DNA of 33,981 nucleotides from Robiginitomaculum sp. (GTDB taxonomy: Bacteria; Pseudomonadota; Alphaproteobacteria; Caulobacterales; Maricaulaceae): assembly GCA_002733905.1 (NCBI GenBank), contig NVXK01000006.1:91021-125001 (forward strand), written 5' to 3'. A program made the position numbers and the translations under genes. Below the pieces are notes generated by a model. The model saw nothing but the letters and a program-made list of their open reading frames with translations, searched no databases and was not told where the DNA came from. Positions 1-33,981 of the stretch are shown here, piece by piece (the stretch's first letter is position 1; each line of letters begins with the position of its first letter).

Positions 1-1876
1 TCAAATTATCACTAATGTCATAACTCATCAAAACCCGTGGTGTGAAACCGCTTGATTTGGTTGTATCGACAATGCCTGTATCGCCATTGGCAAACAGACC
101 GCCTGATGTAATTGTGCGTTCTTCTTCATAATCATAATAACGCCCACCGACTGTGACTTGCAAACGCTCATTGAAGTCATAACTGGCTTCGCCGAAAATT
201 GCTGTTTGTGTCAGTGTGTAAGGAAGAACAGAGTTAAAGGGAGAGTTCAGATCAAACCCATTTGCCACTGCCGCAGATGTGCCTGCGCCAAGTGCTGCGT
301 CTGTTGCCGCTTGATATCCAGGGGTCGGTAATGTTTGTGAATAAAAGCGGTCTGTATTGGAATAGAAACCACCAAACATCCATTGCAATGCACCATCAGA
401 ATTTGAAGCTATGCGTAATTCTTGGGTAATTTGTTCGACTGTGGTTGTGTCCAAAAGGTTTGATGGCAATGCTATGCCTGCGTCCGTAAAGCCCAAATCA
501 ACAGAGACACTGCCTGTGAGGGCACTCGCGTCACGACTGACAAGAATGTCGCGGTCTGTATAGCTGGTGACAGAAGTAAGTTCTACACTGCCGAGGTTTA
601 GTGTCGCGGTATTATCAATGATGAGGATTTCATCTGTGAATTTTTCATCCAAAAGCAAAAACTGTTGACGCTCTTTGAATGTTACGGCTGGGCGTGTTGT
701 TGTAAAAGGGTTTGCGTATAAATTAAACACCTCTTGACGGTTAAAACCGTCGGCAGTGATTTCTTGATAGATAACACGCGGTGTCATTGAGAAACTATCC
801 GAAGGTTCCCAAAGTAATGCAATACGACCGCCTGTACGATGGCCAGAGTTTACATTTTCATCAATACTGCCGCCTTCGCGTAGCGCGTCAATAAAACCAC
901 CATATTTGGTCGTATAGCCAACAGCGCGAATGGCGGTTGTTTCGCCAAGAGGAATGTTAATTGCGCCTTTAACATGGCCGCCCATGCCGCCACCACTGAT
1001 GGCGTTGACTTCGGCTTCCATTGTGCCTGATGTTTCGCCGAGTGTTGGTTGGTTGGTGATGTAGCGAATTGTACCGCCAATCGAACCTGAACCGAAAAGC
1101 GTACCTTGTGGGCCGCGCAGTGTTTCAACGCGGTTGAGATCAAACAGATCAAGGTCGGGGGTGAAGAGAGAGAGGGAAATTACAGATTCGTCAAGATAGA
1201 TGCCCACTTGTTCTTTTACACCGGGTTGGTCTCGTACAATTTGTCCCGCCGAGACACCGCGAATAGCAACTTGGCTTTGGCCAGGGCCTAAGTTTTGAAC
1301 CATAAGGCCGGCAATATTGCGAGATAATTCTTCTAGATTTGTTGAACCTGTACGGCGAATATCTGCCTGTGTTTGTGCATTAATGGAAAACGGCACATCT
1401 TGAATTGTTGAATTGCGCTTCGTCGCCGTAACAATAACTTCGTCAGTGGGTACGACTTCTTGTGCGAGTGTTGGTGATGAAATAAATGCAGCCGCTAGAC
1501 CGAATATTCCAGCATTCCCCAAAAGTGTTTTTTTCTTTATCTTTTTTATCATTTTATCTTCCTGCTTAATAAGAGAAATCACAATAATTCCTCGTTTATT
1601 CAGGCCGCCAGTTAGCTTTGTGTCTTGCAACATATGTTTCAAAGCGCCTTGGACTGTGAACGGTCCTATGACCGGATTCACGAACTCAGCATGTACCTGA
1701 TCATATGAAAACAATAATTGAGTTTGTGTTTGTAAGGCCAAACTATTCAAAGCATCTACAGACGAAGTTGTATCAATTTTTATGTGATACAGTTTTTCGT
1801 TGGCAAACGCATAAAGCGAATAAGTTTGTATGCTTACGCAAACCAAAATAGTGCGTATGACAATTTTGATTAACAA
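1..1876 (-). CDS. TonB-dependent receptor with N-terminal STN domain (C-terminus cut by window)
   Basis: Outer-membrane TonB-dependent transporter, probably importing an iron chelate or other scarce nutrient and signalling to the adjacent FecR/sigma pair. The frame is open from a TTG at 1876 (Shine-Dalgarno GAGGGG, 7 nt spacing) to the window edge, 625 codons. Residues 1-26 look like a signal peptide and about 27-104 like an STN (secretin/TonB short N-terminal) domain. Unexpectedly, codon 109 is an ATG (1552) that starts a second, classic signal peptide (a MIKKIKKK head, hydrophobic core, PTLAQ cleavage-like end). The TonB box/plug follows (DEVIVTATKR, then VETLRGPQGTLFGSGS), then beta-barrel strands. 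The plug-like sequence and barrel support the family call strongly. The missing C-terminus lies left of the window. It is uncertain which of the two starts is used, or whether both are; see findings. The substrate cannot be read from the sequence. Confidence 0.9.
   Translation of the reverse strand, partial: MLIKIVIRTILVCVSIQTYSLYAFANEKLYHIKIDTTSSVDALNSLALQTQTQLLFSYDQVHAEFVNPVIGPFTVQGALKHMLQDTKLTGGLNKRGIIVISLIKQEDKMIKKIKKKTLLGNAGIFGLAAAFISSPTLAQEVVPTDEVIVTATKRNSTIQDVPFSINAQTQADIRRTGSTNLEELSRNIAGLMVQNLGPGQSQVAIRGVSAGQIVRDQPGVKEQVGIYLDESVISLSLFTPDLDLFDLNRVETLRGPQGTLFGSGSIGGTIRYITNQPTLGETSGTMEAEVNAISGGGMGGHVKGAINIPLGETTAIRAVGYTTKYGGFIDALREGGSIDENVNSGHRTGGRIALLWEPSDSFSMTPRVIYQEITADGFNRQEVFNLYANPFTTTRPAVTFKERQQFLLLDEKFTDEILIIDNTATLNLGSVELTSVTSYTDRDILVSRDASALTGSVSVDLGFTDAGIALPSNLLDTTTVEQITQELRIASNSDGALQWMFGGFYSNTDRFYSQTLPTPGYQAATDAALGAGTSAAVANGFDLNSPFNSVLPYTLTQTAIFGEASYDFNERLQVTVGGRYYDYEEERTITSGGLFANGDTGIVDTTKSSGFTPRVLMSYDISDNL
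1550..1563 (-). promoter_or_regulatory. Internal ribosome site and ATG inside the receptor gene
   Basis: On the minus strand AGGAAG (1563-1558) lies 5 nt before an in-frame ATG (1552) that opens a complete signal peptide. This is a better start context than most genes in the window have. It suggests the plug/barrel protein can be made without the upstream STN segment. Confidence 0.6.
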
Positions 1877-1926
1877 GTGTGGTCCCCTCGGTTTTTGTTC
1901 TTGGTCAGGTTGCCTAAAGTTTGTCA

Positions 1927-1938
1927 CTGTCTGGACAG
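1927..1938. repeat. Short inverted repeat in the receptor upstream region
   Basis: CTGTC-TG-GACAG lies 50-60 bp upstream of the receptor TTG start. It could be a regulator half-site pair or part of the promoter used by the neighbouring ECF sigma factor. No convincing -35/-10 pair could be fixed around it. Confidence 0.35.
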
Positions 1939-2016
1939 CCTATAGTATAAGAGCTGTCGTGTTTAAAAAACCGCCATAAAAATAATCATCTTATGGTAAC
2001 TTCTTTGTGTCTGGTG

Positions 2017-2035
2017 CAAATGTGCAACACATTTG
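2017..2035. repeat. Inverted repeat between anti-sigma and receptor genes
   Basis: CAAATGTG, a 3-nt spacer CAA, then CACATTTG: perfect 8-bp arms just downstream of the FecR-like stop codon. There is no T-run on either strand, so it does not look like an intrinsic terminator. It may be an operator or a processing hairpin in the 172-bp gap before the receptor. Confidence 0.45.
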
Positions 2036-2048
2036 TGCTGTGCTGATA

Positions 2049-3146
2049 TTATTGCGCGGAGACAAGCATGACTTTGTTCTCGCCGTCTATTGGGATGACT
2101 TTGATATTGAAGCTTGTTTCCAACACGTTAAATAAATCTTCGATCTCGCCAGATTTAAAAACACCGCCGAATCTCATTTTACGAATCTCTGGATTTTCAA
2201 TGATGATTTCCATCGCGGTATATCTGCTAACCTCGTGAATAACTTCTGCGAGGGTTTCCCCCGTAAATGTCAATAAACCATTTTGCCATGAGAGCTTTGC
2301 GTCAATTTTCATTTGTGAAAGAGGGGTGATGATCGCCTCACTTTTTTGAAAGGACGCGCCTTGCCCAGCTCTTACGAGGCCGATTTTTGCGAGTTTAATG
2401 GGGGCTTTGTCTATAGGTTTTAAAGGGGAGGCGGCGGGGATTGTTGCCAATTCTACAATGCCTTCGCTGACCGTTACTTCAATCCCGATATCACGTAAAT
2501 GTACGGAAAACTTTGTACCAACGGCGCGTACAACACTGTCACCAGCATAAACAAGGAAGGGGCGCGAGGTGTCGTGATAGACATCAAACAAAGCTTCTCC
2601 TTGTAAAATGCGAATTTTTCTTTGCTCTTTACTATAATCAATTTCGACTTGTGAATTTGTATTCAAGGTAAGGACAGAGCCGTCACTAAGCGTGTATTGT
2701 TTTTGTTCGCCAATCTTGGACGTCATAATAATCGGCATAGAGACACTGATGCTTTGTTCAGGAAGTGGCGCTTTATTAAAATTGTTATAGCTGAACGCGA
2801 CGAGTACGAGGCTCATGCACATGGCGACTGTGCCAAAGGCATTTCTTATGCGGTGTTGCCCCCGCTTTTGTTTGCGGAGTTTCTTGGAGACGCTATCTGC
2901 GTGTCGAATGGGCTCGGCCATATCTGTGAGCATGTTCAGGTCTTGCCATAGGCTATTTAATGCCAGTATTTCTTGTTCATGAATGGGACTGCGGCTCACC
3001 CATTCTCGAAATGCGGCGAGGTCTTTTTCGGAGGCATTGGGGCCATCCAATTGGGCAATCCACGCCATAGCCTCCGCCTCGACAAGCGGGGACGCTTTGG
3101 TCTGGGACGCATTGGTCTTGTGTGGATTTTGCGGGCTTTCGCTCAT
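2049..3146 (-). CDS. FecR-like anti-sigma factor
   Basis: Inner-membrane anti-sigma/sigma regulator that would pass the receptor's STN signal to the ECF sigma factor encoded just upstream. The 365 residues are usual for FecR proteins. Order: a cytoplasmic DUF4880-type N-terminus (about 20-75, with the W-x(n)-FREWVSRSP pattern), one transmembrane segment (about 103-120), a periplasmic FecR domain (about 145-240, including YTLSDGSVLTLNTNSQ and GEALFDV), and a C-terminal DUF4974/STN-like region (about 285-365). The sigma gene ends 50 bp upstream on the same strand and the receptor starts 172 bp downstream, the classic sigma-antisigma-receptor order. AAAGG 12 nt before the ATG is a weak ribosome site. 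The ligand is unknown. Confidence 0.92.
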   Translation of the reverse strand: MSESPQNPHKTNASQTKASPLVEAEAMAWIAQLDGPNASEKDLAAFREWVSRSPIHEQEILALNSLWQDLNMLTDMAEPIRHADSVSKKLRKQKRGQHRIRNAFGTVAMCMSLVLVAFSYNNFNKAPLPEQSISVSMPIIMTSKIGEQKQYTLSDGSVLTLNTNSQVEIDYSKEQRKIRILQGEALFDVYHDTSRPFLVYAGDSVVRAVGTKFSVHLRDIGIEVTVSEGIVELATIPAASPLKPIDKAPIKLAKIGLVRAGQGASFQKSEAIITPLSQMKIDAKLSWQNGLLTFTGETLAEVIHEVSRYTAMEIIIENPEIRKMRFGGVFKSGEIEDLFNVLETSFNIKVIPIDGENKVMLVSAQ

Positions 3147-3196
3147 GCGCGTATTCTACCTTTTCATTATGTGGCGGTGTCGTTTTTAAATATATT

Positions 3197-3862
3197 CTAT
3201 GTGTGTGAATTTTTATGGAGGTGTTCTATATTTGTGGGCGTTTCTTGTTTTTGAATGTATGTGCGACATTTCTTCATACCGACAACAATGTGTTTTTCAA
3301 CTGTGCTGACAGAAATGTCTAATTGTTTTGCTATTTCTTTTTGACTGAATCCATATACTTTTCTCATGATAAATACCCGTTGGCACTGTGGCGGTAGGGC
3401 TGCGACAGCGTCTTTAAATCTGCCAAATTTTAGGATGGCGTCAACATGGTCTTCTACATTACTCCTTGTGCATATGACCTCTTGGGAGCAAGAATCCTCT
3501 ATAAAGCTTGTCATTAAATTTGATTTTTTTGTCAGTTCCTTGAAAGCGGCATTGCGGGCTATGCGGTAAAGATAGGCTTTGGGGTGTTCAATTTTTTTGG
3601 TTTTTTCAGCTTTAAACGCACGTATAAAGGTCTCTTGGGCAATGTCGTCTATATCTTGAGGGCGGTAAATAAAGCGAGATATGAATGCTTTTAACGGGCG
3701 TTCTTGTTCCAAGAACACACGTGACATCCGCGAAAGCGATCTTGCCCTCGCCTTAGGGGTCCCCGTTTGGGGAGCCTCAATTTTGGGGGCGTCAGTTTTT
3801 GTGTATTTTGTTGGAATTTTTATTCCCCTATGGTCGGTCCCTACCTTGAAGTGGGCAACCAT
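3197..3862 (-). CDS. ECF sigma factor, FecI type
   Basis: Extracytoplasmic-function sigma-70 factor expected to transcribe the downstream FecR/receptor genes. Region 2 spans about residues 50-110 (DIDDIAQETFIRAF, then HPKAYLYRIARN). Region 4 spans about 155-205 (ALPPQCQRVFIMRKVYGFSQ, an HTH ending in ISVSTVEKH). The first 45 residues are Lys/Thr/Pro-rich and outside the conserved domain. An in-frame ATG at 3727 (residue 46) would give 176 residues, nearer the family's usual length, and the upstream ATG has no Shine-Dalgarno and sits inside an inverted repeat. The start is therefore uncertain, the family is not. The gene begins only 35 bp after metY on the same strand, so read-through from metY is possible. 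Confidence 0.88.
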   Translation of the reverse strand: MVAHFKVGTDHRGIKIPTKYTKTDAPKIEAPQTGTPKARARSLSRMSRVFLEQERPLKAFISRFIYRPQDIDDIAQETFIRAFKAEKTKKIEHPKAYLYRIARNAAFKELTKKSNLMTSFIEDSCSQEVICTRSNVEDHVDAILKFGRFKDAVAALPPQCQRVFIMRKVYGFSQKEIAKQLDISVSTVEKHIVVGMKKCRTYIQKQETPTNIEHLHKNSHT

Positions 3863-3868
3863 AGGGGA
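3824..3868. repeat. 10-bp perfect inverted repeat around the upstream sigma-factor start
   Basis: TCCCCTATGG (3824-3833) and CCATAGGGGA (3859-3868) are perfect inverted copies separated by 25 nt. In the minus-strand transcript the first arm contains the upstream ATG of the sigma gene and the second contains AGGGGA. On the plus strand the second arm is followed by a T-rich run, but no plus-strand gene needs a terminator here. Confidence 0.6.
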
Positions 3869-3897
3869 GTTTGTTTGATTTTACAAGTTGGCGAAAA

Positions 3898-5190
3898 CTA
3901 CAGTGCTGACGCGTTTAGGGCTTGGTCTATATCGGCGAGGATATCGTCGATATGTTCAATGCCAACGCAGAGCCTTAACATTTCAGGGCTTACACCTGCG
4001 CTTTTCAACTCATCTTCGGTCAGTTGGCGATGGGTTGTTGAGGCAGGATGAGAGGCGAGAGATTTTGCGTCACCAATATTGACAAGGCGTTTGAAAATTT
4101 CGAGCGCGTCGTAGAATTTAACGCCTGCTGCGAATCCACCTTTGAGGCCAAATGACAGAAGGGCTGACGGTTTGCCATTTGTGTATTTTTGGGCAAGTTT
4201 GTAATATGGGGATGATTTAAGACCAGCATATTTCACCCATGCCACGCGTTTGTCTTTTTCTAAAAATTTGGCGACTTTGATGGCGTTTTCCGTATGACGT
4301 TCCATGCGTAGGGCGAGTGTTTCTAGGCCTTGGATAATCAAAAAAGCATTCATCGGGGATAATGCCGCGCCAGTATTGCGAAGCGGTACAGTCCGTGCGC
4401 GTCCAATATAGGCGGCAGGGCCAAAGGCTTCGGTGTAGACAACGCCGTGATAGCTTGGCTCTGGCTCGTTTAGCATTGGAAATTTGTCTTTGTTGGCGAC
4501 CCAGTCAAATTTACCGCTATCGACAATCATGCCGCCAAGTGAATTGCCGTGACCGCCAATATATTTTGTCAGGGAATGCACAATAATATCCGCGCCGTAT
4601 TCAATCGGTTTGGTAATGGCTGGGCTGGCGACCGTGTTGTCGATGATCAGGGGAATGCCGTGTTTATGAGCGACTTTGGCGAGGGCTTCGATATCGACAA
4701 TATTGCCAGACGGGTTACCAATGCTTTCGCAAAAGATGGCTTTCGTGTTTTCATCAATTAATGTGTCGATGGCCGCCGCAGTGTCATCGACAGCAAAACG
4801 GCATTCAATGCCTTGTTTGGGGAACATGTGTTTAAACAATGTATATGTACCACCGTAGAGAAGCGGCGTTGTTACGATGTTGTTTCCTGCTTCTGTGATC
4901 GTCAGGATCGCGTAATAAATGGCCGCACTCCCAGAGGCAACGGCGAGCCCTGCGACACCGCCTTCAAGCGCTGCGACGCGTTTTTCGAGCACATCATTTG
5001 TCGGGTTCATGATACGGGTATAGATATTACCTGGAACGGCGAGGTTGAACAGATCAGCACCGTGTTGGGCGTTGTCAAACTCATAGGCTGCGGTTTGGTA
5101 AATTGGCACAGCAACGGATTTGGTTGTTGGGTCTGTGTCATATCCTGCGTGAATACCAAGGGTGGCATCTTTTAAAATTCTGTCTGTCAT
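3898..5190 (-). CDS. metY: O-acetylhomoserine sulfhydrylase
   Basis: PLP enzyme of the Cys/Met-metabolism family that makes homocysteine from O-acetylhomoserine and sulfide, the direct sulfhydrylation route to methionine. Its 430 residues are normal for MetY (longer than MetB/MetC). Visible features are the N-terminal TLGIHAGYDTDPTTKSVAVP, the substrate-site segment NIYTRIMNPTNDVLE, and the PLP-binding Lys209 in HSLTKYIGGHG. The C-terminal segment SLASHPASTTH is typical of O-acetylhomoserine enzymes. AGAGGAA 9 nt before the ATG is a good ribosome site and a sigma-70-like promoter lies upstream. Functionally it would use sulfide made by the CysI reductase encoded at 11378. Cystathionine synthase activity is a less likely alternative. 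Confidence 0.93.
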   Translation of the reverse strand: MTDRILKDATLGIHAGYDTDPTTKSVAVPIYQTAAYEFDNAQHGADLFNLAVPGNIYTRIMNPTNDVLEKRVAALEGGVAGLAVASGSAAIYYAILTITEAGNNIVTTPLLYGGTYTLFKHMFPKQGIECRFAVDDTAAAIDTLIDENTKAIFCESIGNPSGNIVDIEALAKVAHKHGIPLIIDNTVASPAITKPIEYGADIIVHSLTKYIGGHGNSLGGMIVDSGKFDWVANKDKFPMLNEPEPSYHGVVYTEAFGPAAYIGRARTVPLRNTGAALSPMNAFLIIQGLETLALRMERHTENAIKVAKFLEKDKRVAWVKYAGLKSSPYYKLAQKYTNGKPSALLSFGLKGGFAAGVKFYDALEIFKRLVNIGDAKSLASHPASTTHRQLTEDELKSAGVSPEMLRLCVGIEHIDDILADIDQALNASAL

Positions 5191-5233
5191 GTCTCTATTC
5201 CTCTGCGCTCATTTGTCGGTAATGCGAGGAAAT

Positions 5234-5262
5234 AACCTAGGGGGCAGAGAAAGGGCTCTCAA
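5234..5262 (-). promoter_or_regulatory. Predicted metY promoter
   Basis: Minus strand TTGAGA (5262-5257), exactly 17 bp, TAGGTT (5239-5234). Transcription would start near 5227, leaving a leader of about 37 nt with the AGAGGAA ribosome site. Predicted from hexamers and spacing only. Confidence 0.5.
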
Positions 5263-5313
5263 GCGAAAATACGCAGAAAATGCCAATAAAAATGAATAAA
5301 ACTTAGTTTTTCA

Positions 5314-5332
5314 AAAAAATATCATATTTTTT
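5314..5332 (-). terminator. AT-rich palindrome after hemJ, possible terminator
   Basis: AAAAAATAT-C-ATATTTTTT directly follows the hemJ stop codon on the minus strand. It has no GC stem, so it would be a weak intrinsic terminator at best; it separates hemJ from the metY promoter. Confidence 0.35.
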
Positions 5333-5334
5333 GG

Positions 5335-5868
5335 TTATTTATTGCGGGCTTTTTTATAGGCTTTGATCGCGAACATCAGGGTGAAGGACAGGACGAGCAA
5401 GCCGATAACCCCGTAAACCCAATCAATCGCGCTTTTTAAGACGACAGTGAAGACAATAGAAAAAAGGAGAATGGTGGCGACTTCATTCCAGACCCGTAAT
5501 TTAAGGGCCGTAGATTTCACCACGTCATTTTGTAATTGTTTGAAGATGATATGGCATTTGAAATGATACAGATAAAGCAGGCCGACAAATCCAAGTTTTA
5601 CATGCAACCACGGCATTTTTAAAAGCTCTGGATTTTGGCTTAGCATGAGTATGGCTGATACGCCTGTGATGATCGCGGATGGCCACGTGATAATATACCA
5701 GAGGCGCTTTTCCATGATTTTGTATTGGGTTTGCAAGATGACTCGCTCTTGCTCTGGTTTTTTTTGTGCTTCCGCATGATAAATAAACAGGCGCACAATA
5801 TAGAGCAGGCCAGCAAACCAGCTGACAACAAAAATAACATGGATGGCTTTGGCGTATAAAAAGTACAT
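5335..5868 (-). CDS. hemJ: HemJ-type protoporphyrinogen IX oxidase (CopD-family membrane protein)
   Basis: Integral membrane protein predicted to oxidise protoporphyrinogen IX to protoporphyrin IX, the penultimate heme step. About four hydrophobic segments are visible. Conserved points are the AKAIHVIFVVSWFAGLLY start with an early His, ME-KRLWYIITWPS, the conserved Lys in WLHVKLGFVGLLYLYH, and RVWNEVATILLF. I start it at ATG 5868 because HemJ proteins begin MYxxxKAxH; an in-frame TTG at 5916 would add 16 residues. The gene is divergent from hemE with a gap of under 100 bp, and no other protoporphyrinogen oxidase is present, so it completes the HemE-HemF-HemJ series. The segment KRLWYIITWPSA and the C-terminal WVYGVIGLLVL resemble flavobacterial CopD/HemJ proteins more than the alphaproteobacterial HemJ I know. 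Confidence 0.88.
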   Translation of the reverse strand: MYFLYAKAIHVIFVVSWFAGLLYIVRLFIYHAEAQKKPEQERVILQTQYKIMEKRLWYIITWPSAIITGVSAILMLSQNPELLKMPWLHVKLGFVGLLYLYHFKCHIIFKQLQNDVVKSTALKLRVWNEVATILLFSIVFTVVLKSAIDWVYGVIGLLVLSFTLMFAIKAYKKARNK

Positions 5869-5946
5869 AACGAGAAACTTGTAAGAGATTTCACAAAGTA
5901 ATGGAAGCGCTTTCAATACTGTAATACAAGACCATGGATTTAAGTA

Positions 5947-6990
5947 ATGAAGTGTGACCTCCTAATGTTGAAAAATGATTTATTCCTACGTGCCCTTAAA
6001 GGCGAAACTGTAAACCGCCCTCCCGTCTGGATGATGCGTCAAGCAGGGCGGTATTTACCTGAATTTATTGAAATTCGTAAAAAATATGACTTTTTCACCC
6101 GTTGCCAAACACCAGAACTTGCGAGCGAAATTACGGTGCAGCCTATTCGCCGTTACGGTATGGACGCGGCGATTTTATTCTCTGATATTTTGGTCATTCC
6201 GCAAGCTATGAATATAGAAGTGCAGATGAAGCCAGACTTTGGCCCGTATCTGCCTAACCCTGTACGCGATCAAAAAGGTGCGGACGCGGTGATTGTGCCT
6301 GATGTTGACGAAACACTTGGCTATGTCATGGACGCGATAAAAATGACCAAAGAAAAACTGGCGGATGAGATTCCGTTGATTGGTTTTGCAGGCTCGCCTT
6401 GGACAATCCTATGTTATGTGGTGCAGGGGCAAGGCAGTAAGAATTTCGACCTTGTGAAAAAACTTTGTTTTACAGAGCCCGATGTGGCGCATCAGCTCTT
6501 GCAAAAAATTACGGATACGACGATTGCATATTTGAAAGCCAAAGTCGTGGCAGGTGTCGACGCGGTGCAAATCTTTGACAGTTGGGGCGGCATGCTTTCC
6601 CCCGTTGATTATCAAGAATTTTCATGGCGCTATATTCAACAAATTATAGACGCGCTTAAAGGCGACGCGCCTGTTATTGTCTTTGGCAAGGGATGTTGGT
6701 TTGCGCTTGGGCAAATGGCCGAGAGCGGCGCGGCGGCGCTTGGGGTGGACTGGACATGTTCGCCAAAAACTGCGCGTGAACTTACGGGCGGAAAAATCAC
6801 GCTACAGGGAAATTTTGACCCGTCTCGCCTTTTGTCTCCGCCGTCTGTGATTAAAACAATGGTGCATGATATGATACGCGAATTTGGCAAAGACCGCTAT
6901 ATTGTCAATTTAGGTCACGGTATTTTGCCTTATATCAATTTAGAAAACGCGGGTGCGTTTATAGACGCTGTGAAAACGTATAAAGAATAG
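5947..6990 (+). CDS. hemE: Uroporphyrinogen decarboxylase
   Basis: Cytosolic enzyme that converts uroporphyrinogen III to coproporphyrinogen III. The signature [15 protein letters not shown] is at residues 25-39 and the catalytic-Asp segment [12 protein letters not shown] at 79-90. [21 protein letters not shown] and the C-terminal VNLGHGILP are also present. The 347 residues match the family. An internal ATG at 5965 ([11 protein letters not shown]) is probably the true start, since most homologues begin there; neither start has a clear ribosome site. It is followed by hemF after about 47 bp and probably co-transcribed. Several stretches, such as [20 protein letters not shown] and GQGSKNFD, read as Bacteroidota-type HemE; proteobacterial HemE differs there. 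Confidence 0.95.
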
Positions 6991-7037
6991 GCGCCTCATA
7001 AACCCTGATTTCTGAAGCCTGATATATGGAGCCTAAT

Positions 7038-7940
7038 ATGAAGACCAAGTTTAAAGCTTATATTGACGATCTACAAAACACGATTTGCGCCCAGCTTGAA
7101 GCTGTTGATGGCGGTGCTACATTTATCGAGGATATTTGGACGCGTCCAGAGGGCGGCGGTGGTCGTACACGTGTGATTTCCGAAGGCAATGTGTTTGAAA
7201 AAGGCGGGGTGAATGTGTCCGCAGTCCACGGCGAACTTCCTCTTGCCATGCAGCAACATTTCGGTGTGACGGACGCGCAGTTCTATGCCTGTGGTCTCAG
7301 TCTTGTTTTGCACCCTAAAAGTCCGATGGTGCCGACGGTACATGCTAATTGGCGTTATTTTGAAATGTATGATTCAGACGGTAATGTTGCTGATCAATGG
7401 TTTGGTGGTGGGCAGGATTTAACACCTTATTATTTGCAAGAAGATGATGCCCGTCATTTTCATGGCGTCTGTAAAACGGCATGTGACGCGCATGACGCGG
7501 CATTTTATCCTCAGTATAAAGCGCGCTGCGACGAATATTTCTACAATGCTCATCGTCATGAAGGACGCGGTATTGGCGGATTGTTTTTTGATTATTTAAA
7601 GGCGAAGGATCAAATGTCTATGGACGATTTGTATGCATTTGTCAGCCAAGTCGGGGACAGCTTTTGCGAGGCCTATGTGCCGATTGTTGAAAAACGTAAG
7701 GCGGAGACGTATACAGAGGCGCAAAAAACATGGCAGGAAATTCGCCGTGGCCGCTATGTGGAATTTAATCTGATCCATGACAAAGGCACATTGTTTGGTT
7801 TAAAAACCAATGGGCGGATTGAAAGCATATTGATGAGCCTGCCTAAACATGTGCAATGGCATTATAACCACACACCTGAAGAGGGAAGCCCAGAGGCTGT
7901 TTTGGTTGACGTTTTGAAAAATCCAAAAGATTGGGTTTAA
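7038..7940 (+). CDS. hemF: Coproporphyrinogen III oxidase, oxygen-dependent
   Basis: Cytosolic oxygen-dependent enzyme that decarboxylates coproporphyrinogen III to protoporphyrinogen IX. Family landmarks: WTRPEGGGGRTRVI, FEKGGVNVSAVHGELP, PMVPTVHANWRYFEM, WFGGGQDLTPYYL, HRHEGRGIGGLFFD, and near the end RRGRYVEFNL and FGLKTNGRIESILMSLP. I use ATG 7038 because GGAG lies 6 nt upstream (an in-frame ATG at 7026 adds four residues), giving 300 residues. It follows hemE closely and its product feeds HemJ. The C-terminus ending in KNPKDWV and the overall text look like flavobacterial HemF. Oxygen dependence implies heme is made this way under aerobic or microaerobic conditions unless a HemN exists elsewhere. 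Confidence 0.95.
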   Translation: MKTKFKAYIDDLQNTICAQLEAVDGGATFIEDIWTRPEGGGGRTRVISEGNVFEKGGVNVSAVHGELPLAMQQHFGVTDAQFYACGLSLVLHPKSPMVPTVHANWRYFEMYDSDGNVADQWFGGGQDLTPYYLQEDDARHFHGVCKTACDAHDAAFYPQYKARCDEYFYNAHRHEGRGIGGLFFDYLKAKDQMSMDDLYAFVSQVGDSFCEAYVPIVEKRKAETYTEAQKTWQEIRRGRYVEFNLIHDKGTLFGLKTNGRIESILMSLPKHVQWHYNHTPEEGSPEAVLVDVLKNPKDWV

Positions 7941-7943
7941 GGT

Positions 7944-7987
7944 TTTAGCCTACCCAAAACTTTAGCCTACAAAACCTTTAGCCTACA
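7944..7987. repeat. Three tandem copies of a 17-bp unit at the fpr 3' end
   Basis: TTTAGCCTAC recurs at 7944, 7961 and 7978, spaced exactly 17 bp. The copy at 7978 is the real fpr end (coding Phe-Val-Gly-stop on the minus strand); the other two repeat that end in the 37-bp gap before hemF. Probably replication slippage. Confidence 0.75.
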
Positions 7988-8808
7988 AAAGCTTTTTCAA
8001 TCACGAAATCAGCAGGTTTAGCGTTCGATCCTTCGACAAGGCCGAATGTTTCTACCATTGCTTTGGTGTCTTGGGTCATTGCCATAGAGCCGCAAATCAT
8101 CACGCGGTCTGTTTTAGGGTTTAAGGGGCCGCCTTTGATATGATCAAATAATTCACCCGTTTCTAGCAAAGTCGTAATACGGCCTTTCAAGGGGTAATCT
8201 TGACGGGTTACGCTTGTGATATGCACGAGCTTGTCTTTTACAAGTTCGCCTAAAAATTCATGATCGCGCACAGATTGGACGAGTTGTTTGCCGTATTCTA
8301 ATTCATCAATGTCGCGGCACGTATGGGTCAGGATAACCTGATCGAAATTTTCGTACACATCTGGGTCACGGATCAAGCTGGCAAAAGGGGCGAGGCCTGT
8401 ACCCGTTGAAAACATAAACAGGCGTTTACCGGGCAAGAGCGCGTCCAGTACCAAAGTGCCGACAGGTTTTTTACCCAAAAGAACTTTGTCGCCAATTTCT
8501 ATCTTTTGTAATTTGGAGGTGAGGGGGCCGTCGGGCACTTTAATGGAATAAAAATCCAGCTTCTCATCCCACGCAGGGCTGGCGATTGAATATGCACGTA
8601 AAAGCGGTTTTGGTTTGCCGTTCTTCTCGCCCATCAAACCGATCATAACAAATTCGCCAGAGCGAAACCTGAAACCTGCGGGACGGGTAATCGAGAACGA
8701 GAAAAGCGTATCTGTGAAATGCTTTGTCGCAAGCACTGTCTCTTCAGTTGGTGCGTTTGGGTTGATTTTTTTTACAGGCTTGACGTCTGCCGTCTTTGTA
8801 TCTGTCAT
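7978..8808 (-). CDS. fpr: Ferredoxin/flavodoxin-NADP+ reductase
   Basis: Cytosolic FAD enzyme that exchanges electrons between NADPH and ferredoxin or flavodoxin. FAD-binding motif RAYSIASP sits near residues 78-85, and the NADP-binding GTGLAPFASLIRDP near 138-151. CGSMAM precedes the C-terminal end KAFVG, which is typical of bacterial-type Fpr. At 276 residues it carries about 18 more N-terminal residues than usual (Lys/Pro-rich). It starts 14 bp after the XRE-cupin gene on the same strand, so the two form an operon. Lying beside cysG-cysI it is a plausible electron source for the ferredoxin-dependent sulfite reductase; it could equally serve Fe-S or oxidative-stress needs. Confidence 0.93.
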   Translation of the reverse strand: MTDTKTADVKPVKKINPNAPTEETVLATKHFTDTLFSFSITRPAGFRFRSGEFVMIGLMGEKNGKPKPLLRAYSIASPAWDEKLDFYSIKVPDGPLTSKLQKIEIGDKVLLGKKPVGTLVLDALLPGKRLFMFSTGTGLAPFASLIRDPDVYENFDQVILTHTCRDIDELEYGKQLVQSVRDHEFLGELVKDKLVHITSVTRQDYPLKGRITTLLETGELFDHIKGGPLNPKTDRVMICGSMAMTQDTKAMVETFGLVEGSNAKPADFVIEKAFVG

Positions 8809-8822
8809 AGTTTTGTCTTTAC

Positions 8823-9449
8823 TTAAATGTGATAATTGGTGTCTAAATTCGGGGTGAGTGCCAAGATATTGACCATGGTTGCCCGTGCAGGCACTGTGCC
8901 GATATTGGTGACGCTGTGGGTCTCGTCGGCACGGTAGCGTAGCGTTTCACCTGCTTTGACCGCCCATGTTTCACCGCCGACTTGTACTTCAAGTTCTCCT
9001 TCAAGCACGCTTAAGTTTTCGACAGAGCCATTCGGGTGGGCGGAACTTTCTAATGTGCCGCCGACTTGAGCGCTAAAATCATACCATTGCACATATTCAA
9101 CAGTGGCCATCCATCCGATGATACGCAGTGTGCAGAGCCCGTCTTCGCTTTCGATAAGGGGAATGTCTTGGCGGTTTGATTTTTGCACCAAAGCTGTTCC
9201 GCTTGTATTGGTGGTCAAAATGGATTCAACCGATGTGCCAAGTGCGCGGCTGAGGCGTGTGATGGTCGCGAGTGTCGGGTTGCTCTCATTTTTCTCGATT
9301 TGGGATATCATAGATTTGGCAACGCCAGATTGCTCGGACAAATCACCAAGGGAGAGCTTTCCCGCTTGACGCAAACGCGAAACCGTTTGACCAAAGTGTG
9401 CGCCAACTGCGTCGCACTGTGCATCTTTTTTGCGTTTTTGTCGTGACAT
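8823..9449 (-). CDS. XRE-family regulator with C-terminal cupin domain
   Basis: DNA-binding regulator with an effector-sensing cupin. The HTH covers about residues 18-75 (LSLGDLSEQSGVAKSMISQI, with the typical NESNPTLATITRLSRAL after it) and the cupin_2 barrel about 125-200 (EGELEVQVGGETWAVKAGETLRYRADETHSV, quoted here only as a location between 148 and 180). The 208 residues fit the family. It is co-directional with fpr 14 bp downstream and divergent from cysG across a 169-bp gap holding a perfect 16-bp palindrome. It is therefore a good candidate to control itself, fpr and the cys operon. Its effector is unknown; related proteins sense amino acids, polyamines or sulfur compounds. Confidence 0.88.
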   Translation of the reverse strand: MSRQKRKKDAQCDAVGAHFGQTVSRLRQAGKLSLGDLSEQSGVAKSMISQIEKNESNPTLATITRLSRALGTSVESILTTNTSGTALVQKSNRQDIPLIESEDGLCTLRIIGWMATVEYVQWYDFSAQVGGTLESSAHPNGSVENLSVLEGELEVQVGGETWAVKAGETLRYRADETHSVTNIGTVPARATMVNILALTPNLDTNYHI

Positions 9450-9483
9450 AATGTCGTTTGGGCCTCTGGTTAATAACTATTCT

Positions 9484-9512
9484 TAAATAGGGTGGCTTGC
9501 GCGCGCCATCAA
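9484..9512 (-). promoter_or_regulatory. Predicted promoter of the XRE-fpr operon
   Basis: Minus strand TTGATG (9512-9507), 17-bp spacer, TATTTA (9489-9484). Start of transcription would fall near 9477, about 28 nt before the XRE ATG. Hexamer and spacing prediction only. Confidence 0.5.
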
Positions 9513-9531
9513 GGGCTGATATTGTAATTAT

Positions 9532-9547
9532 GTTCTATATATAGAAC
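9532..9547. promoter_or_regulatory. Perfect palindrome between XRE-fpr and cysG, likely operator
   Basis: GTTCTATATATAGAAC is a perfect 16-bp palindrome. It lies about 20 bp upstream of the minus-strand -35 of the XRE gene and just upstream of the plus-strand -35 of cysG. That suits a site read by the divergent XRE-cupin protein, either repressing or activating. Confidence 0.6.
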
Positions 9548-9555
9548 GAATAGTC

Positions 9556-9584
9556 TTGTAAATCGTTTATTGAGGGCTTAAATA
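9556..9584 (+). promoter_or_regulatory. Predicted cysG operon promoter
   Basis: TTGTAA (9556-9561), 17-bp spacer, TAAATA (9579-9584). Transcription would start near 9591, 28 nt before the cysG ATG. The 16-bp palindrome ends 8 bp upstream of the -35. Confidence 0.45.
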
Positions 9585-9618
9585 GCTTTTAGCGTACTAT
9601 TAATGAAACGAGACCAAT

Positions 9619-11013
9619 ATGCGATACCTACCAATCCATGTGGATTTGAAAGAGGCGAAAATTCTTATCGTCGGTGGTGGACGTGCGGCTGAGGCTAAGA
9701 TGAGAACGCTGGTCAATACGCAAGCCGCGCTGATTGTTGTTGCTATGGACATTAGTGATGAAATTCAAAAATGGGTATCCGCAGACAAATGTGTTTGGAA
9801 ACAACGTGCCTATAAAAAGTCTGATATATCGGGTGTGCGGTTGGTGTATTTGGCCAGTGAAGACATTGCTTTGGATAGCCGTGTCGCGGAACATGCACAT
9901 GCACAAAATATTTTGGTCAACCGCGCAGATGATAAACAGGCATCTGATTTCTTTTCCCCTGCGATTATCGACCGTTCGCCTGTGACAATTTCTATTGGCA
10001 CCGAGGGGACGTCGCCTGCATTGGCGCGTGCGTTAAAGCAGGATATCGAATCGAGATTGCCAAATAATTTGGGTAAATTTGCGCTTATGCTGGCGAAATC
10101 ACGTAAACGGCTTATGGGAATTTTACCGAGTTTTGCGGCGCGGCAGCATTTTTGGGCGACTTTGTTTAATGGCAGTGATCTGACTACAAAATTAAGTTGG
10201 GACGAGGCGATGGTAGAGAGCAAAGTGAGCGCACAACTCGCAGGATTGGATAGTAGTTCTGGTCATGTGGCGCTTGTTGGTGCTGGCCCTGGTGATCCTG
10301 ATCTTATGACACATCAGGCGCGCCACAAATTGTTTAGCGCAGATGTTATTGTTTATGACCGCCTTGTAAGTAAAGATGTATTGGGGTTTGGCCGTAAAGA
10401 GGCTGAATATATATATGTCGGAAAAAACCCGAACGGAAGAACAACTCCACAAGAAGAGATTAATAAAATTTTGGTGGCGAAAGCGAAAAAAGGCTTATCG
10501 GTCGTGCGTCTCAAAGGCGGTGATCCGTTGATTTTTGGGCGTGCGGACGAAGAGGTTGATGTATTGGTCGCGGCTGGTATTTCTTTTGAAATTTGCCCGG
10601 GCATTACGTCTGCGGCGGCTGCGGCTGCGGCGATTGGTGTGTCTTTGACGGCGCGGGGTCAAAACAAAGCGGTAAGTTTGATTACGGGTCACGACACGAA
10701 AGGTTTTGCGGAACAAGACTGGACAGGCTTGGCGCGTCCTGATGCGCGCGCGGCAATTTATATGGGCATTGGTGCGGCACGTTTTATTCAAGGTCGGCTT
10801 TTGGTACATGGTGCCTCTGCACAATTACCTGTCAGCGTCGTTGAAAATGCGAGCTGTCCAGAACAGAAAATTGTTAGCTCGCGCCTTGGGACGCTTGCAG
10901 ATGATTTGGAAACACAGGGTATTAAAGGCCCTGCAATATTGATGATTGGTTACGCTGTACGTGACGTAAAAAAATTACAGCTGGTTAAAACCATTACGAA
11001 GACGGGAAGATAA
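9619..11013 (+). CDS. cysG: Siroheme synthase (bifunctional CysG)
   Basis: Makes siroheme, the cofactor of the sulfite reductase encoded two genes downstream, from uroporphyrinogen III. The N-terminal half (about 1-205) is the precorrin-2 dehydrogenase/ferrochelatase unit with the NAD motif LIVGGGRAAEAKMRTL and SPALARALKQDIE. The C-terminal half (about 213-460) is the SAM-dependent uroporphyrinogen III methyltransferase with VALVGAGPGDPDLMT, VVRLKGGDPLIFGRADEEV and a CPGITSAAAAAAAIG segment. The 464 residues are normal for CysG. DUF2849 starts after a 1-nt gap. It competes with HemE for uroporphyrinogen III, linking sulfur assimilation to the heme genes on both sides. Confidence 0.95.
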   Translation: MRYLPIHVDLKEAKILIVGGGRAAEAKMRTLVNTQAALIVVAMDISDEIQKWVSADKCVWKQRAYKKSDISGVRLVYLASEDIALDSRVAEHAHAQNILVNRADDKQASDFFSPAIIDRSPVTISIGTEGTSPALARALKQDIESRLPNNLGKFALMLAKSRKRLMGILPSFAARQHFWATLFNGSDLTTKLSWDEAMVESKVSAQLAGLDSSSGHVALVGAGPGDPDLMTHQARHKLFSADVIVYDRLVSKDVLGFGRKEAEYIYVGKNPNGRTTPQEEINKILVAKAKKGLSVVRLKGGDPLIFGRADEEVDVLVAAGISFEICPGITSAAAAAAAIGVSLTARGQNKAVSLITGHDTKGFAEQDWTGLARPDARAAIYMGIGAARFIQGRLLVHGASAQLPVSVVENASCPEQKIVSSRLGTLADDLETQGIKGPAILMIGYAVRDVKKLQLVKTITKTGR

Positions 11014-11014
11014 A

Positions 11015-11377
11015 ATGAGTACGCTAAAACATAAGGGCAAAGGCCCTCAAGCCCTAACCGCTAACGGGTTACGCACTGGCCCTGTCGTGTATTTAAGCGC
11101 CGATTACACGTGGAATACGGCTTTTGAAAATGCCATGCTCACCGAAGATCCTTTGGTGATTGCGCGTATGAGCGAGGCGGGTGACCGCGACGAAGAGGAA
11201 AATTTGATCGTTGGCCCGTATTTCATTGATGTAGATGCCGAGACACATCTGCCCGCGCGTTACCGTGAGCGTTTTCGCGCACAAGGGCCAAGTTATGATC
11301 CGGGCAAGCCGACTTACGCAGAGCTTTTGATGAAGGACGGCGCGCAAGTGATTGGTCAACAAAGGGAGGGCAATTAA
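11015..11377 (+). CDS. DUF2849 family protein
   Basis: Small 120-residue protein of unknown biochemical role, found almost always between cysG and cysI in alphaproteobacteria, which is why I recognise it. Visible are GLRTGPVVYLSADYTW near the N-terminus and a VGPYFIDVD segment in the middle. No signal peptide, membrane segment or cysteine motif is present, so it is cytosolic. It overlaps nothing but is packed: 1 nt after cysG, and its stop directly abuts the cysI ATG, with the GGAGGG ribosome site of cysI inside its last codons. A role in sulfite-reductase function or assembly is inferred from context alone. Confidence 0.85.
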   Translation: MSTLKHKGKGPQALTANGLRTGPVVYLSADYTWNTAFENAMLTEDPLVIARMSEAGDRDEEENLIVGPYFIDVDAETHLPARYRERFRAQGPSYDPGKPTYAELLMKDGAQVIGQQREGN

Positions 11378-13033
11378 ATGTACCGCTATGATGAATTTGA
11401 TCACACATTTGTTCGCGCCCGTTCGCAACAGTTTAAGCGCCAAGTGGAACGCCGCCTTGACGGTAGTCTAAGCGAAGAACAGTTTCGCCCTTTGCGTTTG
11501 ATGAATGGTTTATATTTGCAACTGCATGCCTATATGCTGCGCGTTGCGATTCCGTATGGAACGTTCTCTGGTAAACAAATGCGTCAGCTTGCTATGATTG
11601 CGGATAAATATGACCGTGGGTATGGGCATTTTACCACGCGTCAAAACATTCAATATAATTGGCCTGATTTGGTTGATGTGCCTGCAATTTTAGAAGACTT
11701 GGCTGATGTGGAAATGCACGCAATCCAGACGTCTGGGAATTGTATTCGAAATACGACCTCTGATCCGTGGGCGGGGGCAGCAATTGACGAAATTGAAGAC
11801 CCACGCCCTATCGCAGAGTTGATCAGGCAATGGTCGAGTTTGCATCCTGAATTTACTTATCTACCGCGCAAGTTTAAAATCGCCATTACGGGAGCGAGCA
11901 ATGACCGCGCCGCTATTCGCGCTCATGATATTGGATTGCAAATTGTGCAAAATGACGCGGGAGAAAATGGCTTGCAAGTATATGTAGGTGGTGGGCTAGG
12001 CCGTACGCCTATTATTGGGAATGTCTTGCGGGAGTTTATTTCTCGTCATGAATTGCTGCCATATTTGGAAGCGATTATGCGTGTGTATAACCGTTATGGT
12101 CGCCGTGATAATAAATACAAAGCCCGTATTAAAATCCTTGTTCAGGAAACGGGGTTAGAAAAGTTTAGAGATGAGGTTGAGGCTGAATATGCACAGCTTG
12201 AGCCGCTTGATATTGCCGTGCCTCAAGAGGAGTTAAACCGTATTGCGGACTATTTTTCCGCACCTGATTATGACGATGTCTCTTCATCTGATGAGGGTTA
12301 TGACAAGGCGGTTATCTTGCATTCTGATTTTGCGGGTTGGGTACGATCCAATCTTAGCGAACATAAAATTTCTGGATATACGATTGTCAATATTTCTCTC
12401 AAGCCTCTTAAAGGGGCGCCTGGTGATATTAGTGCCGATCAAATGCGCGTGGTTGCGGATTTAGCACAAGAATATTCATTTGATGAAATTCGCGCGACCC
12501 ATGAGCAAAATTTAGTGCTTGCCAATGTTAAAAAATCCGACGTGTATGCTTTGTATCAAAAACTTGTTGTGGCAGAGCTAGCGACAGGAAATATTGGATT
12601 GATTTCTGATATTATTTGTTGCCCCGGTATGGATTATTGTGCGCTTGCGACGGCGCGGTCTATCCCTGTTGGCCAAGCAATTTCCGAGCGGTTCTCTGAT
12701 CCAGAACGTCAGCGTGTTATTGGTGAAATGAAGATCAAAATTTCTGGCTGTATTAATGCGTGTGGACATCATCATATTGGCCATATTGGTATTCTTGGCC
12801 TCGAGAAAGCTGGCGTGGAAACCTATCAGGTCAAGCTGGGGGGTGACGCGACGAGCACTGCTGAGGTTGGCAAAGTCACGGGTAAGGGCTTTTCGTTTGA
12901 CGAGCTTATTGACGCCATCGAACGTATGATTGATTTATACTTGCGCGAACGTGATACGGGCGAGCGTTTCCTTGATACCTATCGCCGTATCGGCATGGAA
13001 CCGTTTAAAGGCGTATTGTATGGTACTGATTAG
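11378..13033 (+). CDS. cysI: Sulfite reductase hemoprotein (nitrite/sulfite reductase family)
   Basis: Assimilatory reductase that reduces sulfite to sulfide with six electrons, using siroheme coupled to a [4Fe-4S] cluster. The cluster ligands are visible as C-x5-C in CCPGMDYC and C-x3-C in GCINAC in the last third. TSGNCIRNTTSDPWAG in the first half is the siroheme-contact region. The 551 residues match the ferredoxin-type alphaproteobacterial CysI. No CysJ flavoprotein is nearby, so electrons probably come from ferredoxin, perhaps through the nearby Fpr. GGAGGG 7-8 nt before the ATG is the best ribosome site in the operon. Its 3' end overlaps the DUF934 gene by 14 bp. Sulfite, not nitrite, is favoured because of the cys context. 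Confidence 0.93.
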   Translation: MYRYDEFDHTFVRARSQQFKRQVERRLDGSLSEEQFRPLRLMNGLYLQLHAYMLRVAIPYGTFSGKQMRQLAMIADKYDRGYGHFTTRQNIQYNWPDLVDVPAILEDLADVEMHAIQTSGNCIRNTTSDPWAGAAIDEIEDPRPIAELIRQWSSLHPEFTYLPRKFKIAITGASNDRAAIRAHDIGLQIVQNDAGENGLQVYVGGGLGRTPIIGNVLREFISRHELLPYLEAIMRVYNRYGRRDNKYKARIKILVQETGLEKFRDEVEAEYAQLEPLDIAVPQEELNRIADYFSAPDYDDVSSSDEGYDKAVILHSDFAGWVRSNLSEHKISGYTIVNISLKPLKGAPGDISADQMRVVADLAQEYSFDEIRATHEQNLVLANVKKSDVYALYQKLVVAELATGNIGLISDIICCPGMDYCALATARSIPVGQAISERFSDPERQRVIGEMKIKISGCINACGHHHIGHIGILGLEKAGVETYQVKLGGDATSTAEVGKVTGKGFSFDELIDAIERMIDLYLRERDTGERFLDTYRRIGMEPFKGVLYGTD

Positions 13034-13469
13034 GAATGGGGTTGAGCTTGGGCATGTCTCGGGCGAACTCCCAGATTTAGAAACGTATCTGGCGGGTAAT
13101 GAAGGTGATAGCGTTCTTTTATCACCAGATGTAGATTTGGAAACATTAAAGCCACGTCTTTCAGGGCTTGCTTTGATCGAGGTTTCGTTTCCGTCATTTA
13201 CGGATGGACGTGGTTTTTCGGTTGCAAAACAATTACGTCGGCTCGGGTATGAGGGGGAATTAATTGCGACAGGGCCGCTTATCCCCGATCAATATTTATG
13301 CGCTGTCCAGTGTGGGTTTGACGCAGTGAAAATTGAGCAAGAATGTTATGTGCGCCAAAGTGAAGGCGAATGGAATGAAGCGTTACATGCATTCGACCTC
13401 TTTTACCAAAGGGGATATGTTAGACAAAACCCTGTATCGCGGAATATAACCGAGGCGCGGTATGAGTAG
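13020..13469 (+). CDS. DUF934 family protein
   Basis: 149-residue protein of the DUF934 family, usually encoded right after cysI and annotated as an oxidoreductase probably involved in sulfite reduction. The catalytic role is unproven. Typical text is SFTDGRGFSVAKQLRRLGYEGELIATGPLIPDQ. The true start is the ATG at 13020 overlapping the end of cysI; the frame stays open further upstream only because it lies opposite cysI coding sequence. In many relatives cysH follows, but here the operon ends and hemA comes next after 194 bp, so APS/PAPS reduction must be encoded elsewhere. Confidence 0.88.
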   Translation: MVLIRNGVELGHVSGELPDLETYLAGNEGDSVLLSPDVDLETLKPRLSGLALIEVSFPSFTDGRGFSVAKQLRRLGYEGELIATGPLIPDQYLCAVQCGFDAVKIEQECYVRQSEGEWNEALHAFDLFYQRGYVRQNPVSRNITEARYE

Positions 13470-13513
13470 GCAGGCTGGAATATGTATCTTTTGTTACGAC
13501 TTACTGTGAATTC

Positions 13514-13527
13514 TTGACATGCATCAA
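13514..13527 (+). promoter_or_regulatory. FNR/FixK/Dnr-type box upstream of hemA
   Basis: TTGAC-ATGC-ATCAA matches the TTGAT-N4-ATCAA consensus of the CRP/FNR family at 9 of 10 positions. It lies 137 bp before the hemA ATG; a TTATAG -10-like hexamer follows at 13559 without a good -35, as at activator-dependent promoters. Suggests oxygen- or nitric-oxide-linked control. Confidence 0.5.
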
Positions 13528-13663
13528 AAATATGTAGTTTTTGTCTCGAAATTGCATTTTATAGGCCAAACTTTGTTCATTTAAGCAAGGTTTTTTCTTA
13601 CACTGGACAATAAAGCGTGTTAGATGTGTGCGTGTTGGATGTGCGAAGGGTAAAGAGACTTCC

Positions 13664-14923
13664 ATGAAGCGTGAAACAAGCTTAAAATTTAATTCGTTCT
13701 ACTGTATCGGCGTGAGCTTTCGTAAGGCTAATGTCGAGATACGCGGACAGTTCTCAATGGACCAAGATCATCAGGAAAAGCTCCTGAATGGTGCCCGCGC
13801 TGTTGGTATTAATGATGTTTTTGTTGTTTCCACATGTAACCGCACCGAAGTTTATGGTTTTGCACAACACCCATTCCAACTTATCAAATTATTGATTGAG
13901 CATTCACAAGGCAGTTTGGAAGACTTTCAAACCGTTGGCAGTGTTTTTAAAAATAATGAAGCGATTTCTCATATGTTTCGTGTTGGCGCAGGGCTTGATA
14001 GTCAAATCCTCGGCGATTTTGAAATCATCAGCCAGCTTCGGCAAAGCTTTACATTTTCCAAGAAAAATGGACAGACGAATTCTTACCTAGAACGCCTCGT
14101 CGATTTTGTTGTTAAAGCGAATAAACGTATCAAAACCGAAACCGATATTTCCAGTGGCGCGACGTCTGTTGCTTTTGCCGCTGTGCAATATATTCTGGGG
14201 ACGGTCGAAGATATTAACCGCAAAAACATTCTTTTGTTCGGCACAGGCGGTATTGGTCGTAATACGTGTGAGAACCTTGTTAAGCAGACAAATAACCGTC
14301 ATATCACACTTGTAAATCGTAGCCTTGAAAGTGCAGAAAAAATTGCCGGTAAATTTGATCTTACTGTCAAACCATTTGACGCATTAGAGCGTGAAATTCA
14401 ATCTGCAGATATTCTTATTGTGGCAACGGGGGCAGCAGTGCCAACCGTTACAAAAGAGATGATTGCGACGGGTAAAAAACTGCTCATTATTGATTTATCT
14501 GTGCCTGCGAATGTCGCGTCAGATGTGACAGATCATAAAGATGTACGGGTTGTGCATTTGGATGAACTTTCGCAAATTGCGATTGCGAATATTGCGAAAC
14601 GCAGGGCGCAATTGCCACGTGCGGAAGTAATCATTGGCGAAGTCGAGGCTGAATTTAATGCATGGCTTGCGACACGTCGTTTTGCGCCAGTGGTCAAAGC
14701 GCTTAGGGCCCAACTTGAGACAATCTCAAACAAAGAAATCGCGGCGCATAGTAAAAAACATCCAGGGTTTGATATTGAAGGCGCGGAAGCGGTTGCAGAA
14801 CGTATTGTGCAAAAAGTTACCAATCGGTTCGCGAATCATCTAAAAGAGAATCGTACGTCACAAGCAGAGAGTATTAATTTCATTGCGAGTGTGTTTCAGT
14901 TGGATAATTTACAAGACGAGTAA
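13664..14923 (+). CDS. hemA: Glutamyl-tRNA reductase (C5 pathway)
   Basis: First enzyme of the C5 heme route: NADPH-dependent reduction of glutamyl-tRNA to glutamate-1-semialdehyde. The catalytic Cys58 is in VVSTCNRTEVYGF. RVGAGLDSQILGDFEIISQL, the NADPH-domain motif LLFGTGGIGRNTCENL and the C-terminal dimerisation region (about 310-410) complete the fold. I use the ATG at 13664; the GTG at 13628 would add 12 poorly coded residues. At 419 residues it is normal for the family. AQHPFQLIKLL, TSVAFAAVQYI and FANHLKEN read as flavobacterial HemA. It is not the ALA synthase that carries the hemA name in most alphaproteobacteria. hemC/D follows 9 bp downstream. Confidence 0.96.
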   Translation: MKRETSLKFNSFYCIGVSFRKANVEIRGQFSMDQDHQEKLLNGARAVGINDVFVVSTCNRTEVYGFAQHPFQLIKLLIEHSQGSLEDFQTVGSVFKNNEAISHMFRVGAGLDSQILGDFEIISQLRQSFTFSKKNGQTNSYLERLVDFVVKANKRIKTETDISSGATSVAFAAVQYILGTVEDINRKNILLFGTGGIGRNTCENLVKQTNNRHITLVNRSLESAEKIAGKFDLTVKPFDALEREIQSADILIVATGAAVPTVTKEMIATGKKLLIIDLSVPANVASDVTDHKDVRVVHLDELSQIAIANIAKRRAQLPRAEVIIGEVEAEFNAWLATRRFAPVVKALRAQLETISNKEIAAHSKKHPGFDIEGAEAVAERIVQKVTNRFANHLKENRTSQAESINFIASVFQLDNLQDE

Positions 14924-14932
14924 AGCCTTTAG

Positions 14933-16630
14933 ATGAGCAAAATAATTAAAATTGGAACGCGGGAAAGTGAGCTTGCGCTCTGGCAAGCCAATCTTGTGCA
15001 AAATCAATTGCAAGAGCTTGGCTATCAAGTCCAAATCGTACCGATTAAATCGAGTGGTGATATAGAGCTTGATGTTCCGTTATATGAAATGGGCATTACC
15101 GGTATTTTTACGAAAGCCTTAGATGTGGCTATGTTGACAGGCCAAGTCGATATTGCGGTGCATTCGTTGAAAGATGTTCCGACGGCATTACCGCTAGGTA
15201 TTGTACAGGCCGCTGTTCTTGAACGGGCAAACCATCATGATGTTTTGGTTTATCAAGAAAACCGCGATGTTATTACGCCTTATGAGGGCGTCGTTGCGAC
15301 GGGGAGTTTACGGCGCAAGGCCGAATGGCTGCATAAATACCCTAAACATACTGTGGTTGGATTGCGCGGCAATGTGAATACACGTTTGCAAAAACTGGAA
15401 AATCATCATTGGAATGGGGCGATTTTTGCGGCGGCAGGTTTGGCGCGTTTGGGGAAAATGCCTGATACCCATACTGTTCTTGATTGGATGGTACCTGCAC
15501 CTGCCCAAGGCGCTATTATGATCGCGGCTTTGGCGGCGGATAGTTTTAGCCAAGAGGCTTGCGCGAAACTTAACCATGAGGCGAGCGAGATCTGTACGCG
15601 TATTGAACGCGAGTTTCTACGTGCGCTCGAAGGTGGTTGTACTGCACCTATTGGCGCCTATGCCACGATGAAACCAGGACGGTTTATGGGGCATGTCATA
15701 GATTTTCATGGTGTGTTGTTAAGTCGTGATGGTACAACACGCCTCGAAGTGACGAAAACCGCGAAACTTTCTGATCCTGTCGCATTTGCGAAATCTTGTG
15801 CGTATGATATTCTGATGCAGGGTGGCAAAGATATCCTTGCGGCTGATGCGGTGCAAGCAGAGGCCGAAGCTAATATCAAAGCCAAAGCCATACCCAAAGT
15901 CATTACGGCCGCGCCACAAGATGATTACGTGAAAGAGCCGACGGAAATTGTATTGAAAGACGCCGCTGGTATTGCTCATGTGGTTTCGACAAAAGTGTTG
16001 AGCGAGTCTCAATTAATGATGGTCAATAAAGACATTAAAATTGAGGAATTAGATTTCATTACTACCAAGATTTTGCCAATTCCGCCAGAGGCTGTGCGCA
16101 CTGATAGTATGATTATCACAAGCCAGACAACTGTGCGGGCTTTGCTCGCAAGTTTTCCGCGTTTGAATCTTCGGTTTAAAAATATTTATTGTGTTGGCGA
16201 CAAAACCAAAGCTTTGGTCGAAGAGCGTCTTGGACGTGTTTTGTATACGGCGCCAAGTTCCAAGGCTTTGGCTATTTATTTATGCCAAAATATGAGCAGT
16301 CGTGCAGTGACATATTTTTGTGGTAATCTGCGGCGTGGTGATATTTCAAAAATGCTCGGGGCTAATAATATCAAAGTGACCGAAGTTCCTGCCTATGAAA
16401 CCAAATATAGTGGACGTAAAGTGGTGGGTGAGTTTAGTGGCGTTATGTTTTATAGTCCATCGGGTGTACGGAGTTTTGTAAAGGCGAATGCGTCTGATAA
16501 GATCGCGTTTTGCATTGGCGAGACGACCGCACATGAAGCGCGTACTTATTTTAAAAATGTAGTCGTCGCGAAACAGTCCACAATCGAGCATATGCTCAAA
16601 ATGGTGAATGATTATTATGACGAGAGCTGA
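14933..16630 (+). CDS. hemCD: Fused hydroxymethylbilane synthase - uroporphyrinogen III synthase
   Basis: One 565-residue protein predicted to polymerise four porphobilinogens into hydroxymethylbilane and then cyclise it to uroporphyrinogen III. The HemC part covers about 1-310: [12 protein letters not shown] at the start, catalytic Asp81 in [26 protein letters not shown], and dipyrromethane-binding Cys236 in [10 protein letters not shown]. After an Ala/Lys-rich linker (about 308-345) the HemD part runs to the end, with [25 protein letters not shown] and [13 protein letters not shown]. Separate HemC proteins are about 310 residues and HemD about 230, so this is a full-length fusion. Its stop overlaps the hemB start by 1 nt. 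HemD text resembles flavobacterial HemD. Confidence 0.93.
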
Positions 16631-17619
16631 TGTCCAAAACTAATATATTGAGAACACGCCGCCTACGCGCGTCCGAAGGCATACGCCGTTTGGTGCGCGA
16701 GACGAAACTCTGCGTTGATGATCTTGTCTATCCTTTGTTTATTGAAGAAGGTGAAGGCATAGAGAGCGAAATCGAGGCCATGCCGGGTATTAAACGCTTT
16801 TCACTCGACCGCTTGTCTGGTGAACTTGACGAAGTGCACGCGCTCAAAATTCCTGCTGTATTATTGTTTGGTATCCCGTCACAAAAAGACGCCAGTGGGT
16901 CGCAAACATGGGATGATGACGGTATTATGCAACGTGCTATCACATTCGTGAAAAAAAATTATCCTGATTTATACGTCATTACCGATGTGTGCTTTTGTGA
17001 ATATACGGATCATGGGCATTGTGGTGTGATCGTCAAAAATGGTGATCGTCATGATGTCGATAATGACGCGACGCTTGATAACCTTGTAAAACAAACACTC
17101 TCCCATGCACGGGCAGGTGTCGATATGGTTGCGCCGTCGGGCATGATGGATGGGGCTGTGGGCGCAATGCGCGAGGGTCTTGACGCGGCTGGTTTTTCAC
17201 AATTGCCGATCATGGGCTATAGTGTGAAATATGCGTCTGCTTTTTATGGCCCATTCCGTGAAGCTGTTGATTCTACACCTAGTTTTGGTGATCGTCGCAC
17301 ATATCAAATGGACCCTGCTAATCGTCGTGAGGGGCAGATCGAGGCCGAGTATGATGACGCAGAGGGGGCCGATATTCTTATGGTCAAACCTGCGCTGTCT
17401 TATCTTGATATTGTCTCTGATTTGCGTGCGAATTTTGACAAGCCGATTGCGTGTTATAATGTTAGTGGTGAGTATTCCATGATCAAGGCCGCCGCCGCGA
17501 ATGGGTGGATTGATGGTGACCGTGTGATGATGGAGAGCTTGCTGTCGATGAAACGTGCGGGCGCTGATATTATTATTACCTATTTTGCCAAAGATGTAGC
17601 AAAGCTGCTCAATAGCTGA
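16630..17619 (+). CDS. hemB: Porphobilinogen synthase (5-aminolevulinate dehydratase), zinc type
   Basis: Condenses two 5-aminolevulinates to porphobilinogen. Schiff-base Lys200 ([13 protein letters not shown]) and Lys253 ([10 protein letters not shown]) are present. The active-site metal segment is [14 protein letters not shown], with Cys121, Cys123 and Cys131: the three-cysteine zinc site. Alphaproteobacterial HemB usually has a cysteine-poor, magnesium-type segment here, so this protein is of a different class. The 329 residues are normal. It is translationally packed with hemC/D (TGATG overlap) and followed by hemL after 38 bp. The start [13 protein letters not shown] fits homologues. Confidence 0.96.
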
Positions 17620-17657
17620 TACGTCCAGTTTTTTGCACTTAAACATACTGGTTCATC

Positions 17658-18947
17658 ATGAAACATACTAAATCAGAAAAGCTCTATCAAGAGGGCCTAG
17701 AACACCTTGTCGGCGCTGTGAATTCTCCCGTTCGCGCATTCTCGTCTGTTGGCGGCAACCCTATCTTCATTGAACGTGCAGACGGCAGTGAAATTGTTGA
17801 TGTTGACGGGAATAAATATGTTGATTATGTGCTGTCATATGGCCCGATGATCCTTGGTCATCGTCATGGTCGTGTACGTCGTAATGTCCGCAAAGCCCTC
17901 CGTAATGGATATTCATTTGGTGCGTCAACAAAATCAGAAATCAGGCTCGCGAAAATTATTTGTGACGCGATCCCAGGCATGGACAAAGTCCGCCTTGTTA
18001 ATTCTGGTACCGAAGCTGTCTTTAGTGCCATTCGTTTGGCACGTGCCTTTACGGGACGTGATAAAATTGTGAAATTCGCAGGATGTTATCATGGTCACGC
18101 GGATAGTTTGTTGATTGCAGCGGGTTCAGGCCTAGCGACATTGAGCCTTCCAGGCTCCAAAGGCGTGCCTGCGGCAGCGGTCGCCAATACATTGATCGCT
18201 AATTATAATGACCTTGAAAGCGTAAAACGCCATTTCGAACAACATGACGATATTGCAGGCATTATCATTGAACCGATTGCAGGTAATATGGGCGTTGTCC
18301 TGCCACAAGATAATTTCTTGCAAGAGCTGAAAGCTATTTGTGAAGACAATGGTGCGCTTTTGATTGTTGATGAAGTGATGACAGGCTTTCGCGCGAAATT
18401 CGGTGTGACCCAAGAAATTCTCGGTGTTGAAGCCGATATTACATGTCTTGGTAAAATTATTGGCGGCGGTTTTCCTGTTGGCGCATATGGTGCGCGTAAC
18501 GAAATTATGGAAATGGTCGCGCCGCTTGGCGAGATGTATCAAGCAGGTACACTGTCAGGTAATCCAATCGCAATGGCGGCGGGTATTTCAACTTTGCTAG
18601 AGCTGAAATCCCAAAACCCATTTGCGGAATTTGAAGAAGTTGCAGGGCGCCTTGAAAGTGCGCTTCTTAAATCGGCCAAGCGTCATCATGTTGATCTTAC
18701 GGTCAATCGTTTTGGCTCTATGATAAATCCGTTTTTCAAAAAAGGTGCCGTGACAAATTTCGCCGACGCGCAAGAATCTGATACGGAAAAATTCGCAGTC
18801 TTCTTCTGGTCTATGATCAATAGCGGCATCTTCCTGCCACCATCACAGTTTGAAGCGTGGTTCCTCTGCTCGGCCCTCAGCGACGAAGACATCGTCAAAA
18901 CCATTGACGCGATTGACGTTGCGATGAAAGCTGTTGCTAACGCTTAA
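17658..18947 (+). CDS. hemL: Glutamate-1-semialdehyde 2,1-aminomutase
   Basis: PLP enzyme that converts glutamate-1-semialdehyde to 5-aminolevulinate, the second C5 step. PLP Lys266 is in CLGKIIGGGFPVGAYG. VNSPVRAFSSVGG at the N-terminus, RLVNSGTEAVFSAIRLARA and MYQAGTLSGNP are family signatures. At 429 residues it is full length. It is the last gene of hemA-hemCD-hemB-hemL, and its stop lies 5 bp from the convergent marR stop. Unlike HemA/E/F its text does not clearly point to Bacteroidota, so its origin may differ. A decayed copy of its last codons is present at 21109-21190. Confidence 0.96.
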   Translation: MKHTKSEKLYQEGLEHLVGAVNSPVRAFSSVGGNPIFIERADGSEIVDVDGNKYVDYVLSYGPMILGHRHGRVRRNVRKALRNGYSFGASTKSEIRLAKIICDAIPGMDKVRLVNSGTEAVFSAIRLARAFTGRDKIVKFAGCYHGHADSLLIAAGSGLATLSLPGSKGVPAAAVANTLIANYNDLESVKRHFEQHDDIAGIIIEPIAGNMGVVLPQDNFLQELKAICEDNGALLIVDEVMTGFRAKFGVTQEILGVEADITCLGKIIGGGFPVGAYGARNEIMEMVAPLGEMYQAGTLSGNPIAMAAGISTLLELKSQNPFAEFEEVAGRLESALLKSAKRHHVDLTVNRFGSMINPFFKKGAVTNFADAQESDTEKFAVFFWSMINSGIFLPPSQFEAWFLCSALSDEDIVKTIDAIDVAMKAVANA

Positions 18948-18951
18948 ACGG

Positions 18952-19518
18952 CTAGACTTTGTCGTAAACATGTTCACGGCAAATACGTTGGGTATCATCA
19001 AAAGAGAGTTTTACATTTAAAAGTGCACAAAAATGTGTGCCGTCTCTTTTTTGATTATGCTCGCATGTCATGCATATGCCAAAAGTTTTTAACTTGTTCT
19101 CTTGTAATAATTGGGTGAGCAATAGAGATATGTGTGTTGTAAAGCTTGTTGTTTGTTGATCATCCAAGATGTTGATTGCGCGTGTGAAATTTGGTGGTGG
19201 TATAATTTGACTCAGGAGTTTGCGCCCTGAATTGGTCAGTTCCAAATGAGTTAATCTTTTGTCTGATGCATCAGGTTTTTTAAATAAAAAACCTTTCCTC
19301 TCTAAGACTTTAAGTGTTTGTGAAACGGTACCTTTCGTTTGGCCGAGGTATTCTGTGACTCCCATTGGTGTGTCAGAAAATTTATTGCACAGAGAGAGAT
19401 AGTGCAGGGCTTGCACTTGAACAGGCAGTAAATCGTATTTTGCTGCTGATTGGCGCATGCTTACGCGTTGCACCTCACTCAACCGTTCAACATAGTCATA
19501 TAATGTGTTTTTCCCCAT
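18952..19518 (-). CDS. MarR-family regulator with C-terminal four-cysteine cluster
   Basis: Winged-helix repressor of 188 residues. The wHTH spans about 35-105 (VTEYLGQTKGTVSQTLKVLE, then the wing DASDKRLTHLELT). The extra C-terminus has Cys149-x2-Cys152-x11-Cys164-x15-Cys180 (GICMTCEHN, THFCALL, RICREHV), which could bind an Fe-S cluster or zinc, or act as a thiol switch. It is divergent from the lipoprotein-thioredoxin pair across a gap with two matching operator-like palindromes. That suggests it represses itself and that pair in response to redox or metal. The family call is firm; the cofactor is inference. Confidence 0.87.
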   Translation of the reverse strand: MGKNTLYDYVERLSEVQRVSMRQSAAKYDLLPVQVQALHYLSLCNKFSDTPMGVTEYLGQTKGTVSQTLKVLERKGFLFKKPDASDKRLTHLELTNSGRKLLSQIIPPPNFTRAINILDDQQTTSFTTHISLLLTQLLQENKLKTFGICMTCEHNQKRDGTHFCALLNVKLSFDDTQRICREHVYDKV

Positions 19519-19525
19519 ACTTTAT

Positions 19526-19542
19526 AGTATCGACTAAATACT
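19526..19542. promoter_or_regulatory. Imperfect operator copy next to the marR start
   Basis: AGTATCGACTAAATACT, an imperfect 17-bp palindrome (6 of 8 pairs) with the same outer half-sites as the copy at 19578. It lies 8 bp upstream of the marR ATG and just before the lipoprotein -35, so a bound MarR could block both directions. Confidence 0.55.
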
Positions 19543-19545
19543 TGG

Positions 19546-19574
19546 TTGACAAATGTAATTGTTATGTTCATATT
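19546..19574 (+). promoter_or_regulatory. Predicted promoter of the lipoprotein-thioredoxin operon
   Basis: TTGACA (19546-19551), 17-bp spacer, CATATT (19569-19574). The start of transcription would be near 19581, inside the operator at 19578-19594, which is the normal layout for MarR repression. Confidence 0.6.
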
Positions 19575-19577
19575 AAT

Positions 19578-19594
19578 GGTATCGATTCGATACT
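19578..19594. promoter_or_regulatory. MarR operator (near-perfect palindrome)
   Basis: GGTATCGATTCGATACT contains a perfect palindrome, GTATCGA-T-TCGATAC. It overlaps the predicted transcription start of the lipoprotein gene, and its centre is 52 bp (about five helical turns) from the second copy. Confidence 0.65.
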
Positions 19595-19615
19595 ATGTGG
19601 AAAAGGACTTATCTC

Positions 19616-20434
19616 ATGCGAAATATTCATCATAATTTAGCAAAATTTAACATCAATTCTAAAAGGGTTTATTGTGTTCCTCTTGCAATTGCGGCCTTAT
19701 TTATGTCTGGCTGTAATGCGGCGACACCCCATATGGATACGCATATGGCAGTACATCAACCGCATTCAGGGGGTATCCAAACAAAGCCAGATTCGGCAGT
19801 CTTCGCGCCTTTTGATATTGTGCATACAAAAATCAAAACTGTAGGGAATGAAGCTGTGTTTCATATGTCTGTATCCGGCATTGCAGGAGAGATTAAGCCA
19901 AACCCTATTGGACAACTTGGCGGTAGTGATGTGTACGCCTATGTCTGGCCAACGACCATGGATAGTTATGTTGTTGGTTTCGAAAGAGATGCAGGCATAC
20001 TTGCACTTGTCGCTACGTCGCATCCAGACTTTGATGATACACCTCTCTATGACGAAAACAATGATGGTGATAACGCAAATGATGGTGGTCTCTGGCATTC
20101 TCATTGGGTGGTATTAAAGCCAAATGAACAATGTGGTGAAGGTGCACTTGGGGTTGTCGATATTCCTGAAGGTGTGAAGCCACGATTACCAAAAACATGG
20201 CCGGGCTTTCCTATTTTATTAGATAGCCCTAAATGGAAACCAGCATTTAATGCGGATTCAATTGAAATCCGGGTTCCATTCGATGATATTTCAGTTGTCA
20301 CAAATGCTCGGTTTGATGGGGTAACGGCGGGTTTGCGTGTGCACCAAAGCATTCATGCGCCTTTGCTGTGTGTGGTCGATGTTAAAAAGATAGCATCTGG
20401 TGATCTCAGCTTACCTGGAACGCCTAATCAATAA
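19616..20434 (+). CDS. Unrecognised His-rich lipoprotein
   Basis: I do not recognise this family. I start it at ATG 19616, where AAGGA lies 9 nt upstream; an earlier ATG at 19595 falls inside the operator. Residues 1-32 form a long signal peptide ending in a lipobox-like FMSGC, so Cys33 would be lipidated. A His-rich stretch follows (PHMDTHMAVHQPHSGG). The body is about 230 residues, beta-rich by eye, with an Asp/Asn-rich loop (DENNDGDNANDGG) directly before WHSHW, and two further cysteines. The loop and His stretches could bind metal, but this is speculative. It is the first gene after the MarR-controlled promoter, with the thioredoxin-like gene about 40 bp downstream. Confidence 0.75.
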   Translation: MRNIHHNLAKFNINSKRVYCVPLAIAALFMSGCNAATPHMDTHMAVHQPHSGGIQTKPDSAVFAPFDIVHTKIKTVGNEAVFHMSVSGIAGEIKPNPIGQLGGSDVYAYVWPTTMDSYVVGFERDAGILALVATSHPDFDDTPLYDENNDGDNANDGGLWHSHWVVLKPNEQCGEGALGVVDIPEGVKPRLPKTWPGFPILLDSPKWKPAFNADSIEIRVPFDDISVVTNARFDGVTAGLRVHQSIHAPLLCVVDVKKIASGDLSLPGTPNQ

Positions 20435-20448
20435 AGGAACTCCTACCG

Positions 20449-20484
20449 ATGTATATATTTGGAAGGCATGGATGTAATGCGTGA
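20449..20484 (+). other. Possible 11-residue leader ORF before the thioredoxin gene
   Basis: ATG 20449 is preceded by AAAGGA (15 nt upstream, rather far) and encodes MYIFGRHGCNA before TGA. That stop overlaps the ATG at 20477 of the next gene in ATGCGTGA, a layout that permits translational coupling. It may be chance. Confidence 0.3.
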
Positions 20485-20950
20485 AAATGTGCAAGCGCCA
20501 CCGTTAGAAGTGTCAGATTGGTTGAATACGAAAGATGATTTGTCTTTGTCAGCCTTAAAGGGCAAAGTGGTGGTTATTCATGCTTTCCAAATATTTTGTC
20601 CAGCTTGTGTGTGTCATGCTACGCCACAGGCGAAGAAAATACACGAACAGTTTAAGGGGCAGCCCTTGCAACTGATTGGGTTACACACTGTTTTTGAACA
20701 TCATGATGTTATGAACAAAGCGGCGCTTGAAACATTTATTCACGAGTACGGTATTTCGTTTCCTGTTGCGATTGATAAGCCTTCGAAGAAAAACTCTCTC
20801 CCAATGACAATGAAAAAATACCAATTACGCGGGACGCCAAGCCTTCTCGCTATTGATCAGTATGGGAAATTAGTCATCAATCATTTTGGTCAAATTAGTG
20901 ATATGCAAATCGGTCAAATCCTTGGTCATCTCTTGGCGGACATTGATTAG
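20477..20950 (+). CDS. TlpA/peroxiredoxin-like thioredoxin-fold protein
   Basis: Thioredoxin-fold protein of the TlpA/AhpC-TSA group, predicted to be a thiol-disulfide oxidoreductase or reductase partner. Redox motif CPACVC gives Cys41-x2-Cys44 plus Cys46 (from ATG 20477), and the cis-Pro loop is RGTPSLLAID. Starts at 20459 (TTG), 20468 and 20477 are possible; GGAAGG 11 nt before 20477 favours the last, giving 157 residues. No signal peptide is visible from any start, so it seems cytosolic although its operon partner is a lipoprotein. That is odd for a TlpA-type protein. Context with the four-Cys MarR suggests a thiol or metal stress role. Confidence 0.82.
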   Translation: MRENVQAPPLEVSDWLNTKDDLSLSALKGKVVVIHAFQIFCPACVCHATPQAKKIHEQFKGQPLQLIGLHTVFEHHDVMNKAALETFIHEYGISFPVAIDKPSKKNSLPMTMKKYQLRGTPSLLAIDQYGKLVINHFGQISDMQIGQILGHLLADID

Positions 20951-20978
20951 AACACCATCAAGAAGGCGTAAGTCTTCG

Positions 20979-21108
20979 GCTTTGTAATTTTTTGACAACG
21001 TCTTCGAGTTTTAAATCTTTGGCGGTTTTGACGTATTCTTCCCCAACTTATTGAGCAACACATTTAGTGGGCCTTGAAAAAGAAGGGCAGTGTAGGAGAT
21101 TTTCATAT
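20979..21108 (-). pseudogene. Decayed partial copy of hisIE 3' end
   Basis: The plus-strand text matches 22293-22512 (the end of hisIE) with only two differences in the first 47 bp. It then lacks 84 bp (equivalent to 22340-22423) and resumes with about three quarters identity for about 85 bp, including a 1-bp deletion. It cannot encode a functional HisE. It lies between the thioredoxin gene and a remnant of hemL. Confidence 0.85.
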
Positions 21109-21190
21109 CCGTCCTTAGCAACAAGACATCGTAAAAACCATTGATGGAATTGATGTTGCGATGACAGCTGTTTGTGAGGTTAACTGTTAG
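21109..21190 (+). pseudogene. Decayed partial copy of hemL 3' end
   Basis: Matches the last 25-28 codons of hemL (about 18870-18946): 42 of 49 bases agree over the core, and it still reads DIVKTIDGIDVAMTAV before an altered tail and TAG. A 1-bp deletion breaks the frame upstream. Together with the hisIE remnant it marks a duplicated hemL/hisIE junction. Confidence 0.8.
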
Positions 21191-21239
21191 AATGGGGAAA
21201 GGGTTGCGTCATGAAATGTTATGAGAGCCTTTACTAAAT

Positions 21240-22182
21240 TCATGGTTTTTCTAAGAATTTCAGAATTGCATCATTTACGGCTTCGACTTGTTCGTATTGT
21301 GGGACATGTGCCGCGATTTTCAATCGTGATGGCATGTATAGGTTTAATGAGGGTTTGTGCAAATTCGAAATTGGAATAAGGAAAGGTGATATCATTTTTT
21401 CCCCAGATTAAGAGGGTTTCAATATCTGTATTGCCTAGTTTTTCATAACCGTTACTAAAATCGTTCATCGGCATGTGTCGCATGGTGGATAATAGTGCGC
21501 GTTTATATCCGGAAAATTGAAATTGTTGCGCATAATCATCAGCGGCTTCGGGCCAAAGGCTTGCGTTCGCATAATATTTCTTATTGTGCTTTATTAAAGA
21601 TTTTTTACCAATAATAGATATTGCGTATTCGCCAATGAGCGGGATTTGTAAAAGTTTGGCAGATGGTGCAGTTTTGATTTTAAAGCCTGCCGGGCCAATG
21701 ATGACGAGGTGACGTATTAAACTTGTATTGGCTAGGGCAAAGTCGGTCGCAACTATGGCGCCCATTGAAGAGCCCACAAGATTGATTCTCCCTTGACATT
21801 GAACCGAGGAAATTAAACCCTCTAATTGCTGTCGGTATAGTTCTAAATTATATTCTACATTAGGACGATCCGAGAGGCCTCGTCCAAGTAAATCATATGT
21901 GATGACACGATGCCCCGAGTTTGCCAGTGCAGGTATATTTTTATTCCACACCGACATTGGTCCAGATGCACCGTGAACAAAAATGACACATGGTGCCATT
22001 TTTGTTCCAGTTACAGAATAATTGGTAATGCCTTGTGAGAGGGTAGCTAAATTCGCATTTTGTGATTCCCTTGCTTGAACCAAGGATCCATATTGCTCTT
22101 TTCTATTTACGGCTATTGGTGCGACAATCAGAACCGTGAGAATACATATTGAAAAAATCGCGAGTATTATTCGTTTCATCAT
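21240..22182 (-). pseudogene. Alpha/beta hydrolase, frameshifted near the catalytic His
   Basis: Membrane-anchored alpha/beta hydrolase. From ATG 22182 the first 22 residues form a hydrophobic anchor or signal (RIILAIFSICILTVLIV). VIFVHGASGPMSVW is the oxyanion region, NLVGSSMGAIVA the GxSxG nucleophile elbow, and LIWGKNDITFP carries the acid. The intact frame ends at 21271 with an unrelated tail (TCPTIRTSRSRK). Shifting by one base at about 21315 restores AHVPQYEQVEAVNDAILKFL and a stop at 21240, i.e. the expected His-containing C-terminus. A single extra base has therefore removed the catalytic His. It may be a recent mutation or a sequencing error. It lies between the hemL remnant and hisIE, so it is probably an insertion. 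Confidence 0.85.
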
Positions 22183-22280
22183 TTTATCCAAGTTCAATCA
22201 CAGTCTGGTAAAATCCAATTATAAAATTGTGATGTGATTGGTGAATGTATGGTGAAAACCGCAGGTAATCTATGATGTTC

Positions 22281-22904
22281 TCAATGTTTACGGTTTTGTA
22301 ATTCTTTGACAACGTCTTCGAGTTTTAAATCTTTGGCGGCGAGTAAGACCATGAGATGGTAGAGCAGGTCTGCGCTTTCGCTGATAAATTCTTTGTCGGT
22401 TTCGGCGAGGGCGGCGATCACGGTTTCGACGCCTTCTTCACCAACTTTTTGAGCGGCGCGTTTTAGGGGGCCTTGCAAAAGAGAGGCGGTGTAGGACGTT
22501 TTCTTATCTGCTGTTTTGCGCGAATGAATAAGGGCGTCAAGTTCTGTGAGCCATGTGAGTGATGTGAGTGATGACGCAGGTTCTGCGTCTCCGAAACACG
22601 AAATACTACCTGTATGGCAGGTTGGCCCTTTGGGGCGTGCGGTAATGAGAAGTGTGTCATTGTCACAATCAATTTTCATGTCGACAAGGCTAAGTGTGTT
22701 GCCAGATGTTTCGCCCTTTTGCCAAAGGGTTTGGCGAGAGCGTGAATAGAATGTGACAAAGCCGCTGTCGCAAGTGGCCTTCACGGATTGCGCGTTCATA
22801 TAGCCTAGCATGAGGACTTGGCGTGTATCTGCGTCTTGAATGATTGCGGGGACGAGGCCGTCGCCTTTATCGAAATCTATGTTTTTGGCAAAGTCTGTTT
22901 TCAT
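22281..22904 (-). CDS. hisIE: Bifunctional phosphoribosyl-AMP cyclohydrolase / phosphoribosyl-ATP pyrophosphatase
   Basis: Carries out histidine steps 2 and 3. HisI is at about 1-112 with the metal-site cysteines in DCDNDTLL and CHTGSISCF, plus GYMNAQSV and [17 protein letters not shown]. HisE is at about 118-207 with [14 protein letters not shown] and [13 protein letters not shown]. The 207 residues match fused HisIE of enterics. In most alphaproteobacteria hisI and hisE are separate genes, so the fusion is one sign that the operon is not native. Its start overlaps hisF by 4 bp; it is the last gene of the operon. Confidence 0.95.
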
Positions 22905-23668
22905 ATGCGAATCTCGATACCTGCGCGTTGCAATTCTGTTTTAAGTTTCGGAATAGGGATGATGTTTTTGTGAAAAACACTGGCGGCGAGTGCGCCGTCT
23001 ACATTGGCTTTTTTAAATACGTCTTCGAAATGTTGAATTGTACCCGCGCCGCCAGAAGCAATGAGGGGAACTTTGCAAAGTCCGCGTGCGGAAATGAGTT
23101 GTAGCAAATCATAGCCGTCTCTTACGCCGTCTTGGTTGATACAATTGAGGACAATTTCACCTGCGCCGCGTTGTACGGCTTCGACGATCCAGTCTAGGGT
23201 TTCGCGGCCTGTTTCGCGTGTTTTGTCAGGGTCGCCAGTGTGAGATTTGACGCGGTAATCTTCGCCGTCAAAATAGCTATCTATGCCGACCACAATACAT
23301 TGTCGTCCAAATGCATCTTTCAATTCATTGATTAAATCAGGCCGCATAAGGGCGGGGGAATTGATGGAAATTTTGTCCGCACCTTCTTCTAGGCGTGCGC
23401 GTGCAGCCTCTATTGTTTTAATGCCGCCCGCGACACAAAACGGAATATCGAGGACTTGCGAAACTTTGCTTACCCAATCTGGGCTGATGGTGCGGTCGTC
23501 TGTGCTAGCCGTAATATCGTAGAAAACAAGCTCGTCTGCACCCTCGTCGCGGTAGCGTTGTGCCAGTTCTAAAATGTCGCCAACCACTTTGTGGTTTTTA
23601 AACTTTACGCCTTTGACAACAACGCCGTCTTTGACATCAAGGCAGGGAATGATGCGACGGGCTAGCAT
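22901..23668 (-). CDS. hisF: Imidazole glycerol phosphate synthase, cyclase subunit
   Basis: TIM-barrel lyase that joins PRFAR and HisH-derived ammonia to give imidazole glycerol phosphate and [17 protein letters not shown] near the N-terminus carries catalytic Asp11. [40 protein letters not shown] and LIASGGAG are the barrel motifs. The 255 residues are normal. It overlaps hisA by 7 bp and hisIE by 4 bp. The insertion containing [14 protein letters not shown] and the [13 protein letters not shown] wording match the gammaproteobacterial branch of HisF. Confidence 0.96.
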
Positions 23669-24399
23669 GAGATGGCTTGTGCTAAGGTGAATTTATTTTC
23701 GTATAAAGCTTTGCCAATGATGATGCCGTGTGGCTTGAGGGCTTTCAAATCTTCTACATCTTTAATCGTGCCAACACCACCCGATGTAATCAAATCCAGA
23801 CTTGGATATTTCATGAGTATGTCTTTGTAGAGGCCGATGTTGGAGCCTTGTAAAACGCCGTCTTTGGCAATGTCGGTGACCAGAACCGATGTAAGCCCAG
23901 TGCTTGAATAATCATCGAGAACTTGCCAGAGACTTTTCTCAGAGGCGTCTTGCCAACCGCGGAGGGCGGGGCGAGGTGTGCCATTTTTATCAATTTGAAT
24001 GTCGAGAGCGAGTGTGAATTTATCGGGGCCTAATTCTGAAATCCAGTATTTGACTGTTGCAGGATTGCTGACGGCAAGAGAGCCGATAACGACGCGTTCA
24101 ATGCCGCCATCAAACAAACGCTGAATTTGCGAGAGCTCGCGCAAGCCTCCGCCTGTTTGCACTTTAAGGCCAGAATGTTTCGCGATCTCGGTGATTAAAT
24201 CTGCTTGTTGGGTTTTCTCGCTTTTTGCGCCGTCCAAGTCGACAATATGTACCCACTCCGCGCCAGCCTGTGCAAAGCTTTTGGCCATGTCGAGGGGGGA
24301 GATATCATAGTCGGTGCGCTGGCTGAAATCACCTTTGAATAGGCGTACACATTTGCCGCCGATCAAGTCTATTGCAGGGTATATGGCGGGGTTCGTCAT
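23662..24399 (-). CDS. hisA: ProFAR isomerase
   Basis: TIM-barrel isomerase for histidine step 4. [18 protein letters not shown] carries the catalytic Asp, [11 protein letters not shown] and VQTGGGLRE follow, and the second catalytic Asp lies in [14 protein letters not shown]. At 245 residues it is full length. Its ATG overlaps the hisH stop by 4 bp and its stop overlaps hisF by 7 bp, which indicates strict co-translation in the operon. Confidence 0.96.
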
Positions 24400-24989
24400 A
24401 GGGAAGCTTTCAAAAAATTCTCAAGAATACGTGCGCCTGTTGCGCCTGAACGCTCAGGGTGAAATTGGCAGCCAAAGATATTGTCTTGGCGGATAATGGC
24501 ACTAAATGTATCGCCGTGCGTCGTGCTTGCGAGTGTGTAATGATCAACGGGTACTGCGTATGAATGTACAAAATAGGCATAGTCACCTGAGTTTACGCCT
24601 TTTAGCAAAGGGTCGTCGGCGACATTTTCCAGTGTATTCCATCCCATATGTGGGCTGGGTTGATTGCCTGTTTCTAAATCGAGAACGCGGCCATGTACCA
24701 TGCCAAGAGCAGGGACTTCGCCTTCTTCGGTGAAGTTAAATAGGAGTTGCATGCCAAGGCATATGCCTAATATGGGCTGGGTTAGGTTTTGCAAAGTTTC
24801 CACCAGTTCACGTTCGCGCAAATTTTGCATAGCAAATGGGGCCGCGCCAACGCCGGGTAAAATCACGCGTTTCGCTTTTTTGATTTTCTTGGGGTCTTTG
24901 GTGATGGTTTTTTTTGCGCCGATACGGTCAAGGGCAAACCCGACAGAGGCGAGGTTGGCACAGCCCGTATCAACGATAACGACATTCAT
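24396..24989 (-). CDS. hisH: Imidazole glycerol phosphate synthase, glutaminase subunit
   Basis: Class I glutamine amidotransferase that supplies ammonia to HisF. The nucleophile elbow is ILGICLGMQLLF and the His/Glu pair is in CQFHPERSGATG. VILPGVGAAPFAM holds the oxyanion strand. The 197 residues fit. It sits in the HisH-HisA-HisF order of gammaproteobacterial operons, overlapping hisA by 4 bp and meeting the hisC/B stop at a shared base. Confidence 0.95.
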   Translation of the reverse strand: MNVVIVDTGCANLASVGFALDRIGAKKTITKDPKKIKKAKRVILPGVGAAPFAMQNLRERELVETLQNLTQPILGICLGMQLLFNFTEEGEVPALGMVHGRVLDLETGNQPSPHMGWNTLENVADDPLLKGVNSGDYAYFVHSYAVPVDHYTLASTTHGDTFSAIIRQDNIFGCQFHPERSGATGARILENFLKASL

Positions 24990-26650
24990 TAGATGACACC
25001 TTTTGTAGACGGAATAATATCACCGTCACGTTTAAATGCAGGGCGCAGGGCGCGACCTAAGCCCTTGAAACAGGCTTCGATTATATGGTGGGTATTCTTG
25101 CCGTCAACATCGATTTGTATTGCAGCGCCTAAAGTTTGCGATAGGCTTTCAAAAAAGTGAGGGCACATTTCAGCAGGAAAATCACCAGCGTGATCGGTGG
25201 GGAATTTACCCTTAAATGTCATGGCCGCACGACCTGAAAGGTCAATCGCGACACGGGCTTGGGTTTCATCCATGGCCATGGTGAAATCATTTGTAAATCC
25301 AAAGCGCCCAATGCCTGCCTTATTGCCAAGCGCTTGTTTAAGTGCTGTGCCAAGCGCAAGGGCGCAGTCTTCAATCGTGTGATGTGCGTCAATATGTAAA
25401 TCACCTGAACAAGTAAGGACGAGGCCAAAACCGCCATGTTTAGACATTGCACCAAGCATGTGGTCGTAAAACCCATTGCCTGTGCTGATGTCATTTAAAT
25501 CAGGATCGTCAAGATTGACGCGTACGGAAATGTCCGTTTCTTTGGTTTTGCGGTGGGCTTCGCCAATGCGGTCTTGTTTGGTCTCGGCTTGGGCCACGCC
25601 AAAAGCCGCAAGCGCGATATTGTTTTCTTCGGGAGAACCAATACTAATGCGGAGCTTGCCCGGGAGCGTGCTTCTAAAGTCACGGATTTTGACATCTTGT
25701 TTGTTCAATTCACGTAATAAACCTTCATCATCTTTAACATCAAGCAAAAGGAAATTTGCTTGTGACGGATAAATGGTTTTGACGTAAGGTGATTTTTTTA
25801 GCGCGATTTCCATACGTGCCCGCTCGGATTTCCAGAGGGCGAGCCTTGAGGCATGTACAGGCATTGCGGCAGGGGAAAGCGCGTCTAAAATGGCTTTTTC
25901 TACGGGGCGTGCAATGGGATAAGGCGGCAATACTTTTAGCATAAGATTGATAATGCGTGGGTCGGCAATTGCGACACCTGCGCGCACACCTGCGAGGGAA
26001 TAGGCTTTGGAAAGCGTACGTAAAATAACAAGATTGGGGTAGGTTTCGATTTGATCGGCAAAGCTATTTTGATCGGAAAACTCTTCATAAGCTTCGTCGA
26101 TAACAATGAGTGTCTGTGGGAAATCTTTGCAAATGCCTGTAACGATTTTTGGATTGATAGGATTGCCCGTCGGGTTGTTTGGGGAGCAAAGGAAAACGAT
26201 TTTCAACCGCGTGTCGGCATTTAACAATGCGGCGCGAATATTGGCCTCATTATAGGAATAATCGGCGTTTAGAGGGGCTTCGAGGATTTCTGCACCTTGG
26301 ATTTGGGCGCAGGTTTTGTAATAATCAAAGGTCGGAGGACAGATAAGAATTTGATCTTGATTGGCTTCGCAAAATGTTCGTAAAAGAACCTCGATTGCTT
26401 CATCCGCGCCGCGGCCGACCATAATGTTTTTCGGATTTGTATTGTAGAGGCTCGCAAGTCGGTTGCTGAGAGCGGGCGGCTGCTGTTCTGGATATCGGTT
26501 GAAGCTTTGGGAGCCAAGTACAGGCGGCGGCGCCCAAGGGCTTTCATTGGCGTCGAGGTGTAGCGAAGTTGTGACACCACCACGTGCGCTATAGGTTTTG
26601 AAATCAACAATGCATTTGCGTGCAATACTGTCTGGCCAAGCGCGTGTCAT
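24989..26650 (-). CDS. hisCB: HisC-HisB fusion: histidinol-phosphate aminotransferase / imidazoleglycerol-phosphate dehydratase
   Basis: A 553-residue protein that joins two histidine enzymes. Residues 1-355 are the PLP aminotransferase HisC: LDANESPWAPP, FLCSPNNPTGNP, VIDEAYEEF and PLP Lys215 in RTLSKAYSLAGVRAG. Residues 365-553 are IGP dehydratase (step 6): HRKTKETDISV, TGNGFYDHML, DAHHTIEDCALALG and the metal-site HHIIEACFKG, ending IPSTKGVI. In enteric-type operons the gene after hisC is bifunctional hisB, whose first 165 residues are histidinol phosphatase. Here that domain is absent, and HisC runs directly into the dehydratase through about ten residues. The phosphatase must come from elsewhere. 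The fusion is unbroken, with no frameshift sign. Confidence 0.93.
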   Translation of the reverse strand: MTRAWPDSIARKCIVDFKTYSARGGVTTSLHLDANESPWAPPPVLGSQSFNRYPEQQPPALSNRLASLYNTNPKNIMVGRGADEAIEVLLRTFCEANQDQILICPPTFDYYKTCAQIQGAEILEAPLNADYSYNEANIRAALLNADTRLKIVFLCSPNNPTGNPINPKIVTGICKDFPQTLIVIDEAYEEFSDQNSFADQIETYPNLVILRTLSKAYSLAGVRAGVAIADPRIINLMLKVLPPYPIARPVEKAILDALSPAAMPVHASRLALWKSERARMEIALKKSPYVKTIYPSQANFLLLDVKDDEGLLRELNKQDVKIRDFRSTLPGKLRISIGSPEENNIALAAFGVAQAETKQDRIGEAHRKTKETDISVRVNLDDPDLNDISTGNGFYDHMLGAMSKHGGFGLVLTCSGDLHIDAHHTIEDCALALGTALKQALGNKAGIGRFGFTNDFTMAMDETQARVAIDLSGRAAMTFKGKFPTDHAGDFPAEMCPHFFESLSQTLGAAIQIDVDGKNTHHIIEACFKGLGRALRPAFKRDGDIIPSTKGVI

Positions 26651-27945
26651 GATTGTGATCCTGCAATGTTGAAAAGGCGCAAGCTTACTGCATTTTTGTG
26701 CGCGTCTAGCCCTTCCATTAGTGCGAGCCGTTCGACGACAGGGCCAAGGGTTTCGAGACCTGCGCGTGTGAGGGATTGCACGCTGATATATTTCATAAAA
26801 CTCTCAAGCACGATGCCGCTATAGGCACGGGCTGCCCCAAATGTTGGGAGGGTGTGGTTCGTGCCGCTGGCATAATCACCAACAGATTCGGGCGTCCATT
26901 GTCCAAGGAATACGGAACCTGCATTTTGAATGTCCGCGAGTATGCTTTCAGAATTTTCGATCTGTACGATCAAATGTTCGGGGGCATAGGTGTTGGTAAT
27001 ATCTATCATTGTGTCAGTATTCTCAACGATCAGAATACGCGCGTGCGCGAGTGCTTTTTGTGTGATGTCGCGACGTGAAAGCTGTGCTTGTTGCTGGGTA
27101 AGTTCGTCTTGGATTTTATCTGCGAAGCTTTGAGAGCGACAGACGCAGATGACTTGCGCGAGTGTATCATGTTCGGCTTGGGCGAGCATGTCGGCGGCGA
27201 CGAAAACGGGGTTTGCCTGATCGTCGGCGAGTACCATAACTTCGCTAGGGCCAGCTGGTAAATCAATTGCGGGGCCACCCATTTCCATAGAGACTTGCGC
27301 TTTGGCTGCGGCGACATATGCATTGCCGGGGCCGAAAATTTTCACGGTTTTGGGGATGGTCTGTGTGCCATATGCGAGAGCGGCAATGGCTTGTGCACCA
27401 CCGATTTTATAGACTTCATCAACGTCGCATAAATAGGCCGCGGCAAGCAGAGGTGTCGCAATCTTGCCATTTTTTTGTGGAGGTGTGGTAATGACGCATT
27501 TTTTTACACCTGCTATTTTTGCGGGCAGTGCGAGCATCATAAGTGTCGAGACCAATGGTGCAGTGCCACCCGGTACGTAAAGACCTGCGCTATCAAGGGC
27601 ACGTGGTTCACGGCTACAAATGACACCTGACATGGTTGTGACAGAAATCGTTTTTGGCATTTGGGCTTTGTGGAATGTCTCGATATTTGCTTTGGCAGTT
27701 TTCAGAGCGGCTTGGTCTTCTTGACAAAGACTGTCCCACGCGGTTTTTAAATCTGCGACAGGAACGCGAATGTCGCCCAATTCTACCCCGTCAAAACGTC
27801 GTGTGTAATCCCGCAGGGCGGTGTCGCCGTTTGCACGTACAGCTTGGAGGATTTCACTTACGTCGATTTGACTGAGGGCGTTCGGGCGTGAAAGCGCACT
27901 TTCTTGCGCTTCTGTGTTCAAACCCTTCCACAATAAAACTTGCAT
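26647..27945 (-). CDS. hisD: Histidinol dehydrogenase
   Basis: Zinc enzyme that oxidises L-histidinol to L-histidine in two NAD-dependent steps, the end of the pathway. Landmarks: SAGLYVPGGTAPLVSTLMM, KIGGAQAIAALAYGT, FGPGNAYVAAAK, DLPAGPSEVMVLAD, the zinc-site segment ADMLAQAEHD, and the conserved Glu-His in TYAPEHL. VGDYASGTNHTLPT closes the active site. 432 residues, full length. Its stop overlaps the hisC/B start by 4 bp and it starts 3 bp after hisG. Confidence 0.96.
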   Translation of the reverse strand: MQVLLWKGLNTEAQESALSRPNALSQIDVSEILQAVRANGDTALRDYTRRFDGVELGDIRVPVADLKTAWDSLCQEDQAALKTAKANIETFHKAQMPKTISVTTMSGVICSREPRALDSAGLYVPGGTAPLVSTLMMLALPAKIAGVKKCVITTPPQKNGKIATPLLAAAYLCDVDEVYKIGGAQAIAALAYGTQTIPKTVKIFGPGNAYVAAAKAQVSMEMGGPAIDLPAGPSEVMVLADDQANPVFVAADMLAQAEHDTLAQVICVCRSQSFADKIQDELTQQQAQLSRRDITQKALAHARILIVENTDTMIDITNTYAPEHLIVQIENSESILADIQNAGSVFLGQWTPESVGDYASGTNHTLPTFGAARAYSGIVLESFMKYISVQSLTRAGLETLGPVVERLALMEGLDAHKNAVSLRLFNIAGSQS

Positions 27946-27948
27946 GAT

Positions 27949-28833
27949 TTAACCCATCATCTTTTCGATTGGCAGGACGAGGATTGATCGCGCCCCTGCT
28001 TTTTTGAGGGCTTCCAATGTTTCCCAAAATACGTTTTCCGTACACACGGCCTGCACGGCGACAAGGTCGTCATTGCCTGCAAGAGGAATAATTGTGGGGG
28101 CATCGGAACCTGGAAGAATTTTTGAGATGGTTTCGATTTGAGATTTGGGCGCATTTAACATTATGTATTTAGAATCTTTAGACCGAATAACACCGTCGAG
28201 GCGGCTAATGAGTTGGTCGTAAATTTCTTGTTTCTCTTTGCTCAACTCTTGCCCTGTTTTGATAAGAACAGCTTCGCTTTTTAAGATTGTGGCAAAGGCT
28301 TGGAGGCCATTGGCTTCGAGAGTTGCGCCTGAGGATACAAGGTCGCAAATGGAAGGTGCAACACCGATACGGGGCGCAAGTTCAACCGCGCCTTTCATTT
28401 CTATGCATTCAGCATTGATGTTATTGTCACTGAGATATTGGCCGAGAATGCCAGGGTAACTTGTGGCAATTTTCGTGCCTTCCAAGTCTTTTGGTGTTTG
28501 GATATTTCCACCGTCAATACTTGCGAGGCAAAGATTGCACCGAGAGAAACCGAGGCGGCGTTCAATGGTCAGCGACATTGGGTCTTTGGCGTTGAGCATG
28601 TCTTCTTTGAGGACATTTTCACCGACAATGCCGATATCACTTGCGCCACTGGATACGAAATTAGGGATGTCATCATCGCGTACAAGCAGTAAGTCGATAG
28701 GGAGGTTTTTAACGCGGGCGAGTAAGCCGTCGCCGCGTATTGTAAATCGTAGGCCGCACTTTTTGAGGGCAGAGAAGCTTTCATCTGCAAGTCGTCCTTT
28801 TTTCTGTACGGCAATGCGTAGTCGTTCTGTCAT
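27949..28833 (-). CDS. hisG: ATP phosphoribosyltransferase, long form
   Basis: First and feedback-controlled enzyme of histidine synthesis. It is the long form: after the catalytic domains (DLLLVRDDDIPNFV, ICDLVSSGATLEANGL) a C-terminal ACT-like regulatory domain covers about 220-294 (SKYIMLNAPKSQI, then KILPGSDAPTIIPLAG, to a VLPIEK end). Alphaproteobacteria usually have the short HisG that needs HisZ, so this is another sign of foreign origin. I use ATG 28833 (AAGG 8 nt upstream), giving 294 residues; an ATG at 28866 would add 11. It follows the TrpR-like gene on the same strand. Confidence 0.94.
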   Translation of the reverse strand: MTERLRIAVQKKGRLADESFSALKKCGLRFTIRGDGLLARVKNLPIDLLLVRDDDIPNFVSSGASDIGIVGENVLKEDMLNAKDPMSLTIERRLGFSRCNLCLASIDGGNIQTPKDLEGTKIATSYPGILGQYLSDNNINAECIEMKGAVELAPRIGVAPSICDLVSSGATLEANGLQAFATILKSEAVLIKTGQELSKEKQEIYDQLISRLDGVIRSKDSKYIMLNAPKSQIETISKILPGSDAPTIIPLAGNDDLVAVQAVCTENVFWETLEALKKAGARSILVLPIEKMMG

Positions 28834-28884
28834 GATATTTACCTTAAAATATGGGGGGGAGGCCATGTTTTGGCCTGTTTGGTA

Positions 28885-29187
28885 TTAGCCGACTTGTCGC
28901 GCCAGCATTGTTTGATAGCCTTGATGGGGTTCTTCTTTTAAAAACCTTGCCACGCGGCCAATGGTTGTCGTGCTGACACCTGTTTCAGCATTTATATCGC
29001 GGTAGGAAAGCTCGCCTTTGTTGAGAAGCTTGGCCACATGCCAACGCTCGGAAAGTGCGCGTAATTCGGCAGGTGTGCATAAGTCGACAAGGAAGTTTTC
29101 CATTTCATGAACGCTGCGTGCGGAAACGAGCGCTAAAGCCAAAGATTTACGATGTTCGAGTGACGTGGTTTTTGATACGTTTGGCAT
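28885..29187 (-). CDS. TrpR/YerC-like transcriptional regulator
   Basis: 100-residue DNA-binding protein of the TrpR superfamily, YerC/YecD group. FLVDLCTPAELRALSERWHV is the TrpR-type helical start, and the helix-turn-helix is YRDINAETGVSTTTIGRVAR. GAGGAAG just upstream of the ATG is a strong ribosome site. It heads the his operon (51 bp before the hisG start), as it does in Xanthomonas-type his operons, so it probably controls his transcription, perhaps with histidine or an intermediate as corepressor. The effector is inferred. It is divergent from paaA across 205 bp. Confidence 0.88.
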   Translation of the reverse strand: MPNVSKTTSLEHRKSLALALVSARSVHEMENFLVDLCTPAELRALSERWHVAKLLNKGELSYRDINAETGVSTTTIGRVARFLKEEPHQGYQTMLARQVG

Positions 29188-29340
29188 AACTTCCTCATTT
29201 GCTTGTTAGTATTGGTGTTTATTAACATTGACGCGACTTAGTGTGTTAGCGTGCTGGTACACCTTGAGGCCTTGCTTTGCAAGTGAAATATCACAAAATT
29301 TAAATCTTTTACCTAAAATATTGAACATAAAAATAATTAC

Positions 29341-29369
29341 TTGACCAATTGGTCTGGTAATCATATATT
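29341..29369 (+). promoter_or_regulatory. Predicted paa operon promoter
   Basis: TTGACC (29341-29346), 17-bp spacer, TATATT (29364-29369), the best sigma-70-like promoter in the window. Transcription would start near 29376; GGAG lies 6 nt before the paaA ATG. Confidence 0.7.
29343..29354. promoter_or_regulatory. Palindromic operator over the paa -35 box
   Basis: GACCAATTGGTC is a perfect 12-bp palindrome overlapping the -35 element. A repressor here, for example a TetR- or GntR-type PaaR/PaaX responding to phenylacetyl-CoA, would block the promoter. No such regulator gene is in the window. Confidence 0.55.
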
Positions 29370-29392
29370 GAAGCCTAGAAGCGGAGACCAAC

Positions 29393-30400
29393 ATGTATTC
29401 TACAGATTTAAGAACAGATGCAGAAAAGAAGAGCGCAGGCGAGGCTTTACGGTCGGTTGAAGACGCGGCCTTTCTTGCGGCGTTCCAAAAACGTATTGAT
29501 GATGGTGCAATCATTGAGCCAAAAGACGATATGCCTGAGAAATATCGTAAGACACTAACACGTCAAATTTCTCAACATGCCCATAGTGAAATCATTGGTA
29601 TGTTGCCTGAGGGCAATTGGGTGACGCGTGCGCCAAGTTTGAAGCGTAAAATGATTTTGTTGGCGAAAATTCAAGATGAAGCGGGGCATGGTTTGTATCT
29701 TTATAGTGCGGCGGAAACCCTTGGGACCAAACGCGATGATATGGTCGCCGATCTTTTGTCGGGTAAGGCGAAATATTCTACAATTTTTACATATCCAACA
29801 CCGTCTTGGGCCGATATGGGGACTGTGGGCTGGCTTGTTGACGGGGCTGCGATTACCAATCAAATCCCGTTATGTCGTTGTTCATATGGGCCATATGCAC
29901 GAGCAATGGTGCGGGTGTGTAAAGAAGAAAGTTTCCATCAACGTCAAGGCTATGAAGTTGTAACTGTTCTGGCACGCGGAACGGCAGAACAAAAGAAAAT
30001 GGCACAGGAAAGCCTCGACCGTATTTGGTGGCCATCATTAATGATGTTCGGCCCGTCCGATGCAGGGCAAGTGTCCCAGAACATGAAATGGAAAATTAAA
30101 CGGCATTCTAATGATGAATTACGCCAGCGTTTTATTGACGCCACGGTTCCGCAAGCTGAAATTCTTGGTTTGAAAATTCCTGATCCTGATTTGAAATGGA
30201 ATGAGGAACGGGGCAGTTATGACATTGGTGAAATTAACTGGGACGAGTTTTGGGGTGTGATTAAAGGCGGCGGCACATGCGGAAAAATGCGTATACGTGA
30301 CCGCAAGACAGCTCACAAAGATGGTGAATGGGTCCGCGCAGCTGCGGCGGCCTACGCCGAGAAACAAGAGCGTAAGCATTCTGCCATTGCAGCGGAATAG
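29393..30400 (+). CDS. paaA: Phenylacetyl-CoA epoxidase subunit A (catalytic)
   Basis: Catalytic di-iron subunit of the multicomponent oxygenase that epoxidises phenylacetyl-CoA, the ring-activating step of phenylacetate breakdown. Iron-ligand segments [14 protein letters not shown] and [13 protein letters not shown] show the E-x2-H pairs. [13 protein letters not shown] and [19 protein letters not shown] are family text. 335 residues, slightly longer than enteric PaaA. First gene of paaABCDE, with paaB 11 bp downstream. GGAG precedes the ATG. Confidence 0.95.
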
Positions 30401-30411
30401 AAGGCGATATT

Positions 30412-30699
30412 ATGAGTTCTGATAATTGGCATTTATATGAAGTGTTCATGCGGTCTAAAAATGGCCTTGCCCATAAACATGCGGGCAGTGTGCATGCACA
30501 AGACGCAGAAACTGCGATACAGTCTGCGCGTGATCTTTATACACGCAGAGGTGAAGCAAGCTCGTTATGGATTGTGAAATCAAATGATATTATCGCGTCT
30601 GATCCTAGCAAAAGTGACGAGCTGTTTGATCCTGCTGATGATAAGATTTACCGCCATGCTTCATTTTACACCGTCCCGGACGGTGTGAAAAACATGTAG
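30412..30699 (+). CDS. paaB: Phenylacetyl-CoA epoxidase subunit B
   Basis: Small structural subunit that bridges PaaAC heterodimers. The start WHLYEVFMRSKNGLAHKHAG, AQDAETAIQSARDLYTRRGE and SLWIVKSNDIIASDP are characteristic. 95 residues, as expected. Its stop is a few bases before the paaC start. Confidence 0.95.
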   Translation: MSSDNWHLYEVFMRSKNGLAHKHAGSVHAQDAETAIQSARDLYTRRGEASSLWIVKSNDIIASDPSKSDELFDPADDKIYRHASFYTVPDGVKNM

Positions 30700-30708
30700 G
30701 GGGTGATG

Positions 30709-31500
30709 ATGTCTAAATCTGAAACTTCTCAGGCTTTATGCGCCATGCCCACGTCTGACGAGATGACATATGTGTTACGGCTGGCTGATAATGCGATGAT
30801 CCTTGGTCAACGATTGGCGGAAATGTGTGGTCACGCGCCAGAGATGGAACTTGATATTGCACTGACAAATTTTTCACTTGATCTGATCGGTCAGGCGGCT
30901 TTGCTGTATGATTGCGTCTTGGCACGTGAAAACCTTGCGCCAAATTCAGACGTGCTTGCGATGACACGAGAGCAAAGTCAGTATTTGAGCTGTCTTTTGG
31001 TGGCGCAACCAAATGTGGATTTCGCGCATATTATTGTGCGACATTATATGTTTGTGACATTCCAGAAACGTCAATACGAAGCTTTGTTGTCATCAAAGGA
31101 TAAACAGCTCGCGGCGATTGCCGAAAAAGCTTTGAAAGAAATCGCTTACCAAATTCGTTTTTCCAAAGCGTGGGTTTTGCGTTTAGGTGACGGGACGGAT
31201 GAAAGTCATGAACGTATGGTTGAGGCTGTTGATTGCCTTTGGCGCTATAGCGGTGAATTGTTTGATAAAGACGATGTGCTCTGTTCTGTTATTGGCTCGG
31301 GTCTTACTGCGGACTTCACAAATGGCTATCAAAACTGGCAAGACGAAGTGTCGGACGTGTTCGCCGAAGCGACCCTGAATATTCCGTCTGATACCCATAT
31401 GTTGATGGGCGGGTATTTAGGCAAGCAAGAAGACCATCTTGGCCATATCTTGGTCGATATGCAATATATGCAGCTTAAATACCCAAACCTTGAATGGTAG
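30709..31500 (+). CDS. paaC: Phenylacetyl-CoA epoxidase subunit C
   Basis: Ferritin-like partner of PaaA that lacks a functional di-iron site and stabilises the complex. YVLRLADNAMILGQRLAEMCGH and later DLIGQAALLYD are family motifs (the first lies at about residues 18-39). GTG, ATG and ATG occur in a row at 30703-30711 after AGGGGG; I choose the last ATG for spacing, giving 263 residues. The C-terminus GKQEDHLGHILVDMQYMQ is typical. Its stop abuts paaD. Confidence 0.94.
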   Translation: MSKSETSQALCAMPTSDEMTYVLRLADNAMILGQRLAEMCGHAPEMELDIALTNFSLDLIGQAALLYDCVLARENLAPNSDVLAMTREQSQYLSCLLVAQPNVDFAHIIVRHYMFVTFQKRQYEALLSSKDKQLAAIAEKALKEIAYQIRFSKAWVLRLGDGTDESHERMVEAVDCLWRYSGELFDKDDVLCSVIGSGLTADFTNGYQNWQDEVSDVFAEATLNIPSDTHMLMGGYLGKQEDHLGHILVDMQYMQLKYPNLEW

Positions 31501-31506
31501 GTGGCT

Positions 31507-31995
31507 ATGGTTGTTTCTGAAATTCGCCAAACAAGTAATGAAATGCGCGCGCAACTTTTTGATCTGTTGGCGCAGGTTGAAGATCCTGAAATTCCTGTGG
31601 TCAATATTGTAGAGCTAGGCATTGTGCGTGACATTGTTATGGATATACCCATTCAGATTATCTTGACCCCCACATATACGGGCTGTCCTGCGACCCATAT
31701 GATTACGCAAATGGTACGTGAAAAATTGGACGAAAACGGTTTTAGGGGAGCTGAAATTAAAAATCAACTTTCGCCTGCATGGACAACCGACTGGATTACG
31801 CCAGAGGCGAAAGCCAAGCTGAAAACTTACGGCATTGATCCGCCGTCATTGTCGGGGACAAAATCTGTGGCGACATGTCCGCTTTGTAATTCTACCAATA
31901 GTAAATTAGTGAGCGAGTTTGGATCAACCCCGTGTAAATCTCTCTATACCTGCAAAGACTGCCTTGAGCCTTTTGATAAATTTAAGTGCCATTAG
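31507..31995 (+). CDS. paaD: PaaD, epoxidase-associated Fe-S maturation protein
   Basis: MIP18/DUF59-type protein needed for phenylacetyl-CoA epoxidase activity, probably in iron or Fe-S assembly. DUF59 part: EDPEIPVVNIVELGIVRDI, PTYTGCPATHMI. The C-terminal zinc-ribbon-like part has CPLC, C, C-x2-C and a last Cys (residues about 122-161). GTG 31501 directly after the paaC stop or ATG 31507 could start it; the AGGTGG just upstream favours ATG. About 162 residues. Confidence 0.93.
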   Translation: MVVSEIRQTSNEMRAQLFDLLAQVEDPEIPVVNIVELGIVRDIVMDIPIQIILTPTYTGCPATHMITQMVREKLDENGFRGAEIKNQLSPAWTTDWITPEAKAKLKTYGIDPPSLSGTKSVATCPLCNSTNSKLVSEFGSTPCKSLYTCKDCLEPFDKFKCH

Positions 31996-32017
31996 CGCGC
32001 CCTGAAAGACCAATTTT

Positions 32018-33082
32018 ATGAGCCAGTTCCATTCCGTAAAAATACGCGATCTTCGCCAAGAAACACCTGATAGCGTGAGCATTGCTTTTGATGTTCCTGA
32101 AAGCTTGCAATCAAAGTTCTCATTCGTGGCTGGGCAACATGTTATTGTGCGCCGCATGATTGACGGCGAAGATGTGCGCCGTACCTATTCATTTTGTTCT
32201 GCACCTACGGACGGTGATTTTCGTATTGCTATTCGCAAGGTTGAGGGCGGTGCATTTTCTAGCTTCGCCAATGAGGACTTAAAAATTGGTGATATGATCG
32301 AGATTTTCGAGCCGATGGGCGAGTTCACTTTGCCGATTGATGCTGCGCGTAAAACCCATCATATTGGTTTTGCGGTGGGGTCTGGTATTACCCCGATTAT
32401 GTCGATGATCCGTGATGTGTTGAGCCGTGAGCCTCTAAGTCACTTCCATCTTTATTACGGGAACCGCGACGCAGACCATACGATTTTTGCAGAGGCTATT
32501 GCGGCGCTTAAAAACACGTATATGGAGCGTTTTTCTTATCAACTCTTTATGTCTCGCCAAGCGGTAGATATTGAATTTTTCAATGGGCGGATTACGGGTG
32601 AAAAGGCTGCGGTTTTGCATGCTAATATATTCTCGCGTCTGGACGTGTCTGGTTATTATTTGTGTGGCCCCATCTCTATGATTGATGATGTTCGCACTCA
32701 ATTGCTCGCGGCTGGAGAAGCAGAAGATAAAATCCATAGTGAATTATTTTACGCGGACGGGGAAGCAGATGAAGCACGGGTGTCAAAGCCTGAGGCTATT
32801 GCGAAAAGTCGTGTGAAAATCATATCTGACGGTCGTGAAATTGTTGTGGATTACCGCGATGAAGATGGCACGATTTTGGACGCTGTTTTAAAAGCGGGCA
32901 TTGATGTTTCGTTCGCCTGTAAGGGCGGTGTATGTGCGACATGTCGCGCGAGAGTTATGTTCGGCGAAGCGGATATGGTGCTAAATTATGGGCTAGAGCC
33001 AGAAGAAATCGCAGATGGATTTATTCTGACATGCCAGAGCGTGCCTACGTCAAAAGAGGTGACGATCAGCTTTGATGAATAG
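32018..33082 (+). CDS. paaE: Phenylacetyl-CoA epoxidase reductase subunit
   Basis: NADPH-dependent reductase that feeds electrons to PaaA. FAD-binding RRTYSFCSAP (about 49-58), the NAD(P) segment GFAVGSGITPIMSMI, and CGPISMI are ferredoxin-reductase-like. The C-terminal plant-type [2Fe-2S] domain has C-x4-C-x2-C in ACKGGVCATCRARV and the last Cys in FILTCQS. 354 residues, the usual size. Last gene of the operon, 14 bp from the convergent dehydrogenase stop. Confidence 0.95.
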   Translation: MSQFHSVKIRDLRQETPDSVSIAFDVPESLQSKFSFVAGQHVIVRRMIDGEDVRRTYSFCSAPTDGDFRIAIRKVEGGAFSSFANEDLKIGDMIEIFEPMGEFTLPIDAARKTHHIGFAVGSGITPIMSMIRDVLSREPLSHFHLYYGNRDADHTIFAEAIAALKNTYMERFSYQLFMSRQAVDIEFFNGRITGEKAAVLHANIFSRLDVSGYYLCGPISMIDDVRTQLLAAGEAEDKIHSELFYADGEADEARVSKPEAIAKSRVKIISDGREIVVDYRDEDGTILDAVLKAGIDVSFACKGGVCATCRARVMFGEADMVLNYGLEPEEIADGFILTCQSVPTSKEVTISFDE

Positions 33083-33091
33083 CACCTTTGG

Positions 33092-33117
33092 GGCGGTTAG
33101 CCTTTAAAGCTACCGCC
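33092..33117. terminator. Hairpin between paaE and the convergent dehydrogenase
   Basis: GGCGGTTAGC, a 7-nt loop, GCTACCGCC: a GC-rich stem with one bulged T. It starts 10 bp after the paaE stop and overlaps the last codons of the opposite gene. The plus side has only a short TGTTTG tail, so termination would be modest; it could act on both strands. Confidence 0.45.
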
Positions 33118-33981
33118 TGTTTGCGCCAGTTCTTTCAATAAATTTGAGGGCGTCCAGAAGATTGGATCCTCTTTGGCAAATGCCATAACGCCTTCATAAA
33201 TTGTTTTCGCGCCGATTTGGTCTGCGTGAAACATAGGGCCGCCGCGGTAGGCTGGGAATCCATAACCGTTTACATATACCATGTCGACATCAAGTGCGCG
33301 CAGGGCAATGCCTTCTTCTAGAATTTTTGCGCCTTCATTCATCATGGCAAAAAGTATGCGGTTTCGAATTTCGTCGTCAGAGAATGTCCGCGGAGTGATG
33401 TTTTTTTCTTTGGCGTTTTCTGCGATCATATCTGCGATCATTGGATCGAGTATCGGGGTGCGGTTGCCTTTTTCATAAAGATACCAGCCTGCGCCCGTTT
33501 TTTGCCCATAACGCCCAAGGTCGTATAATTTGTCGGCGAGTGTGCCAGCGTAGCGCTCGTTCGTAGGGCGTGTATCATCACTCTTGCGGCGATTGTGCCA
33601 GCCAATGTCGAGACCTGCGAGGTCGGACACTTCGAAGGGGCCCATGGCAAAACCAAAGGCTTTCATAACGCGGTCAATGTCTTGCGGCAAAGCGCCGTCT
33701 TCCACCATAAAGTCAGCTTGGGTGCGATATGCTTTGAGAATGCGGTTGCCGATAAACCCGTCACACACGCCAGATAATACGCAAATTTTACCAATGGATT
33801 TTCCGATTTTCATCACTGTGTTCAGGACTTCATCGGAGACTGTATCTGTCTTGACGACTTCGAGCAGTTTCATAATGTGGGCAGGGCTAAAGAAATGCAT
33901 GCCGATAACATCGGCTGGGCGCGACGTTATATCGGCAAGGATATTTATATCGAGGTAGGACGTATTGGTGGCGAGGATACA
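33097..33981 (-). CDS. 3-hydroxyacyl-CoA dehydrogenase, multifunctional (N-terminal part outside window)
   Basis: C-terminal 294 residues of a beta-oxidation protein, most likely the enoyl-CoA hydratase/3-hydroxyacyl-CoA dehydrogenase fusion of about 700 residues. The frame stays open to the window edge (ILATNTSYLDINILAD), so the ATG at 33900 is internal. GMHFFSPAHIMKLLEVV and GFIGNRILKAYR are the dehydrogenase signatures. The C-terminal domain repeats the fold (FGFAMGPFEVSDLAGLDIG, GYGFPAYRGGPMFHAD) and ends GGSFKG. Convergent with paaE; it could take part in phenylacetate or fatty-acid beta-oxidation, but the whole protein is needed to decide. Confidence 0.9.
   Translation of the reverse strand, partial: CILATNTSYLDINILADITSRPADVIGMHFFSPAHIMKLLEVVKTDTVSDEVLNTVMKIGKSIGKICVLSGVCDGFIGNRILKAYRTQADFMVEDGALPQDIDRVMKAFGFAMGPFEVSDLAGLDIGWHNRRKSDDTRPTNERYAGTLADKLYDLGRYGQKTGAGWYLYEKGNRTPILDPMIADMIAENAKEKNITPRTFSDDEIRNRILFAMMNEGAKILEEGIALRALDVDMVYVNGYGFPAYRGGPMFHADQIGAKTIYEGVMAFAKEDPIFWTPSNLLKELAQTGGSFKG

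Follow-up and report, generated by a model that had tools for sequence, protein, structure and literature searches.

Most aerobes cannot live without heme synthesis. Among the closest described systems, haemin-independent Haemophilus haemolyticus is reported to stem from an ancestor that lost heme synthesis, which was then recovered through lateral transfer, probably a single time (PMC7067038). Kinetoplastids are reported to have lost the heme pathway and replaced it in part by lateral transfer from bacteria (PMC4870792), and a lateral transfer reported for Coxiella burnetii has a bearing on C5 heme synthesis (PMC5423948). No description of a case such as the one below was found in titles and abstract openings of the open-licence PubMed Central literature. 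We analyzed a 33,981-nucleotide stretch (the window) of the alphaproteobacterium Robiginitomaculum sp., in which genes for HemJ, HemE, HemF, HemA, a HemC-HemD fusion, HemB and HemL (positions 5335–18947) surround a native siroheme/sulfite-reductase block. This locus is probably the result of xenologous replacement, in which almost the entire heme pathway was exchanged by one gain of a variant Flavobacteriaceae hem operon that we label type 2 (loci L088 and L238–L257), followed by at least four losses within the genus. The features are as follows, with imported and native denoting the origin argued for below:

5335..5916, minus strand: HemJ, protoporphyrinogen oxidase (an ATG near 5868 is the likely start)
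5947..6990, plus strand: HemE, uroporphyrinogen decarboxylase, imported (TIGR01464, 423 bits, cut-off 303)
7026..7940, plus strand: HemF, coproporphyrinogen oxidase, imported (NF003727, 414 bits, cut-off 297)
7978..8808, minus strand: presumably, from its sequence, a ferredoxin/flavodoxin-NADP reductase-like protein (Fpr), native block
8823..9449, minus strand: XRE-cupin regulator, native block (Pfam HTH_3 and Cupin_2)
9619..11013, plus strand: CysG siroheme synthase, native (NF007922, over cut-off)
11015..11377, plus strand: DUF2849 protein, native block (family as named in the first-pass annotation)
11378..13033, plus strand: CysI-like siroheme sulfite reductase, native (its plasmid matches carry the annotation nitrite/sulfite reductase)
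12930..13469, plus strand: DUF934 protein, native block (PF06073)
13664..14923, plus strand: HemA, glutamyl-tRNA reductase, imported (TIGR01035, 290 bits, cut-off 209.6; reading frame open from GTG 13628)
14933..16630, plus strand: HemC-HemD fusion, imported (one 565-aa reading frame; TIGR00212 for HemC, 271 bits, cut-off 164)
16630..17619, plus strand: HemB, porphobilinogen synthase, imported, type 2 (metal site rich in cysteine; NF006762, 494 bits, cut-off 297)
17658..18947, plus strand: HemL, glutamate-1-semialdehyde aminomutase, imported, type 2 (TIGR00713, 585 bits, cut-off 527)

The hem genes and the cys block that the first-pass annotation had read from the letters are all present at the positions given, and HemE, HemF, HemA, HemC, HemB and HemL exceed their NCBIfam cut-offs. 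HemJ falls just short (TIGR00701, 129.3 bits, cut-off 138.05) and the best score of the HemD half, 46.7 bits, lies below every family cut-off, so these two names also rest on position and on similarity to the flavobacterial operon. HemJ is 66% identical to a hemJ-like gene of flavobacterial locus L088, where that gene adjoins hemH, versus 31% to the native HemJ of G027, a genome of the same genus; for HemE, identity is 59–84% to Bacteroidota loci versus 35% to the G027 protein. The interleaved cysG-DUF2849-cysI-DUF934 block is alphaproteobacterial, as had been proposed: the 15 CysI plasmid matches listed (of 47 records) are 58–60.5% identical and come from genera that we take to be alphaproteobacterial throughout, and CysG is 61% identical in G027. 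The regulator adjoins cysG in G027 also, the DUF2849 gene is kept between cysG and cysI in G067, G039, G027, G100 and G101, and the Fpr-like gene is 71–85% identical in G039 and G067, and in G100 and G101 it likewise adjoins the cys block. The DUF934 protein has no CysH domain in the window and is fused to one in G039.

The first suggestion, that 5-aminolevulinate (ALA) is made here by the C5 route, is supported by the gene content. HemA and HemL both score over cut-off and carry, respectively, TCNRTE, which we take to be the catalytic-cysteine motif, and LGK[IV][IV]GGG, presumably the lysine motif. The genome-wide search for ALA synthase that the first-pass annotation had called for gave no match over cut-off in the draft genome of the window; two sub-threshold matches, considered as a hidden ALA synthase, were a glycine C-acetyltransferase and a serine palmitoyltransferase. 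With ALA synthase absent, C5 would be the only ALA route of this genome. Ferrochelatase HemH is encoded elsewhere, on contig C1. In the HemH tree, nine genomes of the genus, including the native-route G027 and G099, grouped in a single clade (100) that excluded all 86 Bacteroidota rows; HemH is thus native and not flavobacterial in origin.

The source of the remaining genes is indicated by the type 2 operon, which shares part of its layout with the window. L088 and all 20 of the loci fetched, from a total of 30, have the gene order A-C-D-B-L-E; HemF follows downstream in L088 and in 11 of those 20, and the HemC-HemD fusion is common to the window and the nearest such loci (L088, L238 and L240). 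In the window the A-CD-B-L order is intact, and J, E and F, unlike in the type 2 operon, are separated from it by the cys block, with E-F displaced upstream of that block; in G093 and G100, all imported hem genes lie on one stretch, with hemJ between L and E. Among 397 Flavobacteriaceae genomes, 30 have a HemL that is 66–78% identical to the window protein (E ≤ 1e-145). In the type 2 loci, identity to the window is 67–78% for HemL and 67–77% for HemB in 20 of 21, the exception being L241 (51%). The same 20 of 21 rows share with the window and with 5/5 other genus copies the HemB metal site DVCFCE[YF]T.HGHC, which we take to be zinc-type (L241 has DIAMDP). The site reads DVALDP in six ordinary Bacteroidota rows, a seventh having no letters there, and among native rows DVALDP in six of seven and DAALDP in the other. 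The type 2 operon itself therefore looks mosaic, its HemB and HemL being unlike ordinary flavobacterial ones. The suggestion that HemL had another source did not hold up, as HemL and HemB both belong to this operon and no separate source is needed. An enterobacterial-type HemL was also considered and set aside, the best matches in a plasmid collection reaching 54% versus 78% in Flavobacteriaceae.

Phylogenetic trees, likewise called for at the outset, placed the Hem proteins with Flavobacteriaceae. Of at least 583 confirmed relatives of HemA in named genomes, the best 80 carry Bacteroidota titles without exception, and in the HemA tree five genus rows formed one clade (SH-aLRT 96) inside a Flavobacteriaceae-dominated clade. 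The genus was also one clade in the trees of HemL (six rows, 93, within type 2 Flavobacteriaceae) and HemF (99), and in an eight-gene concatenation (100), where it adjoined L088, G241 and G434. All hem trees were of the "quick" type, with SH-aLRT support only, and several carried long-branch warnings. That the C5 genes are instead an ancestral alphaproteobacterial inheritance, with Flavobacteriaceae as the recipients, is very improbable. A GluTR-family gene over cut-off does occur in 70 of 385 genomes of the class, our own counted, but the 30 of these that were sampled for the HemA tree are set apart as a separate clade (100), and genus HemA and HemL are nested among Flavobacteriaceae. Moreover, HemL at E ≤ 1e-110 was found in only four other class genomes of the 385, at 50% identity or less, and 95 of 99 genomes of the family lack a GluTR over cut-off. 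At the level of GluTR-family genes, the premise that alphaproteobacteria typically use ALA synthase needs qualifying across the class, less so in this family.

A chimeric contig, joining an alphaproteobacterium and a flavobacterium, was named in the first-pass annotation as a finding that would overturn its reading, and the assemblies are indeed drafts (43 contigs for the window genome). This explanation is ruled out by G067, in which the cluster and rpoB share one 221-kb contig, and we give it practically no credence: native cys genes sit among the imported ones both in the window genome and in G067, five other genomes of the genus hold the same hem clade, and estimated contamination of the window genome is 0.9%. 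Nor does base composition fit a chimera, the imported genes having a host-like GC content of 0.42–0.48 versus 0.29–0.33 in nine type 2 loci, which suggests that the transfer is old.

Across 14 draft genomes of the genus we found four states of the heme pathway: the native ALA-synthase route in two (G027 and G099), the imported pathway in five, hemA-CD-B-L only in one (G039, adjoining cysG/cysI), and neither HemB nor HemE in six. G039 is predicted to make siroheme only. The absence of HemB and HemE (6/6) came from genome-wide searches, which also covered HemH; ALA synthase or GluTR over cut-off was found in none of the five pathway-less genomes searched (all but G102). These absences were judged from draft assemblies, and since the imported genes are clustered, a single assembly gap could drop all of them together. 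CysI is present in 7 of 14 genomes, missing from G093 and all six without HemB. CoxA, CcoO and CcoP are over cut-off in G047, the one pathway-less genome of six tested, indicating a need for heme, and the six are putative heme auxotrophs. As for relics, window Hem and Cys proteins had no match at E ≤ 1e-3 in 0.79 Mb from the six genomes (0.68 Mb of it from G047), and no empty insertion site was found in the roughly 0.68 Mb examined of the 2.8 Mb of G047. The first-pass annotation had mentioned neither the native HemH, nor the place of HemB and HemL in a donor-type operon, nor how the other members of the genus stand.

In each of two clades of the rpoBC tree, both supported at 100/100, genomes with the imported pathway are interleaved with pathway-less ones. 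These two clades join against the native genomes at 95/95 when the poorly filled G099 is left out, and at only 65/35 in one run and 76/76 in another when it is included. Such interleaving would also fit a history in which derived members of the genus were already auxotrophs with HemH only, and a flavobacterial cassette without hemH restored synthesis, once or several times. Some genomes do have HemH without HemB or HemE (apparently G047 and G057), and the imported set lacks HemH although hemH adjoins hemJ in L088. Furthermore, four single-gene trees do not yield one genus clade, requiring two changes each for HemC and HemE and three each for HemB and HemD (one, one, two and one, respectively, forced by starred branches), and G039 HemB groups, on a long branch, with three type 2 rows (96); taken singly, these genes leave room for more than one gain or for recombination. 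Against this, the genus is a single clade in the hem concatenation, and the groups within it agree with those of the rpoBC tree, which is the pattern that one gain followed by vertical inheritance should leave. We consider regain possible but rather unlikely, including its form in which a HemH-only ancestor recovered heme and siroheme, and hence sulfite reduction, from one cross-phylum C5 cassette, with at least four later losses and one line stopping at siroheme only. If true, tetrapyrrole synthesis would be, for this genus, a trait that is lost time and again and can be regained.

Our preferred reading, replacement of the native route, agrees with the import from glutamyl-tRNA to protoporphyrin IX first proposed, and the trees, the operon order and the absence of ALA synthase all support it. 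The ancestor of most of the genus would have gained hemA-hemCD-hemB-hemL-hemE-hemF with hemJ, and lost the ALA-synthase route while keeping HemH. To judge from the sequences, imported HemA and HemL would convert glutamyl-tRNA to ALA; HemB, HemCD, HemE, HemF and HemJ would carry ALA to protoporphyrin IX; and native HemH would insert the iron. Uroporphyrinogen III from the imported half may also feed native CysG, supplying siroheme to CysI. At least four later losses would have removed the pathway along with CysI, and in the G039 species only its siroheme half would have been left.

Compared with their type 2 relatives, these genomes keep a native HemH, whereas L088 has hemH nearby. An eight-activity pathway appears to have been swapped across phyla, an exchange that altered the HemB metal site as well as the ALA route and left one native enzyme in place. 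Native, imported, siroheme-only and pathway-less species stand side by side in one genus, which could therefore serve for studying the ways in which an essential cofactor pathway disappears, is replaced or is traded, and for asking if a heme supply from neighbours makes its loss cheap. For H. haemolyticus, the reported donor was an ancestor of H. parainfluenzae, of the same genus (PMC7067038); here the donor would belong to another phylum, and, unlike there, the ALA route changes from ALA synthase to C5 and repeated loss follows. The kinetoplastid replacement concerns the last three enzymes only, in a eukaryote (PMC4870792), and the element reported as acquired by C. burnetii is a tRNA-Glu and not a pathway (PMC5423948), whereas here eight activities would have come from one bacterial operon.

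The window occupies positions 91021-125001 of contig C11 in its own draft genome, G000 (3.48 Mb; completeness 96.9%, contamination 0.9%), and carries its hem genes around a cys block in the following order:

5335-18947: HemJ, HemE, HemF, an Fpr-like protein, an XRE-cupin protein, CysG, DUF2849, CysI, DUF934, HemA, a HemC-HemD fusion, HemB and HemL

Every window Hem protein reached its curated cut-off except HemJ (129.3 bits versus 138.05) and the HemD half of the fusion. The host looks alphaproteobacterial, because the top match of G000 RpoB is PDB 7ye1, a Caulobacter structure (2191 bits; second-best 1731), and because the 15 plasmid records listed, out of 47 matching the window CysI, all come from alphaproteobacterial genera. 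DUF934 stands alone in the window (12930-13469) and is joined to a PAPS-reductase (CysH) domain in the related genome G039 (L068:8624-9805); ORFs of comparable length lie 3′ of cysI in G027, G100 and G101.

The first-pass annotation had pointed to the rest of the genome as the place to look for ALA synthase (ALAS), and a profile search of the G000 draft recovered no protein over the cut-off. The top two sub-threshold matches (286 and 238 bits versus 338.6) proved to be glycine C-acetyltransferase and serine palmitoyltransferase. Among 24 genomes searched, ALAS exceeded the cut-off in every one of the 14 that belong to other genera in the family and in one of 10 from this genus, G027. Glutamyl-tRNA reductase (GluTR) did so in four of 99 family genomes, all four belonging to this genus, from which 10 were included.

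We then turned to the origin of HemA. When named genomes were scanned with an alignment of five HemA sequences, at least 583 relatives were confirmed, and the best 80 all bore Bacteroidota titles, at no more than 58% identity. The HemA tree combined 26 of these 80 with 20 of 30 loci carrying a variant flavobacterial hem operon, here named type 2, five genus rows and 30 alphaproteobacterial loci drawn from 72 genomes with a match, G000 included. The genus rows formed one clade (SH-aLRT 96) within a Flavobacteriaceae clade containing a few unassigned Bacteroidota records, from which the 30 alphaproteobacterial GluTRs were separate (100). The flavobacterial import of HemA proposed at first pass is thus borne out by this tree. 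Across the class, 70 of 385 genomes had a GluTR-family gene over the cut-off, and four besides G000 had HemL at E ≤ 1e-110. Twenty-six of the 30 fetched alphaproteobacterial loci (L208-L237) formed a single clade; the gene is flanked by hisS-like and prfA-like genes (named by eye) in L216 and L231 and adjoins the hisS-like gene in L211, and L211, L216 and L228 read TCDR[VT]EV versus TCNRTE. Such a GluTR without HemL may be a relic that has taken on another function.

In ordinary Flavobacteriaceae the loci typically run A-C-D-E-F-B, with a HemB 42-54% identical to that of the window, and HemL was 47-51% identical in 19 of 20 Bacteroidota genomes searched. The locus L088, from uncultured Flavobacteriaceae isolate 2-853-G, reads A-CD-B-L-E-F, with HemB 75% and HemL 73% identical. 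HemL of the window's kind (E ≤ 1e-145; identity 66-78%) occurred in 30 of 397 genomes of that family. The 20 loci fetched from these 30 all had the type-2 order HemA, HemC, HemD, HemB, HemL, HemE, with HemF located downstream in 11; HemB identity was 67-77% in 19 and 51% in L241. The HemB and HemL of these loci (L238-L257, L088) are unusual for Flavobacteriaceae. The HemC-HemD fusion is common to the window, L088, L238 and L240, and was present in 36 of 98 loci tested (L088, 22 other named loci, 10 of 20 type-2 loci and three from the genus).

The Hem trees, that of HemA included, are all quick ones with a single support measure (SH-aLRT). Eight concatenated Hem proteins placed the genus in one clade (100) beside L088, G241 and G434. 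A single genus clade was also recovered for HemF (99), HemA, HemJ (93) and HemL (93), while HemC and HemE each needed two changes and HemB and HemD three each, two of those for HemB being forced by starred branches. The six genus HemLs nest within type 2, whose operon has HemL after HemB, so the separate source suggested for HemL at first pass was not upheld.

GC content of the window hem genes (42-48%) resembles that of their neighbours; nine flavobacterial loci have 29-33%. A chimera of two organisms is countered by G067, in which the hem cluster lies at about C1:59132-73250, on a 221-kb contig that also carries rpoB (C1:167044-171087). J-E-F lies beyond the cys block in the window and G067, and the cluster is contiguous in G093 and G100 (A-CD-B-L, then J on the opposite strand, then E-F). 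Transposase-like ORFs, named by eye, lie close to these two clusters (L062:8272-8826, L065:345-1693), as does an oxygen-independent HemN-like gene, that of L065 exceeding its cut-off.

The genus (G000 and 13 related drafts) proved heterogeneous. G027 and G099 have the native route, with ALAS adjoining HemB. Imported HemB, HemL, HemE, HemJ and HemF occur in G000, G067, G093, G100 and G101 (G101, outside the HemA search, has HemF truncated at a contig end; completeness of G093, G100 and G101 is 82, 74 and 79%). In G039, hemA-CD-B-L lies immediately 3′ of cysG-cysI-DUF934/CysH, and neither HemE nor HemH was found in this draft, which is predicted to make siroheme, not heme. HemB and HemE were absent from the drafts G011, G047, G057, G077, G085 and G102 (estimated completeness across the six: 100, 100, 98, 94, 92 and 87%), and neither ALAS nor GluTR was found in the five searched (all but G102). 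Of these six, only G047 and G057 keep HemH, and CysI, present in seven of 14 genomes, occurs in every HemB-bearing one but G093 and in none of the six. G047 should need heme, because it encodes CoxA, CcoO and CcoP over cut-off. At L363:10423-11348 in G047, a Fur-like regulator adjoins a rubrerythrin-like ORF (both named by eye); rubrerythrin would be a heme-free peroxide defence.

Because the imported genes are clustered, one assembly gap could mimic loss of many genes; loss of HemH, on a different contig (C1) in G000, and recurrence in six genomes argue against this. A species tree of 21 genomes (rplK, rplA, rplJ, rplL, rpoB, rpoC; G099 35% filled) gave two clades, each 100/100 and each mixing imported and pathway-less genomes. 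Support for grouping these two clades apart from the native genomes was weak with G099 included (65/35 under LG+G4, 76/76 under a mixture model) and reached 95/95 with G099 left out. The fewest changes counted on this tree are five, one replacement and four losses, which would fall in G085, G011+G077, G057+G102 and G047. Since the groupings inside the imported cluster (G000, G067, G101; G093, G100; G039) also match the species tree, we favour a single ancient replacement with later losses within the genus. Initial loss of the pathway and later regain is still a serious alternative, to which the genomes that keep HemH alone lend plausibility.

HemH stayed native: copies from nine genus genomes, including G027 and G099, fell into a single clade (100), separate from 86 Bacteroidota rows. 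A cysteine-rich segment, DVCFCE[YF]T.HGHC, marks the imported HemB of the window, the five remaining copies from the genus and 20 of 21 type-2 rows; at this site six of seven native HemBs of the family and six ordinary Bacteroidota HemBs read DVALDP. This may be a switch to the zinc type.
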